Positions 1-64,000 of a stretch of DNA of 64,000 bases are shown one piece after another. The number at the start of each line of letters is the position of its first letter. The stretch's first letter is position 1. The notes under the pieces were generated by a model. That model ran no database searches and had not been told where the DNA came from. It saw only the letters and a program-made list of their open reading frames with translations. Source of the DNA: Longimicrobium sp. (GTDB lineage: Bacteria; Gemmatimonadota; Gemmatimonadetes; Longimicrobiales; Longimicrobiaceae); contig DASVTZ010000203.1 in assembly GCA_036387335.1 (NCBI GenBank), positions 1 to 64,000 of the forward strand, written 5' to 3'. The position numbers and the translations under genes are program-made.

Positions 1-35
1 TCTGCGTCTCCGCGTCTCCGCGTCTCCGCGTGAGA
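1..35. repeat. Family D repeat fragment (CTCCGCGT units)
   Basis: Tandem copies of CTCCGCGT ending in GTGAGA. The same element occurs at 28977-29098, 32505-32622 and 40222-40282, where it forms imperfect inverted repeats. This copy is cut by the window edge. I see no coding potential in it. Confidence 0.7.
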
Positions 36-69
36 TTGCTGTTCCCGCGGAGCCGTGATACCCGAAAGG

Positions 70-99
70 TTGAGATTGGGGAGGGGGGGAGGTTATCTT
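70..99 (+). promoter_or_regulatory. Candidate sigma-70 promoter of tRNA-Leu
   Basis: TTGAGA at 70-75 matches the -35 consensus at five of six positions. TATCTT at 94-99 is a fair -10 with an 18-base spacer, and the tRNA begins 16 bases further on. The G-rich spacer makes this an inference from spacing and consensus only. Confidence 0.45.
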
Positions 100-114
100 G
101 TCGCGCCGGAGCGG

Positions 115-196
115 GCCCGCTTGGTGGAATCGGCAGACACAGCAGCCTTAGGAGCTGCCGCCGCAAGGCGTGGGGGTTCAAGTCCCTCAGCGGGCA
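115..196 (+). tRNA. tRNA-Leu (anticodon UAG)
   Basis: The acceptor stem GCCCGCT (115-121) pairs perfectly with AGCGGGC (189-195), followed by discriminator A. The anticodon stem GCAGC/GCTGC encloses loop CTTAGGA, giving anticodon UAG, which reads CUA/CUG-type leucine codons. The T arm carries GGTTCAAGTCC. A long variable arm is present, as expected for a class II leucine tRNA. The 3' CCA is not encoded. tig follows 72 bases downstream. Confidence 0.96.
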
Positions 197-268
197 TCCT
201 GCACAACACGCGTTTCCAGTTTTTTCCATCGTCGCCGTATTCAACCGTTTGCCGGATAAAAGCACGGA

Positions 269-1570
269 ATGGCCGCAGAGACTACTTCGCCCGACCTTCG
301 CATCGACGTCCAGCAGCCCGAGTCGTGGAGCCGCCGCCTGGCGGTGACCGTGCCGCGGGAACGCGTCAAGCGCATCCGCCAGAGCGTGGCGTCGCAGCTC
401 TCGCGCAACGTGCGCCTGCCCGGCTTCCGCAAGGGGAGCATCCCCGCGTCGCTGGTGGAGAAGCAGTTCGGGCCCGCCATCGAGCAGGAGACGGTGGACC
501 GGGTGATCCAGGAGAGCTACAAGGAGGTCCTGGAGAACGGCGACTTCCAGCCCATCACCCAGGGCGTGGTGGAGAACGTCCACTACCACCCGGGCGAGGA
601 CCTGACCTTCGAGGTCCACTTCGAGGTGCAGCCCGCCATCCAGATCACCAACACCGCCGGCTTCACCGTGCAGCGCCCCCCCGCCGAGGTCACCGACGCG
701 GACGTGGAGGGCGTGATCGAGCGCATCCGCGCCGAGCGCGGCACCGTGCGCGTGCTGGAAGAGGGCGTGGCGGACCAGGGCGACGAGGTGACGGTGGAGA
801 TCACCGATCTGGATGCCGATCCGGAAAGTGAGGACGCGGGCACTCGCCCCTTCCGCTTCACCCTGGGCGAGGGGCAGGCGATCCCCGACATCGAGGACGC
901 CATCCGCTCCCTGGCGCCCGGCGCCGACGGCGAGTTCACCGTGCGCTACCCCGCCGACTTCCCAGACGAGGAGCTGCGCGGCCGCGAGCAGCGCCTGCGC
1001 ATCGCCCTGCTCGAGCTGCGCCGCCGCGACCTTCCCGCCATGGACGACGCCTTCGCGCAGTCGCTGGGCGAGTTCGAGTCGGTGGACGCGCTGCGCGAGC
1101 GCATCCGCGCCGATCTGACGGCGGAGAAGCAGCGGAACGCCGAAGCGGAGATGCGGGCGGCGCTGGTGGAGCGCGTGCTGGCGGCGAACTCCTTCGAGGT
1201 TCCCCCCTCGATGGTGGACCGCTACCTGGGCTTCATGACGGGCGAGGCGCAGCAGGACCCCAAGAAGATGCCCAAGCGGACCCCCGAACAGGAGGAACGC
1301 TTCTCGCAGATGCGGCTGATGATGCGCCCGCAGGCCGAGGCCGCTCTCAAGCGGATGCTGGTGGTGGAGCACCTGGCCGACCGCGAGGGGCTGCGCGCCA
1401 CCTCCGACGAGGTGGACGCCCGGGTGGAGAAGCTGGCCGAGGAACACGGCATCTCGCCCAGCGACGCTTACATCCAGCTGGAGAAGGGCGGCCAGATCCA
1501 GGCGCTGGAGAGCGAGATCACCGAGGACAAGGTGTTCGAGTACCTCCGCTCGCAGAACACCGTCGCCTGA
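269..1570 (+). CDS. tig: Trigger factor, ribosome-associated chaperone
   Basis: 433 residues, the normal length for trigger factor, which binds the ribosome exit tunnel and folds nascent chains with peptidyl-prolyl isomerase activity. The ribosome-docking loop LPGFRKGSIP lies near residues 50-60 of the N-terminal domain. A central FKBP-like domain follows (about 150-240; Asp/Glu-rich, ending in LRIALLELRRRDLP), then a long helical C-terminal arm (about 250-430). The ATG at 269 opens the conserved N-terminal domain. The order tig-clpP-clpX on one strand is the classical arrangement in many bacteria. A G+C-rich hairpin in the 80-base gap to clpP has no clear U tract, so read-through is likely. 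Confidence 0.97.
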   Translation: MAAETTSPDLRIDVQQPESWSRRLAVTVPRERVKRIRQSVASQLSRNVRLPGFRKGSIPASLVEKQFGPAIEQETVDRVIQESYKEVLENGDFQPITQGVVENVHYHPGEDLTFEVHFEVQPAIQITNTAGFTVQRPPAEVTDADVEGVIERIRAERGTVRVLEEGVADQGDEVTVEITDLDADPESEDAGTRPFRFTLGEGQAIPDIEDAIRSLAPGADGEFTVRYPADFPDEELRGREQRLRIALLELRRRDLPAMDDAFAQSLGEFESVDALRERIRADLTAEKQRNAEAEMRAALVERVLAANSFEVPPSMVDRYLGFMTGEAQQDPKKMPKRTPEQEERFSQMRLMMRPQAEAALKRMLVVEHLADREGLRATSDEVDARVEKLAEEHGISPSDAYIQLEKGGQIQALESEITEDKVFEYLRSQNTVA

Positions 1571-1650
1571 AGCGGCGGGCGCACGCAGGGGCCGCCTCAC
1601 GGGGCGGCTCCGCAGCAACCCACCGTACTTTCATCAGCGCTTAAAGGGTC

Positions 1651-2280
1651 ATGGCCATCTATCCGCCGTACGTGATCGAACGCTCCAGCAGGGGTGAAAG
1701 GAGCTACGACATCTTTTCCCGCCTGCTGATGGACCGCATCGTCTTCCTGGGGAGCGGGATCAACGACGACGTCGCGAACATCATCATCGCGCAGCTCCTT
1801 TTTCTCCAGGCGGACAACCCGGAAAAGGACATCCACGTCTACATCAACTCGCCGGGTGGCTCGGTGTACGCGGGACTGGCGATCTACGACACGATGAAGT
1901 TCATGTCGTGCGACGTGAACACCTACTGCATGGGGCTGGCGGCGAGCATGGGGTCGTTCCTCCTGGCGGCGGGCACCAAGGGGAAGCGCTACTCCCTCCC
2001 CAACTCGCGGATCATGCTGCACCAGCCCTCGGGCGGAAGCCAGGGGACGGCGGCGGACATCGAGATCCAGGCGCGCGAGATCCTCTTCGTGCGCGAGCGG
2101 ATGAACCAGATCTACGCCGAGAACACGGGCCAGACGGTGGAGCGCATCGCCGAGGACCTGGACCGCGACCGCTTCATGTCGCCCGAGGAGGCGCTGGCGT
2201 ACGGGCTGATCGACCACGTGATCGCGCACGCGACCGAGGTGATTGATCCGCCGGTGCACGCGGAGACGGCAGGCGTCTGA
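1651..2280 (+). CDS. clpP: ATP-dependent Clp protease proteolytic subunit
   Basis: 209 residues. This is the serine peptidase that forms the double-heptamer chamber working with ClpX or ClpA in cytoplasmic proteolysis. The catalytic triad is readable: Ser99 in GLAASMGSF, His124 in IMLHQPSGG and Asp173 in LDRDRF. The oligomer-handle helix and the INSPGGSV substrate-binding strand are intact. The ATG at 1651 gives [10 protein letters not shown], with at most a very short propeptide. It lies between tig and clpX; a strong hairpin with a T run follows and may separate clpP from clpX expression. Confidence 0.97.
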
Positions 2281-2299
2281 TCCACACCCGCGGTCTCTC

Positions 2300-2343
2300 G
2301 CCCCCGCCGCCCTGACCGGCGGCGGGGGCCATATGGAATTTTT
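2300..2343 (+). terminator. Intrinsic-terminator-like hairpin between clpP and clpX
   Basis: A perfect 12-bp stem, GCCCCCGCCGCC (2300-2311) with GGCGGCGGGGGC (2318-2329), encloses a 6-base loop. A TTTTT tract (2339-2343) follows about nine bases after the stem. The spacing is looser than in an ideal terminator, so it may attenuate rather than stop transcription into clpX. Confidence 0.55.
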
Positions 2344-2367
2344 GAACCCCCGCGTTCCCCGGCCACC

Positions 2368-3609
<1,242 letters not shown>

Positions 3610-3945
3610 GGGCGCGGGCCCCCTCCCCCGCTCGTTCCTCGCGGCCCCTCCCCCAAAACAACCTGGGGGAGGGGCGAAAGGCCCTCTCCCGGCTCGTTCC
3701 TCGCTGCCCCTCTCCCAAACCGCTGGGAGAGGGGCGTATGCGTTGATCTCTGCGGACGGCGCGGACCTGGTAGGGGCGTGATTCATCACGCCCGTGGCCC
3801 GGCGCGGCTCCGCACCCCGCTTCTCGCACGCAGAACCGGTAGGGGCAGACCTGCGTGTCTGCCCACCCTTACCGCTACCCTGACCCTCGGCCTCGCGAAC
3901 CAATCCCGTAGGGGCGGCCCCGCGTGGCCGCCCGTGCCCGACTCC
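3610..3945. repeat. Interspersed palindromic repeats (families B and A)
   Basis: No gene lies here. At 3618-3735 two family B palindromes pair C-rich and G-rich arms (for example CCCCTCCCCC with GGGGGAGGGG). Three family A units starting GTAGGGGC then begin near 3770, 3839 and 3908. Each has a different palindromic core (GTGATTCATCAC; AGACCTGCGTGTCT; GGCCCCGCGTGGCC) and ends GCCC. The hairpins could terminate clpX transcription. Confidence 0.8.
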
Positions 3946-4045
3946 GCACCGCCCTCTGCGCCCCGGACGCCCCTACGCCTTGCGCGCGTCTTGCGGTACG
4001 CGACACTCCTGTGCGTTCGCAGGGCCAAACCTGGAATCGAGTGCA

Positions 4046-4705
4046 ATGAGAATTTTGTCAGTGGAGTTCGCAGGCGCCATCGGGCAAATCGGGCAGGCAC
4101 CGCCTGAGGTTGCGGTGGGCGCGCTGCAGGTGGCGTTCGCGGGTCGGTCTAATGTCGGCAAGTCGTCGCTGATCAACCGGCTGCTGGGGAGAACGCGGAC
4201 GGCGATCGCGCGCGTGTCGGCAGAGCCCGGCAAGACGCAGGAGATCAACTTCTACCAGGTGCGTGCGGACCTGGGCGAATTCGTGCTCGTGGACCTGCCA
4301 GGCTACGGATACGCCAAGGTTCCGCAGGGACTGCGCGAGAAGTGGAGGCCGCTGATCCACTCGTTCCTCACCCACAATCCGGATCTGCGCGGGGTCGTGC
4401 AGCTGGTGGATGTGCGCAATGGGCCCAGCGAGGACGATGTGCGCTCCGTCGACTACCTGGCGGAGCTCGGCATTCCCGTGCTGTTCGTGCTCACCAAAGT
4501 CGACAAGCTCAACAGCCGCGAAAAGGGAAAGCTGATCCCCAAGGCGATCCAGACGCTTGGCGTGGACGCGGACCAGGTGATCCTCTTCTCCGCCACCAAG
4601 GGGACCGGCCGCGACGAGTTGATGGAGACGCTCGCCTCACTGCTCTTTCCAGATGCCACAGGCGAGGCGGGGGAGGACGTCGAGGAGCAAGAGACGGAAG
4701 AGTGA
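4046..4705 (+). CDS. engB: Ribosome biogenesis GTP-binding protein YihA/YsxC
   Basis: 219 residues from the ATG at 4046. An upstream in-frame ATG at 3980 would add 22 residues with no family similarity, so the shorter start is preferred. This small TRAFAC-class GTPase is needed for large ribosomal subunit assembly. Motifs: G1 GRSNVGKS (33-40), G2 Thr64 in PGKT, G3 DLPG (83-86), G4 TKVD (150-153) and G5 SATKG (182-186). The acidic tail (about 205-219, Glu-rich) is a little longer than usual. A strong terminator follows immediately. Confidence 0.95.
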   Translation: MRILSVEFAGAIGQIGQAPPEVAVGALQVAFAGRSNVGKSSLINRLLGRTRTAIARVSAEPGKTQEINFYQVRADLGEFVLVDLPGYGYAKVPQGLREKWRPLIHSFLTHNPDLRGVVQLVDVRNGPSEDDVRSVDYLAELGIPVLFVLTKVDKLNSREKGKLIPKAIQTLGVDADQVILFSATKGTGRDELMETLASLLFPDATGEAGEDVEEQETEE

Positions 4706-4719
4706 TGCGGCGCGGAACG

Positions 4720-4757
4720 AAGAGGCCGGTGCGAGCCAACGCTCGCACCGGCCTCTT
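4720..4757 (+). terminator. Intrinsic terminator after engB
   Basis: A perfect 17-bp stem, AAGAGGCCGGTGCGAGC (4720-4736) with GCTCGCACCGGCCTCTT (4741-4757), encloses a 4-base loop. It sits 14 bases after the engB stop and ends in a short T-rich run. The A-rich opposite side may let it also serve the small minus-strand gene that ends at 4781. Confidence 0.88.
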
Positions 4758-4780
4758 TGCGCTTCACCGAGGCGCGACGA

Positions 4781-4867
4781 TCAGCCGCCGCAGGTGAAGA
4801 CCAGGCAGCCGGGAAGGAAAGCGATGGCCGCGAGGAGTGCGAGGCGATAAAGCTTGCGAGTATTCAT
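4781..4867 (-). CDS. Possible 28-residue lipoprotein
   Basis: This short frame encodes a basic start (MNTRKLYR), a hydrophobic stretch (LALLAAIAF) and a lipobox LPGC with Cys21, leaving only eight mature residues including a second Cys. It resembles a minimal bacterial entericidin-like or lipoprotein peptide, but I cannot assign a family. There is no clear Shine-Dalgarno sequence. It lies between the engB terminator and the SGNH hydrolase on the same strand as the latter. It could be chance. Confidence 0.35.
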   Translation of the reverse strand: MNTRKLYRLALLAAIAFLPGCLVFTCGG

Positions 4868-4935
4868 CGGCCGCTCGGTTCGAGGGATCACGGTTGACGC
4901 ACCGCCACTGGCGCAAAGAGCAAGCCCGCCCGCGT

Positions 4936-5571
4936 TCAGCCGAAGATCGCGGTGCGCTTGCGGGTGAAGTCGTGCTCCGCGAGCAGCGTGGCGATGGCGG
5001 ATACCATCTTCTCGCCGCCGATGACGGAGGGCTCGATGGGGTTGGCGAAGTCCTCGTCGGAGGCGCAGATGGAGCGGAGCTCGAGGACGGGGACGCCCGC
5101 TTCCACGGCGACGCGCAGGATGGCGTCGTTGAAGATGGTGAGGCCGAGGGCGGCGTAGCGGCGCTCTTCCGGGTCCGGGAAGACCGGGTTGTAGACGGTG
5201 CACACCGCGGTCGGCAGGCCGCGCGCGAGCACCTCGCCGAGCATGGTGCGGTAGCGGGCCTCGAAGGGAGCCACGACGTCGCCCAGCATCGCCAGGCCAG
5301 CGCCGACGGTGCGGGCGCCGCGGTAGAGCACGTCCACGCTGCCGAGCGCGTCGTTGCCGCCGGCGCTGACCACCAGGTGCGTGGCGTCGGGCGGGATGCG
5401 GGCGATCTGTCGGCGAACGCCCTCCGTAACCGCGCCGTCAACCGCCACGAGGGTCGCCTGCCAGCCGTCGGGACCCAGCCGGTCGCGCGCCTGCCGCACC
5501 ACGTCCGGCCCGCCGCGCACGTAGGCGGCGTTGTCGAACACCGAATCTCCCATCAACACCAGGTGCGGCAT
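4936..5571 (-). CDS. SGNH/GDSL-type hydrolase
   Basis: 211 residues from the ATG at 5571. Block I is MGDSVFDN with nucleophile Ser10; block III is SAGGNDAL (about 69-76), whose Asn completes the oxyanion hole. The C-terminal part (FANPIEPSVIGGEKM) follows the pattern of GDSL proteins in which the final Asp/His block is not a simple DxxH. There is no signal peptide, so a cytoplasmic esterase or acyl hydrolase is likely; the substrate is unknown. The start lies two bases after the stop of the upstream membrane protein (5574-5996), so the two are probably co-transcribed. Confidence 0.85.
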   Translation of the reverse strand: MPHLVLMGDSVFDNAAYVRGGPDVVRQARDRLGPDGWQATLVAVDGAVTEGVRRQIARIPPDATHLVVSAGGNDALGSVDVLYRGARTVGAGLAMLGDVVAPFEARYRTMLGEVLARGLPTAVCTVYNPVFPDPEERRYAALGLTIFNDAILRVAVEAGVPVLELRSICASDEDFANPIEPSVIGGEKMVSAIATLLAEHDFTRKRTAIFG

Positions 5572-5573
5572 CG

Positions 5574-5996
5574 TCAGTCCAGCGGCGGGGCAAAGGGTGC
5601 GGGGAGCAGAAAGGAGCCGCCCTCCTCGCCCTCGTCCGGCACGTCGATCAGCCCCAGGAGCTGCAGGTGCCGGCGGCGCAGGCGGTTGGCGGCGAGGCGG
5701 GCTTCCTCCTCGGTGGCGCCGAAGCCTTCCCACGCCCACGCCTTCTCGTGCGCCGGGGCGCTGACCCACGGCGAGCCCGCGCCGTGGATGCGCGGCGAGC
5801 GCCAGGGGTGCCCAAAGGGGTCGAGGTAGGTGCCGAGCACGCCGCCCTCGCGGTCCAGCACCACGCCCCACGCGCCGCCCCGGCTCGCCCGCCGCCTGCG
5901 GAGTCCGCTCCAGGCGCGCGGCACGTAGTCGAAGAGGACGACGACCGACGAGAGCAGCGCCAGCCCGACCATCACTCCAAAGATCAAGTCACGCAT
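5574..5996 (-). CDS. Hypothetical protein with one N-terminal membrane segment
   Basis: 140 residues from the ATG at 5996, preceded by an AGAGGGA ribosome-binding site seven bases upstream. A longer reading from 6098 would add 34 residues with no membrane-protein character. Residues 4-22 form a transmembrane helix followed by an Arg-rich stretch (LRRRRASRG), so the C terminus is probably cytoplasmic. The rest includes a WEGFGATEEEARLAANRLRR helix. I recognise no family. It forms an operon with the SGNH hydrolase downstream. Confidence 0.75.
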   Translation of the reverse strand: MRDLIFGVMVGLALLSSVVVLFDYVPRAWSGLRRRRASRGGAWGVVLDREGGVLGTYLDPFGHPWRSPRIHGAGSPWVSAPAHEKAWAWEGFGATEEEARLAANRLRRRHLQLLGLIDVPDEGEEGGSFLLPAPFAPPLD

Positions 5997-6299
5997 CCCA
6001 CATCCCTCTGCGCATCCCGTGCAGGCGCATACCGCGCCGTGGACTGGAGATAAACCCCGTGCCGCGATCCGTTCCCGCGTGTGCGGGCCGGGGGGCATCG
6101 GGGTCTACGGTGTGGACGCGTGAGAGGTTGCACGGGTCACCGGGGGACGGGGTTGCAGGGGATGGCGGCTAGCCTACAACGACTGTGGCCGGCGGTTTCT
6201 GCCCGCTGGTCCGCATCCCTAATCGTTCGCGCGCGGCACGCGGGTTGCCCCCGCTCCCGGCCTCACACGGGACGGGAGGGCGACGTGGAGGGTGGACAG
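5997..6299. other. Divergent intergenic region
   Basis: About 300 bases between the minus-strand membrane protein and the plus-strand alpha-glucosidase. It must hold both promoters, but I see no convincing -35/-10 pair, no repeat family and no believable gene. The glucosidase frame is open back to 6081, without family similarity. Confidence 0.5.
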
Positions 6300-7937
6300 A
6301 TGCGAGCCGGCGGCGATCCGCAAGAATCCGCGGGGACGGGGGTGCAGGGGAGCGGCGAGCATCCGTGGTGGAAGCGCGGCGTCATCTACCAGATCTACCC
6401 GCGCTCGTATCAGGACACCGACGGCGACGGGGTGGGAGACTTGGCGGGAATCCAGGCGCGGCTCGACTACCTGACGTGGCTCGGGGTGGACGCGACGTGG
6501 ATCTCGCCCTTTTACCCGTCGCCGATGGTGGACTTCGGGTACGACGTGACGGACCACCGCGGCGTCGATCCCCGTTTCGGGACGCTGGACGACTTCGACG
6601 CGCTGGTGGCGGCGGCGCACGCGCGCGGGCTGCGCGTGATCCTCGACTACATCCCCAACCACACCTCCGACCAGCACCCGTGGTTCGTGGAGTCGCGCCG
6701 CTCCCGCGACGATCCCAGGCGCGACTGGTACATCTGGCGCGATCCGGCGCCCGGCGGCGGGGTGCCCAACAACTGGCAGAGCGCGTTCGGCGGGAGCGCC
6801 TGGACGCTGGACGAGGCTACGGGGCAGTACTACCTGCACTCCTTCCTTCGCGAGCAGCCGGACCTCAACTGGCGCAACCCGCTGGTGGAGGCGGAGATGC
6901 TGGAGGTGATCCGCTTCTGGATGGAGCGCGGCGTGGACGGCGTGCGCGTGGACGCGGTGCAAAAGGTGATCAAGGACGAGGCGCTCCGCGACGACCCGCC
7001 CAACCCGGACTACCGGCCCGGCGAGGACGACCCGTACGACGCCTACCTCCGCATCCTCTCCGGCGACCGGCCGGAGGTGCACGACGTGATCGCCCGCATG
7101 CGCCGCGTGACCGACGCGTATCCCGGGCGCGTGCTGATCGGCGAGATCTACAATGCCATCGAGCGGCTGATGCCGTACTACGGGCGCGACGGCGGCGGCT
7201 GCCACTTCCCTTACAACTTCCAGCTCATCAAGCTGCCGTGGGACGCGCGCACCATCGACGCGGCCATACGGCGCTACGAGGCGCTCCTTCCGTCCGGCGC
7301 GTGGCCCAACTGGGTCCTCGGCAATCACGACCGCCACCGCATCGCCAGCCGCGTGGGCCCGGCGCAGGCACGCGTCGCGGCGATGCTCCTCCTGACCCTG
7401 CGCGGCACACCCACGCTGTACTACGGCGACGAGATCGGGATGCGCGACGTGCCCATTCCGCCCGAGCGGGTGCAGGATCCGTGGGAGAAGAACCTCCCCG
7501 GCCAGGGCCTCGGCCGCGACCCCGAGCGCACGCCCATGCAATGGGACGCATCGCCAGGCGCCGGCTTCACGACGGGCGAGCCGTGGCTGCCGCTGGGCGA
7601 CTTCGCGCGGACCAACGTCGAGGCCCAGCGCGACGATCCGGCATCGCTCCTCTCCCTCCACCGCCGCCTGATTGCGCTGCGCCGCGCCGAGCCCGCGCTC
7701 TCGCTGGGCGGCTGGACGCCGGTGGATGCGGAAGGCGACGTGCTGGCCTACGTCCGTTCGGGCGATGACGCGCGGTTCCTAGTGGCGCTCAACCTGGGCC
7801 CGTCACCCGCGCGCCTCGCGGGCGCCTGGTCGGGCGAGATCGCCGTCTCCACGCACCCGGACGCGGATGGGAGGGCGGTGAGCGGGGCCGTGGAGCTGCG
7901 CGGGGACGAAGGAATCGCTGTGCGGCTCCGGGCGTAG
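6300..7937 (+). CDS. GH13 alpha-glucosidase
   Basis: 545 residues from the ATG at 6300, which has GGAGG upstream. The glycoside hydrolase family 13 TIM barrel starts at WWKRGVIYQIYPRS. Conserved regions: I DYIPNH (116-121), II GVRVDAV with nucleophile Asp218, III IGEIY with acid/base Glu282, and IV GNHDRHR with Asp344. QPDLNW and the calcium-type DTDGDGVGD loop place it among oligo-1,6-glucosidase/alpha-glucosidase enzymes rather than trehalose synthase. There is no signal peptide, so it should act on imported oligosaccharides in the cytoplasm. The erythromycin-esterase-family gene follows 53 bases later. Confidence 0.93.
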   Translation: MRAGGDPQESAGTGVQGSGEHPWWKRGVIYQIYPRSYQDTDGDGVGDLAGIQARLDYLTWLGVDATWISPFYPSPMVDFGYDVTDHRGVDPRFGTLDDFDALVAAAHARGLRVILDYIPNHTSDQHPWFVESRRSRDDPRRDWYIWRDPAPGGGVPNNWQSAFGGSAWTLDEATGQYYLHSFLREQPDLNWRNPLVEAEMLEVIRFWMERGVDGVRVDAVQKVIKDEALRDDPPNPDYRPGEDDPYDAYLRILSGDRPEVHDVIARMRRVTDAYPGRVLIGEIYNAIERLMPYYGRDGGGCHFPYNFQLIKLPWDARTIDAAIRRYEALLPSGAWPNWVLGNHDRHRIASRVGPAQARVAAMLLLTLRGTPTLYYGDEIGMRDVPIPPERVQDPWEKNLPGQGLGRDPERTPMQWDASPGAGFTTGEPWLPLGDFARTNVEAQRDDPASLLSLHRRLIALRRAEPALSLGGWTPVDAEGDVLAYVRSGDDARFLVALNLGPSPARLAGAWSGEIAVSTHPDADGRAVSGAVELRGDEGIAVRLRA

Positions 7938-7990
7938 AACCTGCGCACCCACGCCCCGTTTTTCAGCGACACGAACCCGGGGGAGAACGA

Positions 7991-9295
7991 ATGTCCACGC
8001 AGGCTCTGGTCGACGCGGTGGGGCGCCACGCCCGGCCGCTCCGAGACGATGCGGATCTGGACCCGCTGATGGAGCGCATCGGCGACGCGCGCGTCGTGCT
8101 GCTGGGCGAGGCGTCGCACGGCACCTCGGAGTTCTACACCTGGCGCCACCGCATCAGCCGGCGCCTGGTGGAGGAGAAGGGCTTCCACTTCATCGCCGTG
8201 GAGGGCGACTGGCCGGACTGCTACCTGGTCAACCGCTACGCCAAGGGGCTCCCCGCCGGCGGCACGACCGCGCGCGAGGTGCTGCATGCCTTCTCCCGCT
8301 GGCCCACCTGGATGTGGGCGAACGAGGAGGTAGTCGCGCTGGCGGAATGGATGCGCTCCCACAACGCCAGTGTCGCCGAGGAGCGGCGCGTCGGCTTCTA
8401 CGGGCTGGACGTGTACTCGCTGTGGGACTCGATGGACGTCGTTACGCGCTACCTCGAAAAGGTGGACCCGCAGCTCGCGGCCCGGGCGCGCGGCTCGTAC
8501 GGCTGCTTCGACCCGTACGAGCAGGACGTGCAGGAGTACGCGATGGCGACCGCCCTCGTCCCCACCGACTGCGAGGACGAGGTGGTGCAGATCCTCGGGG
8601 AGATGCGGGCAAAGGGGCCGGACTACGAGGAGGAGGGGCGCGAGGCCTTCTTCAACGCCGAGCAGAACGCGCTGGTCGCCCTGAACGCGGAGCGCTACTA
8701 CCGCACGATGGTGCGCGGCGGCTCGGCGTCGTGGAACGTGCGCGACACCCACATGATCGAGACGCTGGAGCGCCTGCTGGAGCACCACGGCCCCGGCTCG
8801 AAGGCGATCGTCTGGGAGCACAACACGCACGTGGGCGACGCCCGCGCGACGGACATGGCGCGTGCCGGAATGGTCAACGTGGGGCAGCTCGCGCGCGAGC
8901 GGTGGGGCGAACAGGTCGTGATCGCCGGCTTCTCGTCCTACGCCGGCTCCGTGATCGCGGGGCAGCAGTGGGGCGCGCCCATGCAGCGCATGCCCGTGCC
9001 CGAGGCGCGCGAAGGGAGCTGGGAGCGCATCTTCCACGACGCCGGCGCCGAGGACAAGCTGGTGATGGTGGAGGATCTGGACGAGGTGGAGGGCGGTCTG
9101 GACCCGCGCGGGCACCGGGCCATCGGGGTGGTCTACAACCCGCACGCGGAGCGCTTCGGCAACTACGTCTCCACCGTGATGCCGTACCGCTACGATGCCA
9201 TACTCTACATCGACCGCTCCACCGCGCTGCGCCCCCTGCACCTGGAGCCGCGCGAGGACCGGGAGCCGGCGGATACGTTTCCATCGGGAATGTGA
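7991..9295 (+). CDS. Erythromycin esterase family protein
   Basis: 434 residues; the ATG has GGGGGAGAA upstream. It matches the EreA-like/succinoglycan-biosynthesis family. Readable motifs are LLGEASHGTSEF near residue 40 with the conserved Glu and His, AVEGDWPDC near 75, and WEHNTHVGDARATDM near 275, whose His is a family active-site residue. Most chromosomal members have no shown role in macrolide resistance. Position after the glucosidase suggests co-transcription, but gives no substrate. No signal peptide is seen. Confidence 0.88.
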   Translation: MSTQALVDAVGRHARPLRDDADLDPLMERIGDARVVLLGEASHGTSEFYTWRHRISRRLVEEKGFHFIAVEGDWPDCYLVNRYAKGLPAGGTTAREVLHAFSRWPTWMWANEEVVALAEWMRSHNASVAEERRVGFYGLDVYSLWDSMDVVTRYLEKVDPQLAARARGSYGCFDPYEQDVQEYAMATALVPTDCEDEVVQILGEMRAKGPDYEEEGREAFFNAEQNALVALNAERYYRTMVRGGSASWNVRDTHMIETLERLLEHHGPGSKAIVWEHNTHVGDARATDMARAGMVNVGQLARERWGEQVVIAGFSSYAGSVIAGQQWGAPMQRMPVPEAREGSWERIFHDAGAEDKLVMVEDLDEVEGGLDPRGHRAIGVVYNPHAERFGNYVSTVMPYRYDAILYIDRSTALRPLHLEPREDREPADTFPSGM

Positions 9296-9679
9296 GGAGG
9301 GCCCCCTCCCCCCGGCCCCCTCCCCCGCCTGCGGGGGCGCAGGGCGGGTGAGGGGGAGAACTGCCGTATGCGCTTCGCACAAAACCCGGTAGGGGCGCGA
9401 TTCATCGCGCCCACCCTCGCCCCCGCCTCGACCACTGCCCACGCACACCCGAACCCGGTAGGGGCCGCCCCATGTGGCTGCCCGTGCCCGCCGCGGCTCC
9501 GTCCTCCGCGATCGCGCACCCCTGCCAGGGCGGCGAAGACCTGCGCGGCGGCGGGCACGGGCGCGATAAATCGCGCCCCTACAGGATGCGGACGATTCGC
9601 ATGGATGCATGCAAACACCCCCTCCCCCAGGCAGTTATGGGGGAGGGGGATGCGTCGCGGAGCGACGCTGGGGGTGGGG
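9296..9679. repeat. Interspersed repeats (families B and A)
   Basis: No gene. Family B C-rich/G-rich palindromes lie at 9299-9362 and 9617-9690, the latter running a few bases into the end of the receiver gene. Family A units begin near 9389 (GCGATTCATCGC core) and 9459 (GCC...GGC core), and an inverted one lies near 9555-9585 (GCGATAAATCGC core). They separate two convergent genes. Confidence 0.78.
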
Positions 9680-10066
9680 CTACCCCTTCTCCGGCGCCGT
9701 GCGGAGGTGGCGCTCGATGGTGCGGAGGAGGGCGTGCGTGTTGATCGGCTTCAGGATGTACTCCGCGCAACCGGCTTCCATGCACGCTCGGCGGCTCCCC
9801 GCATCGTCGCGGCCGGTGAGGGCGATCACCGGGATGTCGGCGGTGGCGGGCTGGGCCTTGAGGGCGCGGACGACGTCCAGGCCGTCCATCCCGGGAAGGC
9901 CCATGTCCAGGAGCACCAGGTCAGGGGCGTGCTCGGTGGCGGTGCGGACGGCTTCGTGGCCGTCCTCGGCCGAGTGCACGCGGTAGCCGGTCTCTTCCAG
10001 GAGGATGGTGAAGGCGGTGCGGATCGGCTCGCTGTCTTCCACCAGCAGGACGGAGGCGAGCTTCAC
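9680..10066 (-). CDS. Single-domain response regulator
   Basis: 128 residues with a receiver domain only. Phospho-acceptor Asp54 in [13 protein letters not shown], acidic pair Glu10-Asp11, Thr84 in IALTG and Lys106 in LKP are all present. There is no output domain, so it acts on other proteins or passes phosphate in a relay. The GTG start overlaps the stop of the upstream kinase gene by four bases (GTGA), indicating translational coupling. Confidence 0.93.
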
Positions 10067-11016
10067 GAAGGATCTTCCTCCGCCGGCGCGCCGCCATTGC
10101 CGGAGGGCTCGGCCTCAGCGCTGGGGAGGGTGAAGAAGAAGCGGCTCCCGCGGCCCAGCTCGCTCTGCACCCGGATGTCGCCGCCGTGCAGCTGCACGAA
10201 CTGCCGCGCGATCGCCAGCCCCAGCCCCGTGCCGTGATGCGAGCGCGCGCGGGAGGTGTCCACCTGCGCGAACTCCTGAAAGATCAGCTCGTGGAACTGC
10301 GGGTCGATGCCGATCCCCGTGTCGGTGACGGCGATCTCCACCCAATCCGGGCGCTCGGGGGCGCGGCGGGCCTCCACCAGGAGATGTCCATCCTCCGGCG
10401 TGAACTTGATGGCGTTGCCGATCAGGTTCCCCAGCACGTGCGCCACCTTGTCCTTGTCCGCGCGCACCGGCGGGAGCCCCGGCTCGGCGCGCACGTCGAA
10501 GTTGAGGTGCTTGCGGTCCAGGAGCGACGCGTTCATCCCGTGCACGCCCTGCACCACCTCCTCCACGGGGAACTCGGTGGTCTGCAGCGTAATGGCCTGC
10601 GCGTTCGTGCGGGCGTAGGTGAGGATCTCCTCGATCATCCCCAGGAGCTGCCGGCAGGCGCCGATCATCGACTCGATGGCGTCCGTCTGCCGCGTGCTCA
10701 GCTCTCCCAGGAGACCGTCACGCAGGATCTCGCCGTAGGTGACGATGGCGGTGAGGGGGGTGCGCAGCTCGTGCGAGACGTTGGTGAGGAACTGGCTCTT
10801 GGCCACGTCCAAATTGCGGAGCTCCAGCACGAGCCGCTCCAGCTCCTCGATGCGCTGCCCGGGGCCACTGGGGCCCTCGTCGTCCGACTCCAGCACGAGG
10901 TCGTGCGGGGGCCCGGCGCGCGGCGGCTCCACGATGCGGAACCCTTCGCGGGCCAGCACGTCGCGCAGTCGCGCAGCCTCCTTGTCCCCCTGGATGGAAA
11001 GCCGGAGATCGTTCAT
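10063..11016 (-). CDS. Soluble sensor histidine kinase
   Basis: 317 residues. A short N-terminal region (1-60) of unknown fold leads into a coiled segment (about 55-75), then the HisKA box SHELRTP with phospho-acceptor His82. The HATPase_c domain has N box [10 protein letters not shown]1 DTGIGID and G2 GTGLGLAI. There is no transmembrane helix, so the signal must be cytoplasmic or come from a partner. It is translationally coupled to the receiver protein at 9680-10066 and is probably its cognate kinase. Confidence 0.93.
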
Positions 11017-11052
11017 GCCTGCCCGGAAGTGGAACGTTTGTAGACCCTCAAT

Positions 11053-12840
11053 CTAGGCCTCCCGCGAAGCGGCGGCAAGGAGATCGCCCCCGTCCAGATC
11101 CTCCGCCAGCAGCTGCCGCCGCTGGAGCGCCGCGTACACGCCGCCGCGCTGCAGCAGCTCGGTGTGCGTCCCCTGCTCGGCCACCCGGCCGTCGTCCAGC
11201 ACCAGGATCAGCTCCGCGTGCATCACCGCGGTCACGCGGTGGCTGACGATGATGGACGTGCGCTCCTCAAGTACGCCGCGCAGCCCTTCCAGGATCTCAT
11301 ATTCGGTGTGCGTGTCCACGGCGGAGAGCGCGTCGTCCAGAACCAGCACCCGCGCCTCCCGCGCGATGGCGCGGGCCAGCGCCGCGCGCTGCTTCTGCCC
11401 ACCGGAGAGGTTGATCCCTCGCTCCCCCAGCAGCGTGTCGTACCCGGCCGGGAATGCGGCGACCGTGTCGTGCAGCCGGGCGACTTCGGCGGCCGCGCGT
11501 ACCCGTGCGCCCCTGCGCTCCGCGTCCGGCTCGTGGAACCCGAGCGCCAGGTTGTCCTCGATGGTGGTGGAGAAGAGAAAGGTGTCCTGCGGCACGACGG
11601 CCACCTCGGCGCGCAGGCGCTCCAGCGGCCAGAGGCTCACCGGCACCCCGTCCAGCCTCACCTCGCCCTCGGTGGGATCGTACGTTCGCGTCAGGAGCTG
11701 CACCACCGTGCTCTTGCCGCTCCCCGTGGGGCCCACGATGGCGACCGTGGAGCCGGGCGGCACGCGGAAGCTGACGTCGCGCAGGACGTCGCGCTCGGTG
11801 CCGGGGTAGCGGAACGAGACGCCGCGGAACTCGATCTCGCCGCGCACGCGCTCCGGCGCGGCGGCGTCGGGCGCGTCGGCGACGGCGGGGACGGCGTCAA
11901 GCACCCGCGACACGCGCCCCATGGACGCGGCGCCGCGCTGGAAGAGGTTCACCACCCACCCGAGTGCGATCATCGGCCAGATCAGCATCCCCAGGTAGAG
12001 GATGAAGACCACGAAGTCGCCGTTGGTGATGTCGCCCGCCATGATCGCGCGCCCGCCCACCCAGAGCGCCGTCATCATCGCCAGGCCGCCGAGCAGTCCC
12101 AGCGACGGGTAGAAGAGCCCCGAGGTGCGCGCCAGCTCCACGTTGCGCCGGAGGTACTCGTGCGAGATTTCGCGGAAGCGCCCGCTCTGGTACTCCTCCT
12201 GGCCGTACGCCTTGACGATGCGCTGCCCCGCAAGGTTCTCCTGCGCCACGGTGGAGAGGAGCCCCTGCTGCTCCTGGATCTTCTCGAACCGCTCGTGGAT
12301 CACCTTGCCGAACCAGATGGTCACCGGCGGCAGGAGGAGGATGGGGATCAGGGTGGTGGCGGTCATCCAGGGGTCGATCCACACCATCCTGGTGAGCGCG
12401 AACAGGGCGAAGACGACGGTGCTGGCGAGATACATGTACGCCGGCCCGGCCACCATGCGCACGGCCGCGATGTCGCTGGTGGCGCGGCTCATGATGTCGC
12501 CCGTGGGGTGCTGGGCGTAGAAGCCGGCGTCCAGCCGCAGCAGGCGCTCAAAGAAGTCGTTGCGCAGGTCCAGCTCCACCCAGCGCGACACGCCGTTGAG
12601 GATCTCGCGCATCCCGTAGCGCGCCGCGCCGGCCAACGTCGCGACTCCGAGGGAAAGCGCGGCGTAACGGAAGATGGCCGTGCGCGTGGTTCCGGGGACC
12701 GAGAGCGCATCGATCCCCCACTTGACGCACTCCAGGCTCAGCACGCTCAGCGCGTTGGCCGCCACCACCATCACCATCCCCCACGCGATCTTCCCGCGGT
12801 AGCGGCGGAGGTAGGGGATCAGCGCTCTCAGTTGCTTCAC
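11053..12840 (-). CDS. ABC exporter half-transporter (MsbA/LmrA type)
   Basis: 595 residues from a GTG at 12840 with AGAGG six bases upstream; reading further upstream only translates repeat DNA. N-terminal six-helix membrane domain (about 15-300) and C-terminal ATPase. Walker A GPTGSGKST (370-378), Q-loop Gln418, signature LSGGQ (478-482), Walker B VLVLDD, D-loop SAVD and H-loop His534 are intact. The usual catalytic Glu after Walker B is Asp503, as in one subunit of heterodimeric exporters such as the YheI/LmrC type. No partner half is encoded nearby. Substrate unknown (lipid or drug). Confidence 0.92.
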   Translation of the reverse strand: MKQLRALIPYLRRYRGKIAWGMVMVVAANALSVLSLECVKWGIDALSVPGTTRTAIFRYAALSLGVATLAGAARYGMREILNGVSRWVELDLRNDFFERLLRLDAGFYAQHPTGDIMSRATSDIAAVRMVAGPAYMYLASTVVFALFALTRMVWIDPWMTATTLIPILLLPPVTIWFGKVIHERFEKIQEQQGLLSTVAQENLAGQRIVKAYGQEEYQSGRFREISHEYLRRNVELARTSGLFYPSLGLLGGLAMMTALWVGGRAIMAGDITNGDFVVFILYLGMLIWPMIALGWVVNLFQRGAASMGRVSRVLDAVPAVADAPDAAAPERVRGEIEFRGVSFRYPGTERDVLRDVSFRVPPGSTVAIVGPTGSGKSTVVQLLTRTYDPTEGEVRLDGVPVSLWPLERLRAEVAVVPQDTFLFSTTIEDNLALGFHEPDAERRGARVRAAAEVARLHDTVAAFPAGYDTLLGERGINLSGGQKQRAALARAIAREARVLVLDDALSAVDTHTEYEILEGLRGVLEERTSIIVSHRVTAVMHAELILVLDDGRVAEQGTHTELLQRGGVYAALQRRQLLAEDLDGGDLLAAASREA

Positions 12841-13236
12841 GTACACCTCTGTGGGCCGTGGCACTCGTGCGGGCTTGCAGCTTAATGCGTTGCACCGTCT
12901 CTGTACAAGGCTTGTACTGTAACATGACGAGCGCCCCACCCGTCCCTGCGGATGGAGCGCTCCTGTTCGGCCAGCGGGCGGGCAGGTGAAGGGTCGGGGA
13001 GGGACCGGGCGAGTAAACTCGCTGCAACAAAAGCACAAAGTCCGCCTTCGCGGACTCGGGGCTCCGATGCCCGTCTATCGAGCCGGCTTCAGCCGCCTTC
13101 GCGTGGTTCCAGCCGGGGGATTCATCCCCCGGCAATGCGGCGCCGGTGCCCGTTCCCGTTCCCCGCCGCCTCCGAGCCTGCGAAGGCAGGCTTCCCGCGG
13201 TTGTTGCAGCGGTTTCAACCGCCGGCCTACTTCCCC
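12841..13236. repeat. Gene-free region with composite hairpin repeat (family C, copy 1 at 13009-13226)
   Basis: 12841-13008 holds the exporter's upstream region with no clear feature. 13009-13226 is a full family C element. In order its hairpins are GCGAG-TAAA-CTCGC, GTCCGC-CTTC-GCGGAC, CGGC-TTCA-GCCG, GGGGGA-TTCA-TCCCCC, a GCCTGC/GCAGGC hairpin and GGT-TTCA-ACC. The order and about 200-bp length match the copy at 59977-60178. It lies at the 3' end of ggt and could end its transcription. Confidence 0.82.
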
Positions 13237-15030
13237 CTACTGCACCACCGGCCGCGCCACCTCCGTCACCCCCACGGCCGCACCGCCGCGGCGCGGGTCG
13301 GCGACGGCGGTCATGGCGCCATTGGTGACGACGATGGACTGCACGTCGCCCTGGAAGCCCTGGCGCTCGGCCACGACGTGCCCCATCGCGCGGAGCCGGG
13401 TGACGGTGGCCGCGTCCAGGCCGCGGCGCTCGTAGCGGAGCGAGTCGGGGAGGTGCTGGTGGTGGAGGCGCGGGGCGGAGGTGGCGGTCGCCACGTCCAT
13501 CCCGAAGTCCACCACGTTGGAGACCTGCTGGACGATGGAGGTGATGATGGTGGAGCCGCCCGGCGTCCCCGTCACCAGCTTCACGCGGCCGGAGGGGTCG
13601 AGGACGATGGTGGGCGTCATCGCCGAGAGCATGCGCTTGCGAGGGGCGATGGCGTTCGCGGCACCCTGCACCAGCCCGAACTGGTTGGCGACCCCGGGCT
13701 TGGAGGTGAAGTCGTCCATCTCGTTGTTGAGCAGGAAGCCCGCACCGGGCACCGTCACCAGGTTGCCGTACGGCGAGTTGATGGTGGTGGTGACCGACAC
13801 CGCGTTCCCCCGCTGGTCCATGATGGAGTAGTGCGTCGTCTCCGTCCCCTCGGCGGGGGGCGGACCGAGGCCGGGCGCGACCTCGGCGGAGGTGGTGGCG
13901 CGGTCGCGGCGGATGGTCGCGCGGCGGGTGGCGGCGTAGGCATCCGAGATCATCCGCGCGGTGGGCTGCGGGACGAAGTCCGGGTCGGCCAGGTACGCGT
14001 TGCGGTCCGCGTACGCCCGCCGCGCGGCCTCGGCGAAGAGGTGCACGTGCTCGGGCCCCATGAACCTCATCCGCCGAAGGTCGTAGCCCTCCAGGATCTT
14101 GAGCATCGCCGCCATCGTGGCGCCGCCGGAGGAGGGGGGCGGCATGGAGATCACCTCGTGGCCGCGGTAGCGGAAGCGGACCGGCTCGCGCCAGATGGCC
14201 CGGTAGCGTCCCATGTCCTCGCGCGTGATCAGCCCGCCGCCGCGCCGCATCTCCGCCTCCACCAGCTCGGCAGTGCGGCCGGTGTAGAAGCCGTCGCGGC
14301 CGTTGCGGGCGATACGCCGCAGCGTCTCCGCGAGATCGGACTGCACCAGGCGGTCGCCCACGCGCAGCGGCTCGCCGCGGCGGGTGAAGATGCGCATCGT
14401 CTCCGCGTTCTTGACCAGCTCCTTGCGGTTGTTGTAGAACGACTGCGCCAGCCGCTGGTGCACCACGATTCCTTCGGCCAGGTTCGCCGCCGGCTCCACC
14501 AGCTCGGCCCACGGGAGGTGCCCGAAGCGCTTGTGCGCCTCCCACATCCCCGCCACGGAACCGGGGACGCCGGCCGCCAGGTGTCCCTCGGTGGACTTGC
14601 TGGTGACGTTCCCCGCCGCGTCCAGGAACATGTCGCGGGTCGCGCGCGCCGGCGCCATCTCCCTGAAGTCGAGCGCCGCGGTCGTCCCGTCCGCCATCCT
14701 CACCACCATGAACCCTCCCCCGCCGATGTTGCCGGCCTCGGGGTTGACGACGGCGAGCGCGAAGTGGGTCGCGACCGCCGCGTCGACCGCGTTGCCGCCA
14801 CGGCGCAGGATCTCGGCTCCCACCTCGCTCGCCATGCGGTCGGTCGTCACCACCATCCCGGCCGTGGAGCGCACCGGCGCGATGGCCCCGCGCGGGTGCT
14901 CCCACGCCGGCGGGAAGAGGCGCGACGTGTCCTGCGCGACGGCTTCATGCGCAGGCGCGGCCCCGCCCCGCCCGATCACCAGGGCCAGGAGCGGAAGGAC
15001 GGGAACGAGTGCGGCGCGGCGGAGGTTCAT
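13237..15030 (-). CDS. ggt: Gamma-glutamyltransferase
   Basis: 597 residues. The N-terminal signal peptide (about 1-25, RRAALVPVLPLLALVIG) sends it to the periplasm. As an Ntn-hydrolase the precursor should cleave itself before Thr398 in ETTHYSIMD, giving a large and a small subunit. The small subunit keeps the NNEMDDF and GTPGGSTIIT loops. It hydrolyses or transfers the gamma-glutamyl group of glutathione and related peptides. It is divergent from murQ; whether it also attacks gamma-D-Glu bonds of muropeptides is only a thought from context. Confidence 0.94.
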   Translation of the reverse strand: MNLRRAALVPVLPLLALVIGRGGAAPAHEAVAQDTSRLFPPAWEHPRGAIAPVRSTAGMVVTTDRMASEVGAEILRRGGNAVDAAVATHFALAVVNPEAGNIGGGGFMVVRMADGTTAALDFREMAPARATRDMFLDAAGNVTSKSTEGHLAAGVPGSVAGMWEAHKRFGHLPWAELVEPAANLAEGIVVHQRLAQSFYNNRKELVKNAETMRIFTRRGEPLRVGDRLVQSDLAETLRRIARNGRDGFYTGRTAELVEAEMRRGGGLITREDMGRYRAIWREPVRFRYRGHEVISMPPPSSGGATMAAMLKILEGYDLRRMRFMGPEHVHLFAEAARRAYADRNAYLADPDFVPQPTARMISDAYAATRRATIRRDRATTSAEVAPGLGPPPAEGTETTHYSIMDQRGNAVSVTTTINSPYGNLVTVPGAGFLLNNEMDDFTSKPGVANQFGLVQGAANAIAPRKRMLSAMTPTIVLDPSGRVKLVTGTPGGSTIITSIVQQVSNVVDFGMDVATATSAPRLHHQHLPDSLRYERRGLDAATVTRLRAMGHVVAERQGFQGDVQSIVVTNGAMTAVADPRRGGAAVGVTEVARPVVQ

Positions 15031-15064
15031 GCGACGGGACGGTGTGGGTGAAGGTATGGCGAAG

Positions 15065-15155
15065 TCCTAAGTGCTAAGTCCTAAGTGCCAAGTGAAAAGC
15101 GCACTCACGCACCGCTGTTCAGCACTCAGCACTTGGCACTCAGCACTTCCTTTCA
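15065..15155. repeat. Family E inverted repeat (AGTGCTAAGTCC units)
   Basis: A left arm of AAGTGCTAAGTCCTAAGTGC-type units pairs loosely with a right arm of GCACTCAGCACTTGGCACT units. Further copies lie at 19346-19382 and 36514-36597. It sits between the divergent ggt and murQ starts, so it is part of, or next to, their promoter region. Confidence 0.7.
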
Positions 15156-15294
15156 TGCTACACCCCCCGCCGCCCGTAGACCAGCCCCCGATAAACACCC
15201 GCCGCGACGGCTGCGCTCTTGCATCGGGGCCGATCTCCGCCCACGTTGGGGCGTGCGTGCGCGGGGCGGTCCCGCGCCTTTCCCACTCGACGCG

Positions 15295-16209
15295 ATGACC
15301 CAGAGACCCCCGCTGGACCCGCGCCTCACCGAGCAGCGCAACCCCGCCACCACGGAGATCGACCGCCTTTCGGCGCTGGAGATCGTCCGGGTGATCAACG
15401 AGGAAGACCACAAGATCGCCCCCGCCGTCGCCACCCAGCTGGAGCAGATCGCCGAGGCGGTGGAGATCGCCGCGGACTGCTTCCGCAACGGCGGGCGGCT
15501 GGTGTACTTCGGCGCCGGGACCTCCGGGCGCCTGGGCGTGCTGGACGCATCGGAGATGCCCCCCACCTACGGCATCGATCCCAGCCTGGTGCGCGGGGTG
15601 ATCGCGGGTGGGTACGAGGCCCTCACCAACGCCATCGAAGGCGCGGAGGACAGCCGCGAGGAGGGCGCCCGCATCGTCGACGAGATGGAGGTCGGCGCGG
15701 GCGACTTCGCCTTCGGCATCGCCGCGTCGGGCACCACGCCGTACGTGCACGGGGCGCTGTCGCGGGCGAAGGAGCGCGGCGCACGCACCGGCTTCCTCCT
15801 CTGCACCCCGCCCGCGGACTGGATGCTGGAGAAGTACGACGTGGTGATCGCGCCGCTCCCCGGCCCTGAGGTGGTGACGGGGAGCACGCGCATGAAGGCG
15901 GGGACGGCCACCAAGCTGGTGCTCAACACCCTCACCACCGGCGCGATGATCCGCACGGGAAAGGTGTTCGGCAACCTGATGGTGGACCTGCGCGCTACCA
16001 ACGAGAAGCTGCGCGACCGCAGCGAGCGCATCCTCATGGAAACGCTCGACCTGGAGCGCGACGCCGCCCGCGGGCTCCTGGCCCGGGCCGGGGGCAGCGT
16101 CAAGACGGCGATGGTGATGTTCTGGTGCGAAACCGACCGCGACGAGTCCACCCGCATCCTGCTGCGCGCGGGCGGTCGGCTGGGCGAAGTGCTCAAGAGC
16201 ACGCGGTGA
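15295..16209 (+). CDS. murQ: N-acetylmuramic acid 6-phosphate etherase
   Basis: 304 residues from the ATG at 15295. The SIS-domain enzyme removes the lactyl ether of MurNAc-6-phosphate to give GlcNAc-6-phosphate and lactate, a late step of cell-wall recycling. Motifs: GAGTSGRLGVLDASE with catalytic-type Glu87, GAEDS with Glu118, the ASGTTPYV phosphate loop, and GSTRMKAGTATKL. Length is normal. It heads an apparent operon with the next three genes; its stop overlaps the GTG of the next gene (GTGA). anmK two genes on supplies its substrate, so the pathway context is strong. Confidence 0.96.
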   Translation: MTQRPPLDPRLTEQRNPATTEIDRLSALEIVRVINEEDHKIAPAVATQLEQIAEAVEIAADCFRNGGRLVYFGAGTSGRLGVLDASEMPPTYGIDPSLVRGVIAGGYEALTNAIEGAEDSREEGARIVDEMEVGAGDFAFGIAASGTTPYVHGALSRAKERGARTGFLLCTPPADWMLEKYDVVIAPLPGPEVVTGSTRMKAGTATKLVLNTLTTGAMIRTGKVFGNLMVDLRATNEKLRDRSERILMETLDLERDAARGLLARAGGSVKTAMVMFWCETDRDESTRILLRAGGRLGEVLKSTR

Positions 16210-16670
16210 CGTTCGCGCCGTTCGCCTTTCCCGCGCGTCCGCCCTCAGAGGTGGAGTGGGAGGAGCTCCTGGTGCGCCTGGAGATCACACCGCGCGCCCT
16301 GGGCCTCGCCGTGGACGATGCGGGCGGCGACTCCGCCGTGTTGCGCGAGGTGCTGCGGGACGTGATCGCCAACGAGATCTGGTGGACGGAGCTGCTCCAA
16401 AAACTGCGCGATGGGCGCCCCGTCCACATGAACCGCGCCATCCCCCTGTTCCCCGGTCCGGAGCCGAGCGCGGGCGAGCTGATGGAGGGCTTCGCGCAGC
16501 TCAGGGAGCGCAACTTCGCGCAGGTGCAGCGGCGCGGGCTCGTCGTGTGGGATTGGGAGTCTCCCATCGAAGGGCGCGAGGACACCCTGACCGCCTACCA
16601 GGTGCTCCAGGCGATGGCGCACGGCGACGGCGAGATGCTGGCCGCAGTGCGCGCAGCCGGGCGGGGGTAG
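16206..16670 (+). CDS. Small helical protein, possibly DinB-like
   Basis: 154 residues from the GTG at 16206 that overlaps the murQ stop. It is mainly helical, with NEIWWTELL and a late AMAHGDGEM segment that faintly recall the DinB/YfiT metal-binding bundle. The usual three His ligands are not clearly present, so the family call is weak. Its position between murQ and anmK, with only four bases before anmK, means it is co-translated with muropeptide-recycling enzymes. I do not know its function. Confidence 0.7.
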   Translation: MTFAPFAFPARPPSEVEWEELLVRLEITPRALGLAVDDAGGDSAVLREVLRDVIANEIWWTELLQKLRDGRPVHMNRAIPLFPGPEPSAGELMEGFAQLRERNFAQVQRRGLVVWDWESPIEGREDTLTAYQVLQAMAHGDGEMLAAVRAAGRG

Positions 16671-16674
16671 CGCG

Positions 16675-17835
16675 ATGCTGATCGTGGGGCTGATGTCAGG
16701 CACCTCGCTGGACGGGGTGGACGCCGCGCTGGTGGATGTGGCGGGGGAGGGGATCGACGACGTGAAGGCCACCGTCGTCCAGGCCATCACCCTGCCGTAC
16801 GACGACGCGCGCCGCACGGCCATCCACGACGGCATCCTGGCCGGCACCGCCGAGGCGCTCTGCGGGCTGCACGCCGACCTGGGCGAGTGGATGGCGGAGG
16901 CGGTTGTGCGGGTTTGCCGCGAGGCGGACGTTGATCTTTCGCGGGTCGCTGCGGTGGGCTCGCACGGGCAGACGGTGTGGCACCGGCCGCCGGCGGGCGC
17001 ACGCCGCGGCGCCACGCTCCAGCTCGGCGACGCCGCGACGATCGCGGAGCGCACGGGAATCGCGGTGGTATCCGACTTCCGCACGCGCGACATCGCGGCC
17101 GGGGGGCAGGGGGCGCCGCTGGTGCCGTGGGTGGACCAGCTTCTCTTCTCGGTACCGAACCGGGCGCGCGCCCTGCAGAACATCGGCGGGATCGGCAACG
17201 TGACGCGCGTGCCGCCTCGCGGGTCAGGGGAGGAGGTGTTCGCCTTCGACACGGGGCCGGGGAACGCGCTGATCGACGCGGCGGTGGAGATCGCGACGGG
17301 GGGGAAGCTGACCTTCGACCGCGACGGCCGGCTGTCCGCGCGCGGCACGGTGGACGAGCCGCTGCTGGCCGACCTCCTGCGCCACCCGTACTTCGCCGCG
17401 GAGCCGCCCAAGAGCACGGGGCGCGAGGAGTTCGGGCGCCCGTTCGTGGCGCGGCTGGTGGAGCTGCTGGAGCCCGAGGGAGACCAGGACTGGATGGATC
17501 TCGTCGCCACGATGACCGAGCTGACCGCCCGCACCATCGCGGACGCGTACCGCCGCTGGCTCATTCCGCGCGGCCTGGACGAGGTGATCCTCACCGGCGG
17601 CGGGGCGATGAACCCTACGCTGGTGGCGCGCATCGGCGCCCTGCTCCATCCGCTGCGGCTGGTGGACGGTGCCTCGCTGGGCGTCGATCCCGAGGCGAAG
17701 GAGGCGGTGGCCTTCGCCGTGCTGGCCTGGGCCCACCTGCGCGGCATCCCCGCCAACCTCCCCTCCGCGACGGGGGCGGCGGGGCCGCGCGTACTGGGCT
17801 CGCTCACCCCCGGCGCACCGCGAGAGAACGCGTGA
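16675..17835 (+). CDS. anmK: 1,6-anhydro-N-acetylmuramic acid kinase
   Basis: 386 residues. It opens and phosphorylates 1,6-anhydro-MurNAc to MurNAc-6-phosphate, the substrate of MurQ. The N-terminal ATP loop GLMSGTSLDGVDAALV (5-20), VGSHGQTVWH near 100, the FDTGPGNALID phosphate motif near 190 and LTGGGAMNPTL near 305 are all diagnostic of the ASKHA-fold AnmK family. Length is normal. The start is four bases after the previous gene; its stop overlaps the next gene's GTG as GTGA. Confidence 0.96.
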   Translation: MLIVGLMSGTSLDGVDAALVDVAGEGIDDVKATVVQAITLPYDDARRTAIHDGILAGTAEALCGLHADLGEWMAEAVVRVCREADVDLSRVAAVGSHGQTVWHRPPAGARRGATLQLGDAATIAERTGIAVVSDFRTRDIAAGGQGAPLVPWVDQLLFSVPNRARALQNIGGIGNVTRVPPRGSGEEVFAFDTGPGNALIDAAVEIATGGKLTFDRDGRLSARGTVDEPLLADLLRHPYFAAEPPKSTGREEFGRPFVARLVELLEPEGDQDWMDLVATMTELTARTIADAYRRWLIPRGLDEVILTGGGAMNPTLVARIGALLHPLRLVDGASLGVDPEAKEAVAFAVLAWAHLRGIPANLPSATGAAGPRVLGSLTPGAPRENA

Positions 17836-19028
17836 AGCTCGTCCGCCCGCGCACCCGAATGGCACCGTGGCCGGCACGCCTCCTGGCGCTGCCGCTGCTC
17901 GCCGTGCTCGCCGGCTGCTACGTGGCGAGCGGCGCCTCCGGCCCGCGGCCGGACCGCCTGCAGGCGCGCGTCACGCGCATCCTGGACGCGGAGACGCCCT
18001 CGCCGGCGTACTACCGCGAGCGCGCCCGGCTGGAGGTGCTGGGGCGCGAACTGGACGAGGTGCTCGTGCGAATGATCCTCGATCCGGGCGTCGCGGAGCA
18101 CGTGCGCGCCAACGCCGTCACGCTCCTGGCGGACCGTGGCTCGCCGGGCGCGCTCACTCTGCTCCGCCGTGTCCTCATCTCCAGCGCGGACGACGGGGTG
18201 CGTCTGGCGGCGGTGACGGGGGTGCAGCGCTTCGCCGTCGACTCGCCGCAGGCCCGCAACGCCCTGCGCGCCGCCGTCGGCGACCCATCGCCGCGCGTGC
18301 GGCTGAACGCGCTGCAGGGGCTGGACGTGGAGGACGTGGGCCTGCTGCGCTCCGTGGTGGCGCGCGAGCCGGACCCTCAGGTGAAGCTCATCGCCCAGCA
18401 GCTCATCACGCTCTTCGAATCGCGCGGCGGTCCGCTGGCCCGCAACGCCCGCGGCGAGCTGCGCACCACGGTGGCGGACTCGGCGCCGCAGATCGTCTTC
18501 CACACCGAGTCGCCGGACACCGTGGGGGGGCTGCGGGTGGGTTCGCTGTGGGTGGAGCTTCCGCGGGCGCGGCTGGTTCCGCTGGCGCAGGGGGTGGAGG
18601 TGGTGGAGAGCGTCGTCCCCGCCTTCATGAACAGTGCCCGCACGATGGTGGTGTACGAGGCGGGGCGCGTGATCCACGTCCGCGACCTGCGCACCGGCGA
18701 GACGCGCGTGGTGGCGCCCGGCATCGCGCCGCGCCCCCTTCCGCTCACGGACCGCTTCGTCTTCCTGCAGGAGGTCCCCTCCGAGCGGCAGGACACGGCG
18801 GGGGGCACCAGCCTGGTGTACCGCGTGATCCGGGCTCCCTTCGCGGGGGGGCCCACGGAGCGCCTCGGCCTGGTGAGCGCCGTCGCGCGTCCAGAGCGCC
18901 ACCGGGGTGCCTCGCCCGTGCGGCGCATGGTGGTGGGCGAGCTGCGGCAGGGCTTCGTGCTGCGCGCGCCCGGCATGGCGCCGTTCGTGCTCCCGCCCGG
19001 GCCTACGGAGCCGCCGGCGAGACCATAG
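17832..19028 (+). CDS. HEAT-repeat lipoprotein of unknown function
   Basis: 398 residues from the GTG at 17832 overlapping the anmK stop. The signal peptide ends in lipobox LAGC with Cys29. Residues about 50-200 look like HEAT/PBS-lyase-type helical repeats (AVTLLADRGSPGALTLLRRVL, AVTGVQRFAVDSPQARNALRAAV, ALQGLDVEDVGLLRSVV). Residues about 220-390 are beta-rich and propeller-like, with the phrase IHVRDLRTGETRVVAPG. Nothing catalytic is visible. Translational coupling to anmK suggests an envelope role connected with wall turnover; this is inference only. Confidence 0.85.
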   Translation: MKLVRPRTRMAPWPARLLALPLLAVLAGCYVASGASGPRPDRLQARVTRILDAETPSPAYYRERARLEVLGRELDEVLVRMILDPGVAEHVRANAVTLLADRGSPGALTLLRRVLISSADDGVRLAAVTGVQRFAVDSPQARNALRAAVGDPSPRVRLNALQGLDVEDVGLLRSVVAREPDPQVKLIAQQLITLFESRGGPLARNARGELRTTVADSAPQIVFHTESPDTVGGLRVGSLWVELPRARLVPLAQGVEVVESVVPAFMNSARTMVVYEAGRVIHVRDLRTGETRVVAPGIAPRPLPLTDRFVFLQEVPSERQDTAGGTSLVYRVIRAPFAGGPTERLGLVSAVARPERHRGASPVRRMVVGELRQGFVLRAPGMAPFVLPPGPTEPPARP

Positions 19029-19053
19029 GGGGAGTGCGTGAGTGCGTTAGTGC

Positions 19054-19102
19054 GGGGAATGGGGAATGGGGAATGGGGAATGGGGAATGGGGAATGGGGA
19101 AT
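19054..19102 (+). repeat. Tandem heptamer (GGGGAAT)7
   Basis: Seven exact tandem GGGGAAT units. A shorter inverted stretch (ATTCCCC units) lies at 21061-21086, so the two flank nagZ in opposite orientation. Confidence 0.9.
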
Positions 19103-19141
19103 TGGGACGACAGGCAGGAAACGATACCCGCACCCCCTTCC

Positions 19142-19333
19142 TGTCATCCTAAGCGAAGCGCCTCACCGTCGCTCGCCCGTGCTCCACACTTTGGCGCGAG
19201 CGAAGGATCTACTGCGCGTGGCGCGAGGCACGCGGTACGTCGCCGTCCTCCTGCCTCGCCGGCTGGATCCTTCGCTCGCCGCAGGAGTACGGCGCACCGT
19301 AGACCTCCGTCCGGCGGCTCCCTCAGGATGACA
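19142..19333. repeat. Family G nested inverted repeat
   Basis: A 192-bp element with exact 9-bp inverted ends, TGTCATCCT and AGGATGACA. Inside is a perfect 14-bp inverted pair, GCGAGCGAAGGATC (19196-19209) and GATCCTTCGCTCGC (19266-19279). There is no coding potential. It resembles a small non-autonomous repeat or MITE-like unit. Confidence 0.75.
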
Positions 19334-19345
19334 AAGTTGCGGCGC

Positions 19346-19382
19346 ACCAGGCACTTAGCACTTAGGACTTAGGACTTCTTCT
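19346..19382. repeat. Family E repeat, short copy
   Basis: AGGCACTTAGCACTTAGG-type units ending a few bases before the ribosome-binding site of nagZ. Related to 15065-15155 and 36514-36597. Confidence 0.65.
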
Positions 19383-19401
19383 CCCAATCAGGAGCGATTC
19401 G

Positions 19402-20859
19402 TTGAACGTTGCACGTCTGCTGCTTCCCGCCGTGCGGTGGAGCGCCGAAGATGGGTTCGAGAAGTACAGGAAGACGATCGAGCACGGGCTGGACATCGGC
19501 GTCGGGGGGTTCATCCTGTTCAACGGGGACACGGAGTCGGTGCGCGCCCTGACGGAGGAGCTGCACCGCCGGTCGAAGCACCCGCTGCTCGTGGCGAGCG
19601 ACCTGGAGCGCGGGGCGGGGCAGCAGTTCCGCGGCGCCACGCCGCTTCCGCCCGCGGCGGCGATCGGGTCGCTGGGCGAGCCGGAGGCGTGCGAGCGCGC
19701 GGGGGAGCTGACGGCGCGCGAGGCAAGGGCGCTGGGCGTCAACTGGATCTACGCGCCGGTGGCCGACGTGGACCTGGAGCCGGAGAACCCCATCATCGGC
19801 TCGCGCGCGTTCGGGACGCGGGCGGAGAGCGTGGCGGCGAACGTGGCGGCGTGGGTGCGGGGGTGCACGCGCGGCGGCGCCCTCTCGTGCGCCAAGCACT
19901 TTCCCGGGCACGGCCGCACCGTGGGCGACTCGCACATCGAGCGCCCCTGCGTGCACGCCTCGCGCGAGGAGCTGGAGGCGGACCTGCTCCCCTTCCGCCA
20001 GGCGGTGGAGGCCGGCGTCAGCTCGCTGATGACGGCGCACGTCTGCTACCCCGCGCTCGATCCCACCAACGCCCCGGCTACCCTCTCCCGACCCATCCTC
20101 ACGACGCTGCTGCGCGAGGAGATGGGCTTCGACGGGCTGGTGGTGACGGACGCCATCATCATGGAAGGGCTGACGGCCGGGACGACCGAGGTGGAGGGCG
20201 CCATCATGGCCGTCGCCGCCGGCTGCGACGTCCTCCTCTACCCGGACGACCTGGATGCGGTGGTGCAGGGTGTGGAGGCCGCGGTGGAGGACGGGCGCCT
20301 TCCGCGCGAGCGGGTGGAGGATGCGCTCGCCCGCATCGCGCGGGCCGCGGAACGGGTAGCCGGCGGCCCCATGGGTGACGTGGGGGCGGACGAGGACCGG
20401 CGCTGGTCGCTGGAGACCGCCGTGCGCTCGCTGCGCGTCATCCGCGGTACGCCCAAGCTGGGCGGCGGCCCCGTGCGGCTGATCGAGGTGGAGGACGATC
20501 TGGGCGGCCCGTGGCCTCCGTACCCGCGCGTCGCTTTCCCGGCGTCGCTGCGCGAGGCGGGGGTGGAGCTTTCGGACGACGGCGAGCCGCTGGTGGTGGT
20601 GTACTCCGACATCCGCGCGTGGAAGGGGCGGCCCGGCATCTCGCAGGCCGCGCAGGAGCGCGTCCGCGAGCTGACGGAGGCGCACCCGGATGCGACGGTC
20701 ATCCTCTTCAGCCTCCCGCGGCTGGCGGAGGAGCTCCCCACCGCGCGCAACCTGCTGGCGGCGTGGGGCGGCGAGGGGATGATGCAGCAGGCGGCGGTCG
20801 CGTGGCTGACGGGGCGCAGCGGCGGGCTGGCGGGGCTGCACGCGGGGATGGACCGGTAG
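19402..20859 (+). CDS. nagZ: Beta-N-acetylhexosaminidase, NagZ-like GH3
   Basis: 485 residues from a TTG start with AGGAG seven bases upstream. The GH3 TIM barrel shows KHFPGHG (165-171), the GDSH loop with Asp176 and His178 characteristic of NagZ, and nucleophile Asp250 in VVTDAIIMEGL. A C-terminal extension (about 350-485) resembles the second GH3 domain and is longer than in the classical 340-residue NagZ. There is no signal peptide, so it should act in the cytoplasm, removing GlcNAc from GlcNAc-anhydroMurNAc peptides. The neighbours anmK, murQ and the ampG-like gene support this. Confidence 0.92.
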   Translation: MNVARLLLPAVRWSAEDGFEKYRKTIEHGLDIGVGGFILFNGDTESVRALTEELHRRSKHPLLVASDLERGAGQQFRGATPLPPAAAIGSLGEPEACERAGELTAREARALGVNWIYAPVADVDLEPENPIIGSRAFGTRAESVAANVAAWVRGCTRGGALSCAKHFPGHGRTVGDSHIERPCVHASREELEADLLPFRQAVEAGVSSLMTAHVCYPALDPTNAPATLSRPILTTLLREEMGFDGLVVTDAIIMEGLTAGTTEVEGAIMAVAAGCDVLLYPDDLDAVVQGVEAAVEDGRLPRERVEDALARIARAAERVAGGPMGDVGADEDRRWSLETAVRSLRVIRGTPKLGGGPVRLIEVEDDLGGPWPPYPRVAFPASLREAGVELSDDGEPLVVVYSDIRAWKGRPGISQAAQERVRELTEAHPDATVILFSLPRLAEELPTARNLLAAWGGEGMMQQAAVAWLTGRSGGLAGLHAGMDR

Positions 20860-21164
20860 GCGGGCGCCGGGGCAGGGCAGGGGAGGGCAGACACGCAGGT
20901 CGGCCCCTACGAGGTTTGGTGCCCGTGGGAGGGGGGACGGTGTGGGGGCGGGCACGGGCGGCCACGCGGGGCCGCCCCTACCAGGAGGGTGTTCACAGGC
21001 GGAGGGTGGGGCGCTGGCGGGCACGGGCGCGATGAATCGCGCCCCTACGGATTCGATCCCATTCCCCATTCCCCATTCCCCCATTCGTCCGGTCCCCTTC
21101 TTGCTCGCCCCGGCCCACAGCCACGCGCCGAAACGCAGTCCCACGCTCTGAACGAGGACGCCGT
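20860..21164. repeat. Gene-free region with family A repeats and inverted heptamers
   Basis: Three inverted family A units ending GCCCCTAC lie near 20886-20915, 20950-20990 and 21019-21048, with cores AGACACGCAGGTCG, GGCCACGCGGGGCC and GCGATGAATCGC. ATTCCCC heptamers follow at 21061-21086. The last 80 bases hold the ampG upstream region, with ACGAGG before the GTG start. Confidence 0.75.
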
Positions 21165-22511
21165 GTGAACGACGCAACCCGTTCTCCCTCACTGCTGCGC
21201 CTCTTTGGGCAGCCGAAGATGGCCGCGATCCTCTTTTTGGGGTTCGCGTCCGGACTCCCGCTGTACCTTACCAGCAAGACCATGCAGGCGTGGATGACGC
21301 TCGAAAAGGTGGATCTCACCACCATCGGCGCGTTCGCACTCGTGGGGCTGCCGTACACCTTCAAGTTCGTCTGGTCGCCGCTGATCGACCGCTATGCGCC
21401 GCCTTTCCTGGGGCGGCGGCGCGGATGGCTGATCGTCACGCAGGTGGGGCTGGTGCTCGCGATCGCGCTGATGGGGCTCCAGAACCCGCAGAGCTCCCTC
21501 CGCTTCCTGGCGATCACCGCGGTGCTGATCGCCTTCTTCAGCGCCACGCAGGACATCGCCTTCGACGCCTACAAGATCGACGTCCTGACCGAGCGCGAGC
21601 GCGGGCCCGGCGCGTCGCTGGGCGTGCTCGGCTATCGGATCGCGCTGCTGGTGACGGGCTCGGCCGCCTTCATCCTGGCCGACCACATGCCCTGGGGCCG
21701 CATCTACCTGATCATAGCGGGCGTGATGCTGATCGGAGTGGCCGCGACCCTGTGGGCGCCCGAGCCGAGGTACGCACAGCGCCCGCCGGCTTCGCTCGCC
21801 GACGCCGTCATCCTCCCGTTCCGCGAGTTCTTTGGGCGCTCGGGGGTGGGGCTCGGGCTTCTGATCCTGGGGTTCATCGTCCTGTACAAGCTGGGCGACG
21901 CGATGCTCAACCTGATGGCCACGCCCTTCCTCCTCCAGGCCGGCTTCTCGCAGACCGACATCGGGGCCGTGCAGGGGGGACTGGGGCTGGTCGCCACCAT
22001 CGCGGGCGTGCTGGCGGGAGGGGCGGGGCTCGCGAGGATCGGGCTGAACCGCTCGCTGATGATCTTCGGCATCCTCCAGTCCGGAGTGAACATCGCGTAC
22101 TACTTCCTTGCCCTGCACCAGGGGAGCTACTCCCTGCTGGTGACGGCCGTGGTGCTGGAGAACTTCTTCCAGGGGATGGGGACCGCGGCGCTGGTGGCGT
22201 TCATGATGGCGCTCAGCTCTCCCCGCTTCTCGGCCACACAGTACGCCCTGCTTTCCAGCTTCTACGCCTTTGGACGCGACCAGCTCGCCGCGCCTTCGGG
22301 TGCCATCGCGGAAGCCACGGGGTGGCCCACCTTCTTCCTGCTGACCATCGCGGCGGCCGTCCCCGGCATCCTGCTCCTCCCGTTCTTTGCGCCGTGGAAC
22401 TGGGACGAGCCGCGCGGCGCCGCCCAGCAGGGCCCGCGTGGAGCTGAGGTGGACGGGCCCGGCCTGGGGCGTGGCGAGACGGAGGACATCGCCTCCGTGC
22501 AGCGCCCGTGA
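21165..22511 (+). CDS. ampG: AmpG-like muropeptide MFS permease
   Basis: 448 residues from a GTG at 21165. A major facilitator protein with about 12 membrane helices. The start LFGQPKMAAILFLGFASGLPLYLT and the segment TLEKVDLTTIGAF..GLPYTFKFVWSPLIDR match the AmpG/PAT transporter group, which brings GlcNAc-anhydroMurNAc peptides across the inner membrane. SATQDIAFDAYKIDVLTERERG is another family signature. The position between nagZ and an amidase, with murQ and anmK close by, strongly supports muropeptide import. The stop overlaps the amidase GTG (GTGA). Confidence 0.93.
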   Translation: MNDATRSPSLLRLFGQPKMAAILFLGFASGLPLYLTSKTMQAWMTLEKVDLTTIGAFALVGLPYTFKFVWSPLIDRYAPPFLGRRRGWLIVTQVGLVLAIALMGLQNPQSSLRFLAITAVLIAFFSATQDIAFDAYKIDVLTERERGPGASLGVLGYRIALLVTGSAAFILADHMPWGRIYLIIAGVMLIGVAATLWAPEPRYAQRPPASLADAVILPFREFFGRSGVGLGLLILGFIVLYKLGDAMLNLMATPFLLQAGFSQTDIGAVQGGLGLVATIAGVLAGGAGLARIGLNRSLMIFGILQSGVNIAYYFLALHQGSYSLLVTAVVLENFFQGMGTAALVAFMMALSSPRFSATQYALLSSFYAFGRDQLAAPSGAIAEATGWPTFFLLTIAAAVPGILLLPFFAPWNWDEPRGAAQQGPRGAEVDGPGLGRGETEDIASVQRP

Positions 22512-24436
22512 CTCCTATGAGATTCGAGATGTCCCGCCGTATCTACACGCCCCTGGCCGCGGCGCTGGCGCTCGCCGCCTGCACGCCGGCCAGCCCGGGC
22601 ACGGGTCCCGCTCCGGAGGGGACGCGCATGGCCTCCACCGATCCGCTGAGTGGCACCCTGCCGCCGATTCCCGCCGTGCGCGGGCCGCTGCGCATCGACG
22701 TCGTCTACCCCGCCGAGGACGCGCGGCTGACGGCGAGCGACAGCAACTTCGTTTTCGGGAGCGTGGGAACGGGGGAGGCGCGGCTGACCATCAACGGCGC
22801 CGCGGTGGAGGTGGCGCCGAACGGTGCCTTCCTCGCCTTCGTCCCCGTGCCGCGCGACGGCGTGTACCGGGTGGCCGCGAGTGCCGGGGCGGAGCAGGCC
22901 ACCGCCGTCCGCCGCATCCGTCCGCCCGAGGGCGCGGGAGAGACGACGGCAGGCATCGCGGCCCTCGCCCCGCGCGCGGCGATGACGGTGCAGCGCGGCG
23001 AGCGGGTAACGGTGCGCTTCCGCGGCGCGCCGGGCGGGCGGGCACGCATCGTCTTTCCGGACGGCTCCGCCGCGCCGCTGGTGGAGGCCCGCACGCTGGA
23101 GCGCGACGAGGGCTTCCTGCAGGACCGCTCCGCCACGCGCGAGTACACGCAGTACGCGGGGAGCTTCGCGGCGACGGCGCCCCTCCTCTCGCGCGACCGG
23201 CAGGTGGGCGTCCCCACGCTGGCCGAGACGGGGCGCGCCGGCACCGCCACCATCGAGCTGGTCAACGGCACGGACACGGTGCGCGCTCCGCTGGAGCTCT
23301 CGCTCGCCGTGCTGAGCCCGGGTGAGACGCGCACCGCGATCGCCGCGGGCGACCGGCCGGACAGCCTGATCGTGGCGACGGCGATCCCGGGGTCGGGCAC
23401 GCCGTACCACTGGACCTTCCCCAACGGCACGCGCTTGACCCTCACGGGCGAGCGCGAAGGTGCGTACCGCGTGCGCCTGACCGAGGACCAGTCGGTGTGG
23501 GTGGATGCGCGTTCGGTGCGCCTCCTTCCCGCCGGCGCGCCCGAGGCCCGGGGGACGATCGGTGCCGTGCGGGTGGTGCCGCAGGCGGAGTGGGTGGACC
23601 TGCGGCTGGCGATGACGGAGCGCCTCCCCGCGCGCGTGCTGCTGGAGGGGAGCTTCCTGACGGTGGAGGTGTTCGGCGGCGAGTCGCGCACCAACTGGCT
23701 GTACTACGGCACCGAGGATCCCTTCGTGCGCCGCGCCACCTGGGACCAGGTGCGCGACGACGTGTACTACGTCCGTATGGAGCTGGCGAGCCCCGCGTGG
23801 GGATGGCGCACCTTTTACGATCGCGACGGGACGCTGGTGGTGCGCGTGCGCCGTCCGCCGGCCATTGATGCGCGGCGCCCGCTGGCCGGAATCCACGTCG
23901 CGGTGGACGCGGGGCACCCGCCCGGCGGCGCGATCGGTCCCACGCGCCTCACCGAAGCGGAGGCGAACCTCGCCATCGCGAAGCAGCTCGTGCGGATGCT
24001 GCGCGATGCCGGGGCGCGCGTGACGGAGACGCGGCCGGACACGGCGGCGGTGGCGCTGGGGGCGCGGCCGGTGACGGCGGAGCAGGCGGGCGCGCAGCTC
24101 CTGGTCTCCGTGCACAACAACGCGTTCCCCGATGGCGTGAACCCGTTCACGAATTCGGGCACTACGGCGTTCTACAATGCGCCGCAGTCGCTGGACCTCG
24201 CGCGCCACATGCAGCGCGAGATCCTGCGCGAGCTCGGGCTGCGGGACCTGGGGATCGCCCGCGCCGACCTCGCGCTGGTGCGGCCGACGTGGATGCCCTC
24301 GACGCTCACCGAGACGATGTTCCTGATGGTGCCCCAGCAGGAGGCCGCCCTGCGCAACCCGCAGGTGCACGAGCGGATCGCGCGGGCGCACTTCCGGGCG
24401 GTCGAGGCGTTCCTGCGGGAGCGGGCGGTGAGGTAA
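22508..24436 (+). CDS. N-acetylmuramoyl-L-alanine amidase, lipoprotein
   Basis: 642 residues from the GTG at 22508; an ATG nine bases later is also possible. The lipoprotein signal ends LALAAC with Cys25. Residues about 60-450 are beta-rich with repeated modules and no family I can name, perhaps for wall binding. The Amidase_3 domain starts near 459: zinc ligands His470 (DAGH), Glu483 and His536 (SVHNN), with catalytic Glu602 in LTETMF. It should cut the MurNAc-L-Ala bond outside the cytoplasm, unlike cytoplasmic AmpD. It is coupled to the ampG-like gene. Confidence 0.92.
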   Translation: MTPMRFEMSRRIYTPLAAALALAACTPASPGTGPAPEGTRMASTDPLSGTLPPIPAVRGPLRIDVVYPAEDARLTASDSNFVFGSVGTGEARLTINGAAVEVAPNGAFLAFVPVPRDGVYRVAASAGAEQATAVRRIRPPEGAGETTAGIAALAPRAAMTVQRGERVTVRFRGAPGGRARIVFPDGSAAPLVEARTLERDEGFLQDRSATREYTQYAGSFAATAPLLSRDRQVGVPTLAETGRAGTATIELVNGTDTVRAPLELSLAVLSPGETRTAIAAGDRPDSLIVATAIPGSGTPYHWTFPNGTRLTLTGEREGAYRVRLTEDQSVWVDARSVRLLPAGAPEARGTIGAVRVVPQAEWVDLRLAMTERLPARVLLEGSFLTVEVFGGESRTNWLYYGTEDPFVRRATWDQVRDDVYYVRMELASPAWGWRTFYDRDGTLVVRVRRPPAIDARRPLAGIHVAVDAGHPPGGAIGPTRLTEAEANLAIAKQLVRMLRDAGARVTETRPDTAAVALGARPVTAEQAGAQLLVSVHNNAFPDGVNPFTNSGTTAFYNAPQSLDLARHMQREILRELGLRDLGIARADLALVRPTWMPSTLTETMFLMVPQQEAALRNPQVHERIARAHFRAVEAFLRERAVR

Positions 24437-24440
24437 ACCC

Positions 24441-24715
24441 CCGGCGGTTGAAACCGCTGCAACAACGGCGGGAAACCTGCCTTCGCAGGTTCCGGGGGGG
24501 GGCGCGGGGGCGGGTGCCGCGACGCCGCGTGATGACACCGGGGGATGAATCCCCCGGCTGGAACGACGCGAAGACCGCTGAAGCGGTCTCGTGAAATGTA
24601 GCATTGGAGCCGGGAGGCGGGCTCACCGCCACGCCGTTATTCCGTGGTGCAGGCGGATGCAGCCCGCGAGTCCGCGAAGGCGGACTTTGTGCTGTTGTTG
24701 CAGCGAGTTCACTCG
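24441..24715. repeat. Composite hairpin repeat, family C copy 3 (inverted)
   Basis: The reverse-orientation element contains GGT-TGAA-ACC, a CCTGC/GCAGG hairpin, GGGGGA-TGAA-TCCCCC, ACCGC-TGAA-GCGGT, GTCCGC-GAAG-GCGGAC and GCGAG-TTCA-CTCGC. It fills the 320-base gap between the amidase and the next gene, apart from its own promoter region. The open frame starting at 24604 merely translates this repeat. Confidence 0.82.
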
Positions 24716-24756
24716 CCAACCTCGAGCAGATTCAACCTTCTTCCGCATCCCTCACC

Positions 24757-27747
24757 ATGACCCTCCGCCGTCTCGCGCTGTTTTTCGTGGCGCTCCTGTT
24801 CGCGCTGCCGCTGGGGGCGCAGGTGCCGCCGAACGTGGAGTGGCGCACGCTGGACACGGAGCACTTCCGCGTCCACTTCACGCCCGCGCTGGAGCCGCTG
24901 GCCCGGCGCGCCGCGGACCGCGCGGAGACGGCGTACGCGACGCTGCGGGAGGTGCTGGTGCAGGCGCCCAGGAAGAGGGTCGACCTGGTGCTGAGCGACA
25001 ACGTCGACTTCTCCAACGGGTACGCTACGCCGCTCCCCAGCAACCGCATCGTGGTGTACGCGCACCCGCCGGTGGACACGCCGGAGCTCGCCTTCTACGT
25101 CGACTGGCTGCAGCTCGTGGTGTCGCACGAGCTCGTGCACATCTTCCACCTGGACTACGCGGCGGGCTTTCCGCGGCTGGTGAGGAGGGTGTTCGGGCGC
25201 ACGCCGTTCGGCTTCCCCAACCTCCTGGTGCCACGCTGGACCCAGGAGGGGCTCGCCACCGCCCTCGAGTCGCGGATGACGCGCGCTGGACGGGTGCGCG
25301 CGACGGTGTACGACATGATGCTGCGCACCGCGATCCTGGAGGACGAGTTCTTTTCGATCGACCGCGCCACCGGGTATCCCGTGACCTGGCCGGGCGGGAG
25401 CGCTCCGTACGTGTACGGTTCGCTCTTCATGGACTACCTGGGTGACCGCTTCGGGTACGAGAAGCACGGCGAGTGGGTCAAGGCGATGGGGCGCCGCGTC
25501 CCCTTTTCGTATGGTGCGGACGGGGCCGCGAAGCGTGCGTACGGCGAGAAGTTCACCGACACATGGGACGAGTGGCGCGACTCGCTGCGCACCGAGTACA
25601 CGGCGCTGGCCGACTCGCTGCGCCGGCAGGGGCTCACCGAGCCGGAGGTGCTGGTGCAGGAGGGTCGCCGCACCGAGGGGCCGCGCTGGTCGCCGGACGG
25701 GCGGACGATCGCCTTCGCCCACTCCACGGGGCGTGAGGAGACTTCGACGCGGCTGTGGAGCGAGGGCGGCGTGCGGGTGCTGGACCCGCGCACCTCGCTG
25801 GGCGCATCGGCGTGGCGCGCGGACGGATCGCTGGTCACGTCGATGCTCGACGCGGTCGATGCGTACCGCTACTACTCCGACCTGTACGTCGTCCGCCCCA
25901 ACGGCGACCGCGACCGCATCACCAGCGGCGCGCGGCTGCTGGATCCCGACGTGCACCCCGCATCCGGCCGCATCGTGGCGGTGCGCGGCGGCGGCGGGAC
26001 CAACGTGCCCGTGATGATGGCGGCGGACGGGAGCGGCGCGCGCGACCTCGCCGCGCCGTCGCCGGACGTGCACTGGTCGCGGCCGCGCTGGTCGCCGGAT
26101 GGGACGCGGATCGCCATCGCGCGCTGGCGCACCGGGGCGCTGTACGACGTGGTGGTGCTCGATGCCGCCAACGGCCAGGTGGTGCGCGAGCTGACCAGCG
26201 ACCGCGCGGTGGACAGCTCGCCCGCCTGGTCGCCGGACGGGCGCTACGTGGTGTTCAGCTCGGACCGCAGCGGCATCTCCAACCTGTACGCGTACGACCT
26301 CACCGAAGGCCGTCTGCAGCGCATCACCAACGTGCTGACGGGCGCCTTCGATCCGGACGTGTCGCCGGACGGGCGCTGGATCGCGCTGACGGTGTACCGC
26401 GCGGACGGCTACCACTTGGCGCGCATGCCGTTCGATCCCGCGCGCTGGACGGCCGCGCCCCCACTGCGCGCCGAGGTGCGCCAGGCCGGCGCCGGTGCCG
26501 ATCTGGCGCAGCGCACGGCGGGCGGGGCGGCGCGCGGCTACTCGGCGCTTCCGTCGCTGCGCCCCACCTCGTGGTCGCCCATCCTCGAGTCCGACGAGGC
26601 GCTGGGGACCGGGCTCGGTGTGGCGATCGGCGGGCAGGACGTGGTCCAGCGCCACAGCTACGAGGCTTACGCGCAGGTGCATCCGCGCGAGACGCGCACC
26701 GAGGCGGGCGCGAGCTACCTCTTCACGGGGCTGGGGCACCCGGTGATCGGCGCGTCGGTCTTCCAGGAGTGGGACCGGGTGGGCGCGTTCGCCACCGTCA
26801 CCCCGACCGACGAGGCCATGATCGCGACGCTGCTGGAGCGCGAGCGGTCGGCGTCGCTGGTGGCCACCTTTACGCGCCCGCGCTTCCGCTCGTTCAGCTG
26901 GCTGAGCGTGGGGGCGGGCGCCCGCCAGCGCGACTACTCGTTCCGCGAATCCGAAGTGTCCGCCGCGGCTCCCAACCCGCCCGCGGAGGCCGGGGGCGCG
27001 GTGACGCTGGGGTACTCCAACGCGCGCGGCTACGAGTACTCGGTGAGCCCGGAGGAAGGCTTCGTGGCCGCCGCCTCGGTGGAGGGGCGCCGCTATTTGG
27101 ACGACGTCTTCCTCGACAACGGCCCCGGCGGCGGACAGGGCGACGCCGTCCGCGGCTACGTGCGCACGACGGCGCGGGCGCAGCACTACCTCCCCTTCCG
27201 CGGATGGGGCTATGCGCGCCACGTCCTGGGCCTGCGCGTGGCCGGCGGCGCGGACCACGGCAGCCTCACCCCCGGCTACTCCGTGGGCGGGACGGAGGGC
27301 GGGGTGTCGGCCTTCCCCCTCTCCACTTTCGTGACGATGGGGAGCGAGCTGGACCTGCCGGTGCGCGGCTACCGCGAGGGCGTCCTCTTTGGCGACCGGG
27401 CGGTGGCGGGGACGCTGGAGTGGCGCTTTCCGCTGGCGCTGATTGAGCGCGGCCGCAGCGTGATGCCGGTGTACCTGGACCGGCTCTGGGGCACGGCTTT
27501 CGTGGACGCCGGCCGCACCTGGTGCAGCGACGACTGCCTCACCCGCGGCGCCCGCGGCGAGGCCTCGACGATCGCGTCGGTGGGCGCGGAGCTGGGGCTC
27601 AACCTGAGCATCTCGTACCTCCCGCCGTTCCCCGTCCGCGCGGGCATCGGCTTCCCGCTGCGCTCCATCACGGTCGTGGAGGACGACATCGTGCTGCGCG
27701 AGCGGCCGAAGCCGCGGGGGTATCTGACGTTTGGGGTATCGTTTTGA
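24757..27747 (+). CDS. Gluzincin-like / WD40-like propeller / outer-membrane barrel protein
   Basis: 996 residues from the ATG at 24757; extra upstream sequence is repeat DNA. Signal peptide 1-22 (ending LGAQ). Residues about 30-300 resemble peptidase MA-like gluzincins, with HELVH (124-128) and a downstream TQEGLA Glu as third ligand. Residues about 310-620 hold PD40/TolB-type blades (RWSPDGRTIAFA, RWSPDGTRIAIA, AWSPDGRYVVFS, VSPDGRWIAL). Residues about 640-996 look like a BamA/surface-antigen beta-barrel ending LTFGVSF with terminal Phe. It probably lies in the outer membrane. The role and proteolytic activity are unproven. Confidence 0.88.
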   Translation: MTLRRLALFFVALLFALPLGAQVPPNVEWRTLDTEHFRVHFTPALEPLARRAADRAETAYATLREVLVQAPRKRVDLVLSDNVDFSNGYATPLPSNRIVVYAHPPVDTPELAFYVDWLQLVVSHELVHIFHLDYAAGFPRLVRRVFGRTPFGFPNLLVPRWTQEGLATALESRMTRAGRVRATVYDMMLRTAILEDEFFSIDRATGYPVTWPGGSAPYVYGSLFMDYLGDRFGYEKHGEWVKAMGRRVPFSYGADGAAKRAYGEKFTDTWDEWRDSLRTEYTALADSLRRQGLTEPEVLVQEGRRTEGPRWSPDGRTIAFAHSTGREETSTRLWSEGGVRVLDPRTSLGASAWRADGSLVTSMLDAVDAYRYYSDLYVVRPNGDRDRITSGARLLDPDVHPASGRIVAVRGGGGTNVPVMMAADGSGARDLAAPSPDVHWSRPRWSPDGTRIAIARWRTGALYDVVVLDAANGQVVRELTSDRAVDSSPAWSPDGRYVVFSSDRSGISNLYAYDLTEGRLQRITNVLTGAFDPDVSPDGRWIALTVYRADGYHLARMPFDPARWTAAPPLRAEVRQAGAGADLAQRTAGGAARGYSALPSLRPTSWSPILESDEALGTGLGVAIGGQDVVQRHSYEAYAQVHPRETRTEAGASYLFTGLGHPVIGASVFQEWDRVGAFATVTPTDEAMIATLLERERSASLVATFTRPRFRSFSWLSVGAGARQRDYSFRESEVSAAAPNPPAEAGGAVTLGYSNARGYEYSVSPEEGFVAAASVEGRRYLDDVFLDNGPGGGQGDAVRGYVRTTARAQHYLPFRGWGYARHVLGLRVAGGADHGSLTPGYSVGGTEGGVSAFPLSTFVTMGSELDLPVRGYREGVLFGDRAVAGTLEWRFPLALIERGRSVMPVYLDRLWGTAFVDAGRTWCSDDCLTRGARGEASTIASVGAELGLNLSISYLPPFPVRAGIGFPLRSITVVEDDIVLRERPKPRGYLTFGVSF

Positions 27748-27765
27748 ACGGGTTGCGCTGCGCGG

Positions 27766-28134
27766 AGGGCCCCCTCCCCCCGGCCCCCTCCCCCGCCTGC
27801 GGGGGCGCAGGGCGGGTGAGGGGGAGAACTACGTGACCGGCGCACAGATCCGGTAGGGGCGCGATTCCTCGTCGCTTCATCGCGCCCGTGCCCGACCCCG
27901 CTCCGCCGCCCGCCGACCGGCACCGGCACCCGTAGGGGCAGACCTGCGTGTCTGCCCACCCTTGCCCCCGGCCCGACCCCCGCCCTCTCGCACAAAATCC
28001 CGTAGGGGCAGCCCCGCGTGGCTGCCCGTGCCCGCCCGAGCGCATGACCTCCGCGCGGCGCACCAACGCACGCAAACGCCCCTCTACCAGCAGTTTGGGA
28101 GAGGGGCAGCGAGGAACGAGCGGGGTGAGGGTCC
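27766..28134. repeat. Interspersed repeats (families B and A)
   Basis: Between convergent genes. Family B C-rich/G-rich palindromes lie at 27766-27830 and 28080-28134. Family A units begin near 27854 (core interrupted by about nine bases), 27930 (AGACCTGCGTGTCT) and 28003 (AGCCCCGCGTGGCT). No gene. Confidence 0.78.
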
Positions 28135-28135
28135 C

Positions 28136-28924
28136 TTACACCATGTGGTTCAGCGGCCCGTGCCCGCCCCCCAGCCCCGGCGCGGCCTGCATCGCCCGGC
28201 TCACGTAATCCAGCGCATCCTTCACGGCGCGAGTCAGGGGCCGCCCGTGCGCCAGGCCCGCGGCGATGGCGGCGGAGAGGGTGCAGCCGGTGCCGTGCGT
28301 GTTGCGGGTGTCCAGCTTGGGGCGGCGCCACTCGTGCCACTCCTGGCCGTCGAAGAGGACGTCCACCAGCTCCGAAGCACGCAGGTGGCCGCCCTTGAGC
28401 AGCGCGGCGCGGGCTCCCATCTCCACCAGCGCGGCGGCGGCGCGGCGCATCCCGTTGACGTCGTCCACGGGGGCGCCGACCAGGATCGCGGCCTCGTCCA
28501 GGTTGGGCGTCACGAGCGCGGCCAGCGGCACCAGTTCGTCCGCCACGGTGCGCTCGGCGTCGGCGTCCAGCAGGCGGTCGCCGCTGCTGGCGACCATCAC
28601 GGGATCAAGGACGAAGTGGGGGAGGCGGTGCTCGCGGATAGATTCGGCGACGGCGCGCACCAGTTCGGCGGTGGCGAGCATCCCGGTCTTGCAGGCGGCG
28701 GGGTGCAGGTCCTCCGCGACGGCGCGTATCTGCGCGCGGACGACGTCCACCGGGATGGGGTGGACGCCGGTGACGCCGCGCGTGTTCTGCACTGTGACGG
28801 CGGTCAGCGCGCTGGTGCCGAAGACGCCAAAGGCGTGGAAGCTCTTGAGGTCGGCCTGGATCCCCGCGCCGCCTCCGGAGTCGGAGCCGGCGATGGTGAG
28901 GGCCACCGGAATGCGTTCGGTCAT
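28136..28924 (-). CDS. thiD: Bifunctional hydroxymethylpyrimidine kinase / HMP-phosphate kinase
   Basis: 262 residues from the ATG at 28924; a GTG two codons earlier is possible. The ribokinase-fold enzyme phosphorylates HMP and then HMP-phosphate in thiamine synthesis or salvage. Motifs: [20 protein letters not shown] at the N terminus, KTGML near 85, [10 protein letters not shown] near 105, and the anion-hole [18 protein letters not shown] near 210-227. No other thiamine gene and no TPP-riboswitch-like leader are seen. It appears to stand alone. Confidence 0.95.
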
Positions 28925-28976
28925 GTTCACATGTCAGCTGTGATACTGGTCGCGCAAAGTTATAGGATTAAGATGT

Positions 28977-29098
28977 CACGCAAAGGCGCGAAGACGCGAA
29001 GGAAAGACACAGAGATGCTTTCTTTGCGCCTTCGCGCCTTCGCGTGATCTCTCGCTGTTCTCCTCTCCGCGTCTCTGCGCCTCTGCGTGAGACTACGC
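28977..29098. repeat. Family D inverted repeat
   Basis: ACGCAAAGGCGCGAAG-type units pair with downstream CTTCGCGCCTTCGCGT units around a short A/T-richer centre, and CTCCGCGTCTCTGCGCC units follow. It lies upstream of thiD and downstream of the M48 pair. No coding. Confidence 0.75.
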
Positions 29099-29110
29099 CC
29101 GCGAAATGAA

Positions 29111-29136
29111 CGACCCCACCGTCATCGGCGGGGTCG
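29111..29136 (-). terminator. Probable terminator of the M48 protease pair
   Basis: On the minus strand CGACCCC-GCCG and CGGT-GGGGTCG arms pair around a short loop with one mismatch, followed by GTTCATTTCG. It starts six bases after the stop at 29142. Confidence 0.55.
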
Positions 29137-29141
29137 GGGCG

Positions 29142-30038
29142 CTACTTGTGCCAGGGAAGCTGCTGCGCCGGGTTCAGCGACGGCGCGCCGGGCATCATGG
29201 GCGGCGGCGGGGGAAGGGCGTGCAGCCGGCGCAGGAAGTCCTCGTACGAGGGGACCTGCGTGGCGAGCTTCTTCGCCGCGGGGCGCCGCACGCGGATCTC
29301 GTCGCGGGTGATCTTGAGCCGCTGGAGCGTCGCCGGGTGCGTGGCGAACCACTGCCCCACGCCCCCCTGCGGAAGCGTCGCCTCCTCCTTCACGAAGCCG
29401 TTGAAGAGGCTCACCATCCCGTTGGGATCGACCCCGGAGGCGATCAGGTAGGCCACGGCCAGCTTGTCCGCCTCCTGCTCGTCGTGGCGCGAGTGCGAGG
29501 CCGTCCATACCGCGCCGCCGATGTCCAGCGCCTCCTGATTGAGGAGCGGCTCGCGGTCCAGGATCACCTTGTACAGGATGCCGGACATGGAACGCGTCCG
29601 CATCTGCCGCTGCATCGTCTTGGCGCCGTGCCGCGCCGCCACGTGCCCGATCTCGTGCGCCAGCACCCCCGCCAGCTCGCTGACGTTGCGCGTGCGGTCG
29701 ATGAGGCCGCGGTTCACGTAGATGTGGCCGCCGGGAAGGGCGAAGGCGTTGACCCCCTCCGTGTCCACGATGTAGAAGCGGTACGGCACGTTGGGGCGGG
29801 CGCTGTGCCGCGCGATCATCCGCCCAAGGTCGTTGACGTACAGCGTCAGCGGCGCGTCATTCACCAGCGGGACGTGCGTGTTGATCTGCGTGGCGATCTG
29901 GTCGCCCAGCACCTGCTCCTGCTTCTCGCTCACGCACGCGCCGAGAAGGGGGAGGAGGAGGGCGGCCGCCGCCGTCGTCCGGCGGACCCGCGCCGCGAGG
30001 ATGCGGGTCCGAAGCTGCCAGCCGCCCGCCCCGCTCAC
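29142..30038 (-). CDS. M48-family metalloprotease lipoprotein (second of pair)
   Basis: 298 residues from the GTG at 30038, whose last bases overlap the stop of the upstream M48 gene (GTGA). The lipoprotein signal ends LLGAC. The peptidase core shows HEIGH in LAHEIGHVAARHGA and the third zinc ligand Glu in DEQEADKLAVAYL, as in BepA/LoiP-like periplasmic quality-control proteases. The C terminus is Pro-rich (LPPPPPMMPG). The tandem, coupled arrangement suggests they work together or on successive substrates. Confidence 0.92.
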   Translation of the reverse strand: MSGAGGWQLRTRILAARVRRTTAAAALLLPLLGACVSEKQEQVLGDQIATQINTHVPLVNDAPLTLYVNDLGRMIARHSARPNVPYRFYIVDTEGVNAFALPGGHIYVNRGLIDRTRNVSELAGVLAHEIGHVAARHGAKTMQRQMRTRSMSGILYKVILDREPLLNQEALDIGGAVWTASHSRHDEQEADKLAVAYLIASGVDPNGMVSLFNGFVKEEATLPQGGVGQWFATHPATLQRLKITRDEIRVRRPAAKKLATQVPSYEDFLRRLHALPPPPPMMPGAPSLNPAQQLPWHK

Positions 30039-30877
30039 CGGCCGCGGTCCTGCGGTTGCGGCGTCAGGGAGCGCACGCGCGCGCGGAAGTTCTGGTACGC
30101 CTGGTTGTCCCTCACCAGCCGCGGGTTGTTGCTGGCGCCCGGGGTGGCCTGGATCATCGCCTGCACGTTGGCGATGCGCTCCTGCGTCTGGGGGTGCGTG
30201 GCGAACCACGTCTCCACCTTGCTCGGGTTGCGCTGGCGCTCGCCCAGCAGAGTCTGGAAGAAGGTGGCCAGCCCCTGCGGGTTGTACCCGGCGCGCAGCA
30301 TGATGTTGACGGCGCCGCGGTCCGCCTCGCGCTCCGCGTCGCGGCTGTAGCCGGCGAAGACCGCCGTTCCCACGCCCTGCACGCCCACCTGCTCGATGGC
30401 CCCCGGGTTGCGCCGGAGGACGCCACCGTACAGGATTGAGAGGAGCGTGTTGGCGCCCTGTGCCCGCTGGAGCTGCTCGATGCTGTGCCGCTCCGCCACG
30501 TGGGTGATCTCGTGCGACAGCACACCCACCAGCTCGGAGAGGTTGTTGGCGCGCTCGATGGTGCCGCGGTTCACGTAGATGAAGCCGCCCGGGACCGCGA
30601 AGGCGTTGATGGCGTCCGAGTTCACCACCTGGAAGGTGTAGCGGATGCCGCGCTGGTCGGCCACGGCGGCCAGCTGGTTGCCGAGCGTGTTGATGTAGTT
30701 GCGCGTCGCCGCGTCGTTCAGCATCGGGAGCTGCTGGTTGATCTGGCGCGCGTAGTCGGTGCCGAGCTGGACCTCCTGCTGCGTGCTGACGGTGGCGCAG
30801 CCGCCCGCGGCCGTCGCGCCGCACAGCGCAAGCACGGCGGCCCCCCGCCGTGCGCGAGCCTTAAGTGCAAGTGCCAT
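30035..30877 (-). CDS. M48-family metalloprotease lipoprotein (first of pair)
   Basis: 280 residues from the ATG at 30877, chosen because GGAG lies six bases upstream; an ATG four codons earlier has no such site. The lipobox is AAGGC. HEITH in LSHEITHVAERHS binds zinc, with Glu in DAEREADRGAV as third ligand. The WFATHPQTQERI segment is a shared M48 feature. It should act at the periplasmic face of the outer membrane. It is divergent from the rRNA methyltransferase gene. Confidence 0.93.
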   Translation of the reverse strand: MALALKARARRGAAVLALCGATAAGGCATVSTQQEVQLGTDYARQINQQLPMLNDAATRNYINTLGNQLAAVADQRGIRYTFQVVNSDAINAFAVPGGFIYVNRGTIERANNLSELVGVLSHEITHVAERHSIEQLQRAQGANTLLSILYGGVLRRNPGAIEQVGVQGVGTAVFAGYSRDAEREADRGAVNIMLRAGYNPQGLATFFQTLLGERQRNPSKVETWFATHPQTQERIANVQAMIQATPGASNNPRLVRDNQAYQNFRARVRSLTPQPQDRGR

Positions 30878-30949
30878 CTTGATCTCCATGCTTTGGATTG
30901 TGGGCTTACGGCCCGTTCGAAAAGCAAGACGCGGACCATCCACGGCGCA

Positions 30950-31714
30950 ATGCTGACCCGCCGCGAGGAGCGCCTCCTGCGCACCCTGCGGCAGCGCCGC
31001 GCCCGCGAGGAAGAGGGCCTCTTCCTGGCCGAGGGGGTGCGCACGGTGGAAGACCTTGTGGCGTCCCCACTTCCGGTCCGTTTCGCCGTCGCGTCGTCCA
31101 CCCTGGGTGACACGCCCCGCGGACGGGGCCTTGTCTCCGCCATCGAGGCGCGCGGCATCGCCGTGCACGAGGTGGAGGAGCGCGACTTCCGCGACTGGGC
31201 GGACACGGAGACGCCGCAGGGTGTGCTCGCGGTGGCCGAGATCCCGCGCTCCGGCCTGGCCACGATCCCGGTGGACGCGGACCCCGCCGTCCTCCTGGTG
31301 CTGGACGCGGTGCAGGACCCGGGCAACTTCGGCACGCTGGTGAGGACGGCCGAGGCGCTGGGGGCCGCCGGCGTCGTCGCCCTGCCGGGCACGGTCGATC
31401 CCTGGAACCCCAAGTCCGTCCGCGCCGCGATGGGCTCCTCCTTTCGCCTCCCCGTCGTCGAAGCGGACTGGGACGTGCTGGAGCCCTGGCTGCGCGAGCA
31501 CGGCGTCGCCACCGTCGCGTCCGCGGTGGGCGCGCCGCCGCCCGATTCGCTTCCCCGGCGTGCGGCGCTGGTGCTGGGCAACGAGGGCGCCGGCGTCTCG
31601 GCCGACACCCTGCGCCGCGCGGACGTCACGCTGGGCATCCCCCTGCGCGGCCGCGCCGAGTCGCTGAACGTGGCCGCGGCCGGCGCCATCCTCCTCCACG
31701 AGCTCCTTCGCTGA
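30950..31714 (+). CDS. TrmH/SpoU-family RNA 2'-O-methyltransferase
   Basis: 254 residues from the ATG at 30950. The N-terminal substrate-binding domain (EEGLFLAEGVRTVEDL) is followed by a SPOUT methyltransferase domain with motif 1 VLDAVQDPGNFGTLVRTAEALG, motif 2 LVLGNEGAGVS and motif 3 SLNVAAAGAILLHE. This set is typical of 23S rRNA guanosine or uridine ribose methylation (RlmB/TsnR-like). The exact site cannot be told from sequence. Prepilin peptidase begins seven bases after its stop, so the two are likely co-transcribed. Confidence 0.92.
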   Translation: MLTRREERLLRTLRQRRAREEEGLFLAEGVRTVEDLVASPLPVRFAVASSTLGDTPRGRGLVSAIEARGIAVHEVEERDFRDWADTETPQGVLAVAEIPRSGLATIPVDADPAVLLVLDAVQDPGNFGTLVRTAEALGAAGVVALPGTVDPWNPKSVRAAMGSSFRLPVVEADWDVLEPWLREHGVATVASAVGAPPPDSLPRRAALVLGNEGAGVSADTLRRADVTLGIPLRGRAESLNVAAAGAILLHELLR

Positions 31715-31721
31715 CCGTCCA

Positions 31722-32492
31722 TTGACGCCCGACTACCTGATCTGGGGCTACGCGGCTCTCCTGGGGGCCTGCATCGGCTCCTTTCTGAACGTGTGCGTGT
31801 ACCGCTGGCCGGAGGGGCTGTCGGTCATCCGCCCCCCCTCCCGCTGCGGCGAGTGCGGCACGCAGATCCGCTGGTACGACAACGTCCCCATCTTCGGCTG
31901 GATCTTCTTGCGCGGGCGCTGCCGTGCGTGCGGCACCCGCGTCTCCATCCAGTATCCGCTGATCGAGCTGACGGTGGCCTCGCTCTGGCTGGCGGCGGTG
32001 CTGAGGCACGGGGTGAGCTGGCAGGCGCTCTCGTCCGCCATCTTCTTCACGCTGCTGCTGGGGATCGCGCTGACCGACGCGCGCACCTACATCATCCCCG
32101 ACGAGTTCACCTGGGGCGGCCTGGCGATCGGCCTGGCGCTCTCCTTCGCGCCGGGCGGCATCACGCCGCAGCAGTCCGCGCTGGGTGCGCTCCTCGGCTT
32201 CGGCCTTCTCTGGATGGTGGCGGAGCTGGGGGAGCGCGCGTTCAAGAAGCAGGCGATGGGCGGGGGCGACATCAAGATGATGGCGATGGTGGGCGCGTTC
32301 GTGGGGATGCCGGGCGTCCTCCTCACCATCTTCCTGGGCGCGCTGCTGGGCACCCTGATCTTCGGCCCGATCTCCTGGCGCACGAAGAAGCTCGTCCCCT
32401 TCGGCATCTTTCTCGCCCTTGGCGCCGCCATCGCCGAGCCGTGGGGGACCGCGATCGTCCAGTGGTACCTCCGCGAATTCGTGGGCATCTGA
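31722..32492 (+). CDS. pilD: Type IV prepilin leader peptidase/N-methyltransferase
   Basis: 256 residues from a TTG start. The N-terminal methylation domain has the zinc-type Cys set Cys42, Cys45, Cys67 and Cys70 (CGEC and CRAC). The A24 aspartyl protease sites are Asp119 in LTDARTYIIPDE and the Asp of MGGGDIKMM, both at membrane surfaces. About seven to eight helices. It processes type IV pilins or type II secretion pseudopilins; none are encoded nearby. No strong ribosome-binding site is visible, so translation may be coupled to the gene before it. Confidence 0.94.
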   Translation: MTPDYLIWGYAALLGACIGSFLNVCVYRWPEGLSVIRPPSRCGECGTQIRWYDNVPIFGWIFLRGRCRACGTRVSIQYPLIELTVASLWLAAVLRHGVSWQALSSAIFFTLLLGIALTDARTYIIPDEFTWGGLAIGLALSFAPGGITPQQSALGALLGFGLLWMVAELGERAFKKQAMGGGDIKMMAMVGAFVGMPGVLLTIFLGALLGTLIFGPISWRTKKLVPFGIFLALGAAIAEPWGTAIVQWYLREFVGI

Positions 32493-32504
32493 GGACGGCT
32501 GAAC

Positions 32505-32622
32505 CACGTCTCACGCGGAGACGCGGAGACACAGAGAAAAGCAACAGAAGAGAAGCTTTGTATATGATGCTGTTCCTGTCGTTGTCTCCGCGTTCTCCGC
32601 GCCTCCGCGTGAGACCTGCTGT
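32505..32622. repeat. Family D inverted repeat overlapping a gene start
   Basis: CTCACGCGGAGACGCGGAG at the left and CTCCGCGCCTCCGCGTGAG at the right are near-perfect inverted arms about 70 bases apart. The right arm encodes the first residues of the esterase lipoprotein if its ATG at 32564 is used. Confidence 0.8.
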
Positions 32623-33637
32623 TCGGGGTGCTGCCGTCACGCTCGTGCTCGCCGCTGCCGCCTGTGCCCCGCCGCGGCTGGCTCCCGAGATCGCCGCCGG
32701 CCGCGTGGTGGCGGACACCGTCTTCTCGACCGCGCTCGTGGACAACCCGCTCGGCGACTCGCCGTATCGCGCCGTCTCCGTCTACCTGCCGCCGGGGTAC
32801 GGGCGCACCGCGCGCCGCTACCCGGTCGTCTACCTGCTGCACGGCTTCGACGGCGGCCCGTCGCAGTGGACGGAGCGCTTCGCCCTGCGCTCGGCCATGG
32901 ACTCGCTGATCGCGTCGGGCAGGGTGCGGCCGATGATCGTGGTGATGCCGGACGGCGGGAACCGTTTCGGCGGATCGTTCTTCGCCAACACCGCATCCAC
33001 GGGACGCTGGGGGATCTTCCTCGTCCGCGAGGTGGTGGCGCACGTGGACTCCCGCTACCTCACCCTCGCGCGCCCGGCGAGCCGCGGCATCGCCGGATGG
33101 TCGATGGGGGGGCACGCGGCGCTCCATCGCGCGGCCGAGCACCCGGAGGTCTTCGGCGCGGTGTACGCGCTCAGCCCGTGCTGCCTGGGCCCCGAGCTCC
33201 TGGCCGACTTCGGCGATGCGCCGCGCGCCGCCGCCCTCGCCCTGCGCACGCCCGATCAGGTGGCGGCGGCACCGTTTGGGAGCAAGCTGCTCATCGCGGT
33301 GGCCGCGCTCCACTCGCCCGACCCGTCGCACCCGCTCCGCCTCGCGCTCCCGTTCGCCCCCGGGCGCGGGGATGCCCTCGCGCGGTGGAACGAGAACACG
33401 CCCGCGCGCCTGGCGCGGAGCTTCGCCGCCAGCCCCATGCGCCCGCGCATCGCCTTCGACGTGGGCACGCGCGACGGCCTCCGCCACATCCCCACGACTA
33501 CGCGCGCCCTCCACGCGGCCCTAACCCAAGCCGGCGTGCGGCACACCTTCGAGGAGTACGACGGCACCCACGGCAGCCACGTCGCCGAGCGCCTGCGGAC
33601 GCGGGTGTTGCCGTTCTTTTCGCGCGTGCTGCGGTAG
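32564..33637 (+). CDS. Esterase lipoprotein (esterase D / Fes-like alpha-beta hydrolase)
   Basis: 357 residues from the ATG at 32564, or 342 from a GTG at 32609. The latter gives a cleaner lipoprotein signal (VRPAVRG then LVLAAAAC, Cys19). The PF00756-type hydrolase core has YPVVYLLHGFDGG, nucleophile Ser in GWSMGGHAALHRAA and His in GTHGSHV near the C terminus. The acid is probably the Asp of DVGTRDG. It should be envelope-bound. The substrate is not known; the family includes formylglutathione hydrolase, enterochelin esterase and mycolyl transferases. The start region lies inside a family D repeat. Confidence 0.87.
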   Translation: MMLFLSLSPRSPRLRVRPAVRGAAVTLVLAAAACAPPRLAPEIAAGRVVADTVFSTALVDNPLGDSPYRAVSVYLPPGYGRTARRYPVVYLLHGFDGGPSQWTERFALRSAMDSLIASGRVRPMIVVMPDGGNRFGGSFFANTASTGRWGIFLVREVVAHVDSRYLTLARPASRGIAGWSMGGHAALHRAAEHPEVFGAVYALSPCCLGPELLADFGDAPRAAALALRTPDQVAAAPFGSKLLIAVAALHSPDPSHPLRLALPFAPGRGDALARWNENTPARLARSFAASPMRPRIAFDVGTRDGLRHIPTTTRALHAALTQAGVRHTFEEYDGTHGSHVAERLRTRVLPFFSRVLR

Positions 33638-34020
33638 GGGCCCGGCGGGCCCCTACCCCCGCTCGTGAACTCGCGGCCCCTCCCCCAAAACTGCCTGGGG
33701 GAGGGGCGGTGGCGGGCGTGGGTGCGCGTCGGCGGGGTTCGTCGCCGGGGCGGGCACGGGCAGCCACGTGGGGCGGCCCCTACCGGGATTTGTGCGCGGG
33801 GTAGGGGGTGGAGGTGCGGCGGGCGGCGGGCAGACACGCAGGTCTGCCCCTACCCGGTGGCGGTGTGCGTTGGGCAGGGCGGTGGAGCGGGGTCGGGCAC
33901 GGGCGCGATGAATCGCGCCCCTACGGGATCTGTGCGCCGCTCACGAAGTTCTCCCCCTCACCCGCCCTGCGCCCCCGCAGGCGGGGGAGGGGGCCGGGGG
34001 GAGGGGGCGCTCCAGGGCCC
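33638..34020. repeat. Interspersed repeats (families A and B)
   Basis: Family B palindromes lie at 33638-33715 and 33945-34020. Inverted family A units ending CCCCTAC lie near 33758-33783, 33828-33853 (AGACACGCAGGTCT) and 33893-33923 (GCGATGAATCGC). No gene in this stretch. Confidence 0.78.
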
Positions 34021-34181
34021 TCCCACCGCGGCCCGCCTCTCGCATCCCATCATCGCGACCCAGCCCGCTCCCACCCGCACCCGCAGAGGCCCCTCTGTCC
34101 GAACTGAACTCCGCCGCTCCGAACAGCACGGACATCGCCCAGATCGAGGCCGCGTTCCAGCGCAAGCGGGCGGAGCTGGGC

Positions 34182-35570
34182 GTGCGCATCGACTTTCCCG
34201 CGGAGGTGGTGCGCGAGGCGGACGAGGCGGCGAAGCGCGACCCGGCGGCGCTCGCGGACATGACAGAAGTGCCGTTCATCACCATCGACCCGCCGGGGAG
34301 CCGCGATCTGGACCAGGCGCTGTGCATCCAGCCGGCGGAGGATGGGGGATTCCGGCTCTGGTACGCGATCGCGGACGTGGGGTTTTTCGTGGATCGCGGG
34401 GGGGCGGTGGAGGCGGAGGCGTGGCTGCGCGCCCTCACTTTTTACGCGCCCGACCTGCGCGCGCCCGTGTATCCGCCGTCGCTGTCGCAGGGGGCGGCGA
34501 GCTTGCTGGCGGACCAGCTCACACCCGCCATCGTGTTCGCGTTCGAGCTGGACGCGCGCGCGGAGATCCGCTCGCTGCGCATCCAGCGGGCGCGGGTGAG
34601 GTCGAGAGCGCAGCTCACGTACGAGCAGGCGCTGGGGCACGTGGAGAGCGGGGGGAAGACGTTCGCGGAGCCGTGGGCGGCGTCGCTCGTGGAGCTGAAG
34701 CGCTTCGGCGAGGAGCGGAGGAAGCGGGAGACGGAGCGTGGGGGCGTGTCGCTGCCGATCCTGGATCAGCACGTCGAGCGCGCGGCGGCGGCGCGCCTGG
34801 GCTACGCGGTCGAGTACGAGCAGCCCAACGCCGCGGAGGACTGGAACGCGCAGGTGTCGCTCCTCACGGGCCACGCGGCCGCGCTGCGCATGCTGGAGGG
34901 GCGCGTCGGCCTGCTGCGCACCATGCCGCCGCCCGAGGAGAAGCGCGTGGAGCTCTTTCGCCGCGTGGCGCGGACGCTGGGGTTCGCGTGGGACGATGCG
35001 ACGAGCTACGCGGAGTTCGTGCGCTCGCTCGATCCCAAGCACCCCCGCGTGACGCCGCTGCTCTGGCAGGCGCGGCGCGTGTCGCACGGGTCGGACTACG
35101 TGGCCTTCGACGGCGACCCGCCCGCCGATCCGCTCCACCACGCGCTGGCGATGCCGTACGCGCACGTCACCGCCCCCCTCCGCCGCCTCGCCGACCGCTA
35201 CGTGCTCGATCTGCTCGTGCAGCTCGAGGCAGGAGGCCGCCCATCCGCCGCGGAGGTCGAGACGCTCTGCCGCGTTCCAAAGGTGATGAACGACACGGAG
35301 ACGCGCGCCAACAAGCTGGAGCGCGGCGTGGTGGACATCGCCGAGGCGTGGACGCTGCGCGGGTGCGAGGGCAAGCTCTTCGCCGCCACCGTGCTGGACG
35401 CGCGCGGAAGCCACCTGGAGGTGCAGATCGAGGACCCCGCCGTCCGCGTGCAGGCGTCGGGCGGCGGCGAGAAGCCGGAGATCGGCGGGCGCGTGCAGGT
35501 GCGCCTGGACGCGGTGTCGCTGGACGACGGGCGGATGGATTTCAGCGTGGCGGAAGGGACCGGGGCCTGA
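34182..35570 (+). CDS. Minimal RNB-domain exoribonuclease
   Basis: 462 residues from the GTG at 34182, but homologous-looking sequence (QIEAAFQRKRAELGV) extends upstream in frame. AGAGG at 34085-34089 stands five bases before a CTG at 34095, which could be the real start, adding 29 residues. The RNase II/R catalytic core is TIDPPGSRDLDQA with Asp36, Asp42 and Asp44. The fourth acidic position of RNase II is Gln45. Cold-shock domains and a full S1 domain are missing, although the C terminus is a small beta fold. It should degrade RNA from the 3' end. Confidence 0.85.
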   Translation: MRIDFPAEVVREADEAAKRDPAALADMTEVPFITIDPPGSRDLDQALCIQPAEDGGFRLWYAIADVGFFVDRGGAVEAEAWLRALTFYAPDLRAPVYPPSLSQGAASLLADQLTPAIVFAFELDARAEIRSLRIQRARVRSRAQLTYEQALGHVESGGKTFAEPWAASLVELKRFGEERRKRETERGGVSLPILDQHVERAAAARLGYAVEYEQPNAAEDWNAQVSLLTGHAAALRMLEGRVGLLRTMPPPEEKRVELFRRVARTLGFAWDDATSYAEFVRSLDPKHPRVTPLLWQARRVSHGSDYVAFDGDPPADPLHHALAMPYAHVTAPLRRLADRYVLDLLVQLEAGGRPSAAEVETLCRVPKVMNDTETRANKLERGVVDIAEAWTLRGCEGKLFAATVLDARGSHLEVQIEDPAVRVQASGGGEKPEIGGRVQVRLDAVSLDDGRMDFSVAEGTGA

Positions 35571-35584
35571 ACGGCGGGGCGCGG

Positions 35585-35725
35585 CGCCGGGGCGGGCACG
35601 GGCAGCCACGTGGGGCGGCCCCTACGAGATCACGGTGCGGGGGGGCGGGATACCGGAGCGCCCCGGAGTTCTCCCCCTCCCCCGCTTGCGGGGGAAGGGG
35701 GCCGGGGGGTGGGGGCTCGCTCCGG
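35585..35725. repeat. Family A and B repeats
   Basis: An inverted family A unit (AGCCACGTGGGGCGG core, ending CCCCTAC) lies at 35592-35625 and a family B palindrome at 35665-35725, between the nuclease and the esterase. Confidence 0.72.
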
Positions 35726-35794
35726 CGCGGGGCTTGCGTGCCGCCGCGTGATCCTGAAACGAGACGTCCACAGGCAGCCGGAGCTTCGATCCCC

Positions 35795-36511
35795 TTGCAC
35801 CGCGAGCACCACCGCTGGCACAGCCCGTCGCTCGACCGCGACATGGATCTGCTGGTCTTCGGGCACGCGGGAGCGCGCGTGCTCGTGTTCCCCACCTCGA
35901 TGGGCCGCTACTACGAGTGGGAAGACCGGCGGATGACGGAGGTCCTCGGCGACCACCTGCGCAACGGCTGGCTACAGCTCTACTGCGTGGACAGCGTGGA
36001 CGAGGAGAGCTGGTACGCGCGCCGCAAGCACCCCATCGACCGGGCGAGGCGCCACCAGCAGTTCGAGGACTACGTGCTGCGCGAGGTGCTCCCCCTCTCC
36101 TGGCAAAAGAACCCGAACCCGTTCCTGATGGCGACGGGGGCGAGCTTCGGCGCGTACCACGCGGTCGACATCGCCTTCCGCCATCCGCACCTCTTCGGGC
36201 GGGTGCTGGGGATGAGCGGCCTGTACGACATCAGCCAGTTCGCGGACGGGCACATGGACGGCAACGTGTACGGGCACAACCCGTCGCACTTCGTCCAGCA
36301 CCTAGGCCACGAGCACCTGGAGGGGCTGCGGCGGATGGACATCATCCTCGCCACCGGCCACGACGACCCGAACGTCGACAACGTGAAGTACCTGTCGCGC
36401 ACGCTGTGGGACAAGGGCGTGGGCAACGCCCTGCGCCTGTGGGACGGCTGGTCGCATGACTGGCCGTACTGGGAGCGGATGCTTCGCCAGTACATCGGCG
36501 GAAGCGATTGA
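35795..36511 (+). CDS. Alpha/beta-hydrolase (PF00756-type esterase)
   Basis: 238 residues from a TTG at 35795 with GGAG 11 bases upstream. The alternative ATG at 35843 would cut off the conserved HREHHRWHSPSLDRDM start. Nucleophile Ser lies in ATGASFGAYHAVDIA, and His in GWSHDWPYW near the end. There is no signal peptide, so it acts in the cytoplasm. It is separated from the ATP-grasp gene by a family E hairpin but lies in the same direction, and may remove or transfer an ester in the product of the amidoligase cluster. The substrate is unknown. Confidence 0.85.
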   Translation: MHREHHRWHSPSLDRDMDLLVFGHAGARVLVFPTSMGRYYEWEDRRMTEVLGDHLRNGWLQLYCVDSVDEESWYARRKHPIDRARRHQQFEDYVLREVLPLSWQKNPNPFLMATGASFGAYHAVDIAFRHPHLFGRVLGMSGLYDISQFADGHMDGNVYGHNPSHFVQHLGHEHLEGLRRMDIILATGHDDPNVDNVKYLSRTLWDKGVGNALRLWDGWSHDWPYWERMLRQYIGGSD

Positions 36512-36513
36512 AC

Positions 36514-36597
36514 AGCAGTGCCAAGTGCCCAGTGCTCAGTGCCTAGTTACTTCGAGGCACCCCACTCGGCACTTCGCACTGAGCACTAGGCACTTTT
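36514..36597 (+). terminator. Family E hairpin ending in a T run
   Basis: The left arm AGTGCCCAGTGCTCAGTGC and right arm GCACTGAGCACTAGGCACT pair at about 17 of 19 positions, and TTTTT follows at once. It is a third copy of repeat family E, here placed as an intrinsic terminator after the esterase. Confidence 0.65.
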
Positions 36598-36619
36598 TCC
36601 CCGAACCGAGACACCGCCG

Positions 36620-37618
36620 ATGACTTTGAAGATCGGATTGATCGTGGGCCGCGAGTGGTCGTTTCCGCCCGCGTTCATCGAAGAAGTCAACAGCCGCAAC
36701 GAGGGCGTGACCGCCGAGATGGTGCAGCTCGGCGCGCCGGCCATGGACGATCCCTGTCCCTACGCGGTGATCGTCGACCGCATCTCGCACGAGGTGCCGT
36801 TCTACCGCACCTACCTCAAGCAGGCGGCGCTGCAGGGGTGCCAGGTCGTCAACAACCCGTTCATGTGGACGGCGGACGACAAGTTCTTCGGCGCGGCGCT
36901 GGCCACCAAGCTGGGGATCGCGCATCCCAAGACGGTGGTGCTGCCCAACCGCGACTACATCCCCGGCATCGTGCACGACGAGTCGCTGCGCAACCTACAG
37001 TACCCGCTGGACTGGCAGGGGATCGCGGACTACATCGGCATGCCGTGCATCCTCAAGGACGCGCACGGCGGCGGGTGGAAGGAAGTGTACGTCTGCCACA
37101 CGCTGGACGAGCTGATCCAGAACTACAACAGCTCCGGGCTCCTGACGATGATCGTGCAGGAGTTCATCAAGTGGGACCAGTTCATCCGCTGCATCTGCCT
37201 GGGGCAGGAAGTGGTGATGCCCATCAAGTACGACCCGGGCGAGCGGAAGTACCACGTGGCGCACGACCACCTCTCGCCCGAGCTGGGGCAGCGCGTCGTG
37301 GCGGACTCGCTGAAGCTGGTGAGGGCGCTGGGGTACGACATGAACTCCATGGAGTGGGCGGTGCGCGACGGCATCCCGTACGCCATCGACTTCATGAACC
37401 CCGCGCCGGACATGGACCTGTACTCCCTCACCCCGCACTATTTCGAGTGGGTGGTGAAGGCGATGGCGGACATGACCATCAAGCTGGCCAAGAACCCGCG
37501 TCCGCAGGTGCGCGAGGCGGGATGGCAGCAGCTCTTCGCCGGCAGCCGGCACACCGGGGGCGGCGGGCCCGTGCAGGACGCGGTGCCGGACGGCTCTTCC
37601 GCGCCCGTACCCGCGTGA
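36620..37618 (+). CDS. RimK-like ATP-grasp ligase
   Basis: 332 residues. An N-terminal pre-ATP-grasp domain (KIGLIVGREWSFPPAF) leads into an ATP-grasp fold with PCILKDAHGGGWKEV (the flexible Gly-rich loop that closes over ATP), VQEFIKWDQFIR, and the metal-binding end WAVRDGIPYAIDFMNPAPD with Asp and Asn ligands. Such enzymes join a carboxylate to an amine through an acyl-phosphate. The substrate is unknown. The stop overlaps the GTG of the next ligase (GTGA), so the two are made together. The last 35 residues are Gly/Pro-rich and possibly disordered. Confidence 0.9.
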   Translation: MTLKIGLIVGREWSFPPAFIEEVNSRNEGVTAEMVQLGAPAMDDPCPYAVIVDRISHEVPFYRTYLKQAALQGCQVVNNPFMWTADDKFFGAALATKLGIAHPKTVVLPNRDYIPGIVHDESLRNLQYPLDWQGIADYIGMPCILKDAHGGGWKEVYVCHTLDELIQNYNSSGLLTMIVQEFIKWDQFIRCICLGQEVVMPIKYDPGERKYHVAHDHLSPELGQRVVADSLKLVRALGYDMNSMEWAVRDGIPYAIDFMNPAPDMDLYSLTPHYFEWVVKAMADMTIKLAKNPRPQVREAGWQQLFAGSRHTGGGGPVQDAVPDGSSAPVPA

Positions 37619-38985
37619 CCGGGGAGGCCGCCGCGCTGCGGGACGCCGTCGCCCGCTACCACGACCTGCTGGGCGACGACGCCCTCGCGGCCGACACGCA
37701 CGCGCGGATGGAGGAGGAGCACCGCCGCCGCGGGATGTTCTTTGGCGACCGGCCGCTGTGCAGCGTCCTGCGGCCCCGCTTCCTGACGCCCGGCCAGTGG
37801 GTGCACATCCGGCGCGGCGTGGAGACGCTGATGCGCGCCTTCCACACCGCGCACGAGGCCGCCATGGCCGACGCGGAGTTCCGCCGCCAGTTCCGCCTGC
37901 TGGATTGGGAGGAGGAGCTGCTGGAGGCGGACCCCGGCTTCCGCGATCCCAGCCCCACGGCGCGGCTGGACGCCTTCTTCGATCCCGACGACGGCTCGCT
38001 CCGCTTCACCGAGTACAACGCGGAGACGCCGGCCGGCCCCGCGTACATGGACGCCCTCTCCGAGGTCTTCCTCGCCACGCCGGCGATGGGGGAGTTCCTC
38101 AAGACGCACGCCGTGCAGCCGCTCCCCGCGCGGCACGGGGTGCTGCACGCGCTCCTGGGCGCCTTCCGCGAGTGGACGGGAACGCGAGACCTGCCGCGCA
38201 TCGGCGTGCTGGACTGGGACGAGGTGCCCACGCGCAGCGAGCACCGCTTCTTCCAATCGTACTTTCAGTCGCACGGCATCGCCTGCGAGCTGGCGGACCC
38301 GCGCACCTGCGAGTACCGCGAGGGCAAGCTGATGTCGGGCGACTTCCACATCACCCTCATCTACAAGCGGGTCCTAATCGACGAGCTGGTGCAGCAGATG
38401 GGGCTGGACTCGCCCGTGGTGCGCGCGGTCCGCGACGGGGCGGTGTGCATGGTCAACCCCTTCCGCTGCAAGGTGCTCTACAAGAAGGCGTCGCTCGCCG
38501 TCCTCTCCGACGAGCGCAACGCCCACCTCTTCTCCGCCGAGGAGCGCGCCGCCGTTGCCGCCCACGTGCCCTGGACGCGCGTGGTGGAGGAGCGGAAGAC
38601 GGAGAAGGATGGCGCCACCATCGACCTCCTGCCCTGGGCGATGGAGAACCGCGAGCGCCTGGTCCTGAAACCCAATGACGACTACGGCGGCCGCGGCATC
38701 GTCCTAGGCTGGCTGGCGAGCGGCGAGCTGTGGGAGGACACGCTGCGTGGCGCCCTCGAGGCGCCGTACGTGGTACAGGAGCGCATCCCCCTCCCCTCCG
38801 AGCCCTTCCCCACCTGGACGGACGCCGGGGTGCAGATCTACGACCGCATGGTGGACCTGGCGCCCTTCATCACCGGCGGCGCCACCGTCGACGGCGCCCT
38901 CACCCGCATCGCCACCGACCCGCTCCTCAACGTCACCGCCGGCGGCGGCTCCAGCGTCGCGACCATGCTGGTGGAGGCGCGATGA
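37615..38985 (+). CDS. Circularly permuted type-2 ATP-grasp protein
   Basis: 456 residues from the GTG at 37615 overlapping the previous stop. Signature segments are FTEYNAETPAGPAYMDALSEVF, VLDWDEVPTRSEH, ITLIYKRVL, VNPFRCKVLYKKASLA and the nucleotide loop LKPNDDYGGRGIVLG near the C terminus. The order of these parts is the permuted arrangement of the COG2308/DUF404-DUF407 relatives of glutathionylspermidine synthase. It likely forms a second amide bond in the same pathway as the ATP-grasp protein before it. No substrate can be named. Confidence 0.88.
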   Translation: MTGEAAALRDAVARYHDLLGDDALAADTHARMEEEHRRRGMFFGDRPLCSVLRPRFLTPGQWVHIRRGVETLMRAFHTAHEAAMADAEFRRQFRLLDWEEELLEADPGFRDPSPTARLDAFFDPDDGSLRFTEYNAETPAGPAYMDALSEVFLATPAMGEFLKTHAVQPLPARHGVLHALLGAFREWTGTRDLPRIGVLDWDEVPTRSEHRFFQSYFQSHGIACELADPRTCEYREGKLMSGDFHITLIYKRVLIDELVQQMGLDSPVVRAVRDGAVCMVNPFRCKVLYKKASLAVLSDERNAHLFSAEERAAVAAHVPWTRVVEERKTEKDGATIDLLPWAMENRERLVLKPNDDYGGRGIVLGWLASGELWEDTLRGALEAPYVVQERIPLPSEPFPTWTDAGVQIYDRMVDLAPFITGGATVDGALTRIATDPLLNVTAGGGSSVATMLVEAR

Positions 38986-39061
38986 GGGCGTGCTGGCCCG
39001 TTTCCTTCTGTATCCGTTCGCAGCCGAGCCGTAACCGCGCAACCCACGAAGGAGCGCACCG

Positions 39062-40204
39062 ATGAAGCCGCCCTCGCTCACCGTCGGCATCGAAGAAGAG
39101 TACCAGATCATCGACCCCGAGACCCGGGAGCTGCGGTCGTACATCACCGAGATCCTGGACCACGACCACCTGATCCTCGGCGAGATCAAGCCGGAGCTGC
39201 ACCAGTCGATCGTGGAGGTGGGCACCACCATCTGCCAGACGCCCGCGCAGGCGCGCATCGAGCTGCGGCGGCTGCGCGGAATGGTGATGGACCTCGCCGA
39301 CCGCAAGGACCTCAAGGTGGTGGCGGCGGGAACGCACCCCTTCTCCAGCTGGATGACGCAGGAGATCACCCCGCTGGAGCGCTACCTGGGGGTGAAGCAG
39401 GACATGGCGGACCTCGCGCAGCAGCTCCTGATCTTCGGCACGCACGTGCACATCGGCATCGAAGACCGGGAGTTCATGATCGACGCCATGAACGTGGCCC
39501 GCTACTTCGTCCCCCACATCCTCTGCCTCACCAGCAGCTCGCCCTTCTGGATGGGGCGGAACACGGGGCTCAAGTCGTACCGCAGCGTCATCTTCCGCAA
39601 CTTCCCGCGCACCGGCATTCCGCGGGTGATGCGCGACTGGGCGGACTTCCAGTACCTCACCGAGAACCTGGTGAAGACGCGCTGCATTCCGGACGGCTCC
39701 AAGATCTACTGGGACCTGCGCCCGCACCACGCGTACCCCACGCTGGAGTTCCGCTTCCTGGACGTGTGCACGCGCGTGGAGGAGGCCGTCTGCGTCGCCG
39801 CCATCCTGCAGGCGATCATCGCCAAGGTGTACAAGCTGCGGCGCGACAACATGACCTTCCGCGTGTACCCGGGCGACCTGATCGAGGAGAACAAGTGGCG
39901 CGCGGTGCGCTACGGCCTCGAGGGGCAGCTCGTTGACCTGGGCAAGCAGGAGGAGCTCCCGGCGCGCGCGCTGATCCGCGAGATCCTGGAGTGGTTCATC
40001 GACGACGTGGTGGACGACCTGGGGAGCCGCGCGGAGGTGGAGTACGCCTTCCGCATCCTAGAGGAGGGCTCCAGCGCCGACCGCCAGCTGGCCGTCTTCG
40101 AGCGCACAGGCAGCCTGCGCGCGGTCGTCGACCACCTCATCGCCGAGACCGAGGAAGGCGTCCGCGGCCCCACCGTGGCCCACGCCCACGCGGCGCAGGC
40201 GTAG
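39062..40204 (+). CDS. YbdK-type carboxylate-amine ligase (GCS2 family)
   Basis: 380 residues; GAAGGAG lies seven bases before the ATG. Core motifs of glutamate-cysteine ligase family 2 are present: VGIEEEYQIIDPETREL at the N terminus (metal-binding Glu cluster), GTHPFSSW, FGTHVHIGIEDRE with two His, SSSPFWMGRNTGLKSYR, and the C-terminal YPTLEFRFLDVCTR. Known relatives make gamma-glutamyl-cysteine or have weak ligase activity. Here the two adjacent ATP-grasp enzymes suggest a role in a special peptide-like metabolite. It lies 76 bases after the permuted ligase on the same strand. Confidence 0.9.
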   Translation: MKPPSLTVGIEEEYQIIDPETRELRSYITEILDHDHLILGEIKPELHQSIVEVGTTICQTPAQARIELRRLRGMVMDLADRKDLKVVAAGTHPFSSWMTQEITPLERYLGVKQDMADLAQQLLIFGTHVHIGIEDREFMIDAMNVARYFVPHILCLTSSSPFWMGRNTGLKSYRSVIFRNFPRTGIPRVMRDWADFQYLTENLVKTRCIPDGSKIYWDLRPHHAYPTLEFRFLDVCTRVEEAVCVAAILQAIIAKVYKLRRDNMTFRVYPGDLIEENKWRAVRYGLEGQLVDLGKQEELPARALIREILEWFIDDVVDDLGSRAEVEYAFRILEEGSSADRQLAVFERTGSLRAVVDHLIAETEEGVRGPTVAHAHAAQA

Positions 40205-40221
40205 ACGGGCCACCGCTTGGC

Positions 40222-40282
40222 CTCACGCGGAGGCGCAGAGGCGCGGGGAGAGTCCCTCAGGCTCTCTCCGCGTCTCGCTTTT
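40222..40282. repeat. Family D repeat
   Basis: CTCACGCGGAGGCGCAGAGG pairs with a downstream CTCTCCGCGTCTCGC arm. It lies between the convergent ligase and RES toxin genes and may act as a terminator. Confidence 0.7.
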
Positions 40283-40293
40283 GGCCATCCAGT

Positions 40294-40746
40294 TTATCGC
40301 TTCAGACGAGGGTCGTACGTGAACGGACGCGACCCCACGACTTGCACCCGCGCCGCGTCGGGATGTGCCGGGTTGATCAGGTAGTTGGGTTCTTCAGGGA
40401 TCATTACGGAGGGCACCACCAGAACCAGCGCGTCCGCGGAGCGCGCCCATGCATCGCCCTGCCGCTGGCAGCCGGCATGGCGTGGGGCCTGCCAGTCGCG
40501 ATCCAGATCGTCCGGCGTGACGGCACGTGAGCGAGCATCATCCGGGAGTTGTACCTCGAAAAGCTCCAGGTCCTCAGGCTCGGTTCCAGGGCTCACATAG
40601 GCCAGCAGCTCGAGGGCCGCGAGGGCACGGGAGCCCGCGGTGTACACGATGGGAGTACCCGGAGAGTTCCAGCGGCCGCCCTCGCGCCGGGCGCCCTCTC
40701 CATCGAGCACACGATGGACACGGCGCGCGAGCCTCCAGACTCGCAT
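40294..40746 (-). CDS. RES-domain toxin (type II toxin-antitoxin)
   Basis: 150 residues. RES-family hallmarks: RVWRLARRVH at the N terminus, GGRWNSPGTPIVYTAGSRALAALELL (Arg, Tyr and Glu of the NAD-binding pocket) and a C-terminal NYLINPAHPDA with the conserved Asn-Pro. Known RES toxins deplete NAD. The ATG shares one base with the antitoxin stop (TGATG), so the toxin is translated after its antitoxin. The pair sits on the minus strand inside a run of plus-strand amidoligase genes, suggesting later insertion. Confidence 0.93.
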   Translation of the reverse strand: MRVWRLARRVHRVLDGEGARREGGRWNSPGTPIVYTAGSRALAALELLAYVSPGTEPEDLELFEVQLPDDARSRAVTPDDLDRDWQAPRHAGCQRQGDAWARSADALVLVVPSVMIPEEPNYLINPAHPDAARVQVVGSRPFTYDPRLKR

Positions 40747-41177
40747 CAGGCGAAGATCCCGTGTGCAAGCCGGAGCAGAGTCTCCTCCACGAGCCGCGCC
40801 CCTTCACCGCTTGCCAACAGCTCGACAGGGACCGCGCCCACCAGCGCGCGATTCGGAGCGCGCAGCCAGCGGGCGGCGCGCTCCGGCTCACCGATGGTTT
40901 CGTTCGCGAGCGTGGTGATCCTCGCCACCCGAGCGAGCCGCACCGACTCCTCGGGATTCAGACGGCCTGACACCATCCGCTCGGCTGCGTTGCCGTTCCG
41001 GAAGACCAGCCGCTCAACCTCATCGGCACAGAGTGCGCTCTGCCGGATCACCGCGGCGACCGCACCCGACGGAAGACCGTCGCGGACCGCCTCGACCAGG
41101 TCTCGGTCCGACCGGATGACGCGCCCCACGAACACCTGCCCCCCGCCCAGCATCTCCGCGACGTCGTAGGTAGTCAT
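40746..41177 (-). CDS. Xre/MbcA/ParS-family antitoxin
   Basis: 143 residues from the ATG at 41177. Residues about 1-70 form the Xre-like helix-turn-helix region. Residues about 75-143 form the DUF2384 toxin-binding domain (NPEESVRLARVARIT, WLRAPNRALVGAVPVELLASGEGARLVEETLLRLAHGIF). It should neutralise the RES toxin and repress its own promoter. Two exact direct repeats of GACAGAAAA, 16 bp apart, lie 46-70 bases upstream and are candidate operator sites. Confidence 0.93.
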   Translation of the reverse strand: MTTYDVAEMLGGGQVFVGRVIRSDRDLVEAVRDGLPSGAVAAVIRQSALCADEVERLVFRNGNAAERMVSGRLNPEESVRLARVARITTLANETIGEPERAARWLRAPNRALVGAVPVELLASGEGARLVEETLLRLAHGIFA

Positions 41178-41222
41178 CGTCGTTCCGGCTTTAGATGGTT
41201 CCCCGCAGGCGGCCAGTCCGCC

Positions 41223-41247
41223 GACAGAAAAGGATGGTGACAGAAAA
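41223..41247 (-). promoter_or_regulatory. Direct-repeat candidate operator of the RES/Xre pair
   Basis: GACAGAAAA occurs at 41223-41231 and 41239-41247 (plus-strand reading). The 16-bp period is about one and a half helical turns. They lie just upstream of the antitoxin start, where autoregulators bind; binding is inferred. Confidence 0.4.
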
Positions 41248-41297
41248 AGGCAAGCACAACCCCTGCAAACACTTACGTTCGAGCGGTGGCGCGTTCG

Positions 41298-41326
41298 TTG
41301 TGGATGCGTGCCGATTCCGCTACCTT
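41298..41326 (+). promoter_or_regulatory. Weak candidate promoter of the class-I amidotransferase gene
   Basis: TTGTGG (41298-41303), a 17-base spacer and TACCTT (41321-41326), 84 bases before the start. The matches are only moderate. A separate promoter is expected because the upstream toxin-antitoxin pair runs the other way. Confidence 0.3.
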
Positions 41327-41410
41327 GCATCATCCCAATCCGAACGGCCCTGATCTTGCCACCTGCCGGGTCATTCTTCCGGAATCGAAACTCGTAGAAG
41401 GCAGTTTTCC

Positions 41411-42193
41411 ATGCAGCAACGTCCCGTAATCGGCATTCCAACGCAGAACCTGCAGGCCATAGACCGCATCCCCGAAGACCTGCCGGCGTCGTGGGTGATG
41501 AACCAGCGCTACTTCATCGCGTGCACCGCCGTGGGCGCGGTGCCGTGGATGGTGCCGCTCCTCGACGAGGACATGGACACCATCCGCGCCATCTACGACC
41601 ACCTGGACGGGATCTTTCTGGCCGGCGGGGTGGACATGGACCCGGCCTCGTACGGCGACGAGCGCACCGAGTACTGCGGCCGCACGGACGGCGCGCGCGA
41701 CACGGTGGAGCTCGCCTTCGCCCGCTGGGCCCTGGAGGACGGCAAGCCCGTCTTCGGCGTGTGCCGCGGGATGCAGGTGCTGAACGTGGCGGCCGGCGGC
41801 ACGCTGGTGCAGGACTGCGCCGCGCAGTGGGAGAAGTCGATCAAGCACGACTACTTCCCCGGCGCCGGCTGGGCGCGCGACCACCTGGCGCACGACATCG
41901 CGGTGGCCCCCGGCTCGCGCCTCTTCCGTGCGTTCGGCGGTGACACGGTGCAGGTGAACTCGATGCACCACCAGGGGATCCGCCGCATGGGCGCGGGGCT
42001 CAAGCCGACCGCCACCGCCCCCGACGGCCTGGTGGAAGCGCTGGAGGCGGAGGACGAGTCGCACTTCCTGGTGGGCGTGCAGTGGCACCCCGAGATGCTG
42101 ATCGACACCGACCCCGGCACCCGGCGCCTCTTCGAGGACTTTATCGAAGCCTCCCTCCAGTACCGCGACAGCCGCGCCGCCGTCCTGGTCTGA
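41411..42193 (+). CDS. Class-I glutamine amidotransferase-like gamma-glutamyl hydrolase (peptidase C26)
   Basis: 260 residues. Nucleophile Cys lies in FGVCRGMQVLN, and the His-Glu pair in VGVQWHPEM. FLAGGVDMDP is the PuuD-like oxyanion strand. Members cut gamma-glutamyl amides such as gamma-glutamyl-GABA, or feed ammonia to ligases. A strong terminator follows. With two ATP-grasp ligases and a GCS2 ligase upstream it could edit, mature or degrade the cluster's gamma-linked product; that link is inference from proximity. Confidence 0.92.
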   Translation: MQQRPVIGIPTQNLQAIDRIPEDLPASWVMNQRYFIACTAVGAVPWMVPLLDEDMDTIRAIYDHLDGIFLAGGVDMDPASYGDERTEYCGRTDGARDTVELAFARWALEDGKPVFGVCRGMQVLNVAAGGTLVQDCAAQWEKSIKHDYFPGAGWARDHLAHDIAVAPGSRLFRAFGGDTVQVNSMHHQGIRRMGAGLKPTATAPDGLVEALEAEDESHFLVGVQWHPEMLIDTDPGTRRLFEDFIEASLQYRDSRAAVLV

Positions 42194-42213
42194 CGCCGCG
42201 GTTGGTCGATGAA

Positions 42214-42260
42214 AAGCGGGCTCGCACTCGGATCGTTCGGGTGCGGGCCCGCTTCTGTTT
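42214..42260 (+). terminator. Intrinsic terminator after the amidotransferase gene
   Basis: A long stem between AAGCGGGCTCGCAC (from 42214) and GTGCGGGCCCGCTT (to 42254) contains one G-T wobble and is followed by CTGTTTT. It lies 20 bases after the stop and closes the amidoligase region. Confidence 0.88.
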
Positions 42261-42267
42261 TACGCAG

Positions 42268-42649
42268 AATGCCGGGGGCGAAGCCGCCGGGGGCTAAAGC
42301 CCCCGGCTGGAACCACGCGAAGGCGGCTGAAGCCGGCTTGAGAACGCGGGCATCGGACCCAGGGTCCGCGAAGGCGGACTTCGCGTGTTTCCAGCGGCCT
42401 TCATTCGCTCCTGGACCGCGAGCATTCACGCATGGACAGGGCACGGGCAGCCACGCGGGGCGGCCCCTACGGGATGATCTGTGCGGATCGCGGCCATGGG
42501 CGTAGCGCACGCATCCACGCAAACGCCCCTCCCCCGCAGTTGGGGGAGGGGCCGCGAGGAACGAGCGGGGGAGGGGGCCCTGCTCCCCCTCCCCCCCGGC
42601 AGTTTGGGGGGAGGGGGATGCGTCGCGGAGCGACGCTGGGGGTGGGGCC
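42268..42649. repeat. Composite family C element plus families A and B
   Basis: 42277-42420 is a partial reverse family C element (GGGGGC-TAAA-GCCCCC, GGC-TGAA-GCC, GTCCGC-GAAG-GCGGAC). An inverted family A unit follows at 42440-42470 and family B palindromes at 42527-42649. No gene in this stretch; the permease ends at 42650. Confidence 0.8.
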
Positions 42650-44164
42650 CTACCGCAGCCTGCTGTGCCGGATGCCGTACAGGAAGTAGATCACCAGGCC
42701 GGCGGCGAGCCACAGGGCGAAGCGGAGCCAGGTGAGCGCCGGCAGCTGGTACATCAGGAAGCCGCACGACAGGATCGCCGCGGGCGCGACGAACCAGATC
42801 GCCGGCGTGCGGAAGGGGCGCACCCGCTCCGGCTCGCGCACGCGCAGCACCATCACCCCGATCGCCACCAGCACGAAGGCGAAGAGCGTGCCGATGTTGG
42901 TGAGCTCGATCACCTCGTTGATGTTGGCGAAGGCCGCAAAGAACGCCACGAACGCGCCCGTCACTATGGTTGTGACGTGCGGCGTGCTGTACTTCTTGTG
43001 GAGGCGCGCCGCGATCGGCGGCAGCAGCCCGTCGCGCGCCATCGAGTAGAAGATGCGCGGCTGGCCCAGCTGGAACACCAGGAGCACGGAGGCCATCGAC
43101 ACGATCGCGCCGAACGAGATCACCCCTGCCGCCCAGTCGTACCCGCGCGCGCTGAACGCGCTGGCCAGCGGGTCCGCGTTGCCGTGCTCGCGCCAGGGCA
43201 CCAGCCCCGTCATCACCAGCGTCACCACGATGTAGATGATGGAGGTGACCGCCAGCGAAATCATCATGGCCCGCGGCATGTCGCGCTGCGGGTTCTTGGC
43301 TTCCTCAGCCGCGGTGGAGACCGCGTCGAAGCCGATGTAGGCGAAGAAGATGAGCGACGCGCCGGTGAACACGCCGTTCCACCCGTTCGGCATGAAAGGG
43401 GTCCAGTTCTCCGGGCGCACCCAGAAGGCGCCCATCACGATGAAGAAGCCTAGAATCACCAGCTTCAGCACCACCATCACCGTGTTCGCCCACGCGCTCT
43501 CGCGGATGCCGATCACCAGGATCCAGGTGATGAGCGCCACGATCAGCACGGCGGGGAGGTTGAAGATGATGGGGAAGCCCAGGAAGTGCGGCGCCGACTC
43601 CCACACCCGCGCCGCGTCGATCGTCCCCTGAACGGTGGTCGACGGGTCCGCCTGCAGCGCGTGGAATGCGAGGCGGGCGGTGCGCGGATCGGTGCCCAGC
43701 CAGCCCGGAATCGAGATCCCGAAGCCGCTGAGGAACGTCTGGAAGTAGGCGGACCACGACACGGCGACCGCGATGTTCCCCACGGCGTACTCGATGATCA
43801 GGTCCCATCCGATGATCCACGCCACCAGCTCGCCCAGCGTGGCGTACGCGTAGGTGTACGCGCTCCCCGCCTGCGGCACCACGGAGGTGAACTCCGCGTA
43901 GCAGAGCGCCGCGAAACCGCAGGCGATCGCCACCAGGATGTACGAATAAACCAGGGCCGGCCCGGCGCCCACGTGGTGGGGCCCGCCGGAGATGGCCGTG
44001 CCCGCGCCGGAGAAGATCCCGGCGCCGATGATGGCCCCGATCCCGAGCGAGGTGAGCTGCCACAACCCCAGCGACCGGCGCAGCCCCGGCTCGACGTCGA
44101 TCTGCGGGTCCACGTGCTCGGAGCGGAGCTCCGAGATCGGTTTCCTGCGGAAGATCTGCTGCAT
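42650..44164 (-). CDS. APC-superfamily cationic amino acid permease
   Basis: 504 residues with about 12-13 membrane helices. The first helix carries GIGAIIGAGIFSGAG, the unwound substrate-binding motif of APC transporters; FFAYIGFDAVSTAAEEAKNPQRDMPRAM is the other family signature. A C-terminal pair of helices after residue 440 recalls the CAT/YfnA subgroup. It imports or exchanges amino acids at the inner membrane; specificity is unknown. It runs the opposite way from the amidoligase cluster, so a joint role is not shown. Its coding end lies against family B repeats. Confidence 0.92.
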   Translation of the reverse strand: MQQIFRRKPISELRSEHVDPQIDVEPGLRRSLGLWQLTSLGIGAIIGAGIFSGAGTAISGGPHHVGAGPALVYSYILVAIACGFAALCYAEFTSVVPQAGSAYTYAYATLGELVAWIIGWDLIIEYAVGNIAVAVSWSAYFQTFLSGFGISIPGWLGTDPRTARLAFHALQADPSTTVQGTIDAARVWESAPHFLGFPIIFNLPAVLIVALITWILVIGIRESAWANTVMVVLKLVILGFFIVMGAFWVRPENWTPFMPNGWNGVFTGASLIFFAYIGFDAVSTAAEEAKNPQRDMPRAMMISLAVTSIIYIVVTLVMTGLVPWREHGNADPLASAFSARGYDWAAGVISFGAIVSMASVLLVFQLGQPRIFYSMARDGLLPPIAARLHKKYSTPHVTTIVTGAFVAFFAAFANINEVIELTNIGTLFAFVLVAIGVMVLRVREPERVRPFRTPAIWFVAPAAILSCGFLMYQLPALTWLRFALWLAAGLVIYFLYGIRHSRLR

Positions 44165-44265
44165 GGCTGGGCGGGCGGGAGGGGGTCAGGCGCCGGGTGG
44201 ACCGCGACGCCGCAATCGCGCGAAAGTAGGGGCGGTGTGGCGCTTCCGCAACGCCCCTAAAGGAA

Positions 44266-44298
44266 GGCGGCCCGCCGCGTCGCTCGCGGCGGGCCGCC
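44266..44298 (-). terminator. Intrinsic terminator after the dicarboxylate symporter gene
   Basis: A perfect 14-bp stem, GGCGGCCCGCCGCG (44266-44279) with CGCGGCGGGCCGCC (44285-44298), has a 5-base loop. On the minus strand it is followed by TTCCTTT. It lies ten bases after the symporter stop. Confidence 0.8.
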
Positions 44299-44307
44299 CG
44301 GGGTGCG

Positions 44308-45654
44308 TCAGGAGTGCGTGTGCCCCAGGCCGGCTACCGCCCGCTCCTCCTCGGCCACCAGCTCCACGTCGGCGCGCTCGGGGAGGCCGGCGGGGACTCC
44401 GGGGGTGAACTCGCCCTCCCACCGCGCCATCACGCAGGTGGCCAGGCAGTTGCCGATCAGGTTCACCGTGGTGCGCGCCATGTCCATCAGCTCGTCAACG
44501 GCCAGGATCACGGTGATGGCGGCCAGCGGGAGGTTGAAGGCCGCCAGCGTGCCGGAAAGGATCACCAGCGACGCGCGCGGCACCGCGGCGACGCCCTTGC
44601 TGGTGAGCATCAGCGTTCCCATCATCGCCAGCTGCGTTCCTATGGACAGCTCCACGCCGGATGCCTGCGCCACGAACACCGACGCCAGCGCCAGGTAGAG
44701 CGTGGTGCCGTCCAGGTTGAACGAATAGCCGGTGGGCATCACGAACGACACGATGCGCCGCGGCACCCCGAACGCCTCCATCCGCTGCATGGCCAGCGGC
44801 AGCGCCGCGTCCGACGAGGTGGTGGAGAAGGCGATGACGGCCGGCTCGCGCACCTGCCGCAGGAAGGGGAGGATGGGGATGCGGGCGATGAGCGCCACCG
44901 GGAGGAGCGCCACCAGCACGAAGACGATGAGCGCGGCCCACAGGGTGGCCACCAGCTTGATGAGCGGAAGGAGCACGGAAAGCCCGCTGTGCGCCACCGT
45001 CACCGCCAGCGCCGCGCCCACGCCGATGGGCACGAAGCGCATGATGATCCCCACCAGCTTGAACATCGTCTCCGCCAGCCCCTCGCAGAAGCCGAGGAGC
45101 GCCTCCTTGGGCCGCCCCTTCACCTGCGTGAGCGCCACGGCGAAGAGGATGGAGAAGAAGACGATCTGCAGGACGTTGTTGTGCGCCAGCGAGTCGATGA
45201 AGCTGGTGGGGACGATCTCGCGCACGTGGTCCGCGAAACCCTTGGGCTGCGCCAGCGCGGGGGGCCCGCCCGCCCGCTCCGCCGCCTGGATGGCCGCCGT
45301 GAGCCGCGGGTTGTCGCCGGGGCGCACCACGTTCACCGCCAGCAGCCCCACGAAGAGCGCCACCGTGGTGACCACCTCGAAGTAGAGGATGGACCGGAAC
45401 GCCAGCCGCCCCACCTTTTTGAGGTCGTCGCCATGCCCCGCGATCCCCATCACCAGCGTGGCGAAGAGGATCGGCCCGATGATCATCTTGATGCCGCGCA
45501 CGAACAGGTCCGAGAGCAGCTTCAGGTCACTCGCCGACCACCCGCCGTGGATGGCGCGCTTGCTGTCCGGAAACACCCAGCCCAGGGTGATGCCGACGAG
45601 CATCCCGATGAAGATGTAGTGCGTCAGGGTGAGCCGGCGTCGCTGCGTCTCCAT
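44308..45654 (-). CDS. Dicarboxylate/amino acid:cation symporter (DAACS family)
   Basis: 448 residues, eight helices plus two re-entrant loops. Characteristic motifs: IAFSTTSSDAALP (Ser-rich re-entrant loop 1), PTGYSFNLDGTTLYLALA (helix 7, cation and substrate binding) and MARTTVNLIGNCLATCVMARWEGEF (helix 8). It is related to GltP, GltT and DctA. Proton- or sodium-driven uptake of glutamate, aspartate or C4-dicarboxylates is expected, but the exact substrate cannot be set. It is flanked by terminators and probably monocistronic. Confidence 0.95.
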   Translation of the reverse strand: METQRRRLTLTHYIFIGMLVGITLGWVFPDSKRAIHGGWSASDLKLLSDLFVRGIKMIIGPILFATLVMGIAGHGDDLKKVGRLAFRSILYFEVVTTVALFVGLLAVNVVRPGDNPRLTAAIQAAERAGGPPALAQPKGFADHVREIVPTSFIDSLAHNNVLQIVFFSILFAVALTQVKGRPKEALLGFCEGLAETMFKLVGIIMRFVPIGVGAALAVTVAHSGLSVLLPLIKLVATLWAALIVFVLVALLPVALIARIPILPFLRQVREPAVIAFSTTSSDAALPLAMQRMEAFGVPRRIVSFVMPTGYSFNLDGTTLYLALASVFVAQASGVELSIGTQLAMMGTLMLTSKGVAAVPRASLVILSGTLAAFNLPLAAITVILAVDELMDMARTTVNLIGNCLATCVMARWEGEFTPGVPAGLPERADVELVAEEERAVAGLGHTHS

Positions 45655-45731
45655 CGAGAACGTCTGGATTCAGGGCGGGTGTGTGGGCGCGCGTCGGCGC
45701 CGCGTCGGTCTGCCGGGAAACTATACCGCCT

Positions 45732-45776
45732 GAAACAACCCGCCGCCACTCCGGCAGCTTCCGGTGTGGCGGCGGG
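45732..45776 (-). terminator. Intrinsic terminator of the tonB-exb operon
   Basis: CCCGCCGCCACTCCGG (45739-45754) and CCGGTGTGGCGGCGGG (45761-45776) pair over 16 positions with one mismatch around a 6-base loop. On the minus strand TTGTTTCA follows. It lies 20 bases past the last exbD stop. Confidence 0.8.
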
Positions 45777-45796
45777 GCAAACGGCGGGGCTCGCGG

Positions 45797-46207
45797 TTAC
45801 GGATGCTCGGCGCGCGGCATGAGCCCGACCACCTCCACGCCGGCCGCGCGGCTGATGTCCACCGCACGCACCACGTCCGCGTAGGCGACCTGCTCGCCGC
45901 CCTTGACGAAGAGCACCTTGCGCGGGCGCGGCGCGAACACCCGCTCCAGGGTGGACTCCAGCGCGCCCGCGGCCACGGGCTGCTGGTTCAGCAGGTACGA
46001 CCCGCCCGGCGCCACCTCGAGCACGATCTGGTCGGGCGCGTTGACCGGCTGGTCGGACTTGGGGGGCGGAACCTGGACGCGGACGCCGCGCTGCAAGCTC
46101 TGCTGCACCACCATGAAGATGATGAGAAGGACTAGGAGCACGTCGATCATCGGCGTCATGTTGATCGCCGAGACGTGGCCGCCGCGCTTGCCTGTGGTCA
46201 TGGCCAT
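45797..46207 (-). CDS. exbD: ExbD/TolR-family protein (third copy)
   Basis: 136 residues. A short cytoplasmic start, then one membrane helix INMTPMIDVLLVLLIIFMVV with the proton-carrying Asp, and a periplasmic domain ending in VFVKGGEQV-type ExbD strands (LFVKGGEQVAYADVVRAVDISRAAGVEVVGLMP). It is the third successive ExbD gene, 86 bases after the second, and is followed by a terminator. It works with ExbB to energise TonB. It is most similar in layout to the middle copy. Confidence 0.94.
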   Translation of the reverse strand: MAMTTGKRGGHVSAINMTPMIDVLLVLLIIFMVVQQSLQRGVRVQVPPPKSDQPVNAPDQIVLEVAPGGSYLLNQQPVAAGALESTLERVFAPRPRKVLFVKGGEQVAYADVVRAVDISRAAGVEVVGLMPRAEHP

Positions 46208-46293
46208 GGAGCACCTCCGCGGGAAGGGAAAGGGGCGGAGACGGAACCGGCCGCGCTGGGCGGCCGGTCCGGGAGAAGCTGTCTGTCCGTTCT

Positions 46294-46749
46294 TTACTGC
46301 CCCGGCGCCGGGGTCACCGTGGCGGGTCCCACCACCGGGCGGGGCACCAGCCCCACGACCGTGACGCCTGCGGCGCGTGAAGCGTCCACCGCGCGGATCA
46401 CGTCCTTGTAGGTGAGCTCTTCCTCGCCCTTGACGAAGATCACCTTGCGGTTGCGCTGCGCAAAGATCTCGCGCAGCCGCCCCTCCAGCGCCGCGACTTC
46501 GACCGGCTGCTGGTTGATGGCGAAGACGGGGCCCGGCTTCACCTCCAGCACGATCTGCTGGTCGTCAGGCGGCTGCTGCGCCACCTGGTTCTGGTCCGGC
46601 GGAGGAGGAATCTGCACCGACACGCCGCGCTGAAGGCTCTCCTGCACCACCATGAAGATGATGAGGAGCACCAGCAGCACGTCGATCATCGGCGTCATGT
46701 TGATGTCCGACTGCGGACCGCCCTTGGAACCGCCTACTCCCATTCCCAT
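46294..46749 (-). CDS. exbD: ExbD/TolR-family protein (second copy)
   Basis: 151 residues with the same plan: INMTPMIDVLLVLLIIFMVV membrane helix with Asp, then SLQRGVSVQIPPPP and a periplasmic domain (VIFVKGEEELTYKDVIRAVDASRAAGVTVVGLVP). It shares the SLQRGV and IPPPP elements with the third copy, so these two look like a local duplication. The tail carries an extra VGPATVTPAPGQ. It starts 12 bases after the first copy. Confidence 0.94.
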   Translation of the reverse strand: MGMGVGGSKGGPQSDINMTPMIDVLLVLLIIFMVVQESLQRGVSVQIPPPPDQNQVAQQPPDDQQIVLEVKPGPVFAINQQPVEVAALEGRLREIFAQRNRKVIFVKGEEELTYKDVIRAVDASRAAGVTVVGLVPRPVVGPATVTPAPGQ

Positions 46750-46761
46750 GCTTGACCGTCC

Positions 46762-47229
46762 TTACTTGGAGACGGGAGCGCCCTTGGGCATCTCCGTGAT
46801 CGCGCCGATCCGCCGCACACCCGCGTTGCTGGCCGCGGTGATGGCGGTGAGCGTGCGCGAGTACTTGGAGTTGTCGTGCGCCTTCAGGTACAGGACGTGG
46901 TCGTCCGGGCGCTTGGCGTACGCCTCGCGGAGGCGCGTCTCCAGCTGGGGGTCGGCCACGAACTTGTCGTCGACGTAGTACTTCCCGTCCTTGTCGATCC
47001 CCAGCGTGACCCGCTCCTCCTTTTCCGGCGCCGCCGTCTTCGCCTTGGGGAGCTTGGCGTCGAAGGCGAGCGCGGGGGTGATCACCATGAAGATGATCAG
47101 GAGCACCAGCATCACGTCGATCATCGGCGTGACGTTGATGTCGGCCGTCACGTCCGAGCCGCCGCCCGTTACCGTCGGGACGGCCGACCCGCCGAAAGCG
47201 GCATTGCCGCCCAGCCTGGTTCCAGCCAT
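46762..47229 (-). CDS. exbD: ExbD/TolR-family protein (first copy)
   Basis: 155 residues. A Gly-rich N terminus (about 1-28), then INVTPMIDVMLVLLIIFMVI with the essential Asp, and a periplasmic domain (YYVDDKFVADPQLETRLREAYAKRPDDHVLYLKAHDNSKY). It differs from the other two by lacking the IPPPP linker and by having TPALAFDAKLPKAK. It starts three bases after exbB and is probably the canonical partner in the complex. Confidence 0.94.
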   Translation of the reverse strand: MAGTRLGGNAAFGGSAVPTVTGGGSDVTADINVTPMIDVMLVLLIIFMVITPALAFDAKLPKAKTAAPEKEERVTLGIDKDGKYYVDDKFVADPQLETRLREAYAKRPDDHVLYLKAHDNSKYSRTLTAITAASNAGVRRIGAITEMPKGAPVSK

Positions 47230-47232
47230 GAC

Positions 47233-47946
47233 TCAGTCTCCGTACGCGGGGGCGTTGCGCGCGGTGGTGATCCCCAGCTCGCGCTTGGCCTGGCGGGTCA
47301 TCATCCAGTCGATCATCTCACGGCCGGCGTAGGCGAGCTCCGAGAAGAGCGTGTCCAGCTTGGCGGTGAAGTAGTTGTACAGCCACACCGCCGGGATGGC
47401 GGCGATCAGGCCGATGGCCGTGGCGATCAGCGCCTCGGCGATACCGGACGACACGGCCTCGAGGCCGCCGCCCTGCGACGCCATGCCCATGAAGGCGTTC
47501 ACGATGCCCAGCGTGGTGCCGAGCAGCCCCACGAACGGCGCGGTGGCGCCGATGGTGGCCAGCAGGCCCAGCCCGCTCTTCAGGTCGTTGGCCAGCAGGA
47601 TCTGCTCGCGCTCCACCGACCGCTCGGCCGAGTTGATGGCGGCGCCTGCGGCGCGTGGGTCGTCCAGCAGCGGGGCCACTTCACGGAGCGACTCGCCGAG
47701 CACGCGGGCCACGTGCGAGTTGGGGTACTGGTCGGCCGTGGCGAGCGCCTCGGCGATGTTGTCCTGCTCAAGCGCCTGCGAGAAGGCCGGCGCGAATGCC
47801 CGCGTGGCCGCGGACATCTTGCGGAAGCGGAGCCACTTGGCCACGGCCACCGAGAGCGACAGCACGCTCATGAGCAGGAGCAGGATCACGATGGCCCGGT
47901 TCAACCATCCGGTATCCGCCCAGATCTCAGCAATCGAGAATGACAT
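47233..47946 (-). CDS. exbB: ExbB/TolQ/MotA-family proton channel protein
   Basis: 237 residues. Three membrane helices: about 15-40 (LNRAIVILLLLMSVLSLSV), about 125-155 (GLLATIGATAPFVGLLGTTLGIVNAF) and about 165-195 (IAEALIATAIGLIAAIPAVWLYNYF). The Thr/Gly-rich lining of helices 2 and 3 matches the MotA/TolQ/ExbB channel domain. With ExbD it uses proton-motive force to move TonB. It lies between tonB and three exbD genes. Confidence 0.95.
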   Translation of the reverse strand: MSFSIAEIWADTGWLNRAIVILLLLMSVLSLSVAVAKWLRFRKMSAATRAFAPAFSQALEQDNIAEALATADQYPNSHVARVLGESLREVAPLLDDPRAAGAAINSAERSVEREQILLANDLKSGLGLLATIGATAPFVGLLGTTLGIVNAFMGMASQGGGLEAVSSGIAEALIATAIGLIAAIPAVWLYNYFTAKLDTLFSELAYAGREMIDWMMTRQAKRELGITTARNAPAYGD

Positions 47947-48103
47947 TGGCTTGGCTTCTCCTCGCGCGGGACGCGCTTCGACAAGAGTGTTTCCGGTTGA
48001 CTTCAGTTCGCGGCCCCGCCCGCGGCGCGCCGCACTTCCTCCGGCCCTGCCGCGGCCGCCCCCGTGGGAGCGGCCGCTTCCTTCTACCCGGCCCCGCCGC
48101 GGC

Positions 48104-48874
48104 TCAGGACTGCGGCTGGAAGGTGATGGGGATCTGCACCAGCACCTTCACGGGACGGTCGTTCACCTTGGCCGGGCGGAAGCGCATGCGCTCCACCACC
48201 TTCTTGGCCGCCTCGGAGAACTGCTCGTTGTCGCTGGACACGACCTCGATGGTCGTGGGGTCCACGCGGCCGTCCTCGTTCACGCGGAAGCTGAGCATCA
48301 CCGTGCCGCCCACGCCCGCGTCGCGAAGCAGCGGCGGATAGTTCCGCTCCAGCGCGCGCGCCACGTCGCTGCCGTTGGAGAGCGCGGGCTTCACCTCCAC
48401 CGAGGAGATGTCGTACACGCCCTGGTCGGGCGGCGTCTCGCGCTCCACGGTGCTCTGCGCCACGCCCTTGTCGACGCCGTCCTTCACGCCGCCGGCCTTC
48501 CCCTCGCCGCTGAAGTCCTCGACCTTGACCGCCTGCTGGTTGGGGTCCACGGCCGGGATGTCCTTGGGCGGCTCCATGGGGGGCTGGAGCTCCTGGAAGC
48601 CCTTCACCACCGGGGGAGCGGCCTTCTCCGGCTCCGGCGGGGGCGGCTCGGGCTCCTTCGGCTTCTCCTCCTCGGGCTTCGGCTCCTCCTTCTTCTCCTC
48701 GACCTCCACGTAGTCGACGAGCTCCTCGGCCTTCTTGGCGGTGGGGTCGTACCCCCGGTTGGCCGCCATCGCGCCGGCCACCAGCAGCCCGTGCAGGACG
48801 ACCGAGGCTGCGATGGTCTTGGCGGTCCAGAAGCTCTTCTTCGCGCCGCCGGATGCGACCAGCTTGTTGAACAT
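48104..48874 (-). CDS. tonB: TonB energy-transducing protein
   Basis: 256 residues. A short cytoplasmic start, one membrane anchor about 21-39 (TIAASVVLHGLLVAGAM), then a Glu/Pro/Lys-rich periplasm-spanning stretch (about 50-95, EEPKPEEEKPKEPEPPPPEP). The C-terminal TonB domain (about 165-256) is readable: ALERNYPPLLRDAGVGGTVML, VNEDGRV and VERMRFRPAKVNDRPV. It spans the periplasm to energise outer-membrane receptors such as the one at the right end of this window. It is the first gene of tonB-exbB-exbD-exbD-exbD; the 157-base gap to exbB holds a GCGGCCGC inverted pair. Confidence 0.95.
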   Translation of the reverse strand: MFNKLVASGGAKKSFWTAKTIAASVVLHGLLVAGAMAANRGYDPTAKKAEELVDYVEVEEKKEEPKPEEEKPKEPEPPPPEPEKAAPPVVKGFQELQPPMEPPKDIPAVDPNQQAVKVEDFSGEGKAGGVKDGVDKGVAQSTVERETPPDQGVYDISSVEVKPALSNGSDVARALERNYPPLLRDAGVGGTVMLSFRVNEDGRVDPTTIEVVSSDNEQFSEAAKKVVERMRFRPAKVNDRPVKVLVQIPITFQPQS

Positions 48875-49612
48875 TCCGTCCCTCCGTGTGGATCGCGGTG
48901 GCGCCGCCCGCCGGCGCCGAGGACCTTGGCGGCCCTGTTTGTCTTCCTGAACGAACGGTCGCTCGGATTTCTGACCGGCTCCGTAGCGAACGTTAGATCG
49001 AAACTCCGCCTCGTGCCAAACGGGAAGGGCACTCGGCGGAGGCCGGGGTGTTCAGGCGGTGCTGACGCTAGATACAGGCTGTGTTCAGGTTTCCGAAAGG
49101 TGCACGGCGTCTCCACCGCTGTCAAGCACGCACCCCCGGTTGTTTCCCGCTTCCGGCCCGCTCCGGTCCAGCACTCTCCCCCGCCCCGCATTTTCAATCC
49201 GGTGAATGCATAAAAATACATTCACCCGCCGCACTCGTCTACCCGCCCCGCCGTTCGCCGTTCCGCGGATCGCGCAGTGGCGGAAAGGGTTACGGTCCGC
49301 CGCGGGCGCGTGGGCGCGGAAGGAGCGCCGATCCCCCGCAGCGGCAAGATACACGCATCGGCCCGTTTGACAACCACCCCGTTCGGCCGCGCGCGGCACC
49401 CGCCCCGTTTCCGCCGTCGCGAGATGGGCGTGGAGCGCTGCGCATCGCCCCAGGCCGCCGCTTCTCTCGCCCGACGGCTCTTTTACGGCAAAGACCGGGC
49501 CCCTTCCGGCCCATGCCCCCGCCATTCTCTCGCCTGTACCGCAATCGCGTCGGAGCTCGGCCCGCTCGCAGAACAAGCTCCGCGACCCTTCGAACCCGTG
49601 CCTCCAACGCAC
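48875..49612. other. Long gene-poor region upstream of tonB
   Basis: About 740 bases with no convincing gene; open frames here show no family features. The region must contain the tonB promoter. At 49201-49226 there is an 8-bp inverted repeat with an A/T-rich loop, unusual for this GC-rich DNA. No known repeat family is visible. Confidence 0.55.
49201..49226. promoter_or_regulatory. Inverted repeat with A/T-rich centre upstream of tonB
   Basis: GGTGAATG (49201-49208) and CATTCACC (49219-49226) flank CATAAAAATA. It lies about 330 bases before tonB and just past the neighbouring hydrolase region. It could be an operator or a terminator; the sequence does not decide. Confidence 0.35.
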
Positions 49613-50542
49613 TCACGCACTTACCTCGTGCCAGCGCACCAGCCCCGCCGCCATCATCTGCGAGGGCACCGCGGCCTCGTAGGCGCGGGCCAGCTCCTCG
49701 CTTCCGGTGGCGGCGACGACTTCGGCGTGGGCCTTGTGGCGGAGCGCCTCGGTGAGCGACGCGAGATCTCCTCCCGCGTCCAGCTCGCGGCGGGACCAGG
49801 CATCCCAGTCCACGAGGCGCGCCTCCAGGTCGTCCAGGTGCCACGCCACATCTCCCGTCCCGCCAAAATGCGCGGGGAGGATGAGGCTCGCGCGCACCTC
49901 CCGCATCCGCGTGATGCTGCGGCGCCAGGCGGGGACGTCGATGTCCGGCGGCGGGGTGGGCGGGCGCACGTACGGTGTGCCGTCCAGCCGGATACCCCCC
50001 GCGTCGCCGCTGAAGAGGAGGCCGGCATCGGGGTCGTGGTAGGCGTGGTGGTGTACGGCGTGGCCCGGCGTGTCCAGCGCGCGCAGCGTACGCCGCCCCA
50101 CGCGCACCTCGTCGCCGTCGTGCAGCACGGTCATGCGCGGTTCGGGCACAGGTAACATCATCCCCCAGAGCACTTCCATGCGGTCGCCGTAGATGCGCGC
50201 GGCGCTGGTCAGGAGGCGCGAGGGGTCGGCGAGGTGTCGGGCTCCACGGGGGTGCACGTAGAGGCGGGCGCGCGGCGCCACGCGCATGAGCTCGCCCGCC
50301 GCACCCGCGTGGTCCAGATGCACGTGCGTGAGCAGGAGGTGCGTGATCGCCGCCGGATCGTGCCCGGCCGCGCGCACGCCTTCGAGGAGCGCAGGCAGCG
50401 TGCTCCCCGGCCCGCAATCCACCACCGCCAGATCTCCGCCGTCGGACACCAGATACGACGCGACCTGCTTCGCCATCCCCATCCAGCGCAGGTCCACCCG
50501 CACCACCCCCGGCGCCTCCGTGTGCAGCACCTCTTCATCCAT
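49613..50542 (-). CDS. Metallo-beta-lactamase-fold hydrolase
   Basis: 309 residues from the ATG at 50542, preceded by GGGAGA; an earlier in-frame start at 50605 lacks this. The zinc site is THVHLDHAG (HxHxDH) with further ligands in TPGHAVHHHAYH, GDAG and the late PAHFGG. The layout resembles glyoxalase II-like or acyl-homoserine lactonase-like members, with a helical C-terminal part (about 210-309). There is no signal peptide. The substrate is unknown. It is divergent from the RDD-SpoIIM gene. Confidence 0.88.
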   Translation of the reverse strand: MDEEVLHTEAPGVVRVDLRWMGMAKQVASYLVSDGGDLAVVDCGPGSTLPALLEGVRAAGHDPAAITHLLLTHVHLDHAGAAGELMRVAPRARLYVHPRGARHLADPSRLLTSAARIYGDRMEVLWGMMLPVPEPRMTVLHDGDEVRVGRRTLRALDTPGHAVHHHAYHDPDAGLLFSGDAGGIRLDGTPYVRPPTPPPDIDVPAWRRSITRMREVRASLILPAHFGGTGDVAWHLDDLEARLVDWDAWSRRELDAGGDLASLTEALRHKAHAEVVAATGSEELARAYEAAVPSQMMAAGLVRWHEVSA

Positions 50543-50669
50543 CCACGCTCTCCCTTTTGGTGTGTCATCGCCGCTGAACCTACTTCGGCGCCGCGGGACT
50601 CGCACGAGGAGGCGCGCTCCGGTACATTCGAGGGAACCGCCGGATCATCCCCTCCGCACCAGCATCTCC

Positions 50670-52517
50670 ATGTCCACCAGCACCGTGCAGCGCCTCCACG
50701 ACCGCCAGGTGGACGTCGAGACGCCGGAGCACGTCGCCATCGGCTACCAGCTGGCCGACCTCGGGTCGCGCTTCACCGCCCTGCTCATCGACCGGCTCAT
50801 CCTGCTGCTGGCCCAGATCGGGGTGTTCCTGGCCGTGTACCTGATCTGGAAGTCGGCGGGCGGCAAGGGGAGCCTGTTCTCCGGAGTGGGGCTCGCGATC
50901 GCCATCGCCGCGTACTTCGTGCTCCAGTGGGGCTACTTCATCCTGTACGAAGGGTTGCGCGACGGCCAGACGCCGGGGAAGCGGTGGATGGGGCTCCGCG
51001 TGGTGCAGGACGGCGGCTATCCCGTGACGCTGGAAGGGGCCGCCGTGCGCAACCTGATGCGCCTCATCGACGTGCAGCCGATCCCCTCGTGCATCGTGGG
51101 CGGGCTGGCGATGACGCTCCACCCCCAGACCAAGCGCCTCGGCGACATGGCGGCGGGGACGGTGGTGGTGCGCGACCGCGGCCAGCACATCCCCGAGGAA
51201 GCGGCGCCGGCCGCCGCCGTGCACGGATCACCGCGCCTCTCGGACAAGGAGTTCGCCGCGCTCTCGATGTTCGTGGAGCGGCGCCGCGACCTGGACCCGG
51301 CGGTGCGCGGGCAGCTCGCCCGCACGCTGGTCGCGCGCCTGGCGCGCCCGCTGGCGGAGGACCCACGCCGCACCCTCCTCGCGGCCGAGGACTTCCTGAT
51401 CGCCGCCCGCGAGGACGAGGGGGCGCGGCGCCACGCGGCCGGCGCGGGGGGAATCGCGGGCTCGGCGCAGGCCACGGCCCTGGTGCGCCGCCAGCGGCCG
51501 GAGTGGGACGAGTACGCCCGCCTGCTGGAGGGCGCGCAAAAGGATGGCCTGCGCAAGCTGGACGAGGCCACGGTGTCGCGCTTCGCATCGCTGTACCGCG
51601 GTGTGGCGGCGGACCTGGCGCGCGCCCGCACCTACGGCGGCTCGCCCGAGCTGCTCTATGCGCTGGAGCGCAGCGTGGGCGCGGGGCACAACCTCCTCTA
51701 CCGCGCCCCGTCGCGCTCGTGGCAGCGGTTCCGCGGGTGGGTCCTGTCCGGCTTCCCCGCCCTGGTGCGCCGCCTGTGGAAGCCGATCGTGCTGGCCTCC
51801 ATCCTATTCTACCTCCCCAGCGTCCTGTCCTATGCCTACGTGCGCGGCGACCCCGCCCGCGGCCGCGAGCTGGTAGGCGCCGAGATGATGGCGCGCGCCG
51901 AGGAGGCCGCGGCCAAGGAGGCGCGCGGCGAGGGCTACGTGGAGGTGCCCGAAGTGATGATGCCGGCGATGGCGAGCGGGCTCGTCTCCAACAACGTGCA
52001 GGTGACCTTTCTGGCGTTCGCGGGCGGGCTGCTGGCGGGGTTGGGGACGGTCTGGGTGATGATCTTCAACGGGGTGAGCCTGGGCTCGGTGGCCGCCGTC
52101 TTCGCCAACCACGGCCAGAGCCTGCACCTGTGGACATTCGTCCTGCCGCACGGCGTCGTGGAGCTGACGGCCATCTGCATCGCCGGCGGCGCGGGGCTGT
52201 GGCTGGGCTCCGCGCTGGTGCTCCCCGGACGCATGACGCGGCGCGAGGCGCTGGTGGTGCGCGGGCGCGAAGCCGTCTCGCTCATCTGCGGCACCGCCCT
52301 CCTGCTGCTGGTGGCGGGCCTGATCGAGGGCTTCATCTCCCCCTCCCGCCTCCCCCGCGAGTTCAAGCTCGGCTTCGCGGCGCTGGTGGCGACGGTGCTC
52401 TTCACGTACCTGGGCGGCGCGGGGCGGGCCCTCACCCCCGGCTCGTTACACTCGCCTGCCCCCTCTCCCGATAACAGGAGAGGGCTGCGCCCTCCGTTAT
52501 CGAGAGAGGGGGCGTAA
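50670..52517 (+). CDS. RDD / SpoIIM-like fused membrane protein
   Basis: 615 residues from the ATG at 50670. Residues about 25-175 form an RDD domain (LADLGSRFTALLIDRLILLL, GQTPGKRWMGLRVV and RLGDMAAGTVVV). Residues about 180-350 are a soluble helical linker. Residues about 360-590 are a stage II sporulation protein M-type domain (YVRGDPARG, SNNVQVTFLAFAGG, FNGVSLGSVAAVF, LPHGVVELTAICIAGGAGL). In many bacteria these are separate neighbours. The organism need not sporulate; SpoIIM-like proteins are widespread. The last 25 residues are read from a repeat element. Confidence 0.88.
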   Translation: MSTSTVQRLHDRQVDVETPEHVAIGYQLADLGSRFTALLIDRLILLLAQIGVFLAVYLIWKSAGGKGSLFSGVGLAIAIAAYFVLQWGYFILYEGLRDGQTPGKRWMGLRVVQDGGYPVTLEGAAVRNLMRLIDVQPIPSCIVGGLAMTLHPQTKRLGDMAAGTVVVRDRGQHIPEEAAPAAAVHGSPRLSDKEFAALSMFVERRRDLDPAVRGQLARTLVARLARPLAEDPRRTLLAAEDFLIAAREDEGARRHAAGAGGIAGSAQATALVRRQRPEWDEYARLLEGAQKDGLRKLDEATVSRFASLYRGVAADLARARTYGGSPELLYALERSVGAGHNLLYRAPSRSWQRFRGWVLSGFPALVRRLWKPIVLASILFYLPSVLSYAYVRGDPARGRELVGAEMMARAEEAAAKEARGEGYVEVPEVMMPAMASGLVSNNVQVTFLAFAGGLLAGLGTVWVMIFNGVSLGSVAAVFANHGQSLHLWTFVLPHGVVELTAICIAGGAGLWLGSALVLPGRMTRREALVVRGREAVSLICGTALLLLVAGLIEGFISPSRLPREFKLGFAALVATVLFTYLGGAGRALTPGSLHSPAPSPDNRRGLRPPLSREGA

Positions 52518-52830
52518 ATCGTTGCGACGTGGGCAGATGCGGTACGGGCGCGATTCCATCGCGCCCGTGTTCGACGCCGCTCCGACACCCGCGCCAACGA
52601 ACGAATACCGGTAGGGGCAGACCTGCGTGTCTGCCCTCGCCTGCCCCGCCTCGAACGGTGCGGTCTGCACCGCGATCATCGTAGGGGCCGCCCCACGTGG
52701 CTGCCCGTGCCCTCCCGCGCACCGTAGTCCGCACCCGGAACCAACCTACGCGCACAGCCCCTCCCCCAGGCGGTTTTGGGGGAGGGGCCGCGAGGACCGA
52801 GCGGGGGAGGGGGCCCGCCGGCCCCACCCC
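52459..52830. repeat. Repeats overlapping the end of RDD-SpoIIM and filling the gap
   Basis: 52459-52512 is a C-rich palindrome (CCCTCTCCCGATAACAGG with CGTTATCGAGAGAGGG) that codes the C-terminal tail of the preceding gene. Family A units follow near 52533, 52612 (AGACCTGCGTGTCT) and 52680, and a family B palindrome at 52755-52830. A similar palindrome lies at 57576-57640. Confidence 0.8.
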
Positions 52831-60194: not shown

Positions 60195-61934
60195 TCACGG
60201 CAGCGCGAACACGAACAGCGCGCTCCCCCGCGGCGCGCCGTACATCTCCGGCGCGTAACCCTCCAGCCAGCCGCCCCATCCTGTGGGGACGGCGATGTAC
60301 TGCTTGCCGCGCACGCTGTAGGTGACCGGGTTGCTGTGGATACCGTTGCCCGTCTGGTAGCTCCACACCAGGGCGCCGGTGCGCGCGTCCCAGGCGTTGA
60401 AGCGGCCGTTGGGCTCGCCCGTGAACACCAGCCCGCCCGCCGTGCTCAGCATCGACGCCACCATGGGATGCTCGCCGCGCCACGACCACACCTCGCGGCC
60501 GTTGACGTCGATCGCCTTCACGTACCCCGTCTGCTCGTAGCTGCGCACGTCCGCCTCGCCGCCGAGGTAGTACATGCTCTCGCGGAAGTGGACGGGGCCG
60601 CGCTTGAAGCGGGCGCACACGTCGATCACGGGGACGTAGAAGAGCCCAGTCTGGGGGCTGTACGAGGCGTGCGGCCACTCCTTCGCCCCCGCCGGCCCAG
60701 GGCAGATCTCCGTGCCCTCGGGCGTGGGGATCAGGCGCGGGGTGACGCGTCCCGTGGTGCCGTCGATGGTGCCCCAGGTGGCGCGGGCAAAGGGTGCGGC
60801 GCGCACGAGCTGGCCGTTGGTGCGGTCCAGGACGAAGAAGTAGCCGTTGCGGTCGAAGTGCCCCAGCAGCCGCCGCCCGCCCTGCTCGAAGAGGATGTTC
60901 TCGTTGACGCCGTCGTAGTCCCACACGTCGTGCGGCGTCCACTGGTAGTGCCAGCGCAGGGCGCCATCGTCCGGATCGATGGCGACGACCGAGCTGGTGT
61001 ACAGGTTGTTGCCGGGACGCGGGCCGCCGTCGAACACCGGGCCCGGGTTGCCCGTGCCCCAGTAGAGGAGGTCGAGCTCGGGATCGTAGGTGCCGGTGAC
61101 CCATGCCGTGCCGCCGCCGCGCGCCCACGCCTCCGCCGGCCACGACTCCGAGCCCGGCTCGCCTGGCTTCGGGACGTTGTACCGGCGCCACACGCGGTTG
61201 CCGGTGGCCTGGTCAAAGGCGTCGATGTGGCCGCGCACCCCGTACTCCGCGCCCGAGCTCCCCACGACCACCAGGTTCTTGACGACGAGCGGCGCCAGCG
61301 TCGCGCTCTCCCCCGCCCGAACGTCGGCGAACGCCTTCTGCCAGACGAGGCGGCCGCTGGTGGCATCGAGCGCCACCAGGTAGCCGTTGGTGGTTGCGTA
61401 GTAGACGCGCCCGCCGGCCACCGCCACGCCGCGGTTCACGTTGCCGCAGCAGAGGGGCACGTCGAGCGGGATCTCGTGCTTGTACTGCCAGAGCAGCTCG
61501 CCCGTGGCCGCGTCCAGCGCCCACACGTAGCCGTCGTAGCCGGAGATGAACATCACGCCGTCCACCACGATGGGCGCCGCCTCCCACGAGTAGGTGGCGG
61601 GGGTGGCCATCAGCCCGACCGGCGCGAACTGGAAGTTCCAGGCGGGGCGCAGGCCACGCACGTTGGAGGTGTTGATCTGGTCGAGGCTGCTGAAGCGCTG
61701 GCCGTCGTACGCGCCGTAGTACGTGAGCCAGTTCTGCGGCTCGGCGCGCGCGCGGCGGATGCGCTCGCCGTCCACTCCCTGCGTGACGGGTGGGGCCGAG
61801 CCGCGCATCGCCTCGTTGAAGGCCGTCATCGGCTTGCTGGTCTCCGTCACCGGCCAGTTGGGCGGCCTGCTGGCGCACGCGGCGGCGGCGGCGAGGGCGA
61901 GGAGCGCGGAGGCGCGTCGGAGGGTTCGGATCAT
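60195..61934 (-). CDS. PQQ-dependent alcohol dehydrogenase, lipoprotein
   Basis: 579 residues. The signal ends LALAAAAAC with Cys20, so the enzyme is lipid-anchored in the periplasm. An eight-bladed propeller binds PQQ: the vicinal Cys162-Cys163 (PLCCGNVNRG) form the disulfide over the cofactor, and Glu230 and Asn296 lie at metal-ligand positions. The catalytic segment is VWDYDGVNEN, with Asp339 and the extra Asp341 that marks lanthanide-using (XoxF/PedH-type) enzymes. The blue-copper protein gene lies ten bases upstream in the same operon and is the likely electron acceptor. The alcohol substrate is unknown. Confidence 0.93.
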   Translation of the reverse strand: MIRTLRRASALLALAAAAACASRPPNWPVTETSKPMTAFNEAMRGSAPPVTQGVDGERIRRARAEPQNWLTYYGAYDGQRFSSLDQINTSNVRGLRPAWNFQFAPVGLMATPATYSWEAAPIVVDGVMFISGYDGYVWALDAATGELLWQYKHEIPLDVPLCCGNVNRGVAVAGGRVYYATTNGYLVALDATSGRLVWQKAFADVRAGESATLAPLVVKNLVVVGSSGAEYGVRGHIDAFDQATGNRVWRRYNVPKPGEPGSESWPAEAWARGGGTAWVTGTYDPELDLLYWGTGNPGPVFDGGPRPGNNLYTSSVVAIDPDDGALRWHYQWTPHDVWDYDGVNENILFEQGGRRLLGHFDRNGYFFVLDRTNGQLVRAAPFARATWGTIDGTTGRVTPRLIPTPEGTEICPGPAGAKEWPHASYSPQTGLFYVPVIDVCARFKRGPVHFRESMYYLGGEADVRSYEQTGYVKAIDVNGREVWSWRGEHPMVASMLSTAGGLVFTGEPNGRFNAWDARTGALVWSYQTGNGIHSNPVTYSVRGKQYIAVPTGWGGWLEGYAPEMYGAPRGSALFVFALP

Positions 61935-61944
61935 GGTTCTCGCC

Positions 61945-62511
61945 TCAGTGCCGGGGCTGCCGGGGACGATCCAGCTTCGCTTCCGCGGGGACTTCGCCGC
62001 TCACCATGATCAGCCCCAGCATGCCGCGCGGCGCGTGGTTGGCCACGGGGCACCCGAACCAGTAGAGCCCCGGCTGGTCCAGCCGGATGCGCGCGCGCCC
62101 GTGCGAGCCCACGGGCAGGAAGAGCGCGTGGCGGTTTCCCGCGTTGGGGAGGAAGGCGGCGTGGTACGAGAAGGGGTCCTCGTTGTAGAAGTCCAGCTCC
62201 AGCTCGCCCCCGCGCGGCATCACCACGATGGCGGGGTACCAGATGTACTCGCCCTTGGGCACGCGCACGGTGGCGCGCATCACCCCGTCGCTCCCCACCT
62301 TTGCGCGGTCCAGCCCCCCATGCGCAAAGAGCCGCGCGACGGTCTCCTCGTTGGGGTCGTCCACCCGCGGAAGCTCGTTGACCAGCCGCACCACGCGCGG
62401 GTTGAGCTGCTTCAGCACGCTGGGCCTCAGCAGCTTGACGTACTCGCAGGACGAGAGGGCCGCAGCCGCCAGCAGGGGCAGCAGCGCGCGGTGAAGGCGT
62501 TTGCGCGGCAT
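61945..62511 (-). CDS. Cupredoxin-like lipoprotein (MSMEG_3727-like PQQ-associated)
   Basis: 188 residues. The lipoprotein signal ends LSSC (Cys22). The C-terminal half is a type-1 copper fold with His117 (SYHAAF), Cys154, His159 and Met164 (FGCPVANHAPRGML), the ordinary blue-copper ligand set. It resembles proteins described as MSMEG_3727-family, found next to PQQ dehydrogenases; I recall that name from annotation and cannot check it here. Co-transcribed with the dehydrogenase ten bases downstream, it probably carries its electrons. Confidence 0.88.
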   Translation of the reverse strand: MPRKRLHRALLPLLAAAALSSCEYVKLLRPSVLKQLNPRVVRLVNELPRVDDPNEETVARLFAHGGLDRAKVGSDGVMRATVRVPKGEYIWYPAIVVMPRGGELELDFYNEDPFSYHAAFLPNAGNRHALFLPVGSHGRARIRLDQPGLYWFGCPVANHAPRGMLGLIMVSGEVPAEAKLDRPRQPRH

Positions 62512-62689
62512 GGCGCGGCCTCGCGGTGCGCAGGATGGGATACGACGCAGCGCCGGAGCGCCCGTCCATTTTGGACCTTAATCGACGCGCATTTCACGTG
62601 CCGCAACATCAGGCGAGTTTGCCGCAGGTCCCAGCATTTTGCCGGCGCTGTAGCGCCCCCCACTAACCTCGCCGCCCCCGCCACCAAAA

Positions 62690-62728
62690 CCCGTAGGGCG
62701 CAGCCCCGCGTGGCTGCCCGTGCCCCGC
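62690..62728 (+). repeat. Family A repeat
   Basis: GTAGGGCGCAGCCCCGCGTG followed by GCTGCCCGTGCCCC, a slightly diverged copy. It lies in the 238-base gap between the cupredoxin and the small lipoprotein gene; the rest of that gap shows nothing I can name. Confidence 0.72.
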
Positions 62729-62749
62729 CACGCGCCGAACCCCGCCTCC

Positions 62750-63139
62750 TCAATCCACCGCGACCGCGATGTTGGACTGGATGTTCCAGCGGATGGTGCT
62801 CGCGCCGCTGAAGCTGAAGGGGTTGGAGAGGATGTCGCGTCCGCCATTGGGTCGGGCGAGCAGGCGGTACTGCCCGCCAACCATCGGGCCGCGGTACTGG
62901 AGGGACGCGTTCCGGTTGGGCGCCACGCTGCCGAGGAGCTGCCGCGTGCCGCTCACCCCGACCACGTACACGGTGAGGTCGCCCGACAGCGTGCCAGTGT
63001 TCTCGATCTCGATCGTCACTCCGCGCTGGCGTTCGCCCGCCGCGCCCGACTGCCCGCCGCCCGAGGTGCTGGCACACGCGCCCGCCACAACGATCATCGC
63101 GAAGGCCAGCAGGAAGCGGGGATCAAGGTACTTCTTCAT
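62750..63139 (-). CDS. Small lipoprotein of unknown function
   Basis: 129 residues from the ATG at 63139, with GAGGAGGG upstream. Signal peptide and lipobox VAGAC (Cys22), then a Gly/Ser-rich stretch and a compact beta-rich domain (VTIEIENTGTLSGDLTVYVVG, LLGSVAPNRNASLQY, YRLLARPNGG). It looks like an immunoglobulin-like or secretin-associated fold but I cannot assign a family. It follows the TonB-dependent receptor by 65 bases on the same strand and may be its surface or periplasmic partner. Confidence 0.82.
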   Translation of the reverse strand: MKKYLDPRFLLAFAMIVVAGACASTSGGGQSGAAGERQRGVTIEIENTGTLSGDLTVYVVGVSGTRQLLGSVAPNRNASLQYRGPMVGGQYRLLARPNGGRDILSNPFSFSGASTIRWNIQSNIAVAVD

Positions 63140-63204
63140 CGTGCCCTCCTCGAAGCGGATGTGGATCGGTTCCAAACACGGCCGGTGCGAAACGCGCGCC
63201 AGCC

Positions 63205-64000
63205 TCATCGCGCGGCGCCCAGCGCCACCGCGACCCCGGTGTACAGCGCGCGCCCCGGCCCCGGCTCGTAGAAGCGCCGCCCGAACGCGTTGACCACCAC
63301 CGAGGCGTTGTAGCGCACGTCGAACAGGTTGGTAACCCCCGCCGAGGGCGTCACGCGCGCCCGGCCCACGCGCAGCGCCTCCCACCCGGCGCGCACGTCC
63401 AGCAGCGAGTACGCGGGCGAGCGGAAGGCGCCCGCGCGGTCGTCGTCGCGCACGGGGATCGAGGAGACGCGGCGCGCGTCCAGCCCGGCAAAGGGACCGC
63501 GGGGGGTCGCCACGTTCAGCGTCCCCTCCCAGCGGTGCGGCGCGATGCCAGGAACGCGGATGCCCTCCAGGTCCACCGCCGCGCTGCCGGTCCCGACGAC
63601 GTACTCGGTGAAGCGCGCGTCGGTGTAGCTGTACGCCGCGCGCGCCGTGACGCCGGGGCGCGGCGAGAGGGCGGCGCTCACCTCCGCTCCACGGCGCCGC
63701 GAGCGGCCGGCGTTGCGGAAGAAGGTGCGGTCCGGCGCCTCGGGAACCTGGAAGCCGATCAGCTCGTCCCGGATCCGCGCGTCGTACACGGCGGCCTCCA
63801 CCCGCAGCGGCCCCGCCTGCGCCTTGCTTCCCAACTCGTACGAATCCGTCACCTGCGGCTCAAGTTCGGGGTTGAAGCCTCCCGCGCCGCCCGGCCGGTT
63901 CGCCAGCTCGGTGGTCGTGGGGGTCTCGAAGGCGTGCGCGTAGTTGGCGTACACGTTCACCCCGCGCAGCGCGGTCACGGACACCCCCAGCGTCGGGCTC
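63205..64000 (-). CDS. TonB-dependent receptor, C-terminal part (truncated by window edge)
   Basis: At least 265 residues of the beta-barrel end. NVYANYAHAFETPTTTELAN is the characteristic TonB-dependent receptor phrase; later strands include TDSYELGSKAQ, AEVSAALSPRPGVTARAAYSYTDARF and NLFDVRYNASVVVNAFGRRFYEPGPGRALYTGVAVAL. The N-terminal plug and TonB box lie outside the window, so the ligand cannot be inferred from them. It is the first gene of a minus-strand series leading to the small lipoprotein, cupredoxin and PQQ dehydrogenase, though a repeat-bearing gap follows the lipoprotein. Confidence 0.92.
   Translation of the reverse strand, partial: SPTLGVSVTALRGVNVYANYAHAFETPTTTELANRPGGAGGFNPELEPQVTDSYELGSKAQAGPLRVEAAVYDARIRDELIGFQVPEAPDRTFFRNAGRSRRRGAEVSAALSPRPGVTARAAYSYTDARFTEYVVGTGSAAVDLEGIRVPGIAPHRWEGTLNVATPRGPFAGLDARRVSSIPVRDDDRAGAFRSPAYSLLDVRAGWEALRVGRARVTPSAGVTNLFDVRYNASVVVNAFGRRFYEPGPGRALYTGVAVALGAAR

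Follow-up and report, generated by a model that had tools for sequence, protein, structure and literature searches.

A PQQ dehydrogenase paired with a cupredoxin lipoprotein beside a PqqU-type TonB receptor in Longimicrobium

Gene layout and affiliation of the dehydrogenase

The window analyzed here is a 64,000-nucleotide stretch of DNA from a soil bacterium of the genus Longimicrobium (Gemmatimonadota), and the locus of interest occupies positions 60195-64000. It contains four genes, all on the minus strand (Table 1). A small lipoprotein and a TonB receptor lie upstream of a dehydrogenase/cupredoxin pair, as the initial annotation had reported from the sequence, and the receptor gene is complete beyond the window. 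A promoter scan of the 238 bases separating the small lipoprotein from the pair gave no sigma-70-like match. Signal peptides followed by a lipobox-like Cys occur in the enzyme (AAAC), the cupredoxin (LSSC) and the small lipoprotein (GAC). The Cys residues of the enzyme and cupredoxin are kept in most diderm homologues, in keeping with the lipid anchors initially predicted for both.

Table 1. Features of the locus and of the complete receptor gene
Feature	Position	Strand	Remarks
Quinoprotein (PQQ) alcohol/aldehyde dehydrogenase, 579 aa, putative lipoprotein	60195..61934	-	No heme motif
Gap, cupredoxin stop to enzyme start, 10 bases	61935..61944	-	Co-translated pair
Cupredoxin lipoprotein, MSMEG_3727 PQQ-associated family	61945..62511	-	Candidate type-1 copper ligands H117, C154, H159, M164
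Gap, small lipoprotein to enzyme/cupredoxin pair, 238 bases	62512..62749	-	
Small lipoprotein, 129 aa	about 62750-63139	-	Six-strand beta prediction; no known family
PqqU-type TonB receptor, 264 C-terminal residues	63205..64000	-	Gene runs past window end
Whole receptor gene, 711 aa	L021:7206-9341 (contig)		Complete beyond window

The enzyme scored 589.7 bits against TIGR03075, the methanol/ethanol family of PQQ-dependent dehydrogenases (cut-off 480), and contains the catalytic Asp (D339), the metal ligands E230 and N296, and the vicinal pair Cys162-Cys163. Its signature Asp339-Tyr-Asp341, in the sequence PHDVWDYDGVNEN, aligns with D-Y-D of XoxF2 (4mae) and D-F-D of PedH (6zcv); the same position reads D-F-S in ExaA and D-Y-A in MxaF. 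The second Asp of the XoxF-type DxD motif is present as D341, and the lanthanide-type signature recognized in the initial annotation was confirmed by this alignment.

Despite these shared residues, the enzyme belongs to neither of the known groups. Copper-paired enzymes form one clade in our tree (support 100/99), apart from ExaA/PedH and XoxF/MxaF. Membership in XoxF was rejected because the tree places the enzyme outside the XoxF/MxaF clade at a 100/100 split, and membership in PedH/ExaF because the ExaA/PedH clade is separate from its own. PedH and ExaA are about 41% identical to the enzyme and have the same catalytic residues and vicinal disulfide, with the lanthanide Asp also present in PedH, but they use cytochrome c550 (PedF/ExaB), whereas the window's enzyme has a copper protein partner and a predicted lipid anchor. 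XoxF2, at 42% identity, has the DYD signature in common with it, yet XoxF pairs with the cytochrome XoxG, and neither XoxG nor XoxJ adjoins the gene described here.

The copper protein and its pairing with the enzyme

A cytochrome c is considered the necessary acceptor for PQQ alcohol dehydrogenases of this kind. The gene ten bases upstream of the enzyme instead encodes a protein that scored 145.8 bits against TIGR04339 (cut-off 75) and 170.1 against PF23509 (cut-off 27), and it belongs to the existing 'MSMEG_3727 PQQ-associated' family that these models describe. His, Cys, His and Met residues suited to a type-1 copper site occur in that order. AlphaFold predicted a cupredoxin fold (core pLDDT about 90), and the best Foldseek matches were auracyanin, the nearest, and other cupredoxins.

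The cupredoxin and enzyme are paired at every locus where both are visible. The distribution of the pair is rare and patchy, taking in Gemmatimonadota, Nitrospirota, Pseudomonadota, Actinomycetota and one Armatimonadota MAG. No convincing cytochrome c gene was seen in the examined flanks of copper-type loci, and the 20 kb around the window's enzyme contain no CxxCH open reading frame of at least 90 aa, and so no adjacent XoxG partner; the Thiothrix comparators on the PedH/ExaA side have a CxxCH protein just downstream on the same strand. The initial proposal that a copper protein stands where a cytochrome c would be expected is upheld by this arrangement. Our literature searches on cupredoxins in connection with lanthanide/XoxF or PQQ turned up no account of this pair, and the strictly conserved copper partner suggests a testable role for the exported form of the MSMEG_3727 family.

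The receptor and PQQ supply

The best match to the receptor is PqqU (YncD), the PQQ importer of E. coli, at 266 bits (E=6e-78), followed by FhuA at 70. PqqU outscored every other receptor in PDB and NCBIfam and was also the best structural match. Since the score of 344 bits against the PqqU equivalog model NF041535 lies below its cut-off of 1200, we refer to the receptor as PqqU-type and not as the equivalog. Residues F124, R323, R373 and R538 match Y99, R304, R365 and R536 of E. coli PqqU, positions of the PQQ-binding signature taken from PMC12124388. The requirement of Munder et al. (2025) for an aromatic residue at Y99 together with R304 and R365 is satisfied by F124, R323 and R373, of which R323 was matched in the pairwise alignment and gap-shifted in the multiple alignment. 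The receptor differs from E. coli PqqU at K274, where it has Glu294, and in adjoining a quinoprotein; modeling suggests that this change at K274 may let PQQ travel with a metal ion (PMC12124388).

No pqqC was found in the window's genome, which is about 96% complete, and the gene was absent from all five genus members (5/5). It exceeded the cut-off in 34 of 298 genomes of the phylum, and also in Nitrospira and other positive controls; pqqE-like matches were sub-cut-off only. Judged by gene content, the bacterium apparently cannot make PQQ. Three other methanol/ethanol-family quinoproteins are encoded in the same genome. XoxF/MxaF-side enzymes occur elsewhere in it; two of these are accompanied by a cytochrome c and a MoxJ-like protein. 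Given the absence of pqqC, the receptor most likely supplies PQQ, and not lanthanide, to the window's enzyme and the three others. With a PqqU-type neighbor in a pqqC-less genome, PQQ scavenging by a member of the Gemmatimonadota could be tested directly.

Proposed mechanism and alternatives

We consider it probable that the locus is best explained as a copper-partnered dehydrogenase module (60195-62511) with a neighboring PqqU-type PQQ importer, a reading that draws on sequence membership, ligand residues, conserved pairing, the kinship and binding residues of the receptor, and the absence of pqqC. A lipid-anchored periplasmic PQQ dehydrogenase would oxidize an alcohol or aldehyde, and the electrons of PQQH2 would pass one at a time to a lipid-anchored, presumably copper-loaded type-1 protein. 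This protein would deliver them to the respiratory chain in place of cytochrome c550/cL. The PqqU-type receptor would act as the cell's PQQ importer, with PQQ scavenged for this enzyme and three other quinoproteins.

The metal at the active site and the role of the copper protein both admit other readings. Asp341 is kept in 16 of 18 clade members, including all those with more than 90% identity, which argues against an ordinary calcium quinoprotein whose Asp serves no lanthanide role. We regard that possibility as unlikely, though it draws some support from the same cassette elsewhere, where two Nitrospira genomes have Ser at this position and a close relative (L024) has Glu. These replacements make it probable that the cassette is not uniform in its choice of metal, and the natural Asp/Ser/Glu variants provide a handle on what decides between lanthanide and calcium. 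From its residues the enzyme can probably use a lanthanide, with calcium also possible; the initial view of it as a lanthanide enzyme stays plausible on the strength of Asp341, although the Asp is not fixed in the clade. As for the copper protein, its four ligands are retained in all exported members except one second copy (L128). In the Actinomycetota pair (seven loci), which sits with pqqB/pqqE, the ligands are lost and so are the export signals on both proteins. Ligand loss is thus confined, L128 aside, to a clade that also lacks signal peptides, and copper and export appear to go together. Because the protein persists without ligands in Actinomycetota and L128, it could serve as a structural subunit as well. 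A mainly structural or assembly role, with a cytochrome c or quinone itself taking the electrons, seems to us quite improbable in view of the retained ligands, the coincidence of ligand loss with export loss, and a predicted fold that is that of blue copper carriers.

The receptor raises the separate question of whether it belongs with the pair at all. It adjoins the pair only in the window's genome and two relatives (G264 and L023), which blastn of the flanks showed to be collinear over a longer stretch, and beyond the window's genome the small lipoprotein turned up in just the two closest of the relatives examined (three sequences in all). Adjacency confined to three close, otherwise collinear genomes points to a single event, and a conserved four-gene operon as a general rule was rejected on the same distribution. 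That the receptor and small lipoprotein are chance neighbors, functionally unrelated to the pair, is therefore a serious alternative, if the less likely one; the 238-base gap and the placement of receptor and pair on different contigs elsewhere in the genus also favor it. It leaves unexplained why a genome lacking pqqC should have a putative PQQ importer next to a PQQ enzyme, and why the pqqU homologue of two further genera in the family adjoins an unrelated, glucose/quinate-type quinoprotein. Far less credible is a cluster for lanthanide uptake and use, in which the receptor imports a lanthanide chelate (LutH/LanA type). The Asp341 signature fits such a cluster, TonB receptors have been linked with methylotroph lanthanide uptake (PMC7391723, PMC11317620), and Glu294 might permit carriage of a PQQ-metal complex (PMC12124388). 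However, PqqU is by a wide margin the closest relative among the receptors of PDB and NCBIfam, 230 of 298 Gemmatimonadota genomes have a receptor of this type, almost all of them lacking the pair, and the surroundings of the gene showed no metallophore-related family. We rejected a lanthanide receptor on the basis of this kinship and of the wide occurrence across the phylum, and the assignment as a lanthanide importer in the initial annotation, probably incorrect, did not survive these comparisons. Siderophore and vitamin B12 receptors had been named there as the types that would contradict it; the full receptor is neither and falls in a third, PqqU-like class. A TonB receptor adjoining an enzyme with a lanthanide signature need not import lanthanide.

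Returning to the copper-partnered module, a broader reading is offered only tentatively and may well not hold as a whole. A horizontally moved, heme-free module with a dedicated blue-copper acceptor could have moved between metal forms marked by Asp (lanthanide), Ser (calcium-like) or Glu, with PQQ imported in one lineage, where the Glu-form receptor perhaps carries a PQQ-metal complex, and synthesized in another; the copper-free Actinomycetota pair, without export signals, would possibly be cytoplasmic.

Two known systems bear comparison. The MSMEG_3721-3727 cluster of Mycobacterium smegmatis, named in PMC6529628, has a member of the same small-protein family (TIGR04339/PF23509) beside a PQQ dehydrogenase. 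The high scorers in our Actinomycetota set, drawn from genomes other than that of M. smegmatis, have neither copper ligands nor signal peptides and are found with pqqB/pqqE, whereas the family member in the window is of the exported copper form and comes from a genome without pqqC. For heterotrophic marine Thaumarchaeota, which lack cytochrome c, it has been proposed that PQQ dehydrogenases pass their electrons to blue copper proteins; passages of PMC7300363 that treat them describe no dedicated adjacent partner, and enzymes without the disulfide pair. Unlike these quinoproteins, the window's enzyme is of the disulfide type and forms part of a fixed gene pair.

Gene order and the dehydrogenase

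The window covers the first 64 kb of a 156 kb contig from a 5.8 Mb draft genome (completeness 95.65%). The initial annotation described four same-strand genes here with a 10-base gap between the cupredoxin and dehydrogenase genes, and this proved accurate when coordinates and order were re-found. The genes are listed below in order of transcription; they may form a single operon, and 238 bases separate the small lipoprotein and cupredoxin genes. Adjacency of the receptor to the dehydrogenase-cupredoxin pair is common to three close genomes, which are collinear around the locus (blastn of flanks), and is one event. The small lipoprotein is evidently fast-evolving, because it is 64% identical to its counterpart in locus L023 vs ~90% for the adjoining copper protein.

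Genes of the locus, in transcription order
Feature	Coordinates	Strand	Remarks
TonB receptor	L021:7206-9341 (complete; L021, a locus on the same contig)	-	last 264 residues fall within the window
Small lipoprotein, 129 aa	62750-63139	-	beta-rich, no known family
Cupredoxin lipoprotein	61945-62511	-	TIGR04339/PF23509 member
Quinoprotein dehydrogenase	60195-61934	-	TIGR03075 member

In profile searches the dehydrogenase scored over the TIGR03075 cut-off, and by alignment it retains the vicinal Cys pair, Glu230, Asn296, Asp339 and Asp341. Its identity to PedH, ExaA, XoxF2 and a quinohaemoprotein ADH is much the same (~41-42%). In a maximum-likelihood tree it falls within a clade of 18 (support 100/99) that lies apart from ExaA/PedH and from the XoxF/MxaF side. 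Close relatives come from Longimicrobium and other Longimicrobiaceae (phylum Gemmatimonadota). Two enzymes, L028_B and L031, are sister to the clade (100/100 for all 20). These sister-clade quinoproteins (L028:3264-6574 and L031:940-3986) have as neighbours proteins of 474-529 aa that carry a cupredoxin domain at the C-terminus; at L028 the two enzyme types are separated by a MoxJ-like gene.

Three further methanol/ethanol-family quinoproteins, two on contig C153 and one on C53, belong to the XoxF/MxaF side. The C153 enzymes are accompanied by a protein resembling MoxJ as well as a cytochrome c and an oxidase subunit, an arrangement like that described for XoxF3 systems of Gemmatimonadetes (PMC10875860). 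Since the window enzyme is accompanied by a copper protein, one genome contains quinoproteins of the cytochrome-linked and of the copper-linked kind. At C153 (L053:6018-12153) the enzymes lie in tandem, with a YncE-like propeller close by.

A conserved pair with variable metal sites

The interest of the system lies in a conserved quinoprotein-cupredoxin pair combined with a variable metal signature and a copper-free, apparently non-exported offshoot. The partner's family is termed 'PQQ-associated' (NCBIfam type hypoth_equivalog), and a passage of PMC6529628 names MSMEG_3727 within a putative PQQ gene cluster. The window protein has a predicted cupredoxin fold (AlphaFold/Foldseek) and aligned ligands H117, C154, H159 and M164. 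Comparator quinoproteins from Thiothrix and relatives are followed directly downstream by a CxxCH protein on the same strand; the examined flanks of copper-type loci contained no convincing cytochrome c gene, the few CxxCH frames all being on the opposite strand. Copper loading, electron transfer from enzyme to copper protein, and the enzyme's substrate are points that we infer.

The pair was present in every examined locus with both sides visible, from Gemmatimonadota, Nitrospirota, Pseudomonadota, Actinomycetota and one Armatimonadota MAG. Copper-protein family members over cut-off occurred in 4/298 Gemmatimonadota genomes (all one genus), 8/297 Actinomycetota, 1/399 Pseudomonadota and 2/296 Nitrospirota. 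That the pair is rare yet 66-71% identical across phyla points to spread by horizontal transfer.

Sixteen of the 18 clade members have Asp at position 341, the second Asp of the lanthanide-type signature, and the window enzyme is likely to use a lanthanide. The exceptions are Glu (L024) and, in Nitrospira moscoviensis, Ser, the residue at the equivalent position of the calcium enzyme ExaA. We read the signature as a labile trait across the cassette, given the Glu and the Nitrospirota Ser. Ser replaces the lanthanide Asp in copper-type pairs of both N. moscoviensis (L027:7454-9740) and a second Nitrospirota genome (L142).

In seven Actinomycetota loci (L118-L124) the partner lacks three of four copper ligands (Cys to Ser or Arg, His to Asp, Met to Leu). 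No signal peptide was seen in either protein when N-termini were inspected by eye, two copper-protein starts being uncertain. Downstream lies pqqB (7/7), with pqqE as well in six. The copper-free state looks derived, because this group nests inside the clade beside copper-type members (support 89-92 at the nesting forks). In this part of the clade, ligands and export are kept or lost together, which supports a copper role for the small protein outside the cytoplasm; since the pair survives without copper, the protein may also be structural. The L118-L124 pair may be a quinoprotein located in the cytoplasm, with a cupredoxin subunit that carries no copper.

A second pair copy occurs in G298, a genome of the window's genus (L128:5242-7826). 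Its copper protein has lost two ligands (Cys to Asp, His to Asn) and keeps a lipobox-like N-terminus, its enzyme has the altered motif WDYDAISE, and a GMC oxidoreductase lies upstream.

The receptor and its probable role in PQQ supply

While the enzyme part of the earlier interpretation is plausible, its reading of the receptor as a lanthanide importer gives way to PQQ uptake. The best PDB match is PqqU (266 bits; next FhuA, 70), as is the best NCBIfam match, at 344 bits, below the equivalog cut-off of 1200. Passages of Munder et al. (PMC12124388) give the PqqU recognition residues as Y99 or another aromatic, R304 and R365; these correspond to F124, R323 and R373 of the receptor, the R304 match coming from pairwise alignment alone, and R538 matches R536. 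PqqU K274 is Glu294 here, a change that the same passages call common among homologues, with modelling to suggest that metal could travel with PQQ. Profile searches found no pqqC in 5/5 sampled genus members, including the window genome at its 95.65% completeness; pqqC was over cut-off in 34/298 phylum genomes and in positive controls. PQQ import is the best-supported function, because of PqqU kinship and residues, pqqC absence, and quinoprotein neighbours in two genera.

Receptor homologues occur in 230/298 Gemmatimonadota genomes, in agreement with a passage of PMC12124388. Two further genera of the family (L078 and L079) have a pqqU homologue adjoining a TIGR03074 glucose/quinate-type quinoprotein. 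In genome G264 the receptor gene (L125:7100-9196) is 96% identical and carries one in-frame TAG, representing a pseudogene or an assembly error.
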